This document shows, one piece after another, positions 1-64,000 of a stretch of 64,000 nt of DNA. Source of the DNA: Planctomycetaceae bacterium (GTDB lineage Bacteria > Planctomycetota > UBA1135 > GCA-002686595); contig WGMC01000010.1 in assembly GCA_016125265.1 (NCBI GenBank), positions 1-64,000 of the forward strand. The letters run 5' to 3'. Every line of letters starts with the position of its first letter. Position 1 is the first letter of the stretch. Both the position numbers and the translations under genes were made by a program. Under the pieces are notes generated by a model. That model did not search any database. It was given only the letters and a program-made list of their open reading frames with translations, and was not told the origin of the DNA.

Positions 1-1125
1 GACTGGTTCTATGACTTCGCAAACGAAGCGCACTCGGCGCTGCCGGTCTACGACTCGTACCAACCAGCAGTCCACAACAACGTCGAGTACGTCACGGAGC
101 AAGTGGAACTGGCCCAGTTCGGCGAGAACGACTACGCGATCTTGACGCCCACGGGGAACGGGAAGATGTTGGTGTTCGCACTGGATCCCGCGACTACCGA
201 CCCTTTGCCTCCGATCGCCTACACCCCACTTTGGACTGGATGGTCCACGGCTTCTGGCAACATCTACTCCCACCGAGCCACCTTCGGTTGGTCCCCGACC
301 CTCGAAAGGCATTTCGCGCTGCTCGACCTCACGCGCGAAGGGACGACGACGGACGAGTTGAAGTTGGGGCGGTACACCGTTGCGCCTGGAACTTCCTCCT
401 TTGACGCGGCAACGTGGGTTGAAGAGGACTTGCGCAGCATGGACACCTACGGCGAGCTCCGCGCGCACGTCTACGAAGTCTCGCTCTCGACGGACGCGCG
501 CTGGGCCTTCGTCGGATGCGGCAACGGGTGGGTTGTCGTCGAACTTCACGATGCCAATGGGGATCCGAGTTTCGAAGTGGTGGATACCCGCTACACCGTT
601 GCGACGAACCCGCGTCCCGATCCGTTCGGGAACGGGCGCTTCTACGAAAAGGTGGAGGGGATCGCGCAGTCGGGGAACCACCTCTTCGTCAGCGTCATCG
701 ATGGAGACGACACCACGTCGCCAGGGCTGCTCGCTTGGTTCGAGTTCAACCAGACCACCGGCCAAGTGGGTGACCGGATAGGAACGTTTGAGGGCGGCGT
801 CGGCCCCCTGCTCAACGTGCCCTTCTTGGAGGGCGGTCCTGTGCGCGTGTTCGAACTGCCGCAGGATCGGGCACGGGTCTACGCCGCGTCCAGTTCGTCG
901 GGCGCGGTGCTTGAGTTCGAACTGGACAAGGCAGCAACCCCCAGTCCGACGTTCACGCTCCTCTCCCATGTGCCGGGAGGCACCCACTTCAGCCAAGTGG
1001 GCGATGTGCGGCCCTACGACGTGGGCCACCCGAGCGGCTTGCCCGCCGTCCTCGTCAGCCGTTACCGCCAGACCATCGCGGTCCTGGCGGCGGACGGGAT
1101 GATCGACGAGCCCGAGATCCCGTAG
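1..1125 (+). CDS. secreted beta-propeller-like protein, 5' truncated by window edge
   Basis: The frame is open from base 1 to the TAG at 1123-1125, so the start lies upstream and 374 residues are visible. The sequence is a string of short beta-strand-like segments with aromatic and glycine turns (for example GNGKMLVFALDP, ARWAFVGCGNGWVVVELH, GNHLFVSVIDGDD), which resembles YncE or 7-bladed propeller proteins that bind surface or periplasmic partners. No catalytic motif or membrane segment is visible. A GTG at 103 could be mistaken for a start, but residues before it (DWFYDFANEAHS and on) continue the same style of sequence. Third codon positions look less GC-rich than in the genes to its right. 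It is tail-to-tail with the minus-strand anti-sigma gene. The fold assignment is an inference from pattern only. Confidence 0.7.
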   Translation, partial: DWFYDFANEAHSALPVYDSYQPAVHNNVEYVTEQVELAQFGENDYAILTPTGNGKMLVFALDPATTDPLPPIAYTPLWTGWSTASGNIYSHRATFGWSPTLERHFALLDLTREGTTTDELKLGRYTVAPGTSSFDAATWVEEDLRSMDTYGELRAHVYEVSLSTDARWAFVGCGNGWVVVELHDANGDPSFEVVDTRYTVATNPRPDPFGNGRFYEKVEGIAQSGNHLFVSVIDGDDTTSPGLLAWFEFNQTTGQVGDRIGTFEGGVGPLLNVPFLEGGPVRVFELPQDRARVYAASSSSGAVLEFELDKAATPSPTFTLLSHVPGGTHFSQVGDVRPYDVGHPSGLPAVLVSRYRQTIAVLAADGMIDEPEIP

Positions 1126-1284
1126 CGAGGTGTAGAGCGTTATCGGCTGGTACCCCGCGTGCCCCGCAGCTTGGGCCGGTGCCGCTTTCCTCCCGCGCTG
1201 TGAGCTGGAGCGACGTCAGGCAACGGCCCAAACGGCATCCGAGAGGCAAGGAACTTGGGCCTCGCCGGTCCGTTCCAAGCCACG

Positions 1285-2199
1285 TCAGCCGTCGTTCGCC
1301 AGGTTGCCGTCGCCGCCGTCGGGGCGGCGCAGGGGCACCCAGATGCTGTCGATGCGCAGGCGTTGGTCCGCGCGGATTGGACGCAGGCGGCCGGCTTCTG
1401 CGGGGGCGAGCGCGTCGTTCGGCGCCGCGACCTCCGCGACGCCCCGGTGGTCGAATGCGTTGGTGGGGAATCGCGCCCCCTGCAACTCTGCGACGGCGGG
1501 CTCCGGCGGCAGCGACGACAGGCCCCACGGCGCAACCTCGGCGGGGCCGCTCGCAGCGGAGCTCCGCGGGGCCACGTGGACCAACTGCCCCTCCGCGACC
1601 GGGGTAGCGCCGTCCAGGACCGAACCGGCGAGGGGTTGGTCGCCGCGCGGATCGCCCGGCTGGGCGCTCTCGAAGAGCGCTGCGAAAAACACCGTGCTGC
1701 CCACCAGGGTGAGGGCGGCGGCGGCGAGGGAGTAGCGCCGGGCGCGCCGTCCGGGTCCAGCGGAACCGCCGAGGCCCAGTGCCGCGCCAGCGGGAATCGC
1801 CCGCGGGCCCCGGGCGCCTTCGCCCGCCGAGTGGCCTTCCGCCATCCAAACCGACGCCGGCGTCCCCGCGGGAACGGCGCGCGCAGCATCCGCACCGAAT
1901 CCTGCCCCGGCCGATCGGCCAGCCGCCGCCTCCGAGTGCTGCGCGGAACCCTCGGTCCGCTCGCGCGCCAGGGCGGACGACAACCCGGGCCACAGATCCA
2001 CGGCCTCGGCGCCGTCACTCCCCGCCACTTGGAAAAAGAGCGCGCGAGCGGCCTGGGCTGCGGCCGCCTCGGCACGGCAGGCCTCACACCCGGCGAGGTG
2101 CAACTCGAGGGGCGCGGTCTCTGTGGGCTCCAAGTCCCCCCCCACGTAGAGGGGCAACAACTCGGCGCTGCTTTGGCAATCGATGGGCATCGAAGTCAT
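1285..2199 (-). CDS. zinc-finger anti-sigma factor (RsiW/zf-HC2 type)
   Basis: A 304-residue protein that most likely holds the neighbouring ECF sigma factor inactive at the membrane. Residues 34-41 contain H-x3-C-x2-C (HLAGCEAC), the zinc-binding anti-sigma signature, followed by an alanine-rich helix. After a low-complexity Ala/Gly linker, RRARR and a single hydrophobic segment at about 156-176 suggest an inner-membrane anchor; the remaining roughly 125 residues would be periplasmic. It lies 124 bp downstream of the sigma gene on the same strand, the usual order for sigma/anti-sigma pairs. An in-frame ATG nine bases further in (2190) is an equally possible start. The release signal is unknown; no protease-site motif can be read. 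Confidence 0.82.
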   Translation of the reverse strand: MTSMPIDCQSSAELLPLYVGGDLEPTETAPLELHLAGCEACRAEAAAAQAARALFFQVAGSDGAEAVDLWPGLSSALARERTEGSAQHSEAAAGRSAGAGFGADAARAVPAGTPASVWMAEGHSAGEGARGPRAIPAGAALGLGGSAGPGRRARRYSLAAAALTLVGSTVFFAALFESAQPGDPRGDQPLAGSVLDGATPVAEGQLVHVAPRSSAASGPAEVAPWGLSSLPPEPAVAELQGARFPTNAFDHRGVAEVAAPNDALAPAEAGRLRPIRADQRLRIDSIWVPLRRPDGGDGNLANDG

Positions 2200-2323
2200 C
2201 GGGAACGGCGGTCAGATCGAGAGGTACGGGCGGCTTGGGCGCGGCGCGAGCGCGGATCCGCGCAAACCGAACGGTCGCGCGTGGGCGCGTCCGGGTTGTG
2301 CCATGTGCGGGGCGCGGGAACCT

Positions 2324-3175
2324 TCAAACGGCGTTGCTCCCCGTGCCTCGGCCGTCGCGATCGTCGGAGTCGTCGTGCTCGTCGGAGTCGGAGCCCCCAC
2401 CTTCGAGTTCGCCCGATTCCGGGGAGAGCGGACACTCGGGGATCAACTGGACCCCGCCCGTTTGGCGCAGGCGCTCCTGGCGCTCCCACTCCTCTTGGAA
2501 CAGCTTGCGTCCGCGGTGCAGGCGCCAACGCACGGTCACATGGGTCGCGCCCACGATGCGCGCGATCTCGGTGCACGGCAGGCCCTCGAGCTCGCGCAGC
2601 GCGAGCACCGAGCGGAAGTGCGGCGGCAGGCGGTCGATGATGGCGCGCACGCGCGCGGCGGTTTCCTCTTGCTCGAGCGCCGCATCGGGACGCGGCGCAT
2701 TCTCGTCGAGCAGGTCGAAGTCGGCCTCGTCGCCCTCACCCACCGACGTGCTGAACACGACACGCCGCTTGCGCAGGTGGTCGATGCCGAGGTTGGTGAC
2801 GATGCGGTAGAGCCAGGTCGTGAACTCGTGGTCGAAGTCGAAGCGCTCGAGGCTGCGGAAGACCCGCAGGAACGCGTCCTGGGCCAGGTCGAGGGCGTCC
2901 TCGCGGCTCGAAACCAGCGCGCGCGCGACGCGGTAGGCGCGCTGCTGGTGGCGCTCGACCAGCAGGCTGAACGCGTCCTCGTCGCCCTTCTGGGCCCGGC
3001 GGATCAGGTCGTGGTCGCTGGGCTGTCCCCGCTCCGGGCCCGACGAGGCCTCCCGACCCACCGCAGCGTCGCCGGCCTGGCCGCGGCCCACGCCATCGGG
3101 CTGGCCACGGCCCGAGCCGTCCGGGGGCTCCCTGCGGCGGCCGGGCTCCGGGGCCTTGGAACTGGGTTCGGGCAT
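2324..3175 (-). CDS. RNA polymerase ECF-type sigma-70 factor
   Basis: A 283-residue alternative sigma factor. Region 2 spans about residues 66-138 (EDAFSLLVERHQQRAYRVAR then DALDLAQDAFLRVFRSLERFD and WLYRIVTNLGIDHLRKRR); region 4 spans about 181-230 and holds the helix-turn-helix (LPCTEIARIVGATHVTVRWRLHRGRKLF). Two additions stand out: a roughly 60-residue Pro/Gly/Arg/Gln-rich N-terminus and a strongly acidic tail from about residue 255 (GGGSDSDEHDDSDDRDGRG). A second possible ATG at 3304 would lengthen the unstructured N-terminus by 43 residues; neither start has a clear ribosome-binding site. The anti-sigma gene follows on the same strand, so the pair is probably one transcript. It lies downstream of accA in the same direction. 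Confidence 0.9.
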   Translation of the reverse strand: MPEPSSKAPEPGRRREPPDGSGRGQPDGVGRGQAGDAAVGREASSGPERGQPSDHDLIRRAQKGDEDAFSLLVERHQQRAYRVARALVSSREDALDLAQDAFLRVFRSLERFDFDHEFTTWLYRIVTNLGIDHLRKRRVVFSTSVGEGDEADFDLLDENAPRPDAALEQEETAARVRAIIDRLPPHFRSVLALRELEGLPCTEIARIVGATHVTVRWRLHRGRKLFQEEWERQERLRQTGGVQLIPECPLSPESGELEGGGSDSDEHDDSDDRDGRGTGSNAV

Positions 3176-3366
3176 GGTTCGACGGGTGGCCTCGACGCGC
3201 GCTGCCCCCGCGCCCGCGGGCGGCCGAGGCGCCCCGAGGGCTTCGGAAAGGAGGAACCTAGTCCCTGAGGGATCCCCGCGGGAGGGCTGCTCTTGGACGG
3301 ACATCGCCGGGGCGTACGGCCCGGCGCTCGAAGTGTTGGCCGCGTGGGCGACGGCGCGCCCGGGCT

Positions 3367-4332
3367 CTAGCCCACCGCGACCGTCGGGAAACGCCCCTCC
3401 AGGGCCGCGATGTTGCGGAACTTGGTGCGCCGCTCGGCCACCAGCCGGTCCACGGGGATCTGGACCAGTTCGTCCAGGTGCCGGGTCAAGGCCTCGCGCA
3501 CGTTCTGGATGGCCCCGGCGGGGTCCCGGTGGGCGCCGCCCAGGGGCTCGCGCACGATTTCGTCGACGACCCCCAGGGAGGACAGGTTTTCGCTGGTCAG
3601 TTTGAGCGCCTCGGCGGCGTCCGCGGAACGCTCGCCGCTCTTCCAGAGGATCGCGGCGCACCCCTCCGGGCTGATCACGGAGTAGTAGGCGTGCTCGAGC
3701 ATCAGCACCCGGTCCCCGACGCCGATGCCGAGGGCGCCGCCGGAGCCGCCCTCGCCGATCACACAGACCACGATCGGCACGGTGAGGGTGAACATGCCGA
3801 TGATGTTCTCGGCGATGGCCAGGGCCTGGCCGCGCTCCTCCGCGCCGATGCCGGGGTACGCGCCTGGTGTGTTGACGAGGGTGACGATCGGCAGGCGCAA
3901 CTTCTCGGCCAACTTCATCTTGCGCCAGGCCTTGCGGTAGCCCTCCGGGTGCGCGCAGCCGAAGTTGCACTCGAGGCGCTCCTTCGTGGTGCGCCCCTTG
4001 CGGTGCGCCACCAGCACGAAGCGGTGGTCGCCCATGCGCGCGAGGCCGGTCACCATGGCGCGGTCGTCGCCGAACGAACGGTCCCCGTGCAGTTCGGTGA
4101 ACTCGTCGAGCATGGTGGCGATGTAGTCCGCCGTGACCGGCCGGTCCGGGTGACGCGCGACGTTCACACGCTGCCAGGCGGTCAACCCCGAGTAGATGCG
4201 GGCGATCAGCTCCTGGATGCGCTTCTCGGTGTTCTCGATCTCCTCGGAGATGTCGAGCGTCGTGCTGCGGGCCGCGTCGCGCAGCTCCGCAAGCTTGGCC
4301 TCGGTCTCGTGGATCTCGCGCTCGAAGGGCAT
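3367..4332 (-). CDS. accA: acetyl-CoA carboxylase carboxyltransferase subunit alpha
   Basis: AccA, with AccD, transfers the carboxyl group from carboxybiotin to acetyl-CoA, making malonyl-CoA for fatty acid synthesis. The 321-residue product has the expected coiled N-terminus (ETEAKLAELRDAAR then IENTEKRIQELIARIYSGLTAWQRVNVARHPDRP), the FTELHGDRSFGDD block, GRTTKERLECNFGCAHPEGYRKA, TLVNTPGAYPGIGAEERGQ and GEGGSGGALGIGVGD. The start at 4332 gives the usual family length (about 320); an upstream ATG at 4449, preceded by AGGTGG but only one base away, would add 39 low-complexity residues. accD is not in this window. The gene is divergent from purL. Confidence 0.95.
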   Translation of the reverse strand: MPFEREIHETEAKLAELRDAARSTTLDISEEIENTEKRIQELIARIYSGLTAWQRVNVARHPDRPVTADYIATMLDEFTELHGDRSFGDDRAMVTGLARMGDHRFVLVAHRKGRTTKERLECNFGCAHPEGYRKAWRKMKLAEKLRLPIVTLVNTPGAYPGIGAEERGQALAIAENIIGMFTLTVPIVVCVIGEGGSGGALGIGVGDRVLMLEHAYYSVISPEGCAAILWKSGERSADAAEALKLTSENLSSLGVVDEIVREPLGGAHRDPAGAIQNVREALTRHLDELVQIPVDRLVAERRTKFRNIAALEGRFPTVAVG

Positions 4333-4631
4333 GGCCGCGCGCGTGTTGCCGCGCCGGGAGACACCCCCGCCGGCCGCTTCGTGCCCTGCGTCGGCCCCGG
4401 GGATCCGCGCCAACCCGTCCGCCTCGCCGTTCCTTTTGCTATCGCTCATGCCACCTGCGCCCTGGGTGTCCTTGGGATCGGGTGCGCGGCCGGGAGCCGC
4501 GCTGTTCCCCGGCCCGCCATCGTCCTTCCCCGGGGGCGGGCAGGCAAGGACGAGTCCGCGCACGGCCCCGTGGGAAGTGCCCCCGTGGGCCGCTAGGATG
4601 GCCCGACCCAGGCCACGAAGGCGCCCGAACC
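4333..4631. other. divergent intergenic region accA / purL
   Basis: About 300 bp between the chosen starts of accA (minus) and purL (plus). It must hold both promoters unless accA begins at 4449. By eye there is a G-rich stretch (around 4530-4550, CCCCGGGGGCGGGCAGG) and a GAAGG about 10 nt before the purL ATG that may serve as its ribosome-binding site. No recognisable riboswitch (for example a guanine/PurR-type leader), terminator or further gene could be identified. Confidence 0.5.
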
Positions 4632-7600
4632 ATGTCCGAAAAGCCCGCCGCACCGATGTCCCCCACCCCGGCGCAAAAGGTCCGTCCGGCCACAGACCTC
4701 CAACTGCCGCGGGCCTGGCGCGTCGACGTGCGGAGGAAGGACCCGGCCCTGGACTCCCACGGCGCGGCCCTCGGCCAGGAGGCGAAGGAGCTCGAGATCC
4801 AGGGGTTGACCGGTCTCGTAGCCGTGCGCGGCACGCTGCTTTCGCCGGGTTACAGCCGCGGCGACGTCGAACGCATCGCGCGCGAGCTCCTGAGCGACCC
4901 CGTCGTCGACGTGTACACGATTGCGGCGCCCGGCGAGGCGCCGACGGCGCCGCCCAAGGGCGCCGTGCGCATCACCGTCGCGCCGCAGCCGGGTGTCATG
5001 GATCCCGTGGCGCGCTCCGTGGCGGCGCTGCTCGAACGCGCCGGTCCGCGGCCCGCCTCCGGCCCGGTCGAAGTGGCCACGTTCCGCGCGTTCGAGGTGC
5101 AGGGCCAGGTGCCCGCGGCCGAACTGCAGCGCCTGGGCCGCCGCCTGCTCGCCAACGAAACCATCGACACGCTGCGCATCGGCACCGACGACCTACCCTT
5201 CCGCGCGCCCGCGGGCGGCGGCAAACGCGGCGCGGTGAACGTGCCGCTCTGCGAGCTCTCCGACAAGGAACTGGAGCAGCTCTCGAAGTCCGGCCAGCTC
5301 AGCCTCAACCTGGTCGAGATGCGCGCCGTGCAGGCGCATTACCGCGCGTTGCGGCGCGAACCGACGGCCGTCGAACTCGAAACCCTGGCGCAGACCTGGA
5401 GCGAGCACTGCAAACACAAGGTGCTGACGGGCCAAGTCGACTTCCGCGGCCAGCGCATCGACAACGTGCTGAAGAGCACCATCGCACGCGCCACACGCGA
5501 ACTCGATCGCAGGGACTTCTGCCTGAGTGTGTTCGTCGACAACGCGGGTGTGATCGCGCTCGACGAGGAGTGGGCGCTCGGCATCAAGGTCGAAACCCAC
5601 AACCACCCGAGCGCCATCGATCCCTACGGCGGCGCGGGCACGGGCATCGGCGGTGTGATCCGCGACATCCTCGGTGTCGGTCTTGGCGCGAAGCCCATCG
5701 CCAACACGGACGCGTTCTTCGTCGGGCCCCTCGACCTCGCACCCGGCGACGTGCCTAAGGGTTCGCTGCACCCGCGGCGCGTGCTGCGCGGTGTGGTGGC
5801 CGGTGTGCGCGACTACGGCAACCGCATGGGCATCCCGACCGTGTCCGGCGGCCTCTGGTTCCACCGCGACTACACCGCCAATCCGCTCGTGTACGCGGGC
5901 ACGTTGGGCCTCTTGCCGCGCCAGGCTGTGAACAAACGTGTGGCCCCCGGAGACTGGATCGTCGCCGTCGGCGGACGCACCGGCCGCGACGGCATCCACG
6001 GCGCGACGTTCAGCTCCATCGAACTGAACGAGGCCAGCGAAACCGAATCGAGCCACGCGGTGCAGATCGGCGATCCGATCACCGAGAAGGGTGTGCTCGA
6101 TTGTCTGTTGGTCGCCCGCGACCGCGGTCTCTACCGCGGTGTGACCGATTGCGGCGCGGGCGGTTTCAGCTCGGCCGTCGGCGAGATGGGAGCGGAATGC
6201 GGCGCCGAGGTTTGGCTCGAGCGTGTGCCGCTCAAGTACCCCGGGCTCTCGAGCCACGAAGTGTGGATCAGCGAGGCCCAGGAGCGCATGGTGCTCGCGG
6301 TCCCGCCGGAGAACTTGGACGAGCTGCTCGCGCTTTTTGCCGCCGAGGAGGTGGAAGCGGTGGCGATCGGCCGTTTCACCGACACGGGGAGGCTCGTGCT
6401 GCGCGACGGCGCTGCCAACAATGCGGTCGAATCCGCGGGCCAACTCGTCGGCGAACTCGACATGCACTTCCTGCACGAGGGCACACCGCGGCCCTTGCGC
6501 AGCGCGACCTGGACGACACCGGACGTGCCGGAAGCAGGTGTGCCGACGTGCAAGGACGTGGGCCCGGCGGTACTCGCCGCGCTCGCGCATCCCAACGTCA
6601 CGAGCCGCGCGTGGATCCTGCGCCAGTACGACCACGAGGTGCAGGGTGGCACCGTGATCAAGCCGCTCGTGGGCACACGCGGCGACGGTCCCGGGGACTG
6701 CGCAGTGCTGCAACCGCTGCCCCATTCCACGCGGGGCGCGGCTCTGGGCCTCGGCGCCAATCCCAACCAGGGGCGGCTCGACCCCTACAACATGGCGCTC
6801 GCTTCCATCGACGAAGCGCTGCGCGGCGTCGTGGCGGTGGGCGGCGATCCGGGCCAAGCGGCGCTGCTCGACAACTTCAGTTGGGGCAACTGCGACAAAC
6901 CCGAGAACCTGGGAGCGCTCGTGCTCGCGGCGCAGGCCTGTTACGACGCGGCGATCGCGTTCCGCGCGCCGTTCGTGTCGGGCAAGGACAGCCTGAACAA
7001 CGAGTACCGCGTCGGCGACCGCACGCTTTCGATCCCGCCGACGCTGTTGATCACCGCGCTTGCGATCGTGCCGGATGTCTCGCGCGCGGTGACGATGGAT
7101 TTGGCGAAGGCCGGGGACGGGCTGTTCCTGGTCGGCGAAACGCGTGCGGAGTTCGGCGGATCGGTGTGGCTCGAGCACAACGGTCGCGCGCTCGAGAACG
7201 GCTTCCGCGCGCCGGTTCCGCGCCCCGATCTGGAGCGCGCGCCGAAGCTCTTTGCGGCCCTGCACGGCGCGATCCGCGCGGGGCTGGTGCGCGCGGTACA
7301 CGACCTCTCCGAGGGTGGCCTGGGTGTCGCCGTCGCCGAGAGCGCGTTTGCGGGCGACCTGGGTGCGCACATCGATCTCAGCCGTGTGCCGCTCGCCGGT
7401 GTGCCCGACGGCGTCGACCGCGACACCGTCGCGCTCTTCTCCGAATCCACCACGCGTTTCCTCGTGGAAGTCGCGCCGGAGCACGCCGAGGCCTTCCAAA
7501 AGGCACTTTCCGGGCTTCCGGCCGCACGCATCGGCGAGGTTGTCTCCGAGCCGGAACTGCGCATCGACGGCGCCCGCGGCAAGGGGCTCGCGAAACTCAC

Positions 7601-7646
7601 CCTGGACAGCCTGCGCCAGGCCCACCGCGGACACTTCCAGGGTTGA
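4632..7646 (+). CDS. purL: phosphoribosylformylglycinamidine synthase, PurS-PurS-PurL fusion
   Basis: Catalyses ATP- and glutamine-dependent conversion of FGAR to FGAM in purine synthesis. At 1004 residues it lies between small PurL (about 740) and large PurL (about 1300). Residues 30-97 and 111-184 each look like a PurS domain (both end in the pattern LLxxxxVDxxxI / LLANETIDTLRI), followed by a helical linker (LSDKELEQLSKSGQLSLNL) and the PurL core from about 235: TWSEHCKHK at 256-263, KVETHNHPSAIDPYGGAGTGIGG, then a second half with SGKDSLNNEY and DLSEGGLGVAVAES. No glutaminase domain is present; that activity is the separate purQ, 8 bp downstream. The tandem PurS arrangement resembles the N-terminus of large PurL. 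The ATG at 4632 is the first start after the divergent region. Confidence 0.96.
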   Translation: MSEKPAAPMSPTPAQKVRPATDLQLPRAWRVDVRRKDPALDSHGAALGQEAKELEIQGLTGLVAVRGTLLSPGYSRGDVERIARELLSDPVVDVYTIAAPGEAPTAPPKGAVRITVAPQPGVMDPVARSVAALLERAGPRPASGPVEVATFRAFEVQGQVPAAELQRLGRRLLANETIDTLRIGTDDLPFRAPAGGGKRGAVNVPLCELSDKELEQLSKSGQLSLNLVEMRAVQAHYRALRREPTAVELETLAQTWSEHCKHKVLTGQVDFRGQRIDNVLKSTIARATRELDRRDFCLSVFVDNAGVIALDEEWALGIKVETHNHPSAIDPYGGAGTGIGGVIRDILGVGLGAKPIANTDAFFVGPLDLAPGDVPKGSLHPRRVLRGVVAGVRDYGNRMGIPTVSGGLWFHRDYTANPLVYAGTLGLLPRQAVNKRVAPGDWIVAVGGRTGRDGIHGATFSSIELNEASETESSHAVQIGDPITEKGVLDCLLVARDRGLYRGVTDCGAGGFSSAVGEMGAECGAEVWLERVPLKYPGLSSHEVWISEAQERMVLAVPPENLDELLALFAAEEVEAVAIGRFTDTGRLVLRDGAANNAVESAGQLVGELDMHFLHEGTPRPLRSATWTTPDVPEAGVPTCKDVGPAVLAALAHPNVTSRAWILRQYDHEVQGGTVIKPLVGTRGDGPGDCAVLQPLPHSTRGAALGLGANPNQGRLDPYNMALASIDEALRGVVAVGGDPGQAALLDNFSWGNCDKPENLGALVLAAQACYDAAIAFRAPFVSGKDSLNNEYRVGDRTLSIPPTLLITALAIVPDVSRAVTMDLAKAGDGLFLVGETRAEFGGSVWLEHNGRALENGFRAPVPRPDLERAPKLFAALHGAIRAGLVRAVHDLSEGGLGVAVAESAFAGDLGAHIDLSRVPLAGVPDGVDRDTVALFSESTTRFLVEVAPEHAEAFQKALSGLPAARIGEVVSEPELRIDGARGKGLAKLTLDSLRQAHRGHFQG

Positions 7647-7654
7647 GCATCCCC

Positions 7655-8494
7655 ATGTTGCACACCGAAACGACCAAGGCTTCGAAACGGGCGTCCACCG
7701 GCCCCAAGGCCCTCGTGCTGCGGGCCGCGGGCACCAACTGCGACGGGGAAGCGGTGGAGGCGCTCGAACGGGCCGGCGCGCGGCCCGAGCGCATCCACAT
7801 CGCCGAGTTGGCGCGCCACCCCGAACGCCTCGAACCCGCGGCGATCGTGCTCCTGCCCGGCGGTTTCTCCTACGGGGATTACGTGGCGGCTGGGCGGCTC
7901 TTCGGTCGCGAGCTGCGCCAACGCCTCGGCGACGCCCTGGAGCAGCACGTGGACCGCGGCGGATTCGTGCTCGGCATCTGCAACGGTTTCCAGGTGCTGG
8001 TGGAACTCGGGCTCCTCGAGGGCCTCGACGCCAAGGGCCAAAGGCGCGGGGACGATGCGCGCACCCTCGCGCTCGTCGACAACGCTTCCGGGCGGTTCGA
8101 GTGCCGCTGGGTGCACCTGCGCTCCGAACCGAGCCAGTGCCCGTTCCTGGTGCCGGGCGAGATCTGGCCCGTGCCCGTTGCCCACGGGGAGGGGCGGCTC
8201 GTGGTGTCCTCGCCCGAGCGCCTGGAGGAGCTGCGCAGCCGCGGCCAAATCGCGCTGCGCTACGTGACCGCGGAGGGTGGCCAACCGGAGTACCCGGAGC
8301 TGCCCAACGGCTCCCTCGAAGAGATCGCCGGCCTGTGCGACCCCACGGGGCGCGTGCTGGGCCTGATGCCGCACCCCGAGCGCAACCAACGGCCGTGGCA
8401 CCACCCCCGCTGGACGCGCCTCGGCCCGCGCGAAGAGGGAGAGGGCCTGGCCCTGTTCCGTCGCCTCGTACACCTAGCGGCCCAGGTGCGCTGA
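7655..8494 (+). CDS. purQ: phosphoribosylformylglycinamidine synthase glutaminase subunit
   Basis: PurQ hydrolyses glutamine and feeds ammonia to PurL. The 279-residue protein has the class-I amidotransferase nucleophile elbow VLGICNGFQVL (Cys109), the oxyanion region LLPGGFSYGDYVAAG at 67-80, and the His/Glu pair in LMPHPERNQRPW near the end. The N-terminus carries a roughly 15-residue extension (TETTKASKRASTGPKA) before the first strand. It begins 8 bp after purL, so the two are almost certainly co-transcribed; there is no separate purS because that function is fused into purL. Confidence 0.96.
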   Translation: MLHTETTKASKRASTGPKALVLRAAGTNCDGEAVEALERAGARPERIHIAELARHPERLEPAAIVLLPGGFSYGDYVAAGRLFGRELRQRLGDALEQHVDRGGFVLGICNGFQVLVELGLLEGLDAKGQRRGDDARTLALVDNASGRFECRWVHLRSEPSQCPFLVPGEIWPVPVAHGEGRLVVSSPERLEELRSRGQIALRYVTAEGGQPEYPELPNGSLEEIAGLCDPTGRVLGLMPHPERNQRPWHHPRWTRLGPREEGEGLALFRRLVHLAAQVR

Positions 8495-8520
8495 CGGACT
8501 TCTCCCTCCCGTCTTCACTC

Positions 8521-8580
8521 CGTGGCTCCCCGTGGGTTCTGCTTCTTCCGCCGAAGGCGGCAGGTCCGGGGGGAGCCACG
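8521..8580. other. compound hairpin downstream of purQ
   Basis: An 11-bp perfect inverted repeat (CGTGGCTCCCC at 8521-8531, complement at 8570-8580) encloses a second stem-loop CCGCC-GAA-GGCGG at 8548-8560. It lies 26 bp beyond the purQ stop, in a 227-bp gap, which is where a transcript end would be expected. There is no T-tract after the stem, so it is not a textbook intrinsic terminator; transcript-end stabiliser or a dispersed palindromic element are the other options. Confidence 0.45.
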
Positions 8581-8721
8581 CACGGCAGCGGAAGCAAACC
8601 GGAAAGCAGGGGCCCGCCGGTGGGATCCCTCGACCGCCTTTGGCCCCCGCGGCTTGTAGGCGCGGGCGCGTCCCGTGACACTCTAGTTCCGACCGCCAAA
8701 ACCCCCTGTCCCGTGTCCCCC

Positions 8722-9123
8722 ATGCGTACGAACCGCCTCCTCGCCATCGCCAGCTCCCTGCTCCTCGTCGCCGGTTCCAGTTCCTGCGTGGCCGTGGCCG
8801 TGGGCGCGGGTCTCGGCTTCATGGTCAGCCAGGAGTTCACCAACAACCAGAAGTTGGTCTATCGCTACAACCTCGATGTCGAGGACGTCTGGGCGACCGC
8901 CCAAGCCGTGATGAACGACATCTGCGAAGGCCCGCCGGAAGTTGTCGAGTTCCCGCGCACGCTCAAGGGCACGTACATGAGCGCCGACGTCACCATGACC
9001 GTCATCGCCCATGACCACCTGCAGACGGACGTGACCATCGAGGCCCGCGAGTACGGCTCGCGCTCGGGCCTCACCTCGAAGCGTGTGCACGAGTTGCTCG
9101 AAGAGCGACTCGCGCAGCGTTGA
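8722..9123 (+). CDS. small DUF3568-like exported lipoprotein
   Basis: A 133-residue protein with a basic N-terminus and hydrophobic signal (LLAIASSLLLVAGSSSC, Cys22), followed by a glycine/alanine-rich hydrophobic stretch (VAVAVGAGLGF) and a small alpha/beta domain (LVYRYNLDVEDVWATAQAVMNDI, then TLKGTYMSADVTMTVIAHD and DVTIEAREYGSRSGLTSKRVHELLEERL). This layout matches DUF3568/SH3-like small lipoproteins of unknown function. The lipobox is weak (SSSC), so a simple secreted form is possible. It stands alone, downstream of purQ, and converges on the Fur gene across a repeat region. Confidence 0.75.
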   Translation: MRTNRLLAIASSLLLVAGSSSCVAVAVGAGLGFMVSQEFTNNQKLVYRYNLDVEDVWATAQAVMNDICEGPPEVVEFPRTLKGTYMSADVTMTVIAHDHLQTDVTIEAREYGSRSGLTSKRVHELLEERLAQR

Positions 9124-9237
9124 TCCGCAGGGGCGCGGGATCGACGAGCGAACCGGATTCCTGAAGGCCCGTTCCAACGATCGACGAATCGATCGACGAT
9201 CCGCCAGACGGCACAGTCCGGGTGCGCAGAATGGAGC

Positions 9238-9297
9238 GGGCTTTCAGCCCTTGCCTCCTTCTCACGGGGAACCTGGGGCGTTGTCCCAGGCTACGAT
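9238..9297. repeat. left inverted repeat bounding the array
   Basis: From GGGCTTTCAGCCC at 9238-9250 to CTACGAT at 9291-9297. Its reverse complement matches 9929-9987: 25 of the first 26 bases are shared, then a diverged middle of about 15 bases, then GGCAAGGGCTGAA-x-GCCC. Inside is the hairpin CCTGGGGC-GTT-GTCCCAGG (9272-9290). Confidence 0.8.
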
Positions 9298-9714
9298 CGA
9301 GCGCGCCGTTGGCGCTCCGCCGCGGATCCGATCGAACACGACGTTGGCGCTTCGCCGCGGATACGGTCGAACACGACATTGGCGCTTCGACGACGCGACG
9401 AACGAACGGGGCGTTGGCGCTTCACCGCGGATACGATCGAGCGCGCCGTTGGCGGTTCGCCGCGGCTGCGATCGAACGCGCCGTTGGCGCTTCGCCGCGT
9501 CTGCGAACGAACACGACATTGGCGCTTCGACGACGCTACGAACGAACGCGCCGTTGGCGCTTCACGGCGGATACGATCGAGCGCGCGATTGGCGGTTCGC
9601 CGCGGATACGATCGAACGTGCCGTTGTCGCTTCGACGACGCGACGAACGAACGGGGCGTTGGCGCTTCGACGAGGCTGCGATCGAACGCGCCGTTGGCGC
9701 TGTAGAAGACTCTA
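9295..9714 (+). repeat. twelve-unit tandem array, 35-bp period
   Basis: Units begin at 9295, 9330, 9365, 9400, 9435, 9470, 9505, 9540, 9575, 9610, 9645 and 9680; each is 35 bp with no spacer, the last diverging at its end. Each starts with GATCGA or GAACGA and has the core TTGGCGCTTCG (variants exist). Canonical units contain GCGCC-GTT-GGCGC, a 5-bp stem with a three-base loop. Two sub-types alternate irregularly: one ending CCGCGGATAC, the other CGACGCGAC/CGACGCTAC. The period is not a multiple of three, so a coding repeat is unlikely. Confidence 0.9.
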
Positions 9715-9780
9715 CGATGCGCAACGCATCGAACCAACGCACGGCAACCATCCGTCGCGCCGTTGGCGCTCCCAACGACG

Positions 9781-9880
9781 GCGCAACGCGCATCGCGCCA
9801 AGGTCGGCGCAACGCGCATCGCGCCAAGGTCGGTGCAACGCGCAATGCGCCGAGGTCGGCGCGACGCGCAGCGCAGTTGC
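9781..9880 (+). repeat. 26-bp tandem repeat, about 3.8 units
   Basis: Units at 9781-9806, 9807-9832 (identical), 9833-9858 (few changes) and a partial diverged copy at 9859-9880. The unit begins GCGCAACGCGCATCGCGCC and ends AAGGTCG. It lies inside the same pair of inverted repeats as the 35-bp array but has a different unit. Confidence 0.85.
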
Positions 9881-9928
9881 ATCCTCTCACCGACGAACGG
9901 CCGTCCGAAAGGGGCAACGCCCCGGCCT

Positions 9929-9987
9929 ATCGTAGCCTGGGGCAACGCCCCAGGTATTGCGGTAGCACCGGCAAGGGCTGAAGGCCC
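9929..9987. repeat. right inverted repeat bounding the array
   Basis: From ATCGTAGCCTGGGG at 9929 to GGGCTGAAGGCCC at 9987, the inverted partner of 9238-9297. It includes a perfect 8-bp stem with a three-base loop, CCTGGGGC-AAC-GCCCCAGG (9936-9954). Directly upstream a second similar hairpin, GGGGC-AAC-GCCCC, sits at 9911-9923. Confidence 0.8.
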
Positions 9988-10041
9988 GGCCCATCCCGCA
10001 GGCCGCGCCAGTTCGTCGGAAGGCCGTCACTCGGTCGACAA

Positions 10042-10602
10042 CTACGGCGCGCCGCTGGCGGGACCGCGCGCGCGGCGGCCGCGGCCCGCGGCGCGCGCGG
10101 AACCCTTGACCCGCGGTGCGGCGCGGCGCTGGGGTGAGAGCGCGGCGCCGGGCTCGTCCGCGCGCTTCTTCGCGCAGGCGCGGCAGTATCCGAGGAGCCG
10201 CAGGTCGTGGTCGACCAGTTCGAACCCCTTCTTCTGGGCCGCTTCGCGCTGAAGCGTCTCGATGCGCTCGTCGTAGAACTCGTCGATGCGGCCGCAAGAG
10301 AGGCACACCAAGTGGTCGTGGTGTCGGTGGCCCAGGACGTGTTCGTAGTAGAGCTCGCCGCGCCCTGCGTCGAGCGACTCGAGGAACCGCCCCTCGACCA
10401 GGAGCGAAAGCGTCCGGTAGACGGTGGCGCGGGATACCGGCGCGCCCTCCTCGGCCTCGAGCCAGCGGTACAAGGTCTCCGCCGTGAAGTGCTCGTGGGT
10501 CGCGAACGCGCGGTCGAAGATGCGCTCGCGCTGGTTGGTGAACTTGAGGGCCCGCCCCCGCAGGAACGTCTCGAAGGCCTTGCGAAGGTTGGATTGGTTC
10601 AC
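10042..10602 (-). CDS. Fur-family metal-dependent transcriptional repressor
   Basis: A metal-sensing winged-helix repressor (Fur/Zur/PerR family). The DNA-binding domain holds LKFTNQRERIFDRAF and the recognition region GAPVSRATVYRTLSLLVEGRF; the dimerisation domain holds the regulatory metal ligands in YYEHVLGHRHHDHLVC and the two structural zinc pairs CLSC and CRAC. A basic, Ala/Arg/Pro-rich tail of about 35 residues follows the second pair and is unusual. GTG at 10602 matches the normal family N-terminus (186 residues); an upstream ATG at 10650, preceded by a GGGGGA run, would add 16 Arg-rich residues. It follows purD on the same strand after about 150 bp. The metal specificity cannot be told from sequence alone. 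Confidence 0.93.
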   Translation of the reverse strand: MNQSNLRKAFETFLRGRALKFTNQRERIFDRAFATHEHFTAETLYRWLEAEEGAPVSRATVYRTLSLLVEGRFLESLDAGRGELYYEHVLGHRHHDHLVCLSCGRIDEFYDERIETLQREAAQKKGFELVDHDLRLLGYCRACAKKRADEPGAALSPQRRAAPRVKGSARAAGRGRRARGPASGAP

Positions 10603-10754
10603 GGGTAGGGACGCGCGTCGGGCTCCGGGAGCCCTGCGTCGCGCCAGCATCGGCCGGTCCCCCGCCCGGTGCAAGCGCTTCCCGGAGCTAAGCACGGCCG
10701 AAGCGGCGCGATTGGCCCCGAGCGGGCCGAAACCTCCACCGCCAGCGGATCGGC

Positions 10755-12035
10755 TCAGCGCATCTGGTCCGGGCGCAGGCCGATGTCCCGCCGGCAGTGT
10801 TTGCCGTCGAACGTGATGCGGTCCATGCCCGCGTAGGCCCGGCGGCGGGCCTCGTCCACGTCGCGGCCAAGGGCCGTGACACAGAGGACCCGCCCGCCGG
10901 CGGTGACCACCTCGGCGCCCAGCCGGCGTGTGCCCGCCTGGAACACGACGACCCCCTCCTCGGCGCCGGCGCGGTCGAGCCCGGCGATCGTGTCGGCCTT
11001 GCGCACGTCGTTCGGATAACCGTGGGCGCTGGCGACGACGCCGATGGCAATCTGGTCGTCGCCCTCCGGCGCTTCCAGCTTCTCCAGTTCGCCCTTCGCC
11101 GCCGCCAAAAGGTACGGCACCAGGTCGCCGCCGAACCGGCGCACGATCACCTGGGTTTCGGGGTCGCCGAAGCGGCAGTTGAACTCGAGCACACGCGGCC
11201 CCGATTCGGTGACCATCAGGCCCGCGTAGAGCAAGCCGCGGAACTCGAGCCCCTCGATCTGCAGCGCGTGCAACGTGGGCAGCAGGATGCGCTGTTCGAT
11301 CTGTCGCAGGAGGCGCTTCGAAACCCAGCGCGCCGGCGACATCACACCCATGCCGCCCGTGTTGGGGCCCTTGTCGCCGTCCTCGAGCTGTTTGTGGTCG
11401 ACGACGGGATCGAGCAAGAGCAGCGTGCGCCCGTCCGTGATCGCCTGCACGCTCAGTTCCTGGCCCTCGAGGAACTCCTCGACCAGGATTTCCGCGCCCG
11501 CGTCGCCGAGGCGCCGCTCCTCCATCAGCGTGTCGACGACCGAGCACGCGGCTCTAGCGTCCTGGCACACGAACACACCCTTGCCGGCGGCGAGGCCGTC
11601 TGCCTTGACGACCTGCGGCCAGGTCTTCTGCGCTTCGAGGTAACTCTTCGCGAGGCCCGCCCGGTCGAAACGCCGCGAGAGCGCCGTCGGGATGCGATGG
11701 CGTTCGAGCACTTCCTTGGCGAAGATCTTCGAACCCTCGAGGCGCGCGCCCGACGCGCCCGGACCGAACACGTGGATCCCGACGGCGCGGAGGCGATCGG
11801 CCAGACCGCGCACGAGCGGTTCCTCCGGACCGACGACGACCAGGTCGACCGCGTGCTCGCGCGCCGCACGCACGAGGCCATCCAGGTCCGACGCCTCCAC
11901 GGCGAGGTTCTTCGCAACCTGGGCCGTGCCCGGATTTCCGGGCGCGCAGAGGACCTCCTTGACCAGGGGCGACGACGCAATCTTCCAAGCCAGGGCGTGT
12001 TCGCGCCCACCACCGCCGACAAGAAGGATTTTCAT
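10755..12035 (-). CDS. purD: phosphoribosylamine--glycine ligase
   Basis: PurD (GARS) joins phosphoribosylamine and glycine with ATP, the second step of purine synthesis. The 426-residue protein has the family length and motifs: MKILLVGGGGREHALAWK at the start, VVGPEEPLVRGLAD, the ATP-grasp core KADGLAAGKGV, LVEEFLEGQELSVQAITDG, DHKQLEDGDKGPNTGGMGV and EFNCRFGDPETQV. It is on the opposite strand to purL/purQ and about 2.3 kb away, so purine genes here form separate transcription units. An ATG at 12035 begins exactly with the conserved first strand. Confidence 0.97.
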   Translation of the reverse strand: MKILLVGGGGREHALAWKIASSPLVKEVLCAPGNPGTAQVAKNLAVEASDLDGLVRAAREHAVDLVVVGPEEPLVRGLADRLRAVGIHVFGPGASGARLEGSKIFAKEVLERHRIPTALSRRFDRAGLAKSYLEAQKTWPQVVKADGLAAGKGVFVCQDARAACSVVDTLMEERRLGDAGAEILVEEFLEGQELSVQAITDGRTLLLLDPVVDHKQLEDGDKGPNTGGMGVMSPARWVSKRLLRQIEQRILLPTLHALQIEGLEFRGLLYAGLMVTESGPRVLEFNCRFGDPETQVIVRRFGGDLVPYLLAAAKGELEKLEAPEGDDQIAIGVVASAHGYPNDVRKADTIAGLDRAGAEEGVVVFQAGTRRLGAEVVTAGGRVLCVTALGRDVDEARRRAYAGMDRITFDGKHCRRDIGLRPDQMR

Positions 12036-12203
12036 GGATCGAGCGCCCGTATCGGGCGGCCGCGCAAACTAGCCAGCGCCGCGGTCCATGCCAAGGGCGA
12101 AGCTGGCGGCGGGTGACGCCGCTCGTTCCGGAGCCGCCCTCGGGTACGCTCTTGCCGGTCTTCCCGGCCTGGAGGGTGCAAACCTCGAGGGTCGGGCGGC
12201 CCG

Positions 12204-12276
12204 CGGGGAGTACCTCAGTTGGTAGAGGCGTAGCTTTGGGTGCTACGAGTCGTGGGTTCGAGTCCCATCTCCCCGA
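12204..12276 (+). tRNA. tRNA-Pro (anticodon UGG)
   Basis: A full cloverleaf: acceptor CGGGGAG/CTCCCCG with discriminator A, D-stem CCTC/GAGG, anticodon stem GTAGC/GCTAC around loop TTTGGGT (anticodon TGG), T-arm GTGGG-TTCGAGT-CCCAT. The first base C, typical of bacterial tRNA-Pro, is present. The 3' CCA is not encoded (CCC follows), so it must be added after transcription. Confidence 0.96.
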
Positions 12277-12336
12277 CCCCCCGGCCTCCCCCGCCCCCCC
12301 CGCCCGGCCGTCCCCCGGCTCGGCGCCCGCCAACTA

Positions 12337-12410
12337 GCGCCCATAGCTCAGCTGGATAGAGCATCGGATTTCTAATCCGACGGTCCCAGGTTCGAATCCT
12401 GGTGGGCGCG
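12337..12410 (+). tRNA. tRNA-Arg (anticodon UCU)
   Basis: Acceptor GCGCCCA/TGGGCGC with discriminator G, D-arm GCTC-AGCTGGATA-GAGC, anticodon stem TCGGA/TCCGA around TTTCTAA (anticodon TCT), T-arm CCAGG-TTCGAAT-CCTGG. It lies 60 bp after tRNA-Pro in the same orientation, probably one transcript. CCA is not encoded. Confidence 0.96.
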
Positions 12411-12486
12411 CCTCGGGCTGGGAGTGTGGCGGTTCGGGGTTGGGCGCTCCGGGGTGGTGTGCCCGTTGGTCGATTAGACTTCCGTC

Positions 12487-12744
12487 ATGGCGCTCCTCGG
12501 GATCCTCACCGTCGACGGGGTCATCAAGCTGGTGTTCATCGCCCTGCTTTCGCCCCTTTGGTGGCCGGTCGCGCGCACCCTGTGGAACGACGCGCAGGAC
12601 GCGCTGCGCGAGGAAGGCGGGGTGTTCGGGCGCACGCCGAGCCCTGAGGAACTGGCCCGGCTGCGCAAGGAGCGCGGCGAGTACCAGACGCCGCTGGTGA
12701 ACGTGCCGTTCGAGGATCGCCGCGGGCCGCGAAGGCCGCGCTGA
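12487..12744 (+). CDS. small single-pass membrane protein, unknown function
   Basis: An 85-residue protein whose first half is hydrophobic (MALLGILTVDGVIKLVFIALLSPLWWPVAR, one probable membrane helix at about 10-30) and whose second half is charged and soluble (RTPSPEELARLRKERGEYQTP). Codon use is coding-like and the N-terminal hydrophobic/Trp pattern is protein-like, in contrast to the arginine-rich shadow frames around it. It follows the two tRNA genes by 76 bp on the same strand. No family is recognised. Confidence 0.62.
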   Translation: MALLGILTVDGVIKLVFIALLSPLWWPVARTLWNDAQDALREEGGVFGRTPSPEELARLRKERGEYQTPLVNVPFEDRRGPRRPR

Positions 12745-12835
12745 ACCGAATTGGCGGGGCGCGGCTCTGACCGCGGTCTGTTGGGGCGCGGCCGTCACCG
12801 CCGCAACAACGTTGCTCCTGCGCAGCGGCCCGCAG

Positions 12836-13074
12836 CCGGGTGCGCGGGCCTCCCGGCCCGCCTTGTTCCGGACCCCGCGGTGCGGTCTGTAGGGGCTAGG
12901 GCCCCGTCCGCGCCCAAGGGGTGTTGCACCGCGGGGAACAGCCCCGCTCTCCAAGGCGGGCCAGGAGGCCCGCGCACCCGGCTCTTCGCGCGCCCAGCCC
13001 TCACGCGCCCAGCCCACGCCCAACCGGGCCACGCATCGTTCCCCTTGGGCGCGGACGGGGCCGCGCCCCTACAG
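12836..13074. repeat. interlocking inverted-repeat element in a 437-bp non-coding gap
   Basis: The gap 12745-13181 has no credible gene. It contains three long inverted repeat pairs. Pair A: 12836-12865 with 12952-12981 (30 bp, one mismatch). Pair C: CCCCGCGGTGC at 12873-12883 with its complement at 12926-12936 (11 bp perfect), nested in A. Pair B: 12887-12921 with 13041-13074 (10 bp plus 22 bp perfect, with a small internal mismatch). The order A-C-B-C'-A'-B' means B crosses A and C, a pseudoknot-type layout if transcribed as one RNA. Orientation and function are unknown. Confidence 0.8.
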
Positions 13075-13181
13075 AACGCCCCAAACTGCCGTGGGGGCGG
13101 CGTCGGCCCGTCCCGGGGTTGCGGTCGGTGGGCTCACCCGCCCTGGCGCCTGCCTGGCGTGGGCCCCGCCCGTCGGGCAGG

Positions 13182-15056
13182 ATGGGCGTTCCTGGAGCGC
13201 TCGCCCTGAAGACCCGTCCGAACCTCCTGCAACGCCTTCGCGACCTGGGCACCCGCGAGGGCGTGAGCCTCGTCCTTTGGCTGGCGTTCGCAGCGCTGCT
13301 CGAGACGCTCGGGCCAGAACTGGGGCCCGATACGGGGCTCGTGGCCGCCATCGGCTGCGCGCTGCTGCTGGCGCGCACCACCGCGCGCTGGAACCGACGT
13401 TCGCCGTTGCTCTGGCTCGGCGGCCTGCGCCAGTTCTTCGCGCGCCTGGTCCCGGGGCGCGCGCCCTGGAAGCTCGAGCTCGGCCTCGACCTGCGCGGCA
13501 CACCGCCGGTGCCGCGGGGCTGGCCGCCGATCCTGCTCTGGCCGCTCGTGGGAGGCAGCGCGGCCCTCGTTGCCCTGGCGCCATTCGCCGGACACTTCCC
13601 CGGCGCCCTCCTGAGCGTGGCGCGGGTCTCGTTCGTGCTCTACACCGTGGTCGCGAGCGCGCTGCTCGTCTGCCTGCTCGGCGCCGGCGCGCTGTTCGCA
13701 CTGCTCGCCCTCTTCACGCTGCGCGAGCGCATCCAGCGCCGCCCGCCCCACGCGGCCATCGTCGTCGCGGCCCTTGTGTTCGCGCTCGCGACGCCCCTCG
13801 CGACGTTCTTCCAGGGGCCCCAGTGGTTGCCTCTCATCGGCCCCGTCCTGGCGCTCGGGATGGCGGCCCTCGGGCTCCTGGCCCGGGACGACGGCGACGT
13901 GGCCCTCCTGTGGCGCCGCCGCGGAAGTGCGTCGCTTCGCTCGCTCCCCGCGCTCTCGTTCACCGGCGGCCAGTTGGCGCTCGCCGCCCTCGGCGCGCTC
14001 TTGCTCGACGTGCTGGCGAGCGGCGCGCGCATCGCCCACACCGGCGGATCCGCGGGATTGGGCAGCGGGGAACAGGGCCTCGTCGTCCTGCCCCTCGTCG
14101 GCTTCGTTTTCTCGTGGTGCGCGGGATTCGGTCTGCTCGCGCTGGCCCTGGTCTTCGGTCGCTGGTTGCTCGCCAGGCGCGCGGCGCGACTCGCGCGCGT
14201 GGCCAGGGTCGCGCTCTACGTGCACGGTGTGCGCGGGCGGGACGAGCGGCGCGCCGTGCGGCGCAGCCTCGGGCTCCTCGGCCTCGACGCGCGGTTTGCG
14301 CCGCGACCGCGGCGGCCCCACGAGGTGCCGGCGCAGTTCGTCGACCGCCCGGCGGACACCGCGTGGGACCCCTTCCTCGCGGAGGATGTCGAGCAGCCGC
14401 TGGCGCTCGAACTGGCCGATCTCGAGGGCCCCCACACGGCCCAGCGCGCCGCGCGGCGCGACCTCCGCCAGGACCGCATGCGCCTCTACGCGGGGCTGGC
14501 CAAACTGCTGCGCGCGGCGCGGCGGCACGACCGCGCCCTCGGGCACCAGCGGGGTGAGGGATTCTGGCTGGGCCCACAACACTGGTTCCTGCTCGGACTG
14601 GGCCGCGACCGGCAGGCGGACGAAGAGGCGCTGCGCGAGGGCCTGTTCGAACCGCGCGCCGGTTCGGCCTACGCGGACGTGCTCGACTGGCGCGCGCGCG
14701 CACACCTCCTGGATGTCTGCCGCGACGTCGAAGTCGACCTCGTGTTCCTGCAAGACGGTGTTTCGTTCGGCGGGTTGCGGCGTGTGCTCGAAACCCTGTT
14801 CGAAGTGCACGACATCTTCGGCGGCACGCGGCGTGTGGAGGAGCGCGACTTCGTCGGCCTGGTCGGATTGCGCATCGTGTTGCACGACTTCGAACTGGGA
14901 TCGCGCCTCTTGAAGACCGGCTATCCCGAACCCGACTACGACGACCTGGCCCGCGCGCGCATCCTGCACGTGTTCAAGGACAAGGGCGGCGGTAACGAAC
15001 GCGCGGACACACCGCTCGACCTCGAGGACCTGCCGATGCCTCTCGTCCTGCGCTGA
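13182..15056 (+). CDS. large multi-pass membrane protein with cytoplasmic C-terminal domain, unknown function
   Basis: A 624-residue protein. The first roughly 335 residues hold about seven or eight hydrophobic segments (for example SLVLWLAFAALLETLG, FVLYTVVASALLVCLLGAGALFALLALF, IVVAALVFALATPLATFF, LGMAALGLLARD, LALAALGALLLDVLASG and GLVVLPLVGFVFSWCAGFGLLALALVFGRWLL). The last 285 or so are soluble and charged, with the aromatic motif GEGFWLGPQHWFLLGLGRDRQ and FLQDGVSFGGLRRVLETLFEVHDIFGGTRR. No known transporter or enzyme signature was recognised. The start at 13182 is the first ATG after the repeat element. It converges on the NUDIX/MBL gene with only 16 bp between stops. Confidence 0.75.
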   Translation: MGVPGALALKTRPNLLQRLRDLGTREGVSLVLWLAFAALLETLGPELGPDTGLVAAIGCALLLARTTARWNRRSPLLWLGGLRQFFARLVPGRAPWKLELGLDLRGTPPVPRGWPPILLWPLVGGSAALVALAPFAGHFPGALLSVARVSFVLYTVVASALLVCLLGAGALFALLALFTLRERIQRRPPHAAIVVAALVFALATPLATFFQGPQWLPLIGPVLALGMAALGLLARDDGDVALLWRRRGSASLRSLPALSFTGGQLALAALGALLLDVLASGARIAHTGGSAGLGSGEQGLVVLPLVGFVFSWCAGFGLLALALVFGRWLLARRAARLARVARVALYVHGVRGRDERRAVRRSLGLLGLDARFAPRPRRPHEVPAQFVDRPADTAWDPFLAEDVEQPLALELADLEGPHTAQRAARRDLRQDRMRLYAGLAKLLRAARRHDRALGHQRGEGFWLGPQHWFLLGLGRDRQADEEALREGLFEPRAGSAYADVLDWRARAHLLDVCRDVEVDLVFLQDGVSFGGLRRVLETLFEVHDIFGGTRRVEERDFVGLVGLRIVLHDFELGSRLLKTGYPEPDYDDLARARILHVFKDKGGGNERADTPLDLEDLPMPLVLR

Positions 15057-15072
15057 CGTGGCACCCGCCGCG

Positions 15073-16695
15073 TCACTGCCCGTTGGCGGTGGACGCGGCG
15101 CTCCAGCGGCCGTCGAGTCCCATCCGAACACGGCCCTCCTCGGCCAACTTCTCGAGGCCGGCGACCAGGGAGCGCAGCGCCAGGGCATGCATCTCCCGCG
15201 GCACGTCCGCGTACACGAGCGGCACCAAACTCTCGGGGAGCGCCGCCCCGACCGTGAACAGCGCGCCGAGCAACACCCGCTCGCGCTCCGCGCGGTGCAC
15301 GAGGTACCGCGCGAGCAGCGCCACGCCGTCCGGGGCCGCCGCGCCGTGCGCGGGCAGGAGTGTCCCCACGCCGAGGTCGCGCACGCGCGCCAGGCTCTGC
15401 AAGTAGGTCGCCAGGTGGCCCTCGGGCGGGTCGATCACGATCGTCGACAGGGTCGACACGAGGTCGCCCGCGATCAGGGCGCGGCGGTGGCTCTCGAGGA
15501 ACACGAGGTGCCCGATGTCGTGGCCCGGAGTGTGGAGGGCCGTCAGGGTCCAGGGCGCGCCGCGGCCCTCGTCGCCGGGCGCGGTCCCGAGCGGCACCAG
15601 CGCGCCGTCCTCGAGCGCCACACTCTTGTGCGGCCAGACGGGCAGCCGCCGCAGGGTCAGAGGGTGCCCGTACACCGGCAGGTCGTAACGGTCCGCGACG
15701 TGCGCCACCGAACCCACGTGGTCGCGGTGGTGGTGCGTGACGAGCACACCGGCCAAGGACAGGTCCAAACGCTGCGCGACGTCGAGGAAGTGGAAGAGCC
15801 GCTGGCGTTCCGCCTCGTCCCAGGTACCCGGGTCGACGACGTAGGTGTGCTCCCGGCCGACCAAGTAGCAGTTGGTGGTCGTGGCCGGCGGCAGCGTCGG
15901 CGTCGCGAGCGGCGCGACCAGGATGCCGGGGCTCGGCGACACGACGTGCAGGGCGCCGCGGTCGACCGCGTCGCCCCGGTCCCGCGCGGCGGCGAGTGCC
16001 TCGGCGAGCGACGTGCCCGGCCGCGCCAGGTGGTCGAGCAGGAACACGAGCGGCGGCACGAGGCGCATCTCGCCGGCGTGCCACGCGCGCCAGGCGTCCT
16101 TGGGACGCACGAATCGGCCCTCGACCAGTTCGCCCAACTGCACCCTCGGGTGCGCGCCGACAGGGCACGTGGCGTGCGCGTAGAGCGCGCGGTAGCGGCG
16201 CGCGGCAAACGCCGGCGTGGTGGTCCAGCAGAAGGGTTCGAGGTCCGCGGACGGATCGCCGGCGGCCAGCGCGATGGCGCGAAACGTCGCACGCGCCTGG
16301 TCGCCGCCGCGGCCGTCGCGCCGCGGACCGACCAGGCGCGAGCGCAGCTCCTCGAACTGCTCTTCGCCGTCGATGCCCATGCCTTCCGCGGCCGCGCGCA
16401 GGCCGGGCAGCAGCACACCCGTCTCCTCGAACAGCTCGCGCGCGGCGCAGGCCAGGTACGCGGCGGTGCCGTCCTCCTCGGGCAGCCCGTCGCAGTCCGG
16501 CTCGAGCACCCCGCCCGGCAGGGCCCAGGCCCCCGGGAAGGTGGCCAGGTGGGGCGAGCGGCGCACCAGGTACAGCTCGAGCTCCTCGCCCGCGCCGCGC
16601 GTGAGCAGCACGGCGGCGGACAGGGAGAGGCGCTCGCCGACGAGGTGCGCCGGCAGTTCGACGGAGAGCGGCGCGGGGCCTCGAGGGTCGCTCAT
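15073..16695 (-). CDS. NUDIX hydrolase - metallo-beta-lactamase-fold fusion protein
   Basis: A 540-residue two-domain protein. The N-terminal half is a NUDIX domain: TFPGAWALPGGVLEP, then AAYLACAARELFEETGVLLP carrying the RE-x2-EE-x-G core, with a substrate-specificity extension (residues 110-220). The C-terminal half is an MBL-fold hydrolase: TTTNCYLVGREHTYVVDPG, the metal motif THHHRDHVG, LHTPGHDIGHLVF and IAGDLVSTLSTIVI, resembling the LACTB2/glyoxalase II branch. NUDIX enzymes cleave nucleoside diphosphate-X compounds, MBL hydrolases often thioesters or RNA; the joint substrate is unknown. The ATG at 16695 overlaps the TGA of the upstream lipoprotein gene (ATGA), indicating translational coupling. 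Confidence 0.9.
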   Translation of the reverse strand: MSDPRGPAPLSVELPAHLVGERLSLSAAVLLTRGAGEELELYLVRRSPHLATFPGAWALPGGVLEPDCDGLPEEDGTAAYLACAARELFEETGVLLPGLRAAAEGMGIDGEEQFEELRSRLVGPRRDGRGGDQARATFRAIALAAGDPSADLEPFCWTTTPAFAARRYRALYAHATCPVGAHPRVQLGELVEGRFVRPKDAWRAWHAGEMRLVPPLVFLLDHLARPGTSLAEALAAARDRGDAVDRGALHVVSPSPGILVAPLATPTLPPATTTNCYLVGREHTYVVDPGTWDEAERQRLFHFLDVAQRLDLSLAGVLVTHHHRDHVGSVAHVADRYDLPVYGHPLTLRRLPVWPHKSVALEDGALVPLGTAPGDEGRGAPWTLTALHTPGHDIGHLVFLESHRRALIAGDLVSTLSTIVIDPPEGHLATYLQSLARVRDLGVGTLLPAHGAAAPDGVALLARYLVHRAERERVLLGALFTVGAALPESLVPLVYADVPREMHALALRSLVAGLEKLAEEGRVRMGLDGRWSAASTANGQ

Positions 16696-17183
16696 GGGAA
16701 CTCCACGGCGGGCGCGCCGGAGCGGTCCACACACACCCAGCCCGCGGGTCCCCGCACGCGGTAGACGACGTGCGACGCCCCGTGAGGTTGCACGGTGACG
16801 CGTTCGGCGGCGAGCACGGGATCCACCGGCGCGGCGGAGCGCAGCTCCGCGGGCAACTCGCCCGGCTGGATCGGTTCGCGGCGCGAGAGCAGTTCGCCGC
16901 GCGCGCCGAGGACCAGCGTGAAACGGCGCCCGCGTTCCTCGAGCAGCGCGCCGATGCGGCCCTCACCCTCGTCCGTCCAGCCGAGCGGGACCACGTTCGG
17001 ATGGCGCGTGTGCACGGCCCGCTCCGCGGCGGCCGAGGGCGCCTGGGCGCTGGCCGGCGGCGGGGGCGCGAGCGCGGGCACGACGCGGCAACCCGCCGGG
17101 ACCCCGGACCCCACGAGGACCAGCCACCCAATGGCGGCGGCCCTCCTCCCACTCGCGGCGAATGCCTCCACGCGAGGAGACAC
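16692..17183 (-). CDS. short lipoprotein, unknown function, coupled to NUDIX/MBL gene
   Basis: A 163-residue protein with a twin-charge N-terminus, a hydrophobic stretch (AAAIGWLVLVGSGVPAGC) and a lipobox-like VPAGC, then a Pro/Ala linker and a small domain of roughly 110 residues (VVPLGWTDEGEGRIGALLEERGRRFTLVLGARGELLSRREPIQPGEL, ending VVYRVRGPAGWVCVDRSG). No family is recognised. Start codons are GTG only (17183, or 17171). Its stop overlaps the next gene by four bases. It is divergent from the PLD-like lipoprotein with only 28 bp between the starts, so the two may share a control region. Confidence 0.72.
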   Translation of the reverse strand: MSPRVEAFAASGRRAAAIGWLVLVGSGVPAGCRVVPALAPPPPASAQAPSAAAERAVHTRHPNVVPLGWTDEGEGRIGALLEERGRRFTLVLGARGELLSRREPIQPGELPAELRSAAPVDPVLAAERVTVQPHGASHVVYRVRGPAGWVCVDRSGAPAVEFP

Positions 17184-17211
17184 TAACAGGCCCGCCCCCT
17201 ACCCTGGTGCG

Positions 17212-18471
17212 ATGGTCATCCCGGAGCGTCGCAGATCCCGAGCCCTCTTCTTCGGCCTGTTCGTCGGCTTGCCCCTCGCCTGTGCGGGGCCCCGGGGAGC
17301 CGCGCCCGCGGACGGGTTGGCCGAATGGGTCGAAACGCGGCCCGTGGAGACCAGCCTGGGCTCGAGCGACCTCGGCGAGACCCACGTGCGGTGGCTCGAG
17401 CTCATCGACGGCGCGCGGCGCCGGATGGACCTCTGCCATTTCTATGCCAGCGACAGCCCCGACGCCGCCGCCGCGCCCACGCGCCTCGGGCCCATCACCG
17501 ACGCCCTCGTCCGTGCGGCGCGCCGCGGTGTGGAGGTGCGTTTCCTCCTGGCCGAGACGTTCCGCGAGACCTATCCCGACCTCGCGGCCCAGTTGGACCG
17601 GGAACCCGGCATCGAGGTTCGTTTCCTGGACCTGCGCCCGGTGACGGGCGGAGTGATGCACACCAAGTGGATGTCGGTGGACGGAACACGCGCCTACATC
17701 GGCAGCGCGAACTACGACTGGCGCGCGCTGGAGCACATCCAGGAGCTCGGAATCGTCGTCGAATCCGCGGCGCTGGTGGAGCCGCTGACTGCGGTCTTCG
17801 AACTCGATTGGGCGATCGCCGGCGGCGCGGACCCGGCCTCGGCCCGCGCGCTCGCGGGAGCGGTGCGCGGTGCTCCGGTGGCGCTGCGTTCGCCCTACGG
17901 CGAGCCGACCCTGGCCACGTTCGTCGCGAGTCCGGCCGCGCTCCTGCCCGAGGGCCAACCGCACGATCTGCCCGCGCTCGTCGCGGCGCTGTCCGGCGCG
18001 AGGGAGCGCATCCAGTTGCAGCTCCTGACGTACCGCTTGGCGAACCGCGATGGCACGGCCTACGACGCGCTCGAAGCGCCGCTGCTCACCGCCGCGGCCC
18101 GCGGCGTGCGTGTGCAGTTGTTGGTCGCCGATTGGGGCAAACGGCCGGGAACCGTGGACGGGTTGAAGGCCCTCGCCCGGGTGCCCAACGTCGAGGTGCG
18201 CTTCGTGAGCATCCCCGTCGCGTCGACCGGATTCGTGCCGTTCTCGCGGGTCGCCCACGCCAAGTGCCTCGTGGTCGACGGCGCGACGGCGTGGATCGGC
18301 ACGAGCAACTGGGAGGCGAGTTACTTCGAGTCGGGCCGGAACGTCGGTTTCCTGCTGGAGGGCGGCGGGCTTCCCACGCGCCTCGCCGACTGGTTCCAAG
18401 CCAACTGGGACAGCCCCTACACCGAAACGGTGGACCCCGACGCCGCCTACACCGCGCCGAGGCGCGAATGA
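17212..18471 (+). CDS. PLD3/PLD4-like phospholipase D-superfamily lipoprotein
   Basis: A 419-residue exported lipoprotein (hydrophobic signal FFGLFVGLPLAC, Cys24) with two HKD motifs: H150-x-K152-x4-D157 in HTKWMSVD followed by GSANYDWRALEHIQELGIVV, and H349-x-K351-x4-D356 in HAKCLVVD followed by IGTSNWEASYF. The details around them (GSAN-x-DWR, the block between the motifs reading FVASPAALLPEG, the WG in VADWGK, and the ending FQANWDSPYTE) match the animal PLD3/PLD4 group far better than bacterial cardiolipin synthases. In animals these are lysosomal 5' exonucleases acting on single-stranded nucleic acids. A nuclease or phosphodiesterase at the cell envelope is a plausible role here. Its last 25 bp overlap the convergent glycosyltransferase gene. 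Confidence 0.9.
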   Translation: MVIPERRRSRALFFGLFVGLPLACAGPRGAAPADGLAEWVETRPVETSLGSSDLGETHVRWLELIDGARRRMDLCHFYASDSPDAAAAPTRLGPITDALVRAARRGVEVRFLLAETFRETYPDLAAQLDREPGIEVRFLDLRPVTGGVMHTKWMSVDGTRAYIGSANYDWRALEHIQELGIVVESAALVEPLTAVFELDWAIAGGADPASARALAGAVRGAPVALRSPYGEPTLATFVASPAALLPEGQPHDLPALVAALSGARERIQLQLLTYRLANRDGTAYDALEAPLLTAAARGVRVQLLVADWGKRPGTVDGLKALARVPNVEVRFVSIPVASTGFVPFSRVAHAKCLVVDGATAWIGTSNWEASYFESGRNVGFLLEGGGLPTRLADWFQANWDSPYTETVDPDAAYTAPRRE

Positions 18472-20009
18472 CCGGCGCTCCCGGCCGCGTGCAACTCCTC
18501 CCCACCCGCACGCAGCGCGCGGACGAGCCCAAACAGCGCCACGGCCTGGAACGCGAAGAGGAGCACCACACGGGCGTCGCTCGCGAGGCGGAACGACTGG
18601 CTGCCAGCCGAGGTGCCGTACTCCGCGATCGACCAGTAGTAGGTGACGGGCAGTTGCAGGTAGATCGCGAACTGCAGCGCGACGATCAGCCACAGGTAGA
18701 CGGGGCGCTCGCGCACGCGCAGCACCGCGAGCGCGATGATCCACAGCACCCACTGGGGCGAGAAGAACTTGCTGAAGACCACCATGCCGCAGGTGACCAA
18801 GATGGCCGCCTCCAGCCACGCTGCGCGCGTGCGCAACGGCAGCAGGGCGAGCGCGAAGGCAGGCAGGAGCTGCAGAGCCTGGAACAGCGTGGTGAGCCAG
18901 GGGCGGTCCTCGAAACCAAGCCACCCCCACGACTCGGGGCTGGTCAGGATCGCAAGCAGCGACGCGTGGTTGGGTTGGCGCGTGCTGCGGTGCCAATCGA
19001 ATACGTTGCGGACCGCGTCGAAGCCGCCGTCGTTCCAGAAGTAGGTGATCGAAAGCACGGGCACGATCACGGCCACCACCGCGAGCCCGGGAAACAGAAC
19101 CCGCCAGAGGAGCGCCGGAACCGGGCGCAATCCCGCGCGCACACCGCTCCAGAAGCCCTGGGAGAGGAAGAGCGGCACGAGCACCAGCGGGTACCACTTG
19201 GTCATCACCGCGACACCCAGCACAAAGCCCGCGGCGAGGAAACGCCCGCGCAACTGCATGTGCACGGCTAGGGCCACCAGCACGGTGACGGGCAGGTCGT
19301 GGCGGTTGAAGCCGAAGTAGAGGGTGCCCGGAAGCAGCAGCAACAGCGCGACGGCGGGCGGGGCGCCGAGCAGGCGCAAGTTCGCGAGCACGAGCGCGAG
19401 CAGGACCGCGAACAGCACCCCCATCAACACGTGGTGCACGGCGCCGTAGGACTCGAAGTTGCGCTCGATCTCGCCGTAACGCCGCTCGTAGGCGGCGCCC
19501 ACCGCGAGCAGATGCTGGCGCGAAACGTCCGGATCGAGTCCAGGCCGCTGTCCCAGGTACGCCATCGCGCCGTGGAACGGATGGTTGGGCGTGGACGCGA
19601 GCGCAGACTCGTCGTAACGCAGACCGTGCGCCGTGATGCGGCGCAGCATCTCGTCGACGTCCGCCTCGGGCAGCCCCGCCGCGACGAAGTACGCGCGCGC
19701 CGCCGCTCGGGATTCGTGCGGTTCGCCGCGCTCGACACCGTGGTCGAAGAACGCGTACGGGAGCCCCATCAGCCACGTGGTGAGCTGCGGGTACTCCGAG
19801 AACTCCTCGAGGTACGGCGTGGCGCCGGACGCGGCCCAACGCCCGCGCATCTGGTACGCCATGCGGTCGTACGGGTCCTCGAGCAGGTACGGGAATCGAT
19901 CGCCGCCATCGGGGCGTGTGCCGGCGCCCCACTGCTGGGTGAGCAGCAACAGCGCGAGGTAACCCGCGAGCGCGAAGAGGGCCAGCCAGTAGGTGCGCGC
20001 GGTCGTCAA
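18447..20009 (-). CDS. GT87-type membrane glycosyltransferase (DUF2029-like)
   Basis: A 520-residue integral membrane protein of the GT-C/GT87 polyprenyl-phosphate-sugar transferase kind. It has roughly ten hydrophobic segments and the family-typical run FNRHDLPVTVLVALAVHMQLRGRFLAAGFVLGVAVMTKWYPLVLVPLFL, plus a long extracytoplasmic loop between the first two helices carrying acidic residues (LLEDPYDRMAYQM, EFSEYPQL). It probably transfers a mannose or similar residue from a lipid carrier outside the membrane. TTG at 20009 is chosen because it overlaps the meaB TGA (TTGA) and is followed at once by the first helix (TTARTYWLALFALAGYLALLLL); no ATG exists nearby. It is the last gene of the mutase run, with no obvious link to acyl-CoA metabolism. 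Confidence 0.85.
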   Translation of the reverse strand: MTTARTYWLALFALAGYLALLLLTQQWGAGTRPDGGDRFPYLLEDPYDRMAYQMRGRWAASGATPYLEEFSEYPQLTTWLMGLPYAFFDHGVERGEPHESRAAARAYFVAAGLPEADVDEMLRRITAHGLRYDESALASTPNHPFHGAMAYLGQRPGLDPDVSRQHLLAVGAAYERRYGEIERNFESYGAVHHVLMGVLFAVLLALVLANLRLLGAPPAVALLLLLPGTLYFGFNRHDLPVTVLVALAVHMQLRGRFLAAGFVLGVAVMTKWYPLVLVPLFLSQGFWSGVRAGLRPVPALLWRVLFPGLAVVAVIVPVLSITYFWNDGGFDAVRNVFDWHRSTRQPNHASLLAILTSPESWGWLGFEDRPWLTTLFQALQLLPAFALALLPLRTRAAWLEAAILVTCGMVVFSKFFSPQWVLWIIALAVLRVRERPVYLWLIVALQFAIYLQLPVTYYWSIAEYGTSAGSQSFRLASDARVVLLFAFQAVALFGLVRALRAGGEELHAAGSAGHSRLGAV

Positions 20010-21001
20010 GGCTCTGCTCCCAAGAACGTCTCGATCACGTCGCGCGCGGCGGCGCCCACGGAGAGGCGGCCCGCCGCGACCTCGGCCGACACCCGCACGT
20101 ACTCCCGTTGGGCGGCGCCGTGCTGCGCGAGCGAGCGACGCAGGCGATCGCTGACCTCGTCGCCGAGCCAGCGCAGGCGCTGGCGGGCCCGGCGCGCCTC
20201 CAACTGGCCCGAAGTCGACATCGCGCGGCGGTGTTCCATCACCTTCGCCCACAGTTCGTCGAGCCCCTCGCCCGTCAGGCCGGACACGAGCAGCGTCGGC
20301 ACCTGCCAACCGCCGGCCTTCGGGCGCTGGTAACCGAGCGCCGAACTCAGCTCCGCCCGCGCCACTTCCGCCCGCTTCTTGCCCTCGCCCTCGGCCTTGT
20401 TGACGGCGAGCACGTCGGCCAGTTCCACGATGCCGCGTTTGATGCCCTGCAACTCGTCGCCGGCGCCGGGCAGAGCCAAGAGCACGAACGTGTCCACGAG
20501 GTCCGCGACGGCGGTCTCGGATTGGCCCACGCCAACCGTTTCGACCAACACGACGTCGAACCCGGCCGCTTCCACGAGCAACAGCGACTCGCGTGTGCGC
20601 AGGGCCACACCGCCCAGGGTGCTGGCCGCGGGGCTCGGCCGGATGAACGCGGAGGGCTCCATGGCGAGCCGGTTCATGCGCGCCTTGTCGCCCAGGATGC
20701 TGCCGCCGGTGACGGTGCTCGAGGGATCCACGGCCAAAACCGCCACTCGTTGTCCGGTCGACACGAGCCGCGCGCCGAGATTCTCGATCAGCGTGCTCTT
20801 GCCGACGCCGGGCACCCCGCTGATGCCCACCCGCACGGCGCCGCCGCTCTGGGGCAGGAGCCGCGCGAGCAACTCCTCCGCACTGTCGCGGTCGTCGCCG
20901 TGCTGGCTCTCCACCAGGGTGATCGCGCGCGCCAGGGCCACGCGGTCCCCCGCGGCGACCCCGGCGGCGAGCGCCCCCACGTCCACCGCCCCGGTCGCCA
21001 T
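20006..21001 (-). CDS. meaB: MeaB GTPase, methylmalonyl-CoA mutase chaperone
   Basis: A 331-residue G3E-family GTPase that loads and protects the B12 cofactor of methylmalonyl-CoA mutase. The P-loop is GVPGVGKST at 62-70; further signatures are VLAVDPSSTVTGGSILGDKARM, DVVLVETVGVGQSE (switch III region), LPGAGDELQGIKRGIVELADVLAVNKAE and a C-terminal dimerisation helix. The ATG abuts the mutB stop with no gap, and its stop overlaps the next gene by four bases. The position next to mutAB supports the specific call over other G3E chaperones. Confidence 0.95.
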   Translation of the reverse strand: MATGAVDVGALAAGVAAGDRVALARAITLVESQHGDDRDSAEELLARLLPQSGGAVRVGISGVPGVGKSTLIENLGARLVSTGQRVAVLAVDPSSTVTGGSILGDKARMNRLAMEPSAFIRPSPAASTLGGVALRTRESLLLVEAAGFDVVLVETVGVGQSETAVADLVDTFVLLALPGAGDELQGIKRGIVELADVLAVNKAEGEGKKRAEVARAELSSALGYQRPKAGGWQVPTLLVSGLTGEGLDELWAKVMEHRRAMSTSGQLEARRARQRLRWLGDEVSDRLRRSLAQHGAAQREYVRVSAEVAAGRLSVGAAARDVIETFLGAEP

Positions 21002-23191
21002 CTAGCGGCCGCGCTCCGCGAGGCCCTTCTCGAGGGCGTCGAGCAGTCCGTTGGCCGCCTCCGCGATGACCGTGCCCGGCCCGAAAACGGCGACGGCGCC
21101 GGCGGCCAGGAGGAGCGGCACATCCTTCGGCGGCACCACTCCGCCCACACAGACAAGGATGTCCTCGCGGCCGAGGTCGGCGAGGGCCCGGCGCAGGGCA
21201 GGCACCAGGGTCAGGTGGCCGGCGGCCAGCGAGGAAACCCCGACCACGTGCACGTCGTTCTCCGCGGCCTGGCGGGCGGTTTCCTCCGGCGTCGCGAAGA
21301 GCGACCCGATGTCGACGTCGAAGCCGAGGTCCGCAAACGCCGTCGCGACGACCTTCTGGCCGCGGTCGTGGCCGTCCTGGCCCATCTTGGCGACCAGCAG
21401 GCGGGGCCGGCGGCCCGCGCGCTCGGCGAACTTGCCAACGCGCAGGGCGGTGGCGTCGAAACGGCCCTGGTCGCCCTCCACGTTGCCCGCGTACACGCCG
21501 GAAATCGTACGCACCGGGGCCTCGTGGCGGCCGAACACCTTTTCGAGCGCCAACGAGATCTCGCCCACCGTGGCCCGCGCGCGGGCCGCGGCGATGGAAA
21601 GTTCGAGCAGGTTGCCGTTGCCAGAGCGCGCCGCCGCCTCGAGGTCGGCGAGGCTTCGTCCGACGGCCGCGGCGTCGCGCTGGGCCCGCAATTCCGCAAG
21701 GCGCGCCATCTGGCGCTCGCGCACCTCGGCGCCGGAAACGGCGAGCACCGGGATGTCGGCCTCGGTGTCGCTCTGCCAGCGGTTGACGCCGACGATCACC
21801 TGGGCACCGGAGTCGATGCGCGCCTGGGTGCGCGCGGCCGCTTCTTCGATGCGCTGTTTGGGCAAGCCGGTCTCGAGGGCCTTGACCATGCCACCCAGCG
21901 CTTCGATCTCGCCGATGTGCGCTTCGGCGCGGCGCGCCAATTCGTGGGTCAGGTGCTCGACGTAGTGGCTGCCGCCGAAGGGATCCACGTGCGCCGTCAG
22001 TCCGCTCTCGTGGGCCAGGTGGATCTGCGTGTTGCGCGCGATGCGCGCGGAGAAGTCCGTCGGCAGTGCGAGCGCTTCGTCGAGCGAGTTGGTGTGCAGG
22101 GACTGGGTGTGCCCGATCACCGCGGCCAAAGCCTCGAGTTGTGTGCGCGTGACGTTGTTGTAGACGTCCTGGGCCGTGAGCGACCAACCGCTGGTCTGGC
22201 AGTGGGTGCGCAACATGAGCGACTTCGGGTTCTTCGGTGCGAATGGCGCCACCAACCGCGCCCAGAGGAGGCGCGCCGCCCGCAGCTTCGCGACCTCCGC
22301 GAAGAAGTCCATGCCGATCGCGAAAAAGAACGAGAGCCGGGGCGCAAAACGGTCGACGTCGAGCCCCGCGGCGACACCGGCGCGCAGGTACTCGAGGCCA
22401 TCGGCCAACGTGTAGGCGAGCTCGATGTCCACACTCGCCCCCGCCTCCTGCATGTGGTAGCCGGAGATCGAGATCGAGTTGAACTTCGGCATGTGTTTCG
22501 ACGTGTACGCAAACACGTCGGACACGATGCGCATCGAAGGAGCGGGCGGATAGATGTAGGTGTTCCGCACCATGAACTCCTTCAGGATGTCGTTCTGGAT
22601 GGTGCCGGAGAGCTGCTCGGGTTTCACACCCTGCTCCTCCGCGGCCACCACATAGAGCGCCAGGATCGGCAACACCGCGCCGTTCATGGTCATCGACACG
22701 CTCATCTGGTCGAGGGGGATGCCCTCGAACAGCACACGCATGTCCAGGATCGAATCGATCGCGACACCGGCCATGCCCACGTCGCCCGTGACACGCGGGT
22801 GGTCCGAGTCGTACCCGCGGTGCGTCGCGAGGTCGAACGCGATCGACAACCCGCGCTGGCCCGCCGCGAGGTTGCGGCGGTAGAACGCGTTCGATTCCTC
22901 GGCCGTGGAGAATCCCGCGTACTGGCGGATCGTCCACGGGCGCTTCGTGTACATGGTCGCGTAGGGACCGCGCACGAACGGCGCCTGACCGGGCAGACCG
23001 CAGCCCAACTCACCCGCGACGTGCGGGAGAGCCGCCGCGTCCGACGGGACGTAGAAGCGCCTGCGCGCCACACCATCGGCGCCCGCAAACGACGACGCCG
23101 CGGGTTCGTTGGCGGCCACTTGGGGCGCACCTCCCACGAGGTCGTCGAACGAGAGCGCCGCCAGCGAACCCAGATCGAGTCGTCCGCTCAC
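21002..23191 (-). CDS. mutB: methylmalonyl-CoA mutase large (alpha) subunit
   Basis: The catalytic subunit of B12-dependent methylmalonyl-CoA mutase, 729 residues. The TIM barrel carries the specificity residues for methylmalonyl-CoA: Tyr91 in [10 protein letters not shown] and Arg209 in [11 protein letters not shown], plus active-site His246 in [11 protein letters not shown]. The C-terminal B12-binding domain has [12 protein letters not shown] (the DxHxxG lower-ligand histidine) at about 605-615, and [14 protein letters not shown]. The GTG start overlaps the mutA stop (GTGA), so expression of the two subunits is coupled. Together with MutA it interconverts methylmalonyl-CoA and succinyl-CoA in propionate, odd-chain fatty acid and branched amino acid metabolism. 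Confidence 0.97.
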
Positions 23192-25023
23192 CGCGCACCT
23201 CCCACGTGCCCCAACGGGAGATCGAGCAGTTGTTCGAGCAGCGCCACCGCGTCGTCCCCCGCGCGGGGGAAACCGGCGACTCCGCGCGCGCGCAGCTCCG
23301 CCTCCTGTTGCGCAGGCAGGCCGGCGAGGTGCACGGTGTGCCCCGAAGCGGCCAGTCGGCCCGCCGCATCGAGCAGCTCTGGCACGAAGCGCGTGTTCGC
23401 CATGGACAGGCAGACCGCGAGCGGCGCAGCCCGGTCGGCGGTGGCGCGCTCCACGGCGACGGAAATGGACGCGGCGTCCGGCTCCGCATTCGCCTCGACG
23501 GTGTCGAGCGCCGCCAAACCGTACAGGTTGCGGCAGAAGTCCGTGCGCGGACCGTGTTCGGATGCGGGGCCCACGGAAAGCAGCAGCACCCACGGTGCGG
23601 GGGTCGTTGCCTGCACTCGCGCAGCGAGCCGCTCGAACGGTTCGGCGTCGCGCACCTCTCGCAGGGCACCCTCGGGCACGACCCGCGTCGACTCCATCGC
23701 GGTGGCCCCGAGGCCCGCCGGCGAAACGCTGACACCGGTCAGCCGGGTCTTGAGCCGCCGCAGGTTGCGCTCGCGCTGCACGTGGTCCTCGGCCAGGCGG
23801 CGGCGGAAATCGCCGCTCTCCAGTTGTTGCCACAGCCCACCCGCGGCCTGGATCGTCTGGAACTCTTGCCAACCGGCGCGCGCCAATCGCAGCGTCGCCT
23901 CTTCGAGCGCGTAACTGCCGCCGAGCGGATCGAGCACCGCGCCCAAGTGCCCCTCGTCGCGCAGCACCAACTGGCTGCAGCGCGCCGCACGCACGGCCAG
24001 GGGCGACGGACCGCCGCCGATGCCGTCCATGGTGCGCGCGGTGATGCCGTCGGCGCCGCCGAGCGCGGCCGCGACAGCGCTGGAGCCGCTGCGCAGCAAG
24101 TTGACGGCGGGATCGCGGAGGCTGTGGGAGCGGCGCGCGGCGATCGCGTGCACGTACGGCGACGTGCACGGCGCGCCGAGCTGGGCGGCGAGCCGCAGCA
24201 GCAGGCCCCGGGCGGCGCGCAACTTCGCGCACTCCTCGAGCAAGTCCTGCCCCACCGCCAGACGCAAGACCACCCGGTCGAGGGCCCGGGCGCCATCCGT
24301 TCCGAACCGATCGAGGCTGTGCACCAGGGCGGCCAAGAGCGCGCCGAGCTCGAGCGCTGGCCCCGCGCCGGCCTCGTGGTAGAGCGACGCGTCGACGACG
24401 AGGCCCCGCACGGCGCCGCCGAGTTCCCAGGCGACCTGCGCAGTCTGCACGAGTTCGGCGTCGAGCCGGGTGCGCTGCGCGGCCGCGCCGAGGCGGGCCC
24501 GCCGCGCGACCGGATCGGCGCCGCACACGAGCTGGCGCGCGCCGTGGGCGGCGAGGACTCGCAGTAGGGCCGGCGCAGCGGAGCCGTCCGCGGCGAAGAA
24601 GACGGCGCCTTGCACGAGTTCCGGCGCAACCCGTCGGAGCGCAGCCGCGAGGTGTTCCTCCGAAACGGCGCTCCAATCCCCGACCATCCAGACACCGCTT
24701 GCTCCACCGACCAACTCCGCCTCGAGGCGTGTGCCCAGGGCGGCCCGGTCCGCGGGCTCCCACTCGCTGAGCACCTGCCACGTGCCGGCGAAGTCCGCGC
24801 TGCCCGCAAACGGCCGCGCGAAGGTTGTGGTGTCCCCCTGGCGCGGCACGGCGAGCGCCGGGGCTGCCCCGCCATCGCGGCGGAACTGCAGTTGGGGCAT
24901 GGGATCGGCGTCCGGCGCCAGGCCCAACTCGGCCCGGGCCATTTGGCGCCAGGCGCCCATGTCGGGTGCCGGGAACAGGTCCAAGGGCGCCAGCGGCGCC
25001 TCGGTTTCGGGGGGCACGTGCAT
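23188..25023 (-). CDS. mutA: methylmalonyl-CoA mutase small (beta) subunit
   Basis: The non-catalytic partner of the mutase heterodimer, 611 residues. It has the MCM fold ([21 protein letters not shown] near the start, later [14 protein letters not shown]-like [49 protein letters not shown]) but none of the substrate or B12 ligands of the large subunit; the DxHxxG motif is absent. The ATG at 25023 is preferred; a GTG at 25053 would add ten residues. It starts 51 bp after icmF on the same strand and its stop overlaps the mutB start by four bases. Confidence 0.93.
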
Positions 25024-25074
25024 CGATTCGGGAGACCGGGGGGGGACGGGCACGGGGCCGGCGCGGGGCCGGGG

Positions 25075-28000
25075 TCACATGTTGCGGCGGTAGCGGCCGC
25101 CCACTTGGTAGAGGCACTCGGAGATCTGACCCAAGGAGGCGACCTTGGTGGCCTCCATGAGGGCCGCGAAGGTGTTGCCGTCCTGCACCGCGGCGCGCTG
25201 GAGCGCCTCGAGGGCGCGGGGCGCCAGCGCCGCATTGCGCGCGGCGAAGGCGTTGCGCGAATGGATGGCGTACTCCTTCTCCCCTTCGGTCGAGCGGATC
25301 ACCTCGTCGGGCACCAGCGTCGGCGAGCCATTGGGATCGAGGAACGTGTTCACGCCGACGATCGGCAACGTGCCGTCGTGTTTCTGGGTCTCGTAGAACA
25401 GCGACTCGTCCTGGATGCGGCTGCGCTGGTACATGCGCTCCATCGCACCTAGCACACCGCCGCGCTCGGAGATGCGCTGGAACTCGTCGTAGACGGCCTG
25501 TTCGACCAGGTCCGTCAGTTCCTCGACGATGAACGAACCCTGGAACGGATTCTCGTTGCGCGCGAGGCCCAGCTCCTTGTTGATGATGAGCTGGATCGCC
25601 AGCGCCCGCCGCACACTTTCTTCCGTGGGGGTGGTGATCGCCTCGTCGTAGGCGTTCGTGTGCAGCGAGTTGCAGTTGTCGAACAGCGCGTACAGCGCCT
25701 GCAGCGTGGTGCGGATGTCATTGAAGGCGATCTCCTGCGCGTGCAGGGAGCGCCCGCTGGTCTGGATGTGGTACTTGAGCTTCTGGCTGCGCTCGTCGCC
25801 GCCGTAGCGCTGCTGGATCGCTTTCGCCCAGATGCGGCGCGCCACACGCCCGATGACGGTGTACTCGGGATCGAGGCCGTTCGAGAAGAAGAACGAGAGG
25901 TTCGGCGCGAAATCGTCGATGGCCATGCCCCGCGAGAGGTAGTACTCGACGTAGGTGAAGCCATTGGCGAGGGTGAAAGCGAGCTGTGTGATCGGGTTCG
26001 CGCCGGCCTCGGCGATGTGATAACCCGAGATCGACACCGAGTAGAAGTTGCGCACCTTCTCCTCGATGAAGTACTGCTGGATGTCGCCCATCATGCGCAG
26101 GGCGAACTCGGTCGAGAAGATGCAGGTGTTCTGGGCCTGGTCCTCCTTCAAGATGTCGGCCTGCACCGTCCCGCGCACCTGGGAGAGGGTCGCCGCTTTC
26201 ACCTTCGCGTAGGTCTCGGCATCCAGCACCTGGTCGCCGCTGACGCCGAGCAGCTTCAGCCCGAGGCCGTCGTTGCCGGCGGGCAGATCGCCCTGGTACC
26301 GCGGCCGCGGCTGGCCCAACTTCTGGTAGATGCCATCGATGGTGCGCTCGGCCTCGTCGAGCTTGCCGACGGCCAGTAGGTGCTTCTCGCAGGCCTGGTC
26401 CACGGCCGCGTTCAGGAAGAAGCCGAGCAACATCGGCGCGGGCCCATTGATCGTCATCGACACCGATGTCGACGGTTTGCAGAGGTCGAAGCCCGAGTAC
26501 AACTTCTTGGCGTCGTCCACCGTGCAGATCGACACACCCGAGTTGCCGATCTTGCCGTAGATGTCGGGGCGGCGGTCCGGATCCTCGCCGTACAGCGTGA
26601 CCGAGTCGAACGCGGTCGACAGGCGCGCCGCGGGCATGCCGCGCGCGAGGTAGTGGAAGCGTTTGTTGGTGCGCTCGGGCCCACCTTCGCCGGCGAACTG
26701 GCGCGCGGGATCCTCGGCGGAGCGTTTCAGCGGGAACACCCCAGCCGTGAACGGGAAAAACCCGGGTGCGTTCTCGGTCAGCAGCCAGCGCAGCACGTCG
26801 CCCCAGTCCTCGTACTTGGGCAGGCTGACCTTGGGGATCGAAAGGCCCGAAAGTGTCTTGCTGAAGAGGTCCTGTCCCACGACCTTGTCGCGCACGACGA
26901 ACTCGTAGCGCTCGGCCCGGTAACGCCGCTGCATGGCGGGCCAATCGGCGAGCAGTCGGCGGCAGTTGGGATCGAGGCCCTGCTCCAGTTCGGCGTAGGT
27001 GCTTTCGAGGTCCGCGATCCAGGGAGGCGCTTCACCTCGTTTCAGCTCGGCGCGCACGACGTCGCCGCGGTCCACCACGTCGACCTTGCGTTTGCCGGTG
27101 CCCGCGCGCACCAGTTCGATGGTGCCCGCCAGCCGGTAGAGCTGGCGCGCGAGGGCCACCTGGCGCTCCACGAAGCGGCCGTACTCGGCGGCGTCCTCGA
27201 CGATTTCGGCCAGGTACCGCTGCCGCTCCGGCGCGATCAGCCCGCGTCGGCCGTCGCCCGCGGCCCCCACCGGGAAGTTCGAGTGCAGGTTCGCGCCGGT
27301 CTTCTCGGCGATGCGGTCCATCAGCGCCCGGTACAGGCGGTTGGTGCCCGGATCGTTGAACTGCGACGCGATCGTGCCGTAGACCGGCATGTCCTCGGGC
27401 GAGCGATCGAACGCGGTGCGGTTCCTCTGCACCTGCTTCTTCACGTCGCGCAGCGCGTCCAGGGAACCGGGTTTGTCGAACTTGTTGATCGCGATCAGGT
27501 CGGCGAAGTCGAGCATGTCGATCTTCTCGAGCTGCGTCGCCGCACCGTAATCGGCCGTCATCACGTAGAGCGAAACGTCAGCGTGCTCGACGATTTCGCT
27601 GTCCGATTGGCCGATACCGCTGGTTTCCACGATCACCAGGTCGAATCCGGCCGCGCGGCACACGTCGACACCGGCCGCCACGTGTTTCGACAGCGCCAGG
27701 TTCGATTGGCGTGTCGCCAGGGAGCGCATGTAGACCCGCGCGTCGTGGATCGCGTTCATGCGAATCCGGTCGCCGAGCAGCGCACCGCCCGTGCGCCGCC
27801 GGGACGGGTCCACGGAGAGGATCGCCACCGTCTTCGAGTCGAAGTCGCGCAGGAACCGGCGCACCAGCTCGTCCACGAGACTGCTCTTGCCCGCGCCGCC
27901 GGTGCCCGTCACACCCAGCACGGGCACCTTCTTCGCTTGGGCGAGCCGCACCAGTTCGCCGAACAGCGCGTCCGAGCCGCTGCGCCCCAGCTCCGCCGTG

Positions 28001-28605
28001 GTCACCAGTTGGGCGAGCAACCTGGGATCCCGTCCGCCCAGGGCCGCGAGTTCGTCCCGCCGGGGGGCCTCGGGCTCGAAGTCGCAGGACTGGAGGATGT
28101 CGTCGATCATGCCCTGGAGGCCCATGGAGCGGCCGTCGTCGGGCGAGTAGATGCGAGTCACCCCGTAGCGGTGCAGCACCTCGATCTCGCCGGGAAGGAT
28201 CGTGCCGCCGCCGCCCCCGAACACCTTGATCTTGGCGCCGCGCTCCTTCAGGAGGTCCACGATGTACTGGAAGAACTCGACGTGGCCGCCCTGGTAGCTG
28301 CTGATCGCGATGCCCTGGGCGTCCTCCTGGATCGCGCACTCCACGATCTCCGCAGCCGAGCGGTTGTGCCCCAGGTGGATCACCTCCGCTCCCGATGCCT
28401 GCAGGATGCGGCGCATCACGTTGATCGCCGCGTCGTGGCCGTCGAACAGCGACGCCGCCGTGACGATGCGCACCGGGTGCCGCGGTCGGTAGGGGCTGGC
28501 CGTCGTCGCCGCGGTCGGCTTCGCGGTCGGATCCACTACGGCGTCGCCGGTGCCGTGCAAAGGGGCACTCGGGGCGAGCTTCGGTCGGGTCTCGTCCATG
28601 GACAT
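25075..28605 (-). CDS. icmF: fused isobutyryl-CoA mutase (IcmF)
   Basis: A 1176-residue three-module enzyme interconverting isobutyryl-CoA and n-butyryl-CoA. Module 1 (about 45-180) is the B12-binding domain ([17 protein letters not shown], His57). Module 2 (about 225-440) is the built-in MeaI GTPase chaperone: P-loop GTGGAGKS at 234-241, [10 protein letters not shown], and the base-specificity NKFD near 374-377. Module 3 (from about 590) is the mutase barrel, with the isobutyryl-type residues Phe637 (ARQFAGEG) and Gln825 (KEDQAQNTC) where MutB has Tyr and Arg. ATG at 28605 begins MSMDETRP; a longer start at 28674 is possible. It follows crcB by 81 bp and precedes mutA, so both B12 mutases appear to be co-expressed. 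Confidence 0.95.
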
Positions 28606-28686
28606 GGCAGCACTCGGCAACGTGGGGCGGGTCGGCGGAGCCCCCATCCTACCCCCCGGGCGCGGGCCGAACACCCGCCGAGAGCC

Positions 28687-29091
28687 CTAGAGACCCGCCA
28701 AGGCACGCCCGGCGGCCACGGCCGCCACACCAAGCACAAGTTGCAAGGCGGCGTTGCCGAGGGCGAGCCCAAAGGCGCCCTCGCGCAGCAGCGCCAGGGT
28801 TTCGTGGCTGAACGTCGAGAAGGTCGTGAACGAGCCGAGCAGGCCCACTCCGAGGAGCAACCGCCACCCCTCGGCCGCGGGCCCCGGACCCTCCACCCCG
28901 AGAGCGCCCCCGGTCTCGCCGCGGGCCAGCGCTCCGAGGAGCAACCCGATCGCGAAACAACCGAGGACGTTGATGCCAGCGGTCGCGGCGAATGGCCGCC
29001 ATCCGAGGCGCTCGATCGCGATGGCGCCGACCAGGTACCGCAGCACGGCACCGAGGGCGCCGCCCAGGGCGACGGCCGCAAGTTCCCTCAA
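28687..29091 (-). CDS. crcB: fluoride channel CrcB/Fluc
   Basis: A 134-residue, four-helix membrane protein that forms a dimeric fluoride-specific channel. Motifs: GGALGAVLRYLVG in helix 1, GINVLGCFAIGLLLG in helix 2 (with the conserved Asn) and GVGLLGSFTTFSTFSHET in helix 3. Between helices 2 and 3 is an enlarged Gly/Glu/Pro loop. The start is a TTG at 29091, ten bases after the protease gene stop; it puts the conserved GG the usual distance from the N-terminus. A fluoride riboswitch could not be recognised in the ten-base gap, so regulation is probably with the upstream gene. Confidence 0.93.
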   Translation of the reverse strand: MRELAAVALGGALGAVLRYLVGAIAIERLGWRPFAATAGINVLGCFAIGLLLGALARGETGGALGVEGPGPAAEGWRLLLGVGLLGSFTTFSTFSHETLALLREGAFGLALGNAALQLVLGVAAVAAGRALAGL

Positions 29092-29101
29092 GGCAGCCCC
29101 G

Positions 29102-30271
29102 TCACTGCAGGGACTCCAGGCGCAGGCTCACGGGTTCACGCACCCCGTCGCGGAGGATCTCCAGTTCGACTTGGTCGCCCACGGGACGCCCCTCCAAGAA
29201 CGCCAGAAGGTCCGCGGCGCTGCCCACCGGTCGGCCATCCATGCGAACCACCACGTCGCCGAGCCGCAGCGCTCCGTCCGGAGCGACCCCCAGCGGGCGC
29301 AGGCCGGCGCGCTCGGCCGGGGTCCCCGACAGCACCTCCAGGATCCCGGCGCCGCGCACGCCGAACTCGGCCAGGTTTTCGTCGGGCATCAGGCGCACGC
29401 CGATCCCCGCCCGCGGGCTGCGGCCGCCGCGGATCAGGTTGGGCACGACGCGGTTCATCGTGTTCACGGGCACGGCGAAACCCACCCCGGAGTACGTGCC
29501 GGTCGACGACGCGATGGCGGTGTTGATGCCGATCAGACGGCCGGCGCTGTCGAGGAGCGGCCCTCCCGAGTTGCCCGGGTTGATCGCCGCGTCCGTTTGG
29601 ATCACGCCGTCGATGCGCCGCCCGCGCTCGGCCGAAATCGTGCGGTCGAGGCCGCTGATGATCCCGGTCGTCAGGGTTCGGTCGAGGCCGAACGGGTTGC
29701 CGATCGCGAACACCTTCTGGCCGACCTGGAGGTCCTGGCTGGTGCCTAAGGGAATCGGCGCGAGCACCCGTGAAGGGGCATCGATCCGCAGCACCGCGAG
29801 GTCGACCTCCGGCGCCACGCCGATGACCACGGCGCGCCACGCTTCGCCCCCCTGCAGCCGCACGAGGCACGACGTGGCATCGCGCACCACGTGGTAGTTC
29901 GTCACCACGTGCCCCGCCTGGTCCCAGAGGATCCCCGAACCCGTGCCCTCGGGCCGCGCGTCGGGGTCGATCGAGTACACCCCGCGACCGAACGAGCGCC
30001 GCGGATCGCTCGACGTCGAAATGTGCACGACTCCGGGCGAGGCGGCCTTGAAGAGTTCGATCGTCGCCCGCTCGTCCTCCGCGAGGTCGCCGCGCGCGGT
30101 CACGAGGCGCGGCGTCGCATCGGGTAGGCCGCGCCCCAGGCCGAAGAAGCGCTCGCCGGCATAGACGGCAGCCACCACGAACAGCAGGGCACCCGCCCCC
30201 AGACCGGCCAGCAGGAAGAGGCGCTCGAGCACGCGCGGACCGCCGCTCTGTTGGGCTTGGTAGGGCTCCAT
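29102..30271 (-). CDS. HtrA/DegP-type serine protease with PDZ domain
   Basis: A 389-residue envelope quality-control protease. One N-terminal membrane helix (about 18-37) anchors it; the trypsin-like domain has the triad His127 (VVTNYHVV), Asp157 (EVDLAVLRID) and Ser235 (NPGNSGGPLL), with FAIGNPFGLDRTLTTGIISGLDR. One PDZ domain follows (about 295-385: GAGILEVLSGTPAERAGLRPLGV, LGDVVVRMDGRPVGSAADLLAFL). The single PDZ plus anchor corresponds to the DegS-like layout. It is first of the minus-strand run leading to crcB and icmF and divergent from the GGDEF/EAL gene. Confidence 0.94.
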   Translation of the reverse strand: MEPYQAQQSGGPRVLERLFLLAGLGAGALLFVVAAVYAGERFFGLGRGLPDATPRLVTARGDLAEDERATIELFKAASPGVVHISTSSDPRRSFGRGVYSIDPDARPEGTGSGILWDQAGHVVTNYHVVRDATSCLVRLQGGEAWRAVVIGVAPEVDLAVLRIDAPSRVLAPIPLGTSQDLQVGQKVFAIGNPFGLDRTLTTGIISGLDRTISAERGRRIDGVIQTDAAINPGNSGGPLLDSAGRLIGINTAIASSTGTYSGVGFAVPVNTMNRVVPNLIRGGRSPRAGIGVRLMPDENLAEFGVRGAGILEVLSGTPAERAGLRPLGVAPDGALRLGDVVVRMDGRPVGSAADLLAFLEGRPVGDQVELEILRDGVREPVSLRLESLQ

Positions 30272-30410
30272 GGGTGCCGCTCAGGGTACCCAACCGGCCC
30301 GCGGCGGCGAATGCTGCCGACGGGCGGCGGCGTGCCGGTCGACGGCTTCGGACCTGCTGGTATCCTCCGTCGCCCGGGGAGCTGCGCAAAGGGGCACCCG
30401 GGCCTTCCCC

Positions 30411-30505
30411 ACGCACACAGCTCGCCCCCACGCACACAGCTCGCCCCCACGCACACAGCCCGCCCCCACGCACACAGCTCGCCCCCAAGTACACGGCTCG
30501 CCCCC
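30411..30505 (+). repeat. five 19-bp tandem repeats abutting a start codon
   Basis: Units of ACGCACACAGCTCGCCCCC at 30411-30429, 30430-30448, 30449-30467 (one change), 30468-30486 and 30487-30505 (AAGTACACGG variant). The next three bases are the ATG of the GGDEF/EAL gene, so the last CCCCC takes the place of a ribosome-binding site. The 19-bp period rules out a simple in-frame coding repeat. Copy-number change would alter the distance between promoter and start. Confidence 0.92.
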
Positions 30506-32194
30506 ATGACCCCCGCCCCCGGCGATTCCCCGGCCCAACCCGACCCGATCCGTGTGCTCCTCGTCGAGGACCACCTGGGCGACGTGGAACTCCTCATCGC
30601 ACTTCTCGCGAGCCGCGGCGCTCCCCGGGTCGACTTGACGCCCGTGCGCACCGTCGCGGACGCACAGCGGGCGCTCCTGGACGCCGAGTTCGACGTCCTC
30701 TTGCTCGACCTGGACCTGCCCGACGCAAGCGGCCTCGCGGGTCTGATGCGCCTGTGCGCGTCGTCGCCCCTCGTGCCCATCGTCGTGCTCACGGGTGTCG
30801 ACGACGCGGAACTGGCCCGGCGGGCCCTCGCGCGCGGCGCCCAGGACTACCTTTCGAAACACAACCTCACGCGCGAGGGCCTGGTGCGGGCGCTCAGCTA
30901 CGCGATCCAACGCCAGCGTGTGAAGGCCGAACTCGAGTCCGTGTCGGACCAGTTGCGCGAGGCCAACTCGCGCCTCGCCAAGCTGGCGCTGATCGACCCC
31001 CTGACGGACCTGCTCAACCGCCGCGGTCTGCAGCAGGTTCTGACGCGCGAGATCCACTGGGCGCGCCGGGATGGTTCGGAGCTGATCGTTTTCCTGATCG
31101 ACCTCGACGACTTCAAGCGGATCAACGACGGGCTGGGGCACGCGGTCGGCGACGTGGTGTTGCAGGGCATCGCCGGCGCCCTGCGCGAATCGCTGCGCAC
31201 CACGGACTACGTGGCGCGGATCGGCGGGGACGAGTTCCTCGTGTTGCTGCCGCAGACGCGACTCGCGGAGGGGATGAAAGTCGCGGAAAAGGTGCGCCGC
31301 TCCGTGGCCGGATCGTTGGTAGCGCTCGGGGAGCGCTCCGTAGGTGTCACCGCCAGCGTCGGCGTGGTCCAGGTGGCACACCCCACCGCCTCGATCGACG
31401 AGTTGCTCCGCCAGTGCCAGATGGAACTGCAATCGAGCAAACGGGCGGGCAAGAACCGGGTCAGCGCCAGCGGCGGTGCAACGGTCGAACAAGCGTCCCA
31501 GCACGAGGAATTGGAGCGCCTCTGGCGCAGCAACGGTTTCCGCGCCGTGCGCCAACCGGTGGTCGAACTGGCGACGGGCCGGCGAGTTGGTTACGAGTTC
31601 CTCTCGCGTGCGCTGTCGGAGGACCTCGGGCAGCCGGCGGACTTCTTCCGCCAGAGCTACGAGTCCAACATGCTGACGCTGGTGGACCACCACTGCTTCG
31701 AACTGGGGCTCAGCGCCGCCGCGGAACTGCCGCGCGACCAGGATGCGCACCTCAACCTGTTCCCCTCCACGATGATCGACGTGCCGGCCGAGCACCTGCT
31801 CGACGGCGCCGGCCGCGCCCTGGAACCGGCGCGCCTTTGCATCGAGATCAGCGAAAGCCAGATCATCGGGGATCCGTCGTACCTGTCGGCGCCCGTCGCC
31901 GCCCTGCGCCGCCACGGTGTGCGCATCGCCATCGACGACGTGGGTTTCGGCCGCAGTTCCCTCGAGAGCCTGATGATGCTCGAACCCGACATCATCAAGA
32001 TCGACCGGCGCCGGGTCCACGGAGTCTCCCAGTGCCGCGACCAGCAGCGTTCGCTCGAGCGGCTGCTGCGGGTCGCCGCCAGCCTGGAGGCGGGGGTCGT
32101 GGCCGAGGGCATCGAAACCGAAGAAGATCTCGCCACCCTGGTCGACATGGGTGTTGCCCTCGGACAGGGTTATCTGCTCGGGCGACCCAACTGA
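30506..32194 (+). CDS. response regulator with REC, GGDEF and EAL domains
   Basis: A 562-residue cyclic-di-GMP signalling protein. REC domain (about 16-135) with phospho-acceptor Asp68 in LLLDLDLPD; coiled linker 135-160; GGDEF domain (about 160-325) with an intact GGDEF at 240-244 and an inhibitory I-site RTTD at 231-234, five residues upstream; EAL-type domain (about 340-562) with DDVG at 477-480, IKIDR, VVAEGIETEEDL and GQGYLLGRP. The signature EAL itself reads EFL (364-366). Diguanylate cyclase activity is likely; phosphodiesterase activity is uncertain. No partner kinase is adjacent. Confidence 0.94.
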   Translation: MTPAPGDSPAQPDPIRVLLVEDHLGDVELLIALLASRGAPRVDLTPVRTVADAQRALLDAEFDVLLLDLDLPDASGLAGLMRLCASSPLVPIVVLTGVDDAELARRALARGAQDYLSKHNLTREGLVRALSYAIQRQRVKAELESVSDQLREANSRLAKLALIDPLTDLLNRRGLQQVLTREIHWARRDGSELIVFLIDLDDFKRINDGLGHAVGDVVLQGIAGALRESLRTTDYVARIGGDEFLVLLPQTRLAEGMKVAEKVRRSVAGSLVALGERSVGVTASVGVVQVAHPTASIDELLRQCQMELQSSKRAGKNRVSASGGATVEQASQHEELERLWRSNGFRAVRQPVVELATGRRVGYEFLSRALSEDLGQPADFFRQSYESNMLTLVDHHCFELGLSAAAELPRDQDAHLNLFPSTMIDVPAEHLLDGAGRALEPARLCIEISESQIIGDPSYLSAPVAALRRHGVRIAIDDVGFGRSSLESLMMLEPDIIKIDRRRVHGVSQCRDQQRSLERLLRVAASLEAGVVAEGIETEEDLATLVDMGVALGQGYLLGRPN

Positions 32195-32239
32195 TCGTCG
32201 AGGATTCCCCACCGCTCCCATCGTTTCGCGCCCATCGCC

Positions 32240-32641
32240 ATGAGTTCACCCAGAAGCCACCCCCACTTCGACGACAAGGGCACCCTCGATTGGGAGACAC
32301 ACTTCAGGGACGCGATGGCGCGCGCCAAACGCGAGAAGCGCCTGCTGTTCATCGAGTTCGGCCGCCTCGCCTGTGGGCAGTGCCGCGCCCTGGTGCAAAG
32401 TGTCGTGCCGCGGGCGGACATCGCGCCGCTGCTGCAACAGCACTTCGTGGCGCTCGCCTCCGACTGCGACGACCCCGAAGCGGAGGTCGAGGAACTGGCG
32501 ATGAAACTCGAGGACGCGATGATGCTGCCGTTCGTGCTGTTCGCGGACGCCAATGGGCAGTTCCTCGAAGGCAGTTCCGGCGCGGTTTCGCCCGCGGCGT
32601 TCCGCGCGACGCTGGAACGGCTCGTGGCAGCAAAGGGCTGA
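32240..32641 (+). CDS. thioredoxin-fold protein with CGQC active site
   Basis: A 133-residue cytoplasmic-looking protein (no signal) of the thioredoxin_7/DUF255-like type: LDWETHFRDAMARAKREKRLLFIEFGRLACGQCRALVQSV, with the redox pair in CGQC, followed by FVALASDCDD, cis-Pro region MMLPFVLFADANGQFLEGSSG. Such proteins reduce disulfides or act as chaperone-like partners. It begins 45 bp after the GGDEF/EAL stop and may be co-transcribed; it is convergent with the cardiolipin synthase, 13 bp apart. Confidence 0.88.
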   Translation: MSSPRSHPHFDDKGTLDWETHFRDAMARAKREKRLLFIEFGRLACGQCRALVQSVVPRADIAPLLQQHFVALASDCDDPEAEVEELAMKLEDAMMLPFVLFADANGQFLEGSSGAVSPAAFRATLERLVAAKG

Positions 32642-32654
32642 CCGACGCCGTATT

Positions 32655-34073
32655 TCACAGGATCGGCGCGAAGAGCCGCACGAAGCGCACACCCAGGCGG
32701 AACCAGAAGCTCCGGCCGGTGTACTCCTCGGTTTTGGAGAGCCGCGAGCGCTCGAAGTCCGCCAGCAGCATCGCCTCGACCTCGGCGGCGAACTTCGTGT
32801 CGTGCACCCAGGTCGTCATCTCGAAGTTGAGGCGCAGCGAGCGGTTGTCCATGTTCAACGAACCCACCGATGCCAGGGCGTCGTCGACCAAAATCACCTT
32901 CTGGTGCATCATCCCCGGCAGGTAGCGGTACAGGCGGATTCCCACGCGATCGAGGTCGGTCAGGTACGAGTAACTGGCGAGATGCACGAACCGCTCGTCG
33001 GAATGTTCCGGCATGAGGATGCGGACGTCCACCCCGTGCAGCGCGGCCAACTGCAACGCGAGGAGGATCTCGCTCTCCGGCACGAAGTACGGGCTGGCGA
33101 TCCACAAGCGGCGCTGGGCAGAGTGGATCACCTCGAGGAGCATCAGCGTGGCAGTTTCGACGATGTCCGCAGGGCCGCTGGGCACGACGAGTGCGGTCAT
33201 GTCGCCGTCGTCCGCGGGTGTCGGCTGCCAGGCGAGGTCCAATCCCTCGCCGCGGGCCCACAGCCAGTCCTCGGCGAAAGCCACCTGCGCCCCAAGCGCC
33301 GCCGGCCCGTGCACGGCCACGTGGGTGTCGCGCCAGTGCGGGAACTCGTCAGCCTCACCCAGGTACAGCTCACTGGCGTTGTGTCCGCCGACGAAGGCGA
33401 TGCGGCCGTCCACCACCACCAGCTTGCGGTGGTTTCTGAAGTTGAGCCGCGCCGCGGGCCCGCGGCCGCGGGAACTCTCGAAACTCTGCGCCAACACACC
33501 GCGCTTGCGCAGTCCCTCGACGAAGGCCTTGGGCAAGTCGTAGCTACCGACTTCGTCGAAAAGCACGTGGACCCGCAGCCCGGCCGCGGCTCGCGCGGCT
33601 AGTTCCTCAGCCAAGCGCCGACCGAGAGAATCGTCGGAGAGGGTGTAGAACTCGACGAGCACGTAGTGTTCGGCCTCGGCGATGGCGGCGAAGATCCGCT
33701 CGAATGTCGCGGGGCCGTTGACCAGAAGCTCCACGTGGTTTCGCGACGTGAACGGCATACTCGCGAGCCGCTCCAAGAGCGCTAGGCGCCGGTCCTTCTG
33801 CTCGGGCCCCACCGAAAAACCGAGGTCGCGCGCCCGCTTCCGCACGCCCGAAGTGTCGGCCCGCGGCACGGGTCGGCGCCGCCGGCGCAGGAACTTGTAG
33901 CCGTCGAAACGGCTCTGCCCGAGCAACCAGTAGGAGGGCAGCGCGATGTACGGCACGAACACGAGCGAAAGGGCCCACGCGATGGACCCCTGCGACGTGC
34001 GCGTCTCGAAGACGGCGCGGACAGCGCTGACCACACCGACGAGGTGCGTGGCGACCAGGATCCAGCCTAGCAT
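32655..34073 (-). CDS. cls: cardiolipin synthase (PLD superfamily)
   Basis: A 472-residue enzyme that condenses phosphatidylglycerol into cardiolipin at the inner membrane. Two N-terminal hydrophobic segments (ILVATHLVGVVSAVRAVF and IAWALSLVFVPYIALPSYWLLG) precede two PLD repeats with HKD motifs: FRNHRKLVVVDGRIAFVGGHN and MMHQKVILVDDALASVGSLNMDNRSL. The ending FWFRLGVRFVRLFAPIL is the typical Cls terminus. It follows the acyl-CoA ligase on the same strand after 28 bp, a sensible lipid-metabolism pairing. Confidence 0.96.
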   Translation of the reverse strand: MLGWILVATHLVGVVSAVRAVFETRTSQGSIAWALSLVFVPYIALPSYWLLGQSRFDGYKFLRRRRRPVPRADTSGVRKRARDLGFSVGPEQKDRRLALLERLASMPFTSRNHVELLVNGPATFERIFAAIAEAEHYVLVEFYTLSDDSLGRRLAEELAARAAAGLRVHVLFDEVGSYDLPKAFVEGLRKRGVLAQSFESSRGRGPAARLNFRNHRKLVVVDGRIAFVGGHNASELYLGEADEFPHWRDTHVAVHGPAALGAQVAFAEDWLWARGEGLDLAWQPTPADDGDMTALVVPSGPADIVETATLMLLEVIHSAQRRLWIASPYFVPESEILLALQLAALHGVDVRILMPEHSDERFVHLASYSYLTDLDRVGIRLYRYLPGMMHQKVILVDDALASVGSLNMDNRSLRLNFEMTTWVHDTKFAAEVEAMLLADFERSRLSKTEEYTGRSFWFRLGVRFVRLFAPIL

Positions 34074-34101
34074 GGCCCCGAGACCGCCGCCTGGCTTTGG
34101 C

Positions 34102-35862
34102 TCACGACTTGTTGCGCGCCATCTCGCGGGCCAGCAACTCGCGTCGCAGCACCTTCAACACGCTGGAACGCGGCAAGGACTCGAGGAACTCGACCTCCCG
34201 CGGGACCTTGTAATGCGCCAACTGCGACTCGGCGTAGGCCTTGACACCCGCCGCGTCGAGCGCGGCGCCCGCGCGCAGCACCACGAACGATTTCACGGTT
34301 TCGCGGCCCAGATCGCCGGGCAAACCGATGGTGGCCGATTCGACGATGTCCGGATGGCGCGTCAAGACGTCGTCGACCTCGTCCGGGAAGACCTTCATGC
34401 CGCTGACGTTGATCATCTCCTTGGTGCGGCCGACGATTCGGAAGTAGCCCCCCTCGTCGACCGTGGCGAGATCGCCCGTGTGCAGCCAGCCGTCGTCGAG
34501 GCTCAGCTTCGTCTCGTCGGGCTGCTTCCAATACCCGGCCATCACCTGGGGCCCCTTGATGAGCAACTCGCCCGGTTCGAGGGGCGGCTGCACCCGGTCG
34601 CGTTGGCCGCGTCCCTCGCCGTCGAGCGCGACGACGAGGCAATCGGTGTCGGGAATCGGCAGTCCAATCGAACCTTTCACGTTGCGCCCTAGCAGCGGAT
34701 TGCAGTGGGTCACCGGCGAGGTTTCCGTGAGCCCGAAACCCTCGACGATCGTGCAGCCGGTGAGGCTCTCGAAGCGCTCGCGGACGTCGCTGGGCAGGGG
34801 CGCCGAACCGCTGACCGCCACGGTCACCGAACTGAGGTCGCGTTTGTCGACGTCGGGCTGCCGCGCGATACCGTCCAGGAGCGCCGGGACCGCCGGGAAG
34901 ATCGTAACACGTTCGGACTCGATCTGGTCGACGAGCGAGCCGATGTCGCGCGGGTTCGGGGCCAGGACGATCGTCGCTCCCATGCGGATCGGCCAGTTCA
35001 TGCCGACGGTCATCCCAAACACGTGGAAGAGCGGCAGGCACGACAGGAACACCTGGTCGTCGAAGTGGCCCTTCTGGAAGCGCTCCCCGCGCAACCACGG
35101 GTCGATTTGCTGCACGTTCACCGACAGGTTGCGGTGGGTCAACATCGCGCCCTTCGACACACCCGTGGTGCCGCCCGTGTACTGCAGCACCGCCACCTCG
35201 TCGAGGTCGATGGGCAAACGCGGCAGGTGCGGCTCGGATCCGCCCAGGAACTCGAGCCACGGGGTGACTCCCGGCTCCCGCGGGATCGGCGCGGCGAGCG
35301 GCGGGTCCTTGCGCGCCAACAGGTGGGGCGCGAGCTTGCGCTTGAGCCACGATAGGTGGTCCGCGATGCGCGCCACCACGAACTCGCGTACCGGAAGCTT
35401 GGCGCGCAGGTCGCGGAGGCGCGGTCCGTAGAGGAAATCGGCCACGACGGCGACCTCGACCTCGGCGTCGTTCCACTGGTGCTCGATCTCGCGCGCCGAA
35501 TAGAGCGGATTGGTGAGCACGACCCGCGCGCCGAGCATCAGGGCCGCCTGGTACGCGATCAGGGTCTGGGGCAGGTTGGGCAACTGGATGCCCACCGACA
35601 CACCGGGCCCCACACCGCGCTGCTGGAAGCCCCGCGCGGCGCGCGCGACCTGCAGGCCGAGCCAGGCGTAGTCGAACGACTTGCCCTGGAACACCAGCGC
35701 CTTCGAACTGGCGCGGTTCGCCACCGTGCGGCGCAGGAAGTCCGGCACGGACAGCGTCTCGTACTCGAGCGTGCGCGGCACACCGGAGTCGTAGTGGGAG
35801 AACCAGGGACGCGGGCCCACGGGTGCGTGGGACACCCGGCCGATTTGGGAGTGGGGCTGCAT
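34102..35862 (-). CDS. long-chain-fatty-acid--CoA ligase (AMP-forming)
   Basis: A 586-residue ANL-superfamily adenylating enzyme that activates fatty acids to acyl-CoA. Motifs: P-loop VAVLQYTGGTTGVSKGAMLTHRN, the substrate-binding segment VEGFGLTETSPVTH, the hinge DGWLHTGDLATVDEGGYFRIVGRTKEMINVSGMKVFP and the C-terminal lysine in YKVPREVEFLESLPRSSVLKVLRREL. The sequence fits the FadD group. ATG at 35862 is used; the frame continues upstream without a clear start. It likely runs with cls and is divergent from the LpxH-like gene. Confidence 0.94.
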   Translation of the reverse strand: MQPHSQIGRVSHAPVGPRPWFSHYDSGVPRTLEYETLSVPDFLRRTVANRASSKALVFQGKSFDYAWLGLQVARAARGFQQRGVGPGVSVGIQLPNLPQTLIAYQAALMLGARVVLTNPLYSAREIEHQWNDAEVEVAVVADFLYGPRLRDLRAKLPVREFVVARIADHLSWLKRKLAPHLLARKDPPLAAPIPREPGVTPWLEFLGGSEPHLPRLPIDLDEVAVLQYTGGTTGVSKGAMLTHRNLSVNVQQIDPWLRGERFQKGHFDDQVFLSCLPLFHVFGMTVGMNWPIRMGATIVLAPNPRDIGSLVDQIESERVTIFPAVPALLDGIARQPDVDKRDLSSVTVAVSGSAPLPSDVRERFESLTGCTIVEGFGLTETSPVTHCNPLLGRNVKGSIGLPIPDTDCLVVALDGEGRGQRDRVQPPLEPGELLIKGPQVMAGYWKQPDETKLSLDDGWLHTGDLATVDEGGYFRIVGRTKEMINVSGMKVFPDEVDDVLTRHPDIVESATIGLPGDLGRETVKSFVVLRAGAALDAAGVKAYAESQLAHYKVPREVEFLESLPRSSVLKVLRRELLAREMARNKS

Positions 35863-35921
35863 GGCGAGGTTTCGTTGACGGCATCCTGCGCGAGCCGCGG
35901 GCCCGGGGCAACTGCCGTCGA

Positions 35922-35990
35922 GGGGACACGGCCTGTCCCCGAAGTGGCGTCCCCGCAAAGGGACGTTGGGGATGGGGCGAAGGTCGCCCC
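35922..35990. other. three consecutive hairpins in a divergent promoter region
   Basis: Between the acyl-CoA ligase and the LpxH-like gene (35863-36127) lie three perfect short stems: GGGGACA/TGTCCCC (35922-35940), CGTCCC/GGGACG (35948-35965) and GGGGCGA-AGG-TCGCCCC (35974-35990). A direct repeat CGATCAA follows twice (35998-36015) and a GC-only palindrome GGGCCCCGCGGGGCCC at 36080-36095 precedes CGCTTTT. These may be operators or leader structures; no known regulator site could be assigned. Confidence 0.45.
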
Positions 35991-36127
35991 AAGGGCCGAT
36001 CAAACTTCGATCAAGTCGCGTTTCCCTGTCTTTTGGGCCCTGGAGGCGGGCGATGGAAACCTTGGAGTATCCCGCGCGAGGGCCCCGCGGGGCCCCGCTT
36101 TTGCCCCGATCTCGGAGCGGATCCCCC

Positions 36128-37003
36128 ATGAACGCGCACCCTTTGGACACCGGCGCAGAGGCACTCGAACTGCGCACGATCTGGATCAGCGATTTGCACC
36201 TCGGCACCCGGGGATGCAAAGCGGAGTTCCTCCTGGACTTCCTGCGGCGCACGCATTCGCAGCGCCTCTACCTGGTCGGCGACATCGTCGACGGCTGGCG
36301 ACTGCGGCGCTCGCCCTATTGGAGCCACGCGCACGGGGAAGTGGTGCAAACCATCCTGGCAAAGGCGCGCGCGGGCACATCGGTCGTCTACGTGCCCGGC
36401 AACCACGACGAGGCGCTGCGGGACTACGTCGGCCAACGATTTGGCGGCGTCGCCGTCCTGCGCGAGGCGATCCACCACACGGCGGACGGCAAGCGCCTGC
36501 TCGTCGTGCACGGGGACCAGTACGACGGCATCGTGCAGTACCACCGCTGGCTCGCTCTCTTGGGCGACCACGCGTACTGCTTCGCGCTGGCACTCAACCA
36601 CTGGTTCAACCGGGGCCGCAAGTTGCTGGGGTACCCCTACTGGTCCCTGTCGGCCTTCCTGAAGCAGCGTGTCAAGAACGCGGTCGACTTCATCACGCGC
36701 TTCGAGAGCGAGCTCCTGCGCGAAGCGAAGGAGCGCGGGCTCGACGGCGTCGTCTGCGGCCACATCCACAAGGCCGAACTGCGCGAGGTCGACGGCCTGA
36801 TCTACGCGAACGACGGCGATTGGGTCGAGAGCTGCACGGCCCTCGTCGAACACTTCGATGGCCGCCTCGAGGTGCTCGACTGGCCGTCGCTGGAGGGCCA
36901 CCGACTGGCGCTCCAGGGTGCGTCCACGGAGCCGCTGCCGAAACGCCAGAGACGCCGGGCCGCGGCGGCCCCGGTGACACCGACCGAGTCCCCCCGAACC
37001 TGA
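36128..37003 (+). CDS. LpxH-like calcineurin-fold phosphoesterase (UDP-2,3-diacylglucosamine diphosphatase family)
   Basis: A 291-residue metallophosphoesterase with the full motif set: WISDLHLGTRGC (DxH), LVGDIVDGWRL (GDxxD), VPGNHDE, LVVHGDQYDG and CGHIHKAEL. These match COG2908 (LpxH/LpxH2), which cleaves the pyrophosphate of UDP-2,3-diacylglucosamine in lipid A synthesis, though other substrates are known in the family. ATG at 36128 has a GGAG about ten bases upstream. The glycosyltransferase gene starts 5 bp after its stop, a pairing also recalled from other phyla, which suggests envelope glycolipid synthesis. Confidence 0.85.
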   Translation: MNAHPLDTGAEALELRTIWISDLHLGTRGCKAEFLLDFLRRTHSQRLYLVGDIVDGWRLRRSPYWSHAHGEVVQTILAKARAGTSVVYVPGNHDEALRDYVGQRFGGVAVLREAIHHTADGKRLLVVHGDQYDGIVQYHRWLALLGDHAYCFALALNHWFNRGRKLLGYPYWSLSAFLKQRVKNAVDFITRFESELLREAKERGLDGVVCGHIHKAELREVDGLIYANDGDWVESCTALVEHFDGRLEVLDWPSLEGHRLALQGASTEPLPKRQRRRAAAAPVTPTESPRT

Positions 37004-37008
37004 CGCGA

Positions 37009-38118
37009 ATGGCCCACATCTTCTACTCCTGCGCCGGTGAGGGGCGTGGCCACGCCACCCGTGTGCGCGCCATCGTGGACAGCCTGTCCGCCCGCCACCG
37101 CGTCACGGTGTTGGCGCCGCGGGATGCCTTCGAACTGCTCTCGCCCGCATACCTCGGCACCAAGGTGCGCGTGCTGCGCATCCCCGGGCTCTTCTTCCAC
37201 TACGACCGCCGCGGTCGAGTGCACTACCTGCGCACGGGCCTCGCCGCGGCCAAGTACCTGCTCGGCCTGCCGAGCCTGGTCGGCGACCTCGCCAACCTGC
37301 TGACGCGCGAGCGCGCCGACTTGGTGCTGACGGACTTCGATCCGGCCCTGCCGCGCGCCGCGGATCGGGTCGGTGTGCCGTACGTCTCGGTGGACCACCA
37401 ATCCTTCCTGCGTGTCAGCGACCTGTCGAGCCTCCCCCTCGGCCTGCGTCTCCACGCGCGGTTCATGGAACTGGTCGTGCGCCTCTACTACGACCGCCCC
37501 GTGCACCGCGTCAGCTCCTCGTTCTACCGCCCGCCCCTTCGGCCGGGCATGCGGGACACCACGCAGGTCGGTGTGATGTTGCGGCCGAAACTGCTGGCGA
37601 CGGCGCCGACCGCGGGAAACCACCTCGTCGCGTACTTCCGGCGCGCGCTGCCGGAAGGGGTGCTCGACGCCCTCGAGGAGCTGGGTCTGGAGGTGCGCCT
37701 CTACGGATTGGGTCGGGCGCCCGACCGCGGACCCATCCGTTACCTGGAGGTCAGCGAAACGGGATTCCTCGAAGACCTGGCGTCCGCCCGGGCGCTCATC
37801 ACCACCGCGGGCAACCAACTGGTCGGCGAAGCCCACTATCTCGGCAAGGCCGTGCTGGCCATCCCGGAACCCGGCAACCAGGAGCAGCGCATCAACGGCC
37901 ACTTCCTCGAGCAGGGAGGCGGCGGCGAGGCCCTCGAAGCGGAGCAGGTCACCGTGGCGAGCCTGCGCGCGTTCTTGGCCCGTTGTCCCGAACACGAGGC
38001 TCGTATCGACCGCGGATTCGTCGCGGGCAACGCGCGGGCCCTCGAGGCAATCGAACGGGCCCTCGGCGCGCCGACTCCCGCCGAGGCGGCGACCGGCGTC
38101 CCCGTCGGGGCCCGCTGA
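37009..38118 (+). CDS. MJ1255-type glycosyltransferase (GT-B fold, TIGR00661-like)
   Basis: A 369-residue GT-B protein. The N-terminus FYSCAGEGRGHATRVRAIVDSL is the signature of a MurG-like family first noted as MJ1255/VC2487. Later elements are VDHQSFLRVSDL, the acceptor/donor cleft region GNHLVAYFRRALPEGV and the nucleotide-sugar binding stretch ALITTAGNQLVGEAHYLGKAVLAIPEPGNQEQRINGHFLEQGG. It probably adds a sugar to a lipid acceptor on the cytoplasmic face; the substrate is not known. It sits 5 bp after the LpxH-like phosphoesterase. Confidence 0.85.
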   Translation: MAHIFYSCAGEGRGHATRVRAIVDSLSARHRVTVLAPRDAFELLSPAYLGTKVRVLRIPGLFFHYDRRGRVHYLRTGLAAAKYLLGLPSLVGDLANLLTRERADLVLTDFDPALPRAADRVGVPYVSVDHQSFLRVSDLSSLPLGLRLHARFMELVVRLYYDRPVHRVSSSFYRPPLRPGMRDTTQVGVMLRPKLLATAPTAGNHLVAYFRRALPEGVLDALEELGLEVRLYGLGRAPDRGPIRYLEVSETGFLEDLASARALITTAGNQLVGEAHYLGKAVLAIPEPGNQEQRINGHFLEQGGGGEALEAEQVTVASLRAFLARCPEHEARIDRGFVAGNARALEAIERALGAPTPAEAATGVPVGAR

Positions 38119-38177
38119 CCCCCCACGCGGGCACCCAGGGGCACGCAACAGCACCTCCCACGGCTACAGTGGCCGTC

Positions 38178-40148
38178 ATGTTGTCCCCCGTCTTCGCCCT
38201 TTTGTTGGGCCTCCTCGGCGTCCCCCCTGTCGCCAACCGAGCGGAGCGTCTGGAAGCGGAACTCTCCGGCGGCGCGCGCCTCTTGTTCGAAGCGCGGCCC
38301 GCGGCCAAGAGCGCGGACCTGATCTTCGTCTTGCGCGCGGGTTGGCACGAAGCGGACCCCGAGGCGGCGCTCGCCGCGCGCGCCCTCGCGCCGCGCACGC
38401 GCGAACTCGACGCCGCGGCGCTCGCCGCGGAGGCGAACCGCCGCCAACTGACGTTCCAGTTCGAGGTCCAGGGCGACTTGACGGTGGCGCGTGCCACCGG
38501 GCCGGGAACCCAAGTGCTGTGGATGGCCGAGGCACTCGCCGAGTGGCTGCGCGAGGCGCCCTACGACACGCCGGTCGCGGTCGCGCCGCTCATCGAGACG
38601 AACGGCCTGGACGTGCTGCGCCGCGCCGCGGCGCCCGCGCTCTGGCCCGCGGGTTCGACCCTTGCGCGGTCCGCGCCCACGGGGACCGTCAGCGCCGAGG
38701 CTCAGGTGGCCCACCACCGCCGCCGCTTGGGGCCCTCCGTGCTCGTGCTCGGCCTGCGAGGGCCGTTCGCGGCCGAACCGACGGCGCAGCGGATCGCGGA
38801 CCTCCTCGCGCCGTGCCCTGCGCCCGCCGAACCGATGGCGCAGGTCGCGGGCAACTGGCGCGCCGCGGCTGGCCGCGAGCTTTGGATCCGCGACGTGCCC
38901 GACGCGGCGCGGGCGCGGATCCTCCTGATGTGGCCCGGACCGAAGGAACTCGATGCCGGCGAAGTGCCCGCCAGCCTGTGGCGCTACACCGTCGCGGGTC
39001 CGCGCCTCGAGCCCATCGCGCGCTCGTTCGGCGGCCGCATCCTCCTGGAGGGCGGCAGCGACGCCAAGAGCCCGCGCACGCAGCCCTTCGAGATCGGCCT
39101 CGAAGTGCCCCACGAACGCGTGGCGGACGCGCTCGGCGCACTGTGGAACGCCGTCGAGGGTGCCCTCGCGAAGGAGACGGCGCCCGCGGATGCGGAGCTC
39201 GCGTTCTTCCGCGACCAGGCGCGCCAGATGGCCCAGATGGGCTCGGCCAGGCCGGATGGAAGTCTCGACCTGGCCGTGCGCCAGGTCGCGCTGGGGCTCG
39301 GGTCGAACCATTTCGAGCGGCGTCTCGAAGCCCTCGGTGCGGACAACACCGCGGCCGACGTCCTCGCGGCCGCCCGCGCGGTGGTCGACCTCGAGAACCT
39401 GCGCATCGTGCTGGAGGGCCCCGGCGACGCGATCGCAGCCGCGCTCGGTCAGCGGGAACTGCCGTTTTCGTACGAGGGCCCGCGCTGGCTCGGCGCGCCG
39501 CCCAGCAGCGCCGGCGGTCTCGCCGAGGGCGAGCGGCTGCTCGCGGCACTCGGCGGCCGCGAGGCCTGGGCGGCGGTGGCGCACATCGCCACGCAGACCC
39601 GGTTCGTGCTCGAACGCGACGGCAGGCGCAACGCGGTCGAATCGCGGCAACTGCGGGCGTTCGACGAACTCGCGCTGCGCCTCGAACAGCAGCACGGCGA
39701 GCAGCGGCTCGGCACCGTACTGGTCGCCGATCCCCTGCTGCTCGGACCCCAGGCGTGGCGCCAAACGCCCACGGGCGTGGAGCGCCTCGACGCGCCGACG
39801 ACGGCGCAGCTCCTCGAAGGCGAACGGCGCACCCTGGTGCGCTTGGTCGCGCGCCTGGCCCGCGGCGAACTCGGCGCGACGGTGCAGGCGGACGGACGGC
39901 TCGCGCTGTCGGACAGCGCCGGCGAGTGCGCGCGCCTCGAACTCGACGCGGACGGGCGCCCGCAGGCGCTCTTCCTGCCCGGCGCCGGCGGTGAACTGTC
40001 CGTGCGGTTCGAGGAATGGAGCGAGGTGGGCGGCCTGGTCTACGCGCAGCGTTACCGGATGGAAGGCAGCCTGCCGCGGGACTACGAAGTGCTGCGCTTC
40101 GACCCGGCGCCGCAACTGGACGGCGGCGAGTTCGCGCCGCCGCAATAG
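38178..40148 (+). CDS. exported protein with M16-peptidase-like fold, catalytic motif absent
   Basis: A 656-residue protein with a signal peptide (LSPVFALLLGLLGVPPVANRA). Several stretches match the order and style of M16 (insulinase/processing peptidase) halves: GARLLFEARPAAKSADLIFVLRAGWHEADPEAA at the start, QLTFQFEVQGDLTVARATG, then the inactive-half style RLEPIARSFGGRILLEGG and AADVLAAARAVVDLENLRIVLEGPGDAIAAAL. The HxxEH zinc motif is not present, so it would be a non-catalytic partner or a diverged protein; alternatively the similarity is superficial. The C-terminal 200 residues look beta-rich and Glu/Arg-rich. PhoX follows 15 bp later on the same strand. Confidence 0.6.
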   Translation: MLSPVFALLLGLLGVPPVANRAERLEAELSGGARLLFEARPAAKSADLIFVLRAGWHEADPEAALAARALAPRTRELDAAALAAEANRRQLTFQFEVQGDLTVARATGPGTQVLWMAEALAEWLREAPYDTPVAVAPLIETNGLDVLRRAAAPALWPAGSTLARSAPTGTVSAEAQVAHHRRRLGPSVLVLGLRGPFAAEPTAQRIADLLAPCPAPAEPMAQVAGNWRAAAGRELWIRDVPDAARARILLMWPGPKELDAGEVPASLWRYTVAGPRLEPIARSFGGRILLEGGSDAKSPRTQPFEIGLEVPHERVADALGALWNAVEGALAKETAPADAELAFFRDQARQMAQMGSARPDGSLDLAVRQVALGLGSNHFERRLEALGADNTAADVLAAARAVVDLENLRIVLEGPGDAIAAALGQRELPFSYEGPRWLGAPPSSAGGLAEGERLLAALGGREAWAAVAHIATQTRFVLERDGRRNAVESRQLRAFDELALRLEQQHGEQRLGTVLVADPLLLGPQAWRQTPTGVERLDAPTTAQLLEGERRTLVRLVARLARGELGATVQADGRLALSDSAGECARLELDADGRPQALFLPGAGGELSVRFEEWSEVGGLVYAQRYRMEGSLPRDYEVLRFDPAPQLDGGEFAPPQ

Positions 40149-40163
40149 GCTGCCATCACCGCC

Positions 40164-42083
40164 ATGCACGACAACGAACAGATCCCCCCGCGGACCACCA
40201 CCGCACCGCCGTTCGCGGAGGTGCTGGAGCGCGCGCTCGCGCGCCGCTCGCTGCTGGTGGGCGCGGGCGCGGCGGCCCTCATCGCCGCCCTCGGCCGACG
40301 CGGCGGCGCGCAGGACGACACCGACGGCTTTCCCGGCACCAGCGCGGGGGGCCTCTCGTTCCGCGAGCTCCGCGCCCCCCTCGGCCGGGACCACGCCGTG
40401 GCAGAGGGGTACCGCGCCGAGGTGCTCGTGGCCTGGGGCGACGCGGTGACGGGCGCGGCGCGCAGGTTCGACCCCTTGGCCCAGACGGCGGCCGCGCAGG
40501 AACAGCAGTTCGGTTTCGGCAACGACTTCCTCGCGTTTTTCCCGCTGCCCGCGGGCAGCGCGAACAGCGCGCACGGGCTCTTGTTCGTCAACCACGAGTA
40601 CACCGAGCGCGGCCTGATGTTCCCGCCCGAGCAGCGCGCGCGGGACGGGGCGGAGCTGAGCGAAATCGAGCTCGCCGCCCACGGCTGCACGGTGCTGGAA
40701 ATCCGCGCGGTGGACGGCGTGTGGCGCACCGTTCCCGACAGCCCCTACAACCGCCGACTGCCCTCGAACCGCACGCTCTTCGAGTTGCGCGGCCCCGCGG
40801 CCGGGCACCCACGCCTCGCGACCTCGGCGGACAAGGACGGCCGCACCGCGCTCGGCACGCTCAACAACTGCGCCGGCGGCCGCACACCGTGGGGCACGGC
40901 GCTCTCGGGCGAGGAGAACGTGCACAAGTACTTCGACGGCGAACCCGCGGGGACCGAAGCCGCCAACCACCGCCGCATGGGCATGGGAAGCCCGCAGTTC
41001 CGGTTCCACCGACACCACGCGCGCTTCCGCTTGGCCGACGAACCGAACGAGCCGAATCGCTTCGGCTGGGTGGTCGAGATCGACCCCTACGACCCCGCGT
41101 CCACGCCGCGCAAACGCACGGCCCTGGGGCGCTTTTGCCACGAGGGCGCCGAAACGGTGCTCAACCAGGACGGCCACCTCGTCGTCTACATGGGCGACGA
41201 TTCGCGCGGCGAGTACATCTACCGCTTCGTGAGCGCGGCTGTCGTCGATACGGCGAACCGCGCGGCCAACGAGCACCTCCTCGACGAAGGGCGGCTCGAC
41301 GTGGCGCGTTTCCACGACGACGGCACCCTCGAGTGGTTGCCCCTCGTCCACGGCTCGGGACCCCTGACGGAAGCGGCGGGCTTCGCTTCCCAAGCGGACG
41401 TGTTGATCGAGACGCGGCGCGCGGCGGACCTCGTGGGCGCGACCCCGATGGATCGGCCCGAGGACTTGGAGGCGAGCCCCACGACGGGCCGCGTCTACGT
41501 GGCGCTCACGAACAACAGTCGCCGCGGTGTCGAGGGCGGACCGGCCGTGGATGCGGCCAACCCGCGCGCGAAGAACCGCCTCGGGCACGTGCTGGAACTC
41601 GTGCCGCCCGAGAAGGGCGGCCAGCCCGACCACGGCGGCCAGCGGTACCGCTGGAACGTGTTCCTCCTCGGCGGCGACCCGGTCCGTGCCGAGCACGGCG
41701 CCCGCTACGGCGGCGCGATCTCGGACGAGGGCTGGCTCACGTGCCCCGACAACCTGGCGTTCGACCCCAAGGGCCGCCTTTGGGTCGCAACGGACGGCCA
41801 CGAGGACACGAGCGGCCGCGCGGACGGCCTGTGGGCCACGGATGCCGAGGGCCCGGACCGCGCGCGCACCCGGCGCTTCTACGCGGCGCCGACGGGCGCG
41901 GAGCTGTGCGGCCCCTGCTTCACGCCCGACGGCACCACACTGTTCGTGGCCGTGCAACATCCCGGCGAGGGCTCGAGTTTCGAGTCCCCCACCACCCGCT
42001 GGCCCGACTTCGACCCGAAACTCCCGCCGCGACCCGCGGTGGTCGCCATCCGCCGCGACGACGGGGGCCCGATCGGCGGCTGA
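40164..42083 (+). CDS. phoX: PhoX-type secreted alkaline phosphatase
   Basis: A 639-residue enzyme of the PhoX (DUF839) family, which uses Ca and Fe cofactors to release phosphate from organic esters outside the cytoplasm. A Tat-like signal is visible (LARRSLLVGAGAAALIAAL). Family features: FGFGNDFLAFFPLP, GLLFVNHEYTERGLMFP, NNCAGGRTPWGTALSGEENVHKYFDG, DLEASPTTGRVYVALTNNSRRG and a WLTCPDNLAFDPKGRLWVATDG. Transport in folded form via Tat is expected because the cofactors are inserted in the cytoplasm. No Pho box could be confidently identified in the 15-bp upstream gap. YaeQ follows. Confidence 0.93.
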   Translation: MHDNEQIPPRTTTAPPFAEVLERALARRSLLVGAGAAALIAALGRRGGAQDDTDGFPGTSAGGLSFRELRAPLGRDHAVAEGYRAEVLVAWGDAVTGAARRFDPLAQTAAAQEQQFGFGNDFLAFFPLPAGSANSAHGLLFVNHEYTERGLMFPPEQRARDGAELSEIELAAHGCTVLEIRAVDGVWRTVPDSPYNRRLPSNRTLFELRGPAAGHPRLATSADKDGRTALGTLNNCAGGRTPWGTALSGEENVHKYFDGEPAGTEAANHRRMGMGSPQFRFHRHHARFRLADEPNEPNRFGWVVEIDPYDPASTPRKRTALGRFCHEGAETVLNQDGHLVVYMGDDSRGEYIYRFVSAAVVDTANRAANEHLLDEGRLDVARFHDDGTLEWLPLVHGSGPLTEAAGFASQADVLIETRRAADLVGATPMDRPEDLEASPTTGRVYVALTNNSRRGVEGGPAVDAANPRAKNRLGHVLELVPPEKGGQPDHGGQRYRWNVFLLGGDPVRAEHGARYGGAISDEGWLTCPDNLAFDPKGRLWVATDGHEDTSGRADGLWATDAEGPDRARTRRFYAAPTGAELCGPCFTPDGTTLFVAVQHPGEGSSFESPTTRWPDFDPKLPPRPAVVAIRRDDGGPIGG

Positions 42084-42100
42084 GCGCGCCACTTGCGACC

Positions 42101-42673
42101 ATGGCATTCGAAGTGGATGGGGCCGAGGGACGCACGACGGTGCACGCCCTCGAGTTGGACCTGGCGGACGCCTCGCGCACGCTGTGGCGCCGACTCAATC
42201 TGCGCACGGCCCGCCACGGCAGCGAGAGCGCCGAACACTTCGTCACGCGTCTTCTCGCCTACGGCCTCCATTGGAGCGAAGGCCTCGCGATGCGCGACGT
42301 GCCGCCGAAGGGCAACGAGGCGGTGCTCTGGCAGGACGATCCGCTGACCGGTCGCAACAGCCTCTGGATCGACGTCGGCCGCGTGGACCACGAACGACTG
42401 CGCCACGCGCTGTCGCGGGCGGACGAAGTTGTGCTGTACGCGTGCCCCGCGGACGAAACCGTGCTGGCGCAGGTGCGCCTCAAACACTTCGCCGGCAAGC
42501 GCACCCCGCGCATCTTCCTCCTGCCGCACAGCCTGGTCGAGGGCGCCGCGGCGCACCTCGAACGCCGGCTCGAGTGGTACCTGTCGCGCGACGGCGACGA
42601 CCTTATGCTGGCCCTCTCCGGCGCGACGTTCGAGGGCACCCTCGTCGAAGTGCACTTCGCGGGCCGCGGCTGA
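42101..42673 (+). CDS. yaeQ: YaeQ family protein
   Basis: A 190-residue member of the YaeQ family, whose fold belongs to the PD-(D/E)xK nuclease superfamily; its molecular role is not settled. Sequence landmarks are VHALELDLADASRTLW, HGSESAEHFVTRLLAYGLHW, DEPxLW-like NEAVLWQDDPLTGRNSLWIDVG, VDHERLRHALSRADEVVLYAC and the C-terminal LMLALSGATFEGTLVEVHF. It begins 17 bp after phoX and ends 23 bp from the convergent lipoprotein gene, so it is likely read from the phoX transcript. Confidence 0.9.
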   Translation: MAFEVDGAEGRTTVHALELDLADASRTLWRRLNLRTARHGSESAEHFVTRLLAYGLHWSEGLAMRDVPPKGNEAVLWQDDPLTGRNSLWIDVGRVDHERLRHALSRADEVVLYACPADETVLAQVRLKHFAGKRTPRIFLLPHSLVEGAAAHLERRLEWYLSRDGDDLMLALSGATFEGTLVEVHFAGRG

Positions 42674-42696
42674 AACGCGCGCCCGGGCGCTCGCAT

Positions 42697-43185
42697 CTAG
42701 TCCCGAAGCACGGGAGCGGATCCTGTCACGGTCGAACCGTCCGGCCGCTGGATCTCCACCCACCAGGCGCACGGCTCGGGGAGGGTCGCAGGGGCCATCA
42801 CGTGGACATCGTAGTCGTCGTGGGACGCCGCGTAGCTGGCTTTGCCCACCAGGGAAAGCGTGCGGTCCTCCGTGCCGATCCACGCGCGCACGACCGTGGC
42901 GCCTCCGTCCTGGTACGGCAACTTGACCACGAGGTGCGACTCCTTTCCGGGTTCCACGGCTCCGTGCCCCTGGGCCAACTCCACGTTGAGATCGCCGATC
43001 GCGAACGTGCCGAGGGCCACATCGTCGTGCTCGTGTTCCATGCCGGCGCCTTCCGTCACTTGCGGTGCCGTGGTGCCAGCCGCCGGAGCATGGCTGTGTC
43101 CATGGTCGTCCTTCGGTCCGCAGGCGAGGACCAGAGCGCCAACCGAAAGTGCGCAGAGTGTGCGTGCGAGGGATGCAGTCATCAT
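42697..43185 (-). CDS. histidine-rich lipoprotein, last gene of metal efflux operon
   Basis: A 162-residue lipoprotein: signal LARTLCALSVGALVLACG (lipobox LVLAC), then a histidine/acid segment (KDDHGHSHAPAAG and GAGMEHEHDD) likely to bind divalent metal, then a beta-rich domain of about 100 residues (FAIGDLNVELAQGHGAVEPGKESHLVVKL, ending CAWWVEIQRPDGSTVTGSAPVL). It lies 53 bp downstream of the RND pump gene and is probably its periplasmic metal-binding accessory. A GGAAGA about seven to nine bases before the ATG may be its ribosome-binding site. The exact family is not recognised. Confidence 0.75.
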   Translation of the reverse strand: MMTASLARTLCALSVGALVLACGPKDDHGHSHAPAAGTTAPQVTEGAGMEHEHDDVALGTFAIGDLNVELAQGHGAVEPGKESHLVVKLPYQDGGATVVRAWIGTEDRTLSLVGKASYAASHDDYDVHVMAPATLPEPCAWWVEIQRPDGSTVTGSAPVLRD

Positions 43186-43238
43186 GGGAGATCTTCCGAG
43201 AGGGGTTGGGGTGAAGGGACACGGGCGCCGCCTCAAGG

Positions 43239-46200
43239 TCAGCGCCGCACGCGGTGCACCGCGGCATAACCGGCGGGCACAACGATGAGGTTCAAGAAGG
43301 TCGACGTCAAAAGTCCGCCGACGATGACAACGGAAAGGGGTGCAAGGATCTCGTTGCCGGGCTGCTCGCCGGCCCAGACGATGGGCAGCAGCGCGAGCGC
43401 GGCCGTGAGCGCGGTCATGAGGATCGGCACCAGACGCTCCGTCGAGCCCCGCAGGATCGCCTCCGGCAGGGGCAGATGCTCTTTCTCGATGAGGTGGCGG
43501 TAGTGATTGACCAGCAGGATGCCGTTTCGCACGGCGATGCCGAATAACGCGATGAAACCGACGATCCCGGCGATGGAGAGCACCGGCGCCACGTAGCCAA
43601 CCCCGAGGAAGAGGGCCGTGAGGTTCGTGACCGGATGCTGCGACTCGGTCACGAACACCGCAACAACGCCCCCGATCAAGGCCAGTGGCAGATTGACCAA
43701 GACCAAGAGCGCAACACGCAGGGATGCCACCGCTTGCCATAGGAGGGCCACGGAAAGCAACAGCACGAGCGCGCTCACCGACGCGATGCGGCGGCTCGCC
43801 GAACGTTGGGCTTCGAACTGCCCGCCGTAGTGCACGGTGCACCCGTGCCGCGCTGCGATCGGGTCCACACGCTCGCGCACGGCGGCCACGAGGTGCCCCA
43901 GGTTGGCCCCGGCAGCGACGTTCAGGGTCACCAGGGCTTTGCGCGACAGGTTCTCGCGTGCGATCAGGTACGGCGCCAGGTCGACACCGACACGGGCCAC
44001 ATCTTCGAGGCGCACCAATACTCCGGTCGGACTGCGCAGGACGAGCCGACGCAGATCGTCGAGGCCCTCGCGCAACTCGGGTGCGTAACGCACTGCGATG
44101 TTCGTGCGACGGGAACCCTCATACACCTCGGCCACGCTCGCCCCAAACACCGCCGTGCGGATCTGCTCCGCCGCATCGGACACACTTATCCCCGCCGCGA
44201 AAAGCGCCGTGTGGTCGAACTCCACCGGCACGGCCTGGATGCGCAGCTCGCGGTTCGCCGCGACGTCGCGGGTGCCAGGCAGCGATTGCAGCTCTGCTTC
44301 GATCTCGGATGCAATCTGCCGCAGGCGGGCCAAGTCGTCGCCAAACACGCTGATCGCGATCGCGGCGGGGGTTCCCGAGAGAATGTGGCTCAGGCGGTGC
44401 TCGAGGGGCTGCCCGACGTTGCTGGTGATTCCGGGAACACTCGCCAACACGTCCGTGATTGCCTGGCGCGCGGCCTCCTTGGGGTACCCCGGATTCAGCG
44501 TGACATCGATCTCGGAGTTGCTGACGGGCTCCGCGTGTTCGTCGCGCTCAGCGCGGCCGGTGCGGCGCGTGACGGAACGAACTCCCTCCAAGGCCAACAA
44601 CTGGGTCTCGACCGCGGCGGCCATGCGATCGCTCGCGGCAAGGGACGTGCCCGCGGGCGCGTAGAGGCCCACCGTGTAAGTGCCCTCATTGAACTCAGGC
44701 AAGAAGGAACTGCCAAACGTCGTGGCCAAAGCGAGCGCCGCGGCGGCAAGTCCGGCGACCGCGAACAACAAAGTGCCCCGCCAGCGCAGCGCCAGCCGCA
44801 GGGTCGGCTCGTAGAGTCGTTTCAAGAGGCGCACCAGGGGGGCATCCGCGTGCCGACCGGTATCAAGGCCACCCTTGAGCAGCAACCGGCAAAGGGCCGG
44901 GGTCACGGTCAACGCAACCAGCAGGGAGGCGCCGATCGAGGCCACAAAGGCGATTCCGAGCGGGCGAAAGAACCTCCCTTCGACTCCGTCGAGGAAAAAC
45001 AGCGGCACGAACACGAGCACGATCAACCAGGTGGCAAACACCATCGAGGGTCGGATCTCGTTGCTCGCTTCGAAGACCACCTCTGGAACACCGGGTCGCT
45101 CGGCCGCCGGCAGCGCCGCCGCCTGCTTAAGCCTGCGATAGACGTTCTCCACGTCGATGATCGCGTCGTCCACCAGACTGCCCACGGCGATGGCGAGTCC
45201 ACCGAGGGTCATCACGTTCAAGGTCTCGCCAAGCGCTTCGATGGCGAGCAACCCCGCTGCCAGAGAAAGCGGCAACGCACTGAGTGTGACAACCAGTGTG
45301 CGAGCGTTCAGGAGGAACAGGGCCAGGATCAGCGACACGATCAGCGCTGCGTCCCGCAGGGCGACAAGCACGTTGCCCACGGAGCGCTCGATGAAATCGG
45401 CCTGGCGAAAGATCTGCCGGTTGATCGCGATGCCACTTGGAAGGGTCGATTCGACACGATCGAGCAATTCGTCGACCGCCGCGGTCACGGCCAGCGTGTT
45501 GGACCCCGGCGCCTTTTGCACCGTCAGCACTACAGCCGGATGCCCCCCGTCGGCGCCTGTACCGCGCTGCGGCGCCGCCCCAACCAGGACCTCGGCCACC
45601 TCGTCGATGCGCCGCACACCGCGGCCCGCGACGACCACCGGCGCGGCGCCGAGATCCCCCACGGAAGTCACACGACCGCCCTGGAGAATGGGCATTTCGT
45701 GGCCCTCCACGTCGTCCAGGTACCCGGCACTGTTCGGGTTGTGCGCCCCGCGCGCCGCCGCGACGATGTCCCCGACGGACAGCCCGTGCAGGGCGAGGTG
45801 CTCCGGATCCACGAGCACCTGGTACTCGGGCAACCGCCCGCCGATCACGGACACCTCCGCGACCCCCGCGATCGACAGCAACCGGTTGCGCAGGTCGAAC
45901 TCGGCGAAGGAGCGCAGCTCCAGCTCCCCCATCGAACCGTCCGGCGACGAAACCGTGAGCAGCAGGATCTCGCCTGTGATCGACGTGACCGGTGTCATTT
46001 CCGCGTGGGCCCCCTCGGGGAGCACCTCTCGCACCGCGTTCAACTGCTCGCCTACGAGTTGGCGCGCGCGGTGAATGTCCTGGTCCCACTCGAACTCGAC
46101 GAACGCGATGGACAGACCCATGGCACTCGTGGAACGCACACGGCGCACGTCCGTGAGGCCGCCCATCGCACTCTCGATGGGGAATGTCACCAGCAGTTCC

Positions 46201-46379
46201 ACCTCTTCGGCCGCAAGGCCGGGTGCCTCGGTCATGACGACCACGGTGGGCGCGTTGAGCTCGGGAAACACATCGATCGTGGCCCCGGGCAGGCGCAGCG
46301 CAGCCACTACAGCGAGCGCGAGCCCCACCAACACCACGAGCAATGCGTTGTCGATCGAGAAGCGAATCAGGGAGCGCAT
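43239..46379 (-). CDS. heavy-metal efflux RND pump, CzcA/CusA-like
   Basis: A 1046-residue inner-membrane pump of the resistance-nodulation-division class. It has the two-halved layout with twelve membrane helices and large periplasmic loops; the start RSLIRFSIDNALLVVLVGLALAVVAALRLPGATIDVFPELNAPTVVV is typical of the heavy-metal branch. The proton-relay helix reads VGSLVDDAIIDVENVYRRL (Asp404, Asp405, Glu411). It exports divalent or monovalent metal with the outer-membrane factor and adaptor encoded just upstream; gap to the adaptor is three bases. The metal (Zn/Co/Cd versus Cu/Ag) cannot be decided by eye. Confidence 0.94.
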   Translation of the reverse strand: MRSLIRFSIDNALLVVLVGLALAVVAALRLPGATIDVFPELNAPTVVVMTEAPGLAAEEVELLVTFPIESAMGGLTDVRRVRSTSAMGLSIAFVEFEWDQDIHRARQLVGEQLNAVREVLPEGAHAEMTPVTSITGEILLLTVSSPDGSMGELELRSFAEFDLRNRLLSIAGVAEVSVIGGRLPEYQVLVDPEHLALHGLSVGDIVAAARGAHNPNSAGYLDDVEGHEMPILQGGRVTSVGDLGAAPVVVAGRGVRRIDEVAEVLVGAAPQRGTGADGGHPAVVLTVQKAPGSNTLAVTAAVDELLDRVESTLPSGIAINRQIFRQADFIERSVGNVLVALRDAALIVSLILALFLLNARTLVVTLSALPLSLAAGLLAIEALGETLNVMTLGGLAIAVGSLVDDAIIDVENVYRRLKQAAALPAAERPGVPEVVFEASNEIRPSMVFATWLIVLVFVPLFFLDGVEGRFFRPLGIAFVASIGASLLVALTVTPALCRLLLKGGLDTGRHADAPLVRLLKRLYEPTLRLALRWRGTLLFAVAGLAAAALALATTFGSSFLPEFNEGTYTVGLYAPAGTSLAASDRMAAAVETQLLALEGVRSVTRRTGRAERDEHAEPVSNSEIDVTLNPGYPKEAARQAITDVLASVPGITSNVGQPLEHRLSHILSGTPAAIAISVFGDDLARLRQIASEIEAELQSLPGTRDVAANRELRIQAVPVEFDHTALFAAGISVSDAAEQIRTAVFGASVAEVYEGSRRTNIAVRYAPELREGLDDLRRLVLRSPTGVLVRLEDVARVGVDLAPYLIARENLSRKALVTLNVAAGANLGHLVAAVRERVDPIAARHGCTVHYGGQFEAQRSASRRIASVSALVLLLSVALLWQAVASLRVALLVLVNLPLALIGGVVAVFVTESQHPVTNLTALFLGVGYVAPVLSIAGIVGFIALFGIAVRNGILLVNHYRHLIEKEHLPLPEAILRGSTERLVPILMTALTAALALLPIVWAGEQPGNEILAPLSVVIVGGLLTSTFLNLIVVPAGYAAVHRVRR

Positions 46380-46382
46380 CGC

Positions 46383-47723
46383 TCAGTGGTCCTCCGCGTG
46401 GAAGGTTCCATCGGCGTGCATGTGGCCTCCCTTTTGCACCAGACCGGAGCTCTGCGTGGCGAGTTTGAGCTCGTACACACCTTGCAGAACCACACGATCT
46501 CCGCGCTGTACACCGCTCTTGAGCTCGACCCAGCGTCCGTCGTCGACGCCCATGTCGGCTTCCACACGCAGGGCGCGGGCCGGGTTGTGTGGGTCCAGGC
46601 GGAAGAACACGTGCTGCAGTCCGTCGCGCACGATCGCCGCGCGCGGCACCGCGAGCACAGCGCCGCCACTCGATCCAAGCTCGAACTCAAGGTGCGCCGC
46701 GGCGCCGGCCACGGGCCAGCCGCCCTCGGAACGCGGCGCGGCGAACAGCGCTCGGGCGCGGGTTACTGGGTCCGCCGCCAGGCCCCAGACCCAATCCGCC
46801 TCCAGGCTTTCGCCGGGGCCGTCGACCGCGCCGAGGGGCACGATGCGTGCGGTCCGCGCGGACTGCACACGCTCCACGTCGCCCGCGAGGACCGGGACGC
46901 GCAACCGCAGCGTCGTCGGATCGATCACGTCGAGCAGCGCCGTCGTCGCGGCCACGTGGGCGCCCGGTGGCACGTGCAGACGCTCCACCCGACCCGCGGC
47001 GACGGCGCGCAGCTCTAGCCACGGTGCCCACGGTTCGACCGGTCCGTCCTGTGCCAGTGCGTTGGAACCGGGCGACACCAGCGAACGGGCGCGTTCGAGC
47101 GCCAGCTCGGCCCGCGCCGCCGCCGACTCCGCGCGCACCCGCCAAACGTCGCCGGCGGCCGCTGTTCGCGGCAGCGCCGCTTCGAGCCCGAGGAGCTCCC
47201 CGTCCAACTCGGCGCTGCGCGCGCCCGCGTCCGCCAACTGTTCGATGCGCGCGCGGAGCGCCTGGATGCGCGTGGACAGCTCCAAAGCCTCGGCTTCCAC
47301 CAGCCGGCGCTCGGCCACGGCGGCCAGTTCTTCCTGCAGCGCAGCCTCGACGTCGCCGCGGATCGCCAGCCACTCGTCCGAACGCACCCGGGCGAGCAAC
47401 TGCCCCGGCTCCACGGCCTCCAGTTCGGTGACCGCGAACTCCACTTGCCCGCCGAGCGGCGTCGCGTACTGCCGCCTCGCGTCAGGTGTGTACTCGAAGG
47501 CGCCAGGCAACCGCAGCGTCGACGCCACGTGCCGCAGTTCCACCTCAGCAAACCCTAGGCCGAGGGCTCGCTGCACCTCGGGTGGGATTTCCACGGCGTT
47601 GACCGCGGCAGGAGTGGCCGCCGCCGGCGGACTCGTGTGATCGGGCATTGGGCCCCTGGTGCACGAAGAGAGCAGGAGGACGACACACACGCCGGATATC
47701 CGTTGCAGTTTCAAGGGGTCCAC
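46383..47723 (-). CDS. RND efflux periplasmic adaptor, CzcB-like lipoprotein
   Basis: A 446-residue membrane fusion protein. GTG start at 47723, overlapping the end of the outer-membrane gene by 13 bp; signal ISGVCVVLLLSSC with lipobox, suggesting a lipid anchor. Then a beta-barrel/lipoyl half (FEYTPDARRQYATPLGGQVEFAVTELEAVEPGQLLARVRS), a long alpha-helical hairpin (about 125-240) and the second lipoyl half with AAGRVERLHVPPGAHV. The C-terminus carries histidines (GGHMHADGTFHAEDH), a hint of metal binding. Confidence 0.9.
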   Translation of the reverse strand: MDPLKLQRISGVCVVLLLSSCTRGPMPDHTSPPAAATPAAVNAVEIPPEVQRALGLGFAEVELRHVASTLRLPGAFEYTPDARRQYATPLGGQVEFAVTELEAVEPGQLLARVRSDEWLAIRGDVEAALQEELAAVAERRLVEAEALELSTRIQALRARIEQLADAGARSAELDGELLGLEAALPRTAAAGDVWRVRAESAAARAELALERARSLVSPGSNALAQDGPVEPWAPWLELRAVAAGRVERLHVPPGAHVAATTALLDVIDPTTLRLRVPVLAGDVERVQSARTARIVPLGAVDGPGESLEADWVWGLAADPVTRARALFAAPRSEGGWPVAGAAAHLEFELGSSGGAVLAVPRAAIVRDGLQHVFFRLDPHNPARALRVEADMGVDDGRWVELKSGVQRGDRVVLQGVYELKLATQSSGLVQKGGHMHADGTFHAEDH

Positions 47724-49087
47724 TCCGAGTTGGTGTCGGTCGACTGACGTCCATGGGCCGCGTGTGCCAGGACCAGGTGGGCGAGGGTAGAGCCGAGTTC
47801 GGCGCGCGCCTGCAGGAGGGCGATGTGCTCGAGTTCGATTTGGTGGAGCGCGCGTTCGGCCTCCAGCGCGAGTTGCACCGGGGCTTCTCCCGCCCCCACG
47901 AGCTGCCAGGTCTGCTCCGCGCGGACCCGCGCGCGGGGTTCGATGTCGTCGCGCACCAGCGCTTCGAACCTACGCAGCGCCTGATCCTCAGCGTCTAGTT
48001 CGGCCCGTTGGGCAACGAGGGATTCGTAGGCGAGTTCCAGCTCAACTCGCTTGCGATCCCTTTCGTGCCGGGCGTCTTCGATCGCCAATCGGTTGGCGCG
48101 GAAGACCGGCAGTCCGAGGGCCCCGAAGAGGCCGATGCTGAGTCGTCCCTCGTCGGACTCGACCGAGGGCCCCAATACCAAGTCCGGCACTTGCATGTCG
48201 ATCTCGCGCCGCAAGTTGGCTTCGGCAACGCGGTACTCGGCGCGCAGTCGGAGCATGCGCGGATGGAGATCGGTCCACTCGGTCCCGGAGGATTCGGCGA
48301 GCACGGCGAGCTCCGCCGCACTCGCGCCCGCGACCCACACCTCGGAGAACTCGCCCCTGTGTTCCGGCGCCAAACCCAGGTACGTCCAGAGCTGCGCGCC
48401 CGTCGATTCGGTTTCCGCCCGCGCGCGCTCGAGGGCCACACACTGTTCTTGCTGCGCCATGTCCAGCCAAAGCCGTTCGCTCGGCGCCACTTCGCCGGCA
48501 TCGGCCAGGCTGTCTAACTTGGCCGCCCAACCGGTCCAGCGCTCCGTTTGCCGCTGCCAGAGGCCCTCGCGCCGGCGCGCAGCCCCATGGGCCCACCAGC
48601 GGCGGTCGAGTTCCAGCGCCACATCGGCCTCGAGTTCGGCGATCGCAAACCCGAGGCTATGCCAATGGGCTTGCGCCGCGGCGCGTTCCGCCCCGCGACG
48701 GCCGGTCAGCGGGATCGCGAAGCCAAGACCGGCGGCGACGATCCACGGGTCGGAGCCACTGTCGGCGCGGCGCACATCGCCCTCCAGGCTGGGCGCCCCA
48801 CGTCCGCCCGCGAGTGCAACCCTTGCCCCCGCCGCTTCCCACTCCAAGCGCAGGAGCCGCAGGGCCCCGTGGTTCGCCAGAGCAAGCGCGGTGGCGCGGC
48901 TCCGATCGACTGCGCGCGGCGGATCCGCTGCAGCGCCAACTCCATCGTCAGCGACCGCGCCGACGTGCTGCTGCGCAGAATCGGGACCCGCCCCGTGCCA
49001 ACGCGCGCGGTGGGCCACTTCGTCGAGCGGTGCTGGCCGGTACGTCTGGCACGCCGCCAAAACGGGCAGCGCCGACAACAACCCCAT
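47711..49087 (-). CDS. outer-membrane efflux factor, TolC/CzcC-like lipoprotein
   Basis: A roughly 458-residue outer-membrane channel component. ATG at 49087 gives MGLLSALPVLAACQTYRP with lipobox LAAC; the frame continues upstream to a GTG at 49243 and a longer start would give the basic n-region RGRARWYF, so the true start is uncertain. The body is alpha-helical with repeated long coils (LALANHGALRLLRLEWEAAGARVALAGG, AAEYRVAEANLRREIDMQVPDLVLGP and LFGALGLPVFRANRLAIEDARHERDRKRVELELAYESL), the OEP repeat style. First pump component in the operon order outer, adaptor, pump. Confidence 0.86.
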   Translation of the reverse strand: MGLLSALPVLAACQTYRPAPLDEVAHRARWHGAGPDSAQQHVGAVADDGVGAAADPPRAVDRSRATALALANHGALRLLRLEWEAAGARVALAGGRGAPSLEGDVRRADSGSDPWIVAAGLGFAIPLTGRRGAERAAAQAHWHSLGFAIAELEADVALELDRRWWAHGAARRREGLWQRQTERWTGWAAKLDSLADAGEVAPSERLWLDMAQQEQCVALERARAETESTGAQLWTYLGLAPEHRGEFSEVWVAGASAAELAVLAESSGTEWTDLHPRMLRLRAEYRVAEANLRREIDMQVPDLVLGPSVESDEGRLSIGLFGALGLPVFRANRLAIEDARHERDRKRVELELAYESLVAQRAELDAEDQALRRFEALVRDDIEPRARVRAEQTWQLVGAGEAPVQLALEAERALHQIELEHIALLQARAELGSTLAHLVLAHAAHGRQSTDTNSEWTP

Positions 49088-49276
49088 GCCGAAGTACCAA
49101 CGCGCACGCCCGCGCGGAGCTGCGCCGCAATCTGCTCCGCCGGAACGGAGTTCCTGTACGTGATCCAACCGCCCAATCCCAGCCCATAGGGCCCTTCCGA
49201 TGCCTGCGCTCGTCCCACGCCGCCCCCCCAGGGAACGGCGCACAAGGCCCGCGAACGGCGTCAGCGCCGCTGCAGG

Positions 49277-49699
49277 TCAGGATCCAGCGGGTGGGGCGCG
49301 GCTCTCGCCGCAATGCAGAAGCGGCGGCGGTCGAATCGGCGGCGTGGGTTCGGGCGGTGCCAGTCCGAACGGGGCGCAGGAAAACGGCCCCACGGCGCTG
49401 CACGGTAACCAGCCGATGGCGTGCCCGTGGTCGTGAACCGGTCGGGCGTCGGCAATCGATTCGACCCAGTGGTCGCTGGCCGGATGCGGCGAGTGGTCGT
49501 CGTGGTCGCGATCCCTGTCGCGATCCCGGTCGTGGTCGTGGCCGTGGGCGTGATTGTCGCCGTGCTCGTGGTCGGGCTGGCCGTGGGAGTGAGAAGCGCC
49601 GTGTTCGTGCCACGCCAAATGGGCCAAGGTGGCTACGGGCCTGAGCCCGATCCCAAGGGCCACCAATACCAGGCACACGAGGACCCTTCGATTCCTCAC
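49277..49699 (-). CDS. histidine-rich exported protein, first gene of metal efflux operon
   Basis: A 140-residue protein with a signal peptide from the chosen GTG at 49699 (MRNRRVLVCLVLVALGIG), then a run of His/Asp/Arg residues (WHEHGASHSHGQPDHEHGDNHAHGHDHD and repeated RD) that very likely binds metal ions. The second half is Pro/Cys-rich (LPCSAVGPFSCAPFGLAPP). A longer GTG start at 49723 adds eight residues before the signal. It precedes the outer-membrane factor gene by 190 bp or less and is divergent from the amidotransferase gene. It may be a periplasmic metal buffer or sensor for the operon. Confidence 0.7.
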   Translation of the reverse strand: MRNRRVLVCLVLVALGIGLRPVATLAHLAWHEHGASHSHGQPDHEHGDNHAHGHDHDRDRDRDRDHDDHSPHPASDHWVESIADARPVHDHGHAIGWLPCSAVGPFSCAPFGLAPPEPTPPIRPPPLLHCGESRAPPAGS

Positions 49700-49784
49700 A
49701 AGCCCTGCGCCTTCCCTCACCACGGAGGGAACGCTAGTCCACAGCGCGCGGGCCTGTCAAGCCGCGCCCTCTACACTGGGATCC

Positions 49785-50504
49785 ATGCTGCCCCTCGCTG
49801 TGATCGTGCTCGACACCACCGAACCGAGCCTCATCCCGCGGCTCGGCGACTTTCCCGATTGGTTCCGCGCGGGCTTCTTGCCGGAGGTCGACGAGGTGGA
49901 GTTCTGGGACGTGCGCGGCGGCGCCGGCCTGCCGCCGCCCGACACCGTGTGCGGCGCCGTCCTGACGGGCGCGTCCGCCATGGTCACCGACCGCGAGCCG
50001 TGGAGCGAGGCCACCGGCGCTTGGTTGGCGCGCGCGATCCCGAAGGGTCTGCCCGTGCTCGGCATCTGCTACGGCCACCAATTGCTTGCGCAGGTGCTGG
50101 GCGGCGAAGTGGGTTACAACCCGCGCGGGCGCGAGATCGGCACGATCCGCGTCGAGCGCACCGGCGACGCCGCCGACGACCCGCTGTTCGGGATCCTGCC
50201 GCCGCGTTTCCTGGCGCAGTCGAGCCACAGCCAAAGTGTGCTCGTGCCGCCGCCGGGCACACGGGTGGCCGCGGGGAACGCACACGATCCGCACCAGGCC
50301 CTCACCTACACGCCGCGGGTCTTCGGTGTGCAGTTCCACCCCGAGTTCCGCGGCGAGGTGTCGCGCGGGTACATCGAGGCGCGGTCGGAGGCGCTGGCCG
50401 CCGAGGGACTGGACCCGGCCGCGCTCGCGGCGGCGTGTCAGGACTCGCCCGAAAGCGCCGCGCTGCTGCCGCGTTTCGCGGAACTCTGCCGCAGGCTGGC
50501 CTGA
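49785..50504 (+). CDS. class-I glutamine amidotransferase-like protein
   Basis: A 239-residue GATase1-fold protein similar to stand-alone GuaA-type glutaminase domains. The catalytic triad is visible: Cys95 in LGICYGHQLLAQVLGG, and His185/Glu187 in GVQFHPEF. The synthetase domain that would use the ammonia is not fused or adjacent, so the substrate is unknown; a gamma-glutamyl hydrolase role is also possible. It begins 85 bp from the divergent histidine-rich gene and ends 20 bp from the convergent MATE gene. Confidence 0.9.
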   Translation: MLPLAVIVLDTTEPSLIPRLGDFPDWFRAGFLPEVDEVEFWDVRGGAGLPPPDTVCGAVLTGASAMVTDREPWSEATGAWLARAIPKGLPVLGICYGHQLLAQVLGGEVGYNPRGREIGTIRVERTGDAADDPLFGILPPRFLAQSSHSQSVLVPPPGTRVAAGNAHDPHQALTYTPRVFGVQFHPEFRGEVSRGYIEARSEALAAEGLDPAALAAACQDSPESAALLPRFAELCRRLA

Positions 50505-50523
50505 GCGCCGCGCGCCCTCGCGA

Positions 50524-51909
50524 TCAGTTGCGCCGCTCGGGCGCGCTGGCCCGCAGGAGCGCGAGCGCCCGCACGAGCGACAGGCCCACGAGCAGCGTGC
50601 CGAGCAGCGCTCCCACGCCCAGTCCGACGTAGAGGCCGTCGATGCGCGCGTGGCCCAGTTCGAGCGCCAGAAGACCGCCGACGGCCGCCGCGGGCACGAC
50701 GAACAGCACCGAGCGCACCGTCGAAAGGGCCAAACCCGTGCGCGAAAGGCCCACCGCGTCGAACACGGGCCGCAGCAGGTAGACGGGCATCAGCGCGAGC
50801 AGCACGAAGGGCAGGATGCGGTAGCCGCGCACGGTCGCGTCGGCCGCCTCGGGCGCGGCGAGCAGCGACGTGGCGACCCCTTCGCCGAAGTACCAAACCG
50901 CAGGCCAAACGAGCAGCAGCGCGTACACGACGATCGCAAAGAGCCCAAGGCGCAGCTCCCGCGCCAAACCGACGAGGTCGCCGCGCGCCCGCCGTCGCGC
51001 CGCCAGCGGCAACGCGGCCACCCCCAGCGCGATCGCAGGCATCGCCATCAAACGCAGCGACGCGTCCCAGATGGACCAGGCCGGGATCGCGACCAGGGCC
51101 TCGTCGGAACGCGCCAACATGCCGTTCAACGCAAAACCCTCGAGCGACATCAGCACGTACGTCAGCCCCGAGGGCACGGCGATGCCGAGCAGCGCGCGCA
51201 CCGGCCGCGGTTCGTGCCCGGGCCGGTCCTGGCCCGGTTGGGACTGGCGGCGGCGCTCGTGCCGGTCCGCCATGGTCTTGGCGTAGACGAAGCCACCCAA
51301 CCGCGCGAGCACCGTCGCCAGCGCGAGTCCGACGATGCCCCAGCCGAACACGAACAGGAACGTCGAGTTGAGCACCACGTTCAGGATCGACGACACGAGC
51401 CCCGACCACATGGTCGTGCGTGTGTCCTGGTGCGCCTTGACGATCGAATCCGGCAGGATGGACCAGAACATCGTGAAGGCACAGCCACCCACGAGCACCG
51501 TCGCGTAGAGCTGGAACTGCCGCGCGATGACGGGCTCCAAACCGACGTGGTGGGCGCCGAACCAGATGCCGAGCGCGACGGCGACGAAGATCGCGATCAA
51601 ACAGGCCACGATGCGCCGCGAGGCGCGCTTCCACTGCTCGACCAGCGGACCCTGTCCGCCGCCGATCGCAGCGGCCAACTTGGCGGTCAGGCCGTTCGAG
51701 GTGCCGACCCACAGCGCGATCAACAGGAACTCGAAGGGTTGGGCCAGGCCGATGGCGGCCTGGCTGGCGTCCTCGAGCCCGTCGAGTTTCGACGCATAGA
51801 TGCGGTCCACCCAGGTGAACGCGGCGCGCAGCCAGAACGAGAGCACGAGCGGCCAGGCCAACTCGAAGAGCCCCCGCTCCCGCTCCGCCCTTCCTTCCGC
51901 CTCCCCCAC
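50524..51909 (-). CDS. MATE-family multidrug/Na+ antiporter
   Basis: A 461-residue integral membrane transporter with twelve predicted helices in two similar halves: FELAWPLVLSFWLRAAFTWVDRIYASKL, AIGLAQPFEFLLIALWVGTSNGLTAKLAAAIG, then in the second half LLGIAVPSGLTYVLMSLEGFALNGMLA. It exports drugs or metabolites in exchange for Na+ or H+. The GTG at 51909 is chosen; a TTG at 52005 would add 32 disordered residues. It shares a roughly 230-bp divergent region with the secreted repeat protein. Confidence 0.9.
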   Translation of the reverse strand: MGEAEGRAERERGLFELAWPLVLSFWLRAAFTWVDRIYASKLDGLEDASQAAIGLAQPFEFLLIALWVGTSNGLTAKLAAAIGGGQGPLVEQWKRASRRIVACLIAIFVAVALGIWFGAHHVGLEPVIARQFQLYATVLVGGCAFTMFWSILPDSIVKAHQDTRTTMWSGLVSSILNVVLNSTFLFVFGWGIVGLALATVLARLGGFVYAKTMADRHERRRQSQPGQDRPGHEPRPVRALLGIAVPSGLTYVLMSLEGFALNGMLARSDEALVAIPAWSIWDASLRLMAMPAIALGVAALPLAARRRARGDLVGLARELRLGLFAIVVYALLLVWPAVWYFGEGVATSLLAAPEAADATVRGYRILPFVLLALMPVYLLRPVFDAVGLSRTGLALSTVRSVLFVVPAAAVGGLLALELGHARIDGLYVGLGVGALLGTLLVGLSLVRALALLRASAPERRN

Positions 51910-52141
51910 GCGGGCGGAAGAGTACTCGCAGCGACCTCGGGAACGAGGGCTCGATCGGCTCCGGGAGGGCTCCGGACGCCCCCCCCCGGACTGCTTGAAC
52001 CCCAACTACACGGAATTGACGCGTGCACCGGAGGGGTTGCGCTAACTTCTGAGCCTGGGTCCTTGCCACGGACCCCCTTCCCGCGCCCCCTCCGCGAGAC
52101 CCACCCGCGCGCTCGCACCGCGCCTTGCTCCCCGTCTCGCC

Positions 52142-55012
52142 ATGCTCGAAGTTTCTCCGCTCGCGGCTTCCCTTCTGTCCGCACTTCTCGTCGGGGGCGG
52201 CTCGCCCGCCTGGAATCCCTGCACACCCAACTTCGAGTTGGGCCTAGGCCAATCCGGTGCCGACGCCGCGGTGTTCGCCCTTGCGCGCCACGATGACGGG
52301 ACGGGCCCCGCGCTGTTCGCGACGGGCCAGTTCGGCTCCGTCGGCGGCACTTCGGCGGTTGCCATCGCTCGCTGGGACGGCGTCGTGTGGAGCGTCCTTG
52401 GATCGGGCCTTGGCAACGAGGGCCGCGCACTTGCCGTGCACGACGACGGCAGCGGCGAAGCGCTCTTCGTCGGCGGCCTCTTCCAGACAGCGGGCGGCCA
52501 ACCGGCCCTGCGCATCGCCCGTTGGCACGGCGGCCAATGGGGTCCCGTCGGCGGCGGGTTCGACAACCGCGTGAATGCGCTGGTCCGTTTCGACGACGGG
52601 AAGGGCGGCGCGCCGCAACTGATTGCGGGCGGCACGTTCTCGACAGCCGGTGGGCAGGCGGCCGCGCGGGTCGCCCGTTGGGGTGGCGCAACGTGGAGCC
52701 CGCTCGGCGGCGGCGTGAACGGTCCCGTGCGCGCGTTGGCGGTGTTCGACGAGGGCCAGGGCCCGGCGCTCTTCGCGGCCGGCAACTTCACCACCGCTGG
52801 CACCGCTGCCGCCGCGCGCATCGCCCGCTGGAATGGCGGCGTGTGGAGCCGTCTCGACAGCGGCCTCACCGGCGAAGCGAGCGCGCTGTGTGTGCACGAC
52901 GACGGCAACGGCCCGGCGCTCTACGTCGCCGGGGACTTCGCCGGCGCGGGCGGGCAACCGGCCAACCGCGTGGCGCGCTGGAACGGCTCGACCTGGAGCG
53001 CCCTGGGAACGGGCCTCGATGCCGCGGGCCTGACGCTCGCGAGCTTCGACGACGGCACGGCCCCGGCACTCGTGGTGGGCGGCACGTTCACCGCGGCCGG
53101 CGGCGTTGCGGCGCCGCGCTTGGCACGCTGGAAGGACGCCGCCTGGTCTTCCCTCGGTCTGGGTGCCGACGGCGCGGTACAAGCGTTGTCCGCGTACACG
53201 GCGCAGCCCTCGCGCCGGCCGGAGCTGGCGATCGGAGGCGCGTTCGGCCAGTTGGACGGGAAGAGCGCCGGACGGATCGGCCTATGGGCCGGCTGTGCGC
53301 CGGATCCCCTGCTCCTGTCGCTGAGTCCGGACGCAGTCCCCGCGGCCCTGCCCACGGACGTGACCGTGCAGACGAGCCACGTGCCGGACGGTGCCGCCGT
53401 GCTGGTGCTCGGCGGGCTCGAAGTACCGATCGTGATGGCGAACGGAGCCGGCGTCGCACAGGTGCCGCCGCTCGGTTCCGCCAGTTCGTCCGACGTGGTG
53501 GTTCCCGCGTACTTGCGCTGGGAGACGATGTCCGGCCCGCGCTCGACGGCGCCCATCGACGACGCCTACCGCTGGATCGTGCCCCAGATCGTGGCGGTGG
53601 ATCCGCCCGCGGTGCCGTTCAATGTGGCGACGGGGGTCGAGATCGAGCTGGCCCAGAACGCCCTGACGTCGGGCGTCGGGCTGGTGCGGTTTGGCAACGC
53701 GCCGCCCGTCCTTGGCACCTGGAGCACGACGTTGGGTGTGACCCGCGTGCAGGCCGTTTCGGCGCCCCAGGTAGCGCCCGGGGACTACGCGATCGAGTTG
53801 GAACTGACCGAAGGCGGCGTGACCGAATACACCCGCGTCGAATCCCGCGCGCTGCTGTTCCTCGCGCCGGGGCTGCTCTCCTTGAACCAACTGACGGGGT
53901 TCCAGGGCGGCGGCGAGCTCGTGACCTTCGCCCTCACGGGTTTTGTGCCCGGGGTGTTCGTGTCCGTCCAGTTCGGCAGCGCGCTCAGCGGCGGTGTGCC
54001 CATCGGGACCGTCGACCAGGCGTTCCTCACGGTGGTGACACCGCTCTCGGCCGTGTCGGGCGTCGTCGACGTCACCATCAGCCAGGACCTCGGCGGCGGC
54101 CAGGTGAAAACCGTGGTCTCGCCGTCGTTGTTCCAATACCTGTCGCCCACGATCGGAGCGCTCTCTCCGCCCAGCGGCACGCAGTTGGGCGGCGACACCG
54201 TCGTCGTCGCGCTGGCCGGCTGGGCGCCCGGGAACGTGCAGGTCGAACTCGGCGGTGTGCAGTGGATCGCAGAGGTGCAGGGGAGTGCGGGCAACCAAAC
54301 GCTCGCGCTCGTCACACCGGCGGCGCCCGCACCGGGCCCCGTGGACTTGCGGTTGGTGCAGGGTGTGTTCGACGTGACCGCGGCTTCGGCGTTCACGTAC
54401 GGCGCACCTGCGGTCCTCAGCGCCGTCCCGGCGCAGGGGGCTTGGTACCAGGCGCAATCGGTGGTGCTGCAGGGCGCAAACTTCGCTCCGGGCCTGCCCG
54501 CCGCCGTGCACATCGGAGGCCAGGGACCACTGAACGCCACCGTGCTCTCCCCCACCCAGATGCAGTTCCAGATGCCCGCGGGGTTCCTCGCGGGCGCGGG
54601 TCCCCAGGCGCTGACGGTCGAGCAGGCAGCGGTGCAGGTGGGGCTTCCCGGCGGCTGGTCCTCGTTGCCCGCGCTGGAGGTGACGGTGCTCGGCAGTGCG
54701 AGCGCCGGCGGCGTCATCGAACTGCGCGTGAAGAGCGTCCAAGGTGGCCTGGCGTACCACGCCGCCGCCGCCGCGCTCTCGCCGGTTCCGTTCACGCTGA
54801 CCCAGTGGCACTACCAGTACGACCTGGACCTCTCGAGTTCGTTGAGCCTGGGCGCAGGCGGCCTGCTGCTGCAGCCGACGCTCGGGTTGCCGTTCCCCGC
54901 CGGTGTGCTGCCGCCGGGGCTGACGCTGCCGATCCAGGCGGTGGTGATCGAGATCGGCCCGTTGGGCGACTTCTACAGCCTGACCAACACCGCCGCGCTG
55001 CAGGTGCCGTAG
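52142..55012 (+). CDS. large secreted repeat protein: seven propeller-like repeats plus IPT/TIG-type domains
   Basis: A 956-residue exported protein (signal LEVSPLAASLLSALLVGGG). Residues of about 44-385 are seven repeats of roughly 48 residues with the consensus VHDDGxGPALxVAGxFxxAGGxxAxRIARWxGxxWxxLGxG, a pattern typical of Planctomycetota surface proteins. From about 400 onward, strands with GGDxVxVxLxGWxPGxVQVELGGVQW resemble IPT/TIG immunoglobulin-like domains, at least three in series. The C-terminus ends without a recognisable sorting tag (YSLTNTAALQVP). A cell-surface or secreted adhesive or enzyme scaffold role is inferred. The stop codon lies inside GTAGGGGCGCGGCCC, also seen in the repeat element near 13060. 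Confidence 0.88.
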   Translation: MLEVSPLAASLLSALLVGGGSPAWNPCTPNFELGLGQSGADAAVFALARHDDGTGPALFATGQFGSVGGTSAVAIARWDGVVWSVLGSGLGNEGRALAVHDDGSGEALFVGGLFQTAGGQPALRIARWHGGQWGPVGGGFDNRVNALVRFDDGKGGAPQLIAGGTFSTAGGQAAARVARWGGATWSPLGGGVNGPVRALAVFDEGQGPALFAAGNFTTAGTAAAARIARWNGGVWSRLDSGLTGEASALCVHDDGNGPALYVAGDFAGAGGQPANRVARWNGSTWSALGTGLDAAGLTLASFDDGTAPALVVGGTFTAAGGVAAPRLARWKDAAWSSLGLGADGAVQALSAYTAQPSRRPELAIGGAFGQLDGKSAGRIGLWAGCAPDPLLLSLSPDAVPAALPTDVTVQTSHVPDGAAVLVLGGLEVPIVMANGAGVAQVPPLGSASSSDVVVPAYLRWETMSGPRSTAPIDDAYRWIVPQIVAVDPPAVPFNVATGVEIELAQNALTSGVGLVRFGNAPPVLGTWSTTLGVTRVQAVSAPQVAPGDYAIELELTEGGVTEYTRVESRALLFLAPGLLSLNQLTGFQGGGELVTFALTGFVPGVFVSVQFGSALSGGVPIGTVDQAFLTVVTPLSAVSGVVDVTISQDLGGGQVKTVVSPSLFQYLSPTIGALSPPSGTQLGGDTVVVALAGWAPGNVQVELGGVQWIAEVQGSAGNQTLALVTPAAPAPGPVDLRLVQGVFDVTAASAFTYGAPAVLSAVPAQGAWYQAQSVVLQGANFAPGLPAAVHIGGQGPLNATVLSPTQMQFQMPAGFLAGAGPQALTVEQAAVQVGLPGGWSSLPALEVTVLGSASAGGVIELRVKSVQGGLAYHAAAAALSPVPFTLTQWHYQYDLDLSSSLSLGAGGLLLQPTLGLPFPAGVLPPGLTLPIQAVVIEIGPLGDFYSLTNTAALQVP

Positions 55013-55050
55013 GGGCGCGGCCCGCGCTCGCCGACCCACCGCAACGTCGA

Positions 55051-55425
55051 TCAGCCCCCGGCGCGTTTGGGTCGGTAGCCGCGGCGCTCCAGATCCGCCA
55101 TCAGCTTGTCGCGGTGTTCGCCGGCCAACTCGATGCCGCCGTCCGCGCGCACCGTTCCGCCGGTGCCGAGGCTTCGTTTCCACTCCTTGGCAAGGGCGAC
55201 CAGTTCGGCTGCGTCGAGGGGCAACCCGCTGACCACCGTCACACCGGCGCCCTTCCTACCCGCGGTTTCGCGGCCCACGCGCACCGCGGCGCCACTTCGC
55301 GCCGGAGCGCGCGCGGCGCCCTCACCTCGCGCGCACCGACACGCGGAGGGCAACGCACCACAGCGCGGGCAGACGTCGTCCCCGCGGGTGGAGAACACCA
55401 CGTCCCCGTCCCTCGAGCGCCCCAC
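55051..55425 (-). CDS. yciH: SUI1/YciH-type translation initiation factor
   Basis: A 124-residue protein with a zinc-ribbon-like N-terminus (VCPRCGALPSACRC) and the SUI1/eIF1 domain (GVTVVSGLPLDAAELVALAKEWKRSLGTGGTVRADGGIELAGEHRDKLMADLERRGY). Bacterial YciH affects start-codon fidelity and stress translation. GTG start, two bases after the stop of the coiled-coil lipoprotein gene, so expression is almost certainly coupled to it. It converges on the secreted repeat protein gene. Confidence 0.92.
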   Translation of the reverse strand: MGRSRDGDVVFSTRGDDVCPRCGALPSACRCARGEGAARAPARSGAAVRVGRETAGRKGAGVTVVSGLPLDAAELVALAKEWKRSLGTGGTVRADGGIELAGEHRDKLMADLERRGYRPKRAGG

Positions 55426-55427
55426 GA

Positions 55428-56771
55428 TCAGTCCAGTCGCCCCAGTTCCTGCGTGAGGCGCGCGAACTCGCGCTCGAGCTCGCTGTTCTCGAATCCGCGC
55501 AGGGCAGGCACTTCGAGCTTCACCAGCGCCTCGACTTGGCGGCGCCCTTCGGACAGCAACTGCGCCACGCTGCTGGAGAGCTGCACCGTGGCGAGTGTGT
55601 TGCGCGCGTCGGCCAACCGCAGCGCCAAGGTCTTGTTCTGCGCTTCCACGGCGCGCGCCTGGTTCTCGAGGTATTCGCGGTAGAAGCGGGTCGCCTCCAA
55701 CGTGAGCTGGTTCGCGGCGACGTTCTGGCGCGCGACTTCGGGATCACCGCCGCGGCGCTCGTTGGTCAGCGCCTGTTCGATGTTGAGCACGGCGCGGCGT
55801 TCGAAGTCGTCGAGGGCCACCTGGTGCCGCTCGCGCACGTCGCGCACGAACTCCTTCTGCAGCCGATCCAGCAGTTCGAGGAGCACGACGTAACAGCCGT
55901 AGTAGCGCCGCGCGGCATCCAAGGACTCGCCGGACTCCTCGGTCAGGTTCTGCAGTTGCACGGTGACCGTGCGCACGTTGTCGAACACCACGACCAATTT
56001 GAGGAAACCGTCGCCCGACACGGTGCCGAGCAAGCTGCGCACGGACTCCGGGGAAAGCTCGAGCCCGATCTGCACCAGCTCCTCCGCGAACCGCGCCTCG
56101 AGCCGCTCGTTCTCGAGGCGGGTGTTCGCCAGTTGTTCCTCGAGCTCCACGACACGCGCGTCCCACTCCTCGCGGCTGCGCTCCAAGTACTTGGCCACCC
56201 GGCCCTGTTCGTCCTTCGGCGGCGCCACGAGCCGCGCCTCGCGCGCGCTGACCAATTCGTTCTGGAGGTTGCGCCGGCGCAGCTCGAGGTCGCGCAGCGC
56301 TTGGCGCGTGCCGCTGGCCTGGCCCAGTTCGAGTGCCTCGAGCACGTCGTCGAGCAGACCGTCGATCGCCTCCGCGTTGGACTCCTGATCCTCGCCGACC
56401 CAGCGACTCTTCGGCAGGCTGCTGTGGCGCGCCTTGGCCTCGGCAGCGCCCTGCAGGGGAGCGAGGGACTTCGAAAGGACCTGCCGCTGCTCGCGGGTCA
56501 ACGGGGCGGGCGGGCCCGGCGGGGCAGGAGTCGCGGCGGGAGTTCCCGCTTGGGCCTGCCCGGGCTGCGGCGGCGCGGTGGGCCCCGGCTCCGCCTCTCG
56601 CTCGGCCGCGGCCACGGGCGGAGCCACGGGCGGGGCCTCGACGGCCGGAACGGACCCGCCTCCCGTTTCCGCCGTCCGCACCTTCGAGGATTCGGACTCC
56701 CCACAGGCCACGAGGATCCACACCAGACATCCGGCGAGGCCACGGGTTCGCCACCAACGCGCGCTTTCCAT
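55428..56771 (-). CDS. coiled-coil lipoprotein, unknown function
   Basis: A 447-residue lipoprotein (GLAGCLVWILVACG, lipobox LVAC). A Pro/Ala/Glu linker of about 75 residues is followed by a long helical region with coiled-coil character: LRDLELRRRNLQNELVSAREARL, SREEWDARVVELEEQLANTRLENERLEARFAEELVQIG, and a final Leu-rich heptad region (LSSSVAQLLSEGRRQVEALVKLEVPALRGF). No family was recognised. It is followed by yciH after two bases, and lies divergent from the lysine operon. Confidence 0.78.
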   Translation of the reverse strand: MESARWWRTRGLAGCLVWILVACGESESSKVRTAETGGGSVPAVEAPPVAPPVAAAEREAEPGPTAPPQPGQAQAGTPAATPAPPGPPAPLTREQRQVLSKSLAPLQGAAEAKARHSSLPKSRWVGEDQESNAEAIDGLLDDVLEALELGQASGTRQALRDLELRRRNLQNELVSAREARLVAPPKDEQGRVAKYLERSREEWDARVVELEEQLANTRLENERLEARFAEELVQIGLELSPESVRSLLGTVSGDGFLKLVVVFDNVRTVTVQLQNLTEESGESLDAARRYYGCYVVLLELLDRLQKEFVRDVRERHQVALDDFERRAVLNIEQALTNERRGGDPEVARQNVAANQLTLEATRFYREYLENQARAVEAQNKTLALRLADARNTLATVQLSSSVAQLLSEGRRQVEALVKLEVPALRGFENSELEREFARLTQELGRLD

Positions 56772-56983
56772 GCCTGTCTACTTGCGCAATCGGGCGCGGG
56801 ACTTGCAAGGGCCAATGTCCACGGCCGCGGGCCCGGTCCCAGGGGTACCCGCGCTGGACCCGCTGCGGCCCCCATCCGGGGCCCGCTCGGAGCGCGTCAC
56901 AGCCCAGCCCACGTCCACACCGGCACCTTCGAACCGGCCGCCGCTTGCACCGGGGGACCGGCACCCCCCACAATCGCCGCACT

Positions 56984-58024
56984 GTGTCGAATCTTGGGGG
57001 GGGCTCGGGGGCGCGTTCGCTGGAACGTTTGGTCGCGCTTTGCGAGCGCGACACGACCAGCGGCTCCGAGGACCGCGGCCTGGACGCCCTCCTGGGCCTG
57101 TTCGAACCCCTGGGCGCGCGCATCGAGTTGCAGCCCGTCGCAGCGGGGCGCAGCAACGTGCTCGTGACCTTCGGCGAACCGCGTGTGCTGTTCACTACGC
57201 ACCTCGACACGGTGCCGCCGTTCCTGCCGCCCGCCGTCGAAGGCAACCGCCTCTTCGGCCGCGGCACGGCGGACGCGAAGGGCCAGATCCTGTGCCAGTT
57301 CGAAGCCCTGGAACGCCTCCTCCAGCGCGGCGCCGACGGCGTTGCCTTCCTCGGCCTGGTCGGCGAGGAAACCGATGCCGCCGGGGCGCGTGCGGCTGGA
57401 CACTTCGCGGAGCGCCTTGCCTCCGTGCGGTTGATCGTGAACGGCGAACCCACGGGCCTCGTCGCGGCGACGGGCCAACGCGGTTTCGTGCACGTCGAGT
57501 TGGAGGCGCGCGGGAGAGCCGCGCATTCCGGCTCGCCCGAACTCGGCGCGTCGGCGATCTGGCCGCTCCTCGACACCCTCGGCGCCCTGCGCGCCGAACC
57601 CGCCGCCGTAGACGCGGAGTTGGGCCCGGAAGTCTGGAACCTGGGACGCATCGACGGGGGTGTTGCGGCGAACGTGGTGCCCGACCGCGCGCGCGCGGAG
57701 GTCCTCTGCCGCGCCCTGCCGGGTTCGCGTTTCTTGGAACGGCTGCACGCGCTGGCGGAAGGCCGAGTCGAGGTGCGCGTCCTCGTCGACGAACCGCCGC
57801 ACCGCTACGGTCGCCTCGCGGGCTTGACCTACGCGCCGATGCCCTTCGGTTCGGATTTGCCGGCGCTCGCCACCCTCCTCCCATCCGCGGACGTGGCGCT
57901 CGTCGGTCCGGGTTCCATCCACGTCGCGCACACACCCGAAGAACACCTCGACCTCGACGAACTGGCCGCCGGTTCGAGCCTCCTCGAGCGACTCAGCCTC
58001 CGCTACCTGTCCCTCCCCGCGTGA
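56984..58024 (+). CDS. dapE: M20-family peptidase, probable succinyl-diaminopimelate desuccinylase
   Basis: A 346-residue di-zinc hydrolase: metal ligands in FTTHLDTVPP, GRGTADAKGQ and GEETDAAGA, with the downstream GEPTG motif. The dimerisation insert (about 155-250) is normal for M20 monomers. M20 members include DapE, ArgE and CPG2; DapE is favoured because the six genes that follow form the DAP route, including the succinyltransferase DapD that makes its substrate. GTG at 56984 is used. Its stop overlaps the next gene by four bases. Confidence 0.82.
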   Translation: MSNLGGGSGARSLERLVALCERDTTSGSEDRGLDALLGLFEPLGARIELQPVAAGRSNVLVTFGEPRVLFTTHLDTVPPFLPPAVEGNRLFGRGTADAKGQILCQFEALERLLQRGADGVAFLGLVGEETDAAGARAAGHFAERLASVRLIVNGEPTGLVAATGQRGFVHVELEARGRAAHSGSPELGASAIWPLLDTLGALRAEPAAVDAELGPEVWNLGRIDGGVAANVVPDRARAEVLCRALPGSRFLERLHALAEGRVEVRVLVDEPPHRYGRLAGLTYAPMPFGSDLPALATLLPSADVALVGPGSIHVAHTPEEHLDLDELAAGSSLLERLSLRYLSLPA

Positions 58025-59079
58025 ACGCCACCATTCCCGTCACCGTATTGGGCGCCACGGGCACCGTGGGCCAGCGCTTCGTGCGCCGACTCGTCCGTCA
58101 CCCGCTGTTCCACATCGAACACCTGGCCGCGTCGGAGCGCAGCGCCGGCAAGACCTACGCCGAGGCCTGCGAATGGCGCCTCGGAGGCGAAGCCTACGGC
58201 GGATTGGCGAGCAAACGCCTGGTCGCGGCCGATCCCGCGCACGCCATGGCGCCGATCGTGTTCAGCGCGCTCGACAGCGGACCGGCGCGCGAGATCGAAC
58301 CGCAGTTCGCCGCGGCCGGCGCCAACCTGTTCTCGAACGCGTCCGCGTTCCGGATGGAGCCCGACGTGCCGCTCCTCGTGCCCGAGGTCAATCCGTCGCA
58401 CCTCGACATCCTGCGCCTGCAGCGCGAGCGGCGCGGTTACACGGGTTCGATCAGCACCAACCCCAACTGCACCACGACGATCCTGGTGATGGCCCTCGCG
58501 CCGCTGCACACGCGATTCGGCGTCGAGGCGCTGGTGATGAGTTCGCTGCAGGCCGTGAGCGGCGCCGGTTATCCGGGTGTACCCAGCCTGGACATCCTCG
58601 GCAACGTCATCCCACACATCGCCGGCGAGGAGGAAAAGGTCGAAGTCGAATCGAAGAAGCTGCTCGGCAGGTTGGGCGTCCAGGGCGCGGAGCTCGCCGA
58701 CTTCGCGGCATCGGCCGCGTGCCACCGGGTACCCGTGCTGGAGGGCCACACCCTGGCCGTCAGCGTGCGCCTCTGCGGTGCGCCCTCCCCCGCCGACGTG
58801 CGCGAGACCCTGGCCCAGTGGCGCGGACTGGCGCGCGAATGGGAGCTCGCCAGCGCGCCCAAGAAACCGCTGGTGTTGCACGACGCTCCCAACCGCCCGC
58901 AGCCGCGCCTGGACGTGGACGATGCGGAGGGCATGGCGGTGCACGTCGGCCGAATCCGCGCCTGTCCGCTCCTAGGGATCAAGTTCGCGGTGCTGGGCCA
59001 CAACACGGAGCGGGGCGCGGCGGGCGGCTCGATCCTCAACGCCGAGCTGGCGCTGGCGCGCGGGAGTTTGCAGCGTTGA
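58021..59079 (+). CDS. asd: aspartate-semialdehyde dehydrogenase, archaeal/fungal type
   Basis: A 352-residue NADPH-dependent enzyme turning aspartyl-phosphate into aspartate semialdehyde. N-terminal dinucleotide loop GATGTVGQRF at 11-20; catalytic Cys150 in STNPNCTTT; then SLQAVSGAGYPGVPSLDILGNVIPHIAGEEEKVEVESKKLLG, a stretch characteristic of the archaeal/fungal subfamily (TIGR00978 type) and not of the usual bacterial Asd. The GTG start overlaps the upstream TGA (GTGA). Second step after LysC, which here comes next. Confidence 0.93.
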   Translation: MNATIPVTVLGATGTVGQRFVRRLVRHPLFHIEHLAASERSAGKTYAEACEWRLGGEAYGGLASKRLVAADPAHAMAPIVFSALDSGPAREIEPQFAAAGANLFSNASAFRMEPDVPLLVPEVNPSHLDILRLQRERRGYTGSISTNPNCTTTILVMALAPLHTRFGVEALVMSSLQAVSGAGYPGVPSLDILGNVIPHIAGEEEKVEVESKKLLGRLGVQGAELADFAASAACHRVPVLEGHTLAVSVRLCGAPSPADVRETLAQWRGLAREWELASAPKKPLVLHDAPNRPQPRLDVDDAEGMAVHVGRIRACPLLGIKFAVLGHNTERGAAGGSILNAELALARGSLQR

Positions 59080-60449
59080 GCCTCGTGATGAAGTTCGGCG
59101 GCACGTCCGTCGGCGATGCGGGACGCCTGCGGGCCGTGCGCGACCTCGTGCAGACGGCGCTGCCGCGCGCGCCGGTCGTGGTGCTGTCCGCCATGTCCGG
59201 TGTCACCAACACACTCTTCGACGCGGCCCGCGCGGCGGAACGCGGAGACGAGAAGGCCGTGCGAAAGTGCCAGCGCGAGCTTGTCGAACGGCACCGCCGC
59301 GCAGCAGAGGAACTGTTCGGAGGCGAACTGCCCGAGCGCCTCGCCGCGGACCTGCGCGAGCGTTTCGACGAGCTGCGCATCCTCTTGCGCGGTGTGTCGC
59401 TCTTGCACGAACTGTCGCCCCGCAGCCTGGACGCCATCACGTCCATGGGCGAGCGGCTCTCGACCCAGGTGTTTGCCCACTTCGCCGCCGCTGACGGTCT
59501 GGACGTCGAGTTCGTCGACGTGCGCGCGGTCCTGCGCACGGACGCGCGTTTCGGCGCGGCGCGGCCCGATGAAGTGGCCCTGCGCAAACTGGCCGCGGAA
59601 CACCTCGTGCCCCGGGTGCGCCCCGGGCGCGCCATCGTCACGCAGGGTTACATCGGCGCCACCGCCGACGGTTTGACCACGACGCTGGGACGCGGCGGTT
59701 CGGACTACTCGGCCGCGCTGCTCGGAGCCGCGCTCGGCGCCGAGGAAGTGCAGATCTGGACGGACGTCGAGGGCATCCTGACCGCCGATCCAAGGCTCGT
59801 GCCCGAAGCCATGCCGATCGCCGAGATCAGCTTCGCAGAAGCAGCGGAGTTGGCCGCCTTCGGCGCCAAGGTGCTGCACCCGGCGACGATCCAGCCGGCC
59901 GTGGAAGCGTCGATTCCCGTCACGGTGCGCCACACGGGCCGCCCACAGGGCGCGTTCACCACGATCCGCGCGGGTGTGACCAGCGAGCGCCCCGTCACGG
60001 CCCTCGCCGCGCGCGGCCCCGTGACCGTGCTCACGGTCGATTCCTCGCGCATGTTGGCCCAGAGCGGCTTCTTGGCCCGCCTGTTCGAGGTGTTCGGGCG
60101 CCTCGCCGTCAGCGTGGACCTCGTTTCGACCGCCGAAGTCAGTGTGTCGTTGACCGTGGAACCGGACGCACCGATTCCGGCCCTGGTCGACGAGATCTCG
60201 CGGTTCGCGCGTGTGCGTGTGGAGGAGGGCCGGGCCATCGTCGCCGTGGTCGGCGAACACATGCGGCGCACACCCGGCTTGCCGGAGCGTGTGTTCGGCG
60301 CGCTGCGCGAGTTGGAAGTCGAGATGATCTCCATGGGCGCCAACGAGATCAACCTGTCGCTCGTCGTGCGTCACGACGCCATGCCGCGGGCCATGCGCCT
60401 CTTGCACGGCCAGCTCTTCGCCGCGCAGCGGACGGGGGACAGGCCGTGA
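59076..60449 (+). CDS. lysC: aspartate kinase
   Basis: A 457-residue monofunctional aspartokinase. N-terminus MSLVMKFGGTSVGDAGRL, then SAMSGVTNTLF, GRGGSDYSAALLGAALGAEEVQIWTDVEGILTADPRLVP (the kinase core), followed by two C-terminal ACT domains (about 305-457, ending with SMGANEINLSLVVRHD) where lysine would bind as feedback inhibitor. TTG at 59076 is preferred over GTG 59085 and ATG 59088 because it overlaps the asd stop (TTGA) and gives the standard N-terminus. Confidence 0.94.
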   Translation: MSLVMKFGGTSVGDAGRLRAVRDLVQTALPRAPVVVLSAMSGVTNTLFDAARAAERGDEKAVRKCQRELVERHRRAAEELFGGELPERLAADLRERFDELRILLRGVSLLHELSPRSLDAITSMGERLSTQVFAHFAAADGLDVEFVDVRAVLRTDARFGAARPDEVALRKLAAEHLVPRVRPGRAIVTQGYIGATADGLTTTLGRGGSDYSAALLGAALGAEEVQIWTDVEGILTADPRLVPEAMPIAEISFAEAAELAAFGAKVLHPATIQPAVEASIPVTVRHTGRPQGAFTTIRAGVTSERPVTALAARGPVTVLTVDSSRMLAQSGFLARLFEVFGRLAVSVDLVSTAEVSVSLTVEPDAPIPALVDEISRFARVRVEEGRAIVAVVGEHMRRTPGLPERVFGALRELEVEMISMGANEINLSLVVRHDAMPRAMRLLHGQLFAAQRTGDRP

Positions 60450-61168
60450 GGGTGGGCCTCTTTGGCAAGGGCCGCCTCGGTTCGGCCATCGCCGCCGCGG
60501 GCGCCGAGCGCATCGTGTGGACCGCGACGCGCGAAAGTCCGCCGGACGCGCCCGTCGACGTGGCCATCGACGTCAGCGCCGGGGCGGCCGTACCGGAGCG
60601 GCTTGCCTGGGCACTCGCACGCGGCACACCCCTCGTGATCGGCAGCACCGGTTGGGACCTCGGCGACCTCGAGCAGCGAGTGGAGGGGCGCATTGGTGTG
60701 CTGGTCGCACCCAACTTCTCCCTCGGCGTGGCGCTCTACCGGCGCATGGTGACGGTCCTGGCGCGCTTCGCGGCGCTCGACCCGGAGCGCGACCCCTACG
60801 TGCTCGAACACCACCACGCGCGCAAACTCGACGCGCCCTCGGGCACCGCCAAGCTGCTCGCCGAGACGATCCTCGAGAACTGCCCGCGCAAGCGCACCTG
60901 GACGACTCCGTCGGGAGCCGAGCGACTGCGGCCGGAAGAGTTGTCGGTCAGCGCGGTGCGCGCCGGCACGACCTGGTCCAGCCACACGGTGGGACTCGAC
61001 GCGCCCGGCGAGGTGCTGGAGTTGCGTCACGAGGCGCGCGACGCGCGTCCCTACGCGGAGGGTGCCCTCGCCGCCGCGGAGTGGCTGGTTGGAAAGCGCG
61101 GCTGTTTCACGATGGAGCACGTCGCTGCAGACTTGGTCGAACCCCTCTTTCGAGGTAGCCGCACATGA
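60446..61168 (+). CDS. dapB: 4-hydroxy-tetrahydrodipicolinate reductase
   Basis: A 240-residue NAD(P)H reductase acting after DapA. VGLFGKGRLGSAIAAAG is the nucleotide-binding loop, and residues 121-134 (EHHHARKLDAPSGT) carry the conserved substrate-binding motif. It is on the short side for DapB (usually about 265-270), with compact loops. GTG overlaps the lysC stop (GTGA). Confidence 0.93.
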   Translation: MRVGLFGKGRLGSAIAAAGAERIVWTATRESPPDAPVDVAIDVSAGAAVPERLAWALARGTPLVIGSTGWDLGDLEQRVEGRIGVLVAPNFSLGVALYRRMVTVLARFAALDPERDPYVLEHHHARKLDAPSGTAKLLAETILENCPRKRTWTTPSGAERLRPEELSVSAVRAGTTWSSHTVGLDAPGEVLELRHEARDARPYAEGALAAAEWLVGKRGCFTMEHVAADLVEPLFRGSRT

Positions 61169-62061
61169 ACACAGGCGGACTTTGGGTGGCGCTCGCAACG
61201 CCCTTTTCGGATTCCGGGGACGTGGACCGGGCGGCCTTCGTGCGCCTCGTCGAACACACCGTCAAGGGCGGCGTGGACACGCTGGTGGTGCTGGGTTCGA
61301 CCGGCGAAGCCGCCACATTGGACGAGGCGGAGCGCGACACGCTGATCGAGCTCTGCCTCGCGCACCGCGGCACCGCCGAAGTGGTCGTGGGCACCGGCCA
61401 CAACAGCACCGCCCAGGCGGCGCGCTGGACGAAGCGCGCGCAGCAACTGGGCGCACACGGGGCGCTCGTCGTCACGCCCTACTACAACAAGCCCATGCCC
61501 GCCGGCATGGTCGCCCACTACACCCACGTGGCGGACAGCGCGCCAGGGTTGCCGATCGCGGCGTACAACGTACCGGGGCGAACGGGCATCAACCTCGCGC
61601 CCGCCACCGCGGCGCAGTTGTGGCGCATCGAGAGCGTCGTCGCGCTCAAGGAATCCAGCGGCAACCTGGGCCAGATCGACGAGTTGGCCCGCGAACTGCC
61701 GGAGGGCAAGGCGCTGCTCGCGGGCGACGACCACCTGGCCCTGCCCTCGATCGCCGTCGGCGCCAGCGGCTTGGTTTCCGTGGTCGCCAACTTGCTGCCC
61801 GACGCCACCTTGCGGTTGGTGCAGGCCGCCCTCGCGGGCGACATCGAAGCGGCGCGGTCCTGGCAAAGGCGACTCGCGCCCACGATCGAAGCGCTTTTCG
61901 TCGAATCGAACCCCATTCCGCTGAAGGCCGGGCTCGCGCATTTGGGGTTGGCGAAGGACCATTGCCGACTGCCGCTCACCCGCCCCACGGACGCGACGCG
62001 CGCCCGTCTGGTGCAAGCGCTGAACCAGAGCGAACTCGTCGGCCGGAGTGCCCCGCGATGA
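61165..62061 (+). CDS. dapA: 4-hydroxy-tetrahydrodipicolinate synthase
   Basis: A 298-residue Schiff-base aldolase condensing aspartate semialdehyde with pyruvate, the committed step to lysine and DAP. GSTGEAATLDEAERDTLIE, TPYYNKP, catalytic Tyr134 (AAYNVPGRTG) and Lys162 (VVALKESSGN) are all present. ATG overlaps the dapB stop (ATGA). Confidence 0.95.
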   Translation: MNTGGLWVALATPFSDSGDVDRAAFVRLVEHTVKGGVDTLVVLGSTGEAATLDEAERDTLIELCLAHRGTAEVVVGTGHNSTAQAARWTKRAQQLGAHGALVVTPYYNKPMPAGMVAHYTHVADSAPGLPIAAYNVPGRTGINLAPATAAQLWRIESVVALKESSGNLGQIDELARELPEGKALLAGDDHLALPSIAVGASGLVSVVANLLPDATLRLVQAALAGDIEAARSWQRRLAPTIEALFVESNPIPLKAGLAHLGLAKDHCRLPLTRPTDATRARLVQALNQSELVGRSAPR

Positions 62062-62864
62062 ACCCCAACCAACTGCAGGACTTCTACGGACGAGAGGCGG
62101 GCGCGGTGCTCGCCGATCCGGACGCGACGCGGGCCCACGAGGCCCTGCTGACTGCACTCGAACGTGGCGAGTTGCGCGCCGCCGAACCCGACGAACAACA
62201 CGGCTGGCGCGTCAACACGTGGGTCAAGCAGGCGATCCTCCTGGGGTTCCGCCGCACCAGCGTCGTGCCCATGGGCCCAGCGTTCTTCGACAAAACCGCG
62301 TACCCGCCGCGGCAGTTGACGCTGGACGACGGCGTGCGCGCGGTGCCCGGCGGCACGGCGGTGCGCCGCGGTGCGCACCTCGCAAAAGGTGTGGTGATCA
62401 TGCCGCCGGCCTACGTGAACGTCGGTGCGTTCGTCGGCACGGGCACCATGGTCGACAGCCACGCGCTGGTCGGCTCGTGTGCGCAAATCGGCTCCCACGT
62501 ACACCTTTCCGCGGGTGCGCAGATCGGCGGTGTGCTCGAACCCGCAGGCGCGCGGCCGGTGATCGTCGAGGACGATTGTTTCGTCGGCGGCCTGGTCGGT
62601 GTGTTCGAGGGTGTGTGGGTGCGCCGGCGCGCCGTGCTGGCGGCCGGTGTGGTGCTCTCCGCATCGACACGCATCCAGGACCTGGTGCACGGGAAGGAAT
62701 GGCAGGGCGAGGTGCCCGAGGGCGCGGTCGTGGTGCCCGGCTCGCGCCCCGCGACGGGCACGTACGCCGAGGCCCACGGTCTGCACGTGCAAACCGCGTT
62801 GATCGTCAAGTACCGCGACGAGCGCACGGACGCGGCGACGGCCCTGGAGAGCGCCCTCCGGTGA
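62058..62864 (+). CDS. dapD: tetrahydrodipicolinate N-succinyltransferase
   Basis: A 268-residue acyltransferase with a left-handed beta-helix (hexapeptide repeats) seen in VNVGAFVGTGTMVDSHALVGSCAQIGSHVHLSAGAQIGGVLEP. It succinylates tetrahydrodipicolinate, setting the succinylase branch. The N-terminus (LQDFYGREAGAVLADP) and WVKQAILLGFR with FFDKTAYPPRQ are typical. ATGA overlap with dapA. Confidence 0.94.
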   Translation: MNPNQLQDFYGREAGAVLADPDATRAHEALLTALERGELRAAEPDEQHGWRVNTWVKQAILLGFRRTSVVPMGPAFFDKTAYPPRQLTLDDGVRAVPGGTAVRRGAHLAKGVVIMPPAYVNVGAFVGTGTMVDSHALVGSCAQIGSHVHLSAGAQIGGVLEPAGARPVIVEDDCFVGGLVGVFEGVWVRRRAVLAAGVVLSASTRIQDLVHGKEWQGEVPEGAVVVPGSRPATGTYAEAHGLHVQTALIVKYRDERTDAATALESALR

Positions 62865-63997
62865 ATCCCGTGCCCCCGCGGCCCGCCCGCCGTCTGGCCG
62901 GGCTCGGCGTTTCGCCCATCCGGCGCATCAGCGATGGCGCTCCGAAGGACGCCATCCCGCTGGGCCTCGGCGAGCCGACCTGGGAACTCCATCCCACTGC
63001 CCGTGAAGCGTTGGCGCGCACGACCGGTGTGCTCGGGTACGGCCCGCAAGCGGGCCTCGTCGAGCTGCGCAGCGCCATCGCCGCGCGCCTCGGCCGCGGA
63101 CCCGACGAAGTGCTCGTCACCATCGGCACGCAGGAGGGCCTCTTCGACGTGGCCCAGGCCTACTTGAATCCCGGCGACGAGGCGCTGGTGCCGGACCCCG
63201 GCTTTGTGGGCTACCTCGGTGTGGTGGCGCTGACGGGCGCGACCCCGGTCCCCTACCGCCTCGCGACCGACGATCGCTTCCGCCTGGACGCGGCGGAGTT
63301 CGCGCGCACCCTCGACGCGCATCCCAAGGCGCGGCTCGCGATCGTCGGCCATCCGGGCAACCCCACGGGCGGCGGCGCCACCGCCGAGTCGCTGCGCGCC
63401 GTGGCGGAGCTGTGCCAGGCCCGCGGTGTGCTCCTGGTCTCCGACGAGGTGTACCGCGACCTGCACTTCGGCGCGCCGACGCCGTCGTTGCTCGACGTCA
63501 GCAACTACGGCTTCGTGCTCGGCTCGACCAGCAAGGGTTTTGGCGCGCCGGGTCTGCGTGTCGGTTGGGTTCTGGGCGATGCCGAAGCCCTTTGGCCACT
63601 GCGGGTGGTGCACGGTTTTGCGGTCACCAGCGCGGCGCTGCCCAGCCAGCGCGCGGCTCTGGCGCTGTTCGAGAACTACGACGACGCCGTCGAGCACTCG
63701 CGGCGCGAGCTCGCACTGCGGTACACGGCCTTGGAGCGCGCCTTCGCGACGGAACTCGGTCGGGCGGTCTCGCCGCCGGACGGCAGTTTCTACCACTTCC
63801 TCGAGCTTCCGGAAGCCGCCTGGGACGACCCCTTCGCCTTCTGTCTGCGCCTCCGCGACGAGGCCAAGGTCGTGCTCATCCCTGGGCTGGCGTTCGGCGA
63901 GGCGGGTCGGCGTCACGCCAGACTGTCGTTCGCGGCGCAGCCCGAGCAGATCGCGGAAGGTGTGCGGCGCTACGCGCGCTTCGTGGAGGGGCTGTGA
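62861..63997 (+). CDS. PLP-dependent aminotransferase, probable DapC
   Basis: A 378-residue fold-type I aminotransferase. Substrate/cofactor landmarks: LGLGEPTWELHPTAREAL, GYGPQAGLVELRSAIAARLG, HPGNPTGGG, SDEVYRDLHFG and the PLP lysine K225 in GSTSKGFGAPGLRVGW. By context it should transaminate N-succinyl-2-amino-6-oxopimelate (DapC), but class-I aminotransferases are hard to tell apart. GTG overlaps dapD (GTGA). The final stop is again within GTGA at 63994-63997, so a further gene may start there and run beyond the window. Confidence 0.85.
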   Translation: MNPVPPRPARRLAGLGVSPIRRISDGAPKDAIPLGLGEPTWELHPTAREALARTTGVLGYGPQAGLVELRSAIAARLGRGPDEVLVTIGTQEGLFDVAQAYLNPGDEALVPDPGFVGYLGVVALTGATPVPYRLATDDRFRLDAAEFARTLDAHPKARLAIVGHPGNPTGGGATAESLRAVAELCQARGVLLVSDEVYRDLHFGAPTPSLLDVSNYGFVLGSTSKGFGAPGLRVGWVLGDAEALWPLRVVHGFAVTSAALPSQRAALALFENYDDAVEHSRRELALRYTALERAFATELGRAVSPPDGSFYHFLELPEAAWDDPFAFCLRLRDEAKVVLIPGLAFGEAGRRHARLSFAAQPEQIAEGVRRYARFVEGL

Positions 63998-64000
63998 GCG

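Follow-up and report, generated by a model that had tools for sequence, protein, structure and literature searches.

Between two convergent genes of a planctomycete genome, the window (the whole 64,000-nt stretch of DNA that was analysed) carries tandem repeats enclosed by inverted repeats, which raises the question of what kind of element this locus is and where its repeats came from. The sequence-only reading had described a bounded element at 9238-9987 holding 35-bp tandem units and a separate 26-bp array. TRF recovered both arrays, and the inverted repeats bracketing them proved real as well, with arms of 46 nt (9271-9316 and 9910-9955) and 30 nt (9226-9255 and 9970-9999) that are each 83% complementary. 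The locus is bounded as proposed, but its limits are wider: the drop of conservation across end modules, for which 82 isolated modules were used, sets the edges at 9231 and 9994. The first 35-bp unit, taken as distinct from the left repeat, is not, since it starts in the CTAC tag of that end and holds its third hairpin. The flanking genes do converge, and a CRISPR was rightly set aside, the units abutting with no unique spacers between repeats. Gene cargo was set aside too: what ORFs the element contains look mechanical and repetitive. The features are as follows.

8722-9123, plus strand: upstream flanking ORF with a lipoprotein-like signal sequence, without Pfam match
9231-9994: whole element (A-end, interior and B-end), 764 bp, edges ATGG../..CCAT
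9231-9316, minus strand: A-end module, read on this strand as H3, GTAG, H1, H2, edge; consensus of 135 modules; RF01687 30.4 bits at 9272-9316
9238-9250: hairpin H2 of the A-end, GGGCTTTCAGCCC
9272-9290: hairpin H1 of the A-end (the REP palindrome), CCTGGGGCGTTGTCCCAGG
9291-9294, minus strand: CTAC, the GTAG tag of the A-end, towards the interior; tag strongly conserved across modules
9292-9701: array of 35 bp x 11.7 copies, 78% match, higher-order period 140 bp; unit 1 starts within the CTAC tag and includes H3
9303-9315: A-type hairpin H3, GCGCCGTTGGCGC
9772-9874: array of 26 bp x 4 copies
9906-9994, plus strand: B-end module (H3, GTAG, H1, H2, edge); RF01687 36.6 bits, E 2e-6, at 9910-9954 on the minus strand
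9911-9923: B-type hairpin H3, GGGGCAACGCCCC
9932-9954, plus strand: REP core of the B-end, GTAG tag plus H1 (GTAGCCTGGGGCAACGCCCCAGG)
9975-9987: hairpin H2 of the B-end, GGGCTGAAGGCCC
10042-10608, minus strand: downstream flanking gene, Fur family regulator (PF01475, 105.9 bits)

Each element end is a module of about 110 nt composed of hairpin H3, a GTAG tag, hairpin H1, hairpin H2 and a sharp edge ..CCAT. Across 135 modules the order is H3, GAT(C/A), GTAG, H1 (CCTGGGGCAACGCCCCAGG), 20-21 nt, H2 (GGGCTGAARGCCC) and G(C/G)(T/C)CCAT, with the C-C-A-T of the edge conserved at 99/99/99/91% and the next position at 46%. GTAG-tagged hairpins are a hallmark of REP sequences, and the features of a GTAG REP were all found here: a palindrome flanked by an unpaired GTAG, on one side only, many copies, extragenic location and linkage to a Y1 transposase gene that has the same REP around it. 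The ends are of two types: A has GCGCCAACGGCGC as H3, mid AA and outer GC, and B has GGGGCAACGCCCC as H3 (found in no paper by a literature search), mid CC and outer GG. In the window element the GTAG tags point inward and the 640-bp interior is private to the copy. The H3 palindrome is retained with at most 2 mismatches in 9 of the 12 units of the 35-bp array, which is a run of the H3 segment of its own A-end. A short way upstream, the sequence at 9161-9176 (CTGAAGGCCCGTTCCA) shares 14/16 bases with 9978-9993; it looks like a B-end H2 edge that has decayed, and is possibly a relic of an earlier tandem copy.

The locus is not alone: a small palindromic element linked to a transposase is scattered through the genome in roughly ninety copies, and the window array belongs to one of them. 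The GTAG-H1 core GTAGCCTGGGGCNNNGCCCCAGGT, searched as GTAG-CCTGGGGC-NNN-GCCCCAGG-T, gave 186 exact matches (89+97) in its own 5.1-Mb genome, far more than chance would give, as a reversed control pattern had 0. BLAST of the window locus matched the element ends on many contigs of this genome, and in 30 relatives it returned, among the ten candidate regions scored per genome, mostly Fur gene matches and a few short fragments of the repeat core. The exact pattern was absent from 80 sampled members of the same taxonomic family, and among 392 genomes of the phylum it was present in the own genome alone; a GTDB scan located the core in named records of Planctomycetota, Verrucomicrobia, Lentisphaerae, Chlamydiae and Acidobacteria (Granulicella, Edaphobacter); those genomes in which copies were counted held 2 to 36 each. 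Since 186 copies here stand against none in the 80 family members and 2 to 36 elsewhere, the REP family has expanded in its own lineage, and its origin would lie in horizontal acquisition.

Elements were surveyed in detail on ten contigs (1.92 Mb) of the own genome, plus other loci. By a crude gene caller the copies are almost all intergenic, and about 13 of 29 lie between convergent genes against 205 of 1060 gene pairs, a figure that is approximate because the same caller mis-called the window's own Fur gene. Two unlinked copies (C37:163369-163814 and C6:19253-19698) are 96% identical over 446 bp with different outer flanks, and the near-identical stretch begins within 2 nt of the edge of a GTAG-inward element. 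The family is MITE-like in being dispersed and non-coding, with inverted ends and precise edges; target-site duplications above control were not found at element boundaries, where direct repeats did not surpass those of the best controls made by re-pairing, in keeping with the earlier remark that none was visible. Such duplications are not expected for the IS200-type class of transposase. Many contigs terminate inside elements (e.g. C4:4, C8:59150, C12:131456, C30:234408 and C43:136012), on which the assembly therefore probably broke, so that true copy number and array lengths are possibly larger. At a contig end, C27:139682-140067 is a perfect fold-back round an element, in which 30/30 flanking bases are inverted and which probably arose in assembly; insertion into host palindromes was rejected because its sole striking case, the perfect inverted flanks of C27:139682-140013, is this fold-back.

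A dispersed non-autonomous element with repeat cargo was among the proposals of the sequence-only reading, to be abandoned if repeat pair and array never recurred together; inverted ends with an internal array were found together at dozens of places. The repeats were also to be sought in the rest of the genome: the ends do recur, but the array differs in nearly every copy. A recombination or condensation site, offered as another possibility, found no support.

No transposase lies by the array, as had been noted, but an IS200-type gene lies between two element copies elsewhere in the genome. It is one of two Y1_Tnp genes, on contigs C27 and C3. The C27 gene encodes a 150-aa protein that passes the IS200/IS605 TnpA models (NF033573, 61.1 bits, cut-off 55; PF01797, 75.2 bits), fails the RAYT model NF047646 (15.8 bits, cut-off 80) and has the transposases 2xm3, 2xma and 2fyx as its nearest solved relatives. 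The C3 transposase (C3:21684-21911, L002) reaches 70.2 of 80 bits with the RAYT model and has no adjacent REP element, the nearest being about 6 kb away. Homologues of the C27 protein, up to 64% identical, occur in 10 of 12 other core-bearing genomes, and a search of the 80 family members gave one weak match. At L227, L228, L230 and L236 the homologue has a REP core on both sides with GTAG outward, and at L230 both flanking cores have a changed stem (CCCAGGGC/GCCCTGGG) that still forms the palindrome; no core was found near the other homologues (L229, L231-L235). The occurrence of the homologue in core-bearing genomes and the cores flanking it at these loci thus link core and transposase family, also in several distant genomes of PVC bacteria and Acidobacteria. 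Dispersal and transposase link are well supported, and we hold the element family and this link to be highly probable.

In published work on TnpA-REP the enzyme recognises GTAG and hairpin (PMC8266576). By analogy, the C27 TnpA may move the elements, in which case it would bind the GTAG-H1 hairpin in single-stranded DNA, nick beside it and mobilise the element. Our best explanation, to which we assign a probability of about 0.78, is that the locus belongs to a lineage-specific family of small mobile elements, non-autonomous, with GTAG REPs at their ends and private arrays inside, and with the C27 TnpA as likeliest mobiliser. Counting against it are the failure of the C27 protein with the RAYT model, the second Y1 transposase on C3, the array-free REPs of OFTM151 and the position of GTAG inside the common unit. 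Neither a transposition event nor an empty site was seen, the genomes compared including no close relative.

GTAG-inward pairs enclose interiors of 105-663 bp, in which 50.3% of bases lie in tandem arrays compared with 1.0% in stretches of equal length drawn at random from this genome. Arrays are present in 40/54 interiors against 0-6/54 across twenty control draws, and strong arrays (score >=150) in 22 of 54 against 0-2 in controls. In the 1.92 Mb, 26 of 75 strong arrays fall in element interiors, which amount to 0.56% of the sequence, and 12 more lie at most 700 bp from a core. The shortest array period is 6 bp, the longest 59 bp and the most common 17 bp; unit and period vary between copies, and most units are private to one copy. 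Elsewhere in the window a 19-bp x 5.3 tandem array (30407-30506, CCCCACGCACACAGCTCGC) has its nearest REP core 20 kb off and shows no link.

According to the mechanism we propose, each copy would grow its own minisatellite between the inward GTAG tags by repeated local duplication, and the duplicated segment would sometimes be the end's own third hairpin. An H3-like palindrome occurs in 11/40 array units, the window array included, against 0.4% of shuffled units. The favoured trigger would be nicking or hairpin-stalled replication beside the GTAG, and a role for TnpA in the birth of arrays is put forward tentatively. The arrays could equally be passive, with hairpin-rich non-coding DNA between inverted ends slipping in replication and the transposase having no part, a possibility that comes close to even odds; slippage and a transposase role are in our view about equally likely. 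The identity of units within arrays, about 60% to 100%, fits continuous slippage, and the H3 hairpins present in many array units favour it. In OFTM151, which has both the REP and a related transposase, 0/44 REPs have an array on either side, so REP and transposase are insufficient for array growth. However, slippage alone leaves unexplained why, within 200 nt of a REP, arrays cover 46% of the sequence next to the GTAG but 7.8% at the opposite flank, which is just as rich in hairpins. A few records from other genomes have arrays beside the GTAG in 7/42 REPs and on the opposite side in 1/42.

The mobile unit might instead be an ordinary REPIN, with GTAG outside, about 120-bp spacing and a conserved centre, the GTAG-inside pairs being by-products, either DNA between tandem REPINs or derivatives of circular intermediates; we consider this unlikely. 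REP mobilisation, as described in the literature, is believed to involve GTAG-outside pairs (REPINs), whereas the common unit in this genome has GTAG inside. Among GTAG-inward (TT) pairs 52/54 are A/B hetero-pairs, in both orientations. Head-to-tail copies share a conserved 17-nt link and so form GTAG-outside (HH) pairs of about 120 bp, 25 of which exist in the sampled DNA, most with the conserved 17-nt centre, and these favour the REPIN as unit. So do the transposase units, which are HH, and other genomes, where the same REP occurs mostly in HH pairs; OFTM151 has the core in ordinary GTAG-outside pairs, 21 among its 44 REPs. In earlier work HH spacers were likewise conserved and TT spacers variable, and a circle-origin model was cited for both (Di Nocera et al. 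2013, PMC3733652). In the sampled contigs, however, exactly one isolated GTAG-inward pair ([<>]) makes up 11/41 clusters and a lone HH pair 2/41. Lone half elements ([<) occur there near contig ends only, which argues against the REPIN as the unit, and the near-identical C37/C6 copies start at a TT edge. Other planctomycete records have the same core head-to-tail (L122:5784-6156, L115:4109-4217, neighbouring cores in L297-L308 of G469), and in two planctomycete records tandem arrays of 54-69 bp units contain the REP itself, a third arrangement beside inward and outward pairs.

The end module also matches the Rfam family RF01687 (Acido-Lenti-1), whose 46-nt consensus, H1-CUA-spacer-H3, shares its layout. 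The window ends score 36.6 and 30.4 bits, under the covariance-model cut-off of 37, and sister copies in the own genome score up to 44.9 bits; this genome has at least 129 matches, often over the cut-off. RF01687 gave 0 matches in 14 control genomes and one weak match, in one genome, among the 80 family members. Acido-Lenti-1 has been rated 'probably' RNA and not cis-regulatory (Weinberg 2010, PMC2864571). That the element acts as RNA, a possibility also raised by the sequence-only reading, either as this small RNA or as a structure that serves the 3' ends of two convergent genes in both directions, would agree with the match at both window ends, with the convergent flanks of about 13/29 copies given above and with the fold of the whole element as RNA, which is far better than that of shuffles (z -9.2). 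We nevertheless regard it as improbable, as the window matches stay under the cut-off and DNA mobility accounts for the dispersal, the pairing of inverted ends, their GTAG tags and the link to a transposase; scans of the element for sites resembling a terminator or a sigma70 promoter gave none, although they are hardly informative here.

Inverted RF01687 matches bracket IS200-type genes at L230 (1401-1445 and 2010-2054) and L237 (1300-1344 and 2030-2074), and the C27 transposase gene is bracketed likewise. The pattern suggests that the RF01687 'sRNA' is the end of a transposable element, and we propose that the covariation on which the RNA call rests stems from hairpins that a transposase recognises in single-stranded DNA. 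A 2026 paper, which states that 'little is known' of Acido-Lenti-1, reported that two Tannerella protease genes have its motifs downstream, and found no mobile element (PMC13298647); these motifs may themselves mark one. Within the 26-bp array, weak Rfam matches to MIR7486 and Twister-sister fell far under the cut-off and were judged chance. Finally, that short-read assembly collapsed or invented the repeats is scarcely credible, for although many of the 48 contigs end in elements and the C27 contig terminates in a perfect fold-back, dozens of copies sit far from any contig end, have unique sequence to either side and carry arrays that differ.

How REP elements, which are common repeats in bacteria, spread is still poorly understood, and we know of no general mechanism for the birth of bacterial minisatellites. 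About ninety element copies that share a tag, and mostly carry different arrays next to it, amount to a natural experiment on satellite birth. It is conceivable, if short of even odds, that REP-bounded elements serve as minisatellite nurseries through HUH nicking beside the GTAG, and that Acido-Lenti-1 across Acidobacteria, Lentisphaerae and others is a DNA end and not a small RNA. The end match lends this Rfam family a testable identity, and, if it is true, pipelines that annotate such ends as small RNAs need correction.

Earlier work already describes GTAG REPs, REPINs and transposases linked to REPs (PMC3733652, PMC3116915); our literature search found no report of REP elements carrying copy-private minisatellites or of Acido-Lenti-1 as a transposon end, and dispersed non-coding satellite families were rare in a survey of prokaryotic satellites (PMC6749651). 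With GTAG REPs (Di Nocera et al. 2013, PMC3733652) the element shares a GTAG directly 5' of a palindrome with a 3-nt loop, high copy number, an intergenic and often convergent setting, and the link to an IS200-type tyrosine transposase gene. It differs in its three-hairpin end modules of two distinct types and in its GTAG-inward pairs, which lie 105-663 bp apart around copy-specific minisatellites, whereas GTAG REPs mostly have 20-100 bp spacers; Di Nocera et al. noted that GTAG-inside pairs tend to variable spacers and did not detail association with other repeats (PMC3733652). Like REPINs (Bertels and Rainey 2011, PMC3116915), it consists of inverted REP pairs that spread as units and form tandem clusters that include flanking DNA, but a REPIN has GTAG at its outer ends and a short conserved hairpin spacer, and the window element is reversed, with a long repetitive interior. 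Acido-Lenti-1 is filed as an sRNA, whereas here inverted pairs of the motif mark the ends of elements and flank transposase genes. The C27 protein shares with IS200/IS605 transposases a single Y1 domain, the HUH motif, hairpin ends and the lack of target duplication; unlike theirs, its gene sits amid roughly ninety non-autonomous copies with inverted ends, and its activity is predicted from sequence. The group to which the Drosophila element DINE belongs uses an HUH enzyme as well. DINE, a non-autonomous Helitron, has central tandem repeats (PMC9659126). It is eukaryotic and its ends are unrelated, so the likeness is one of analogy only: both are families of non-autonomous transposons that carry, and seed, satellite arrays at their centre.
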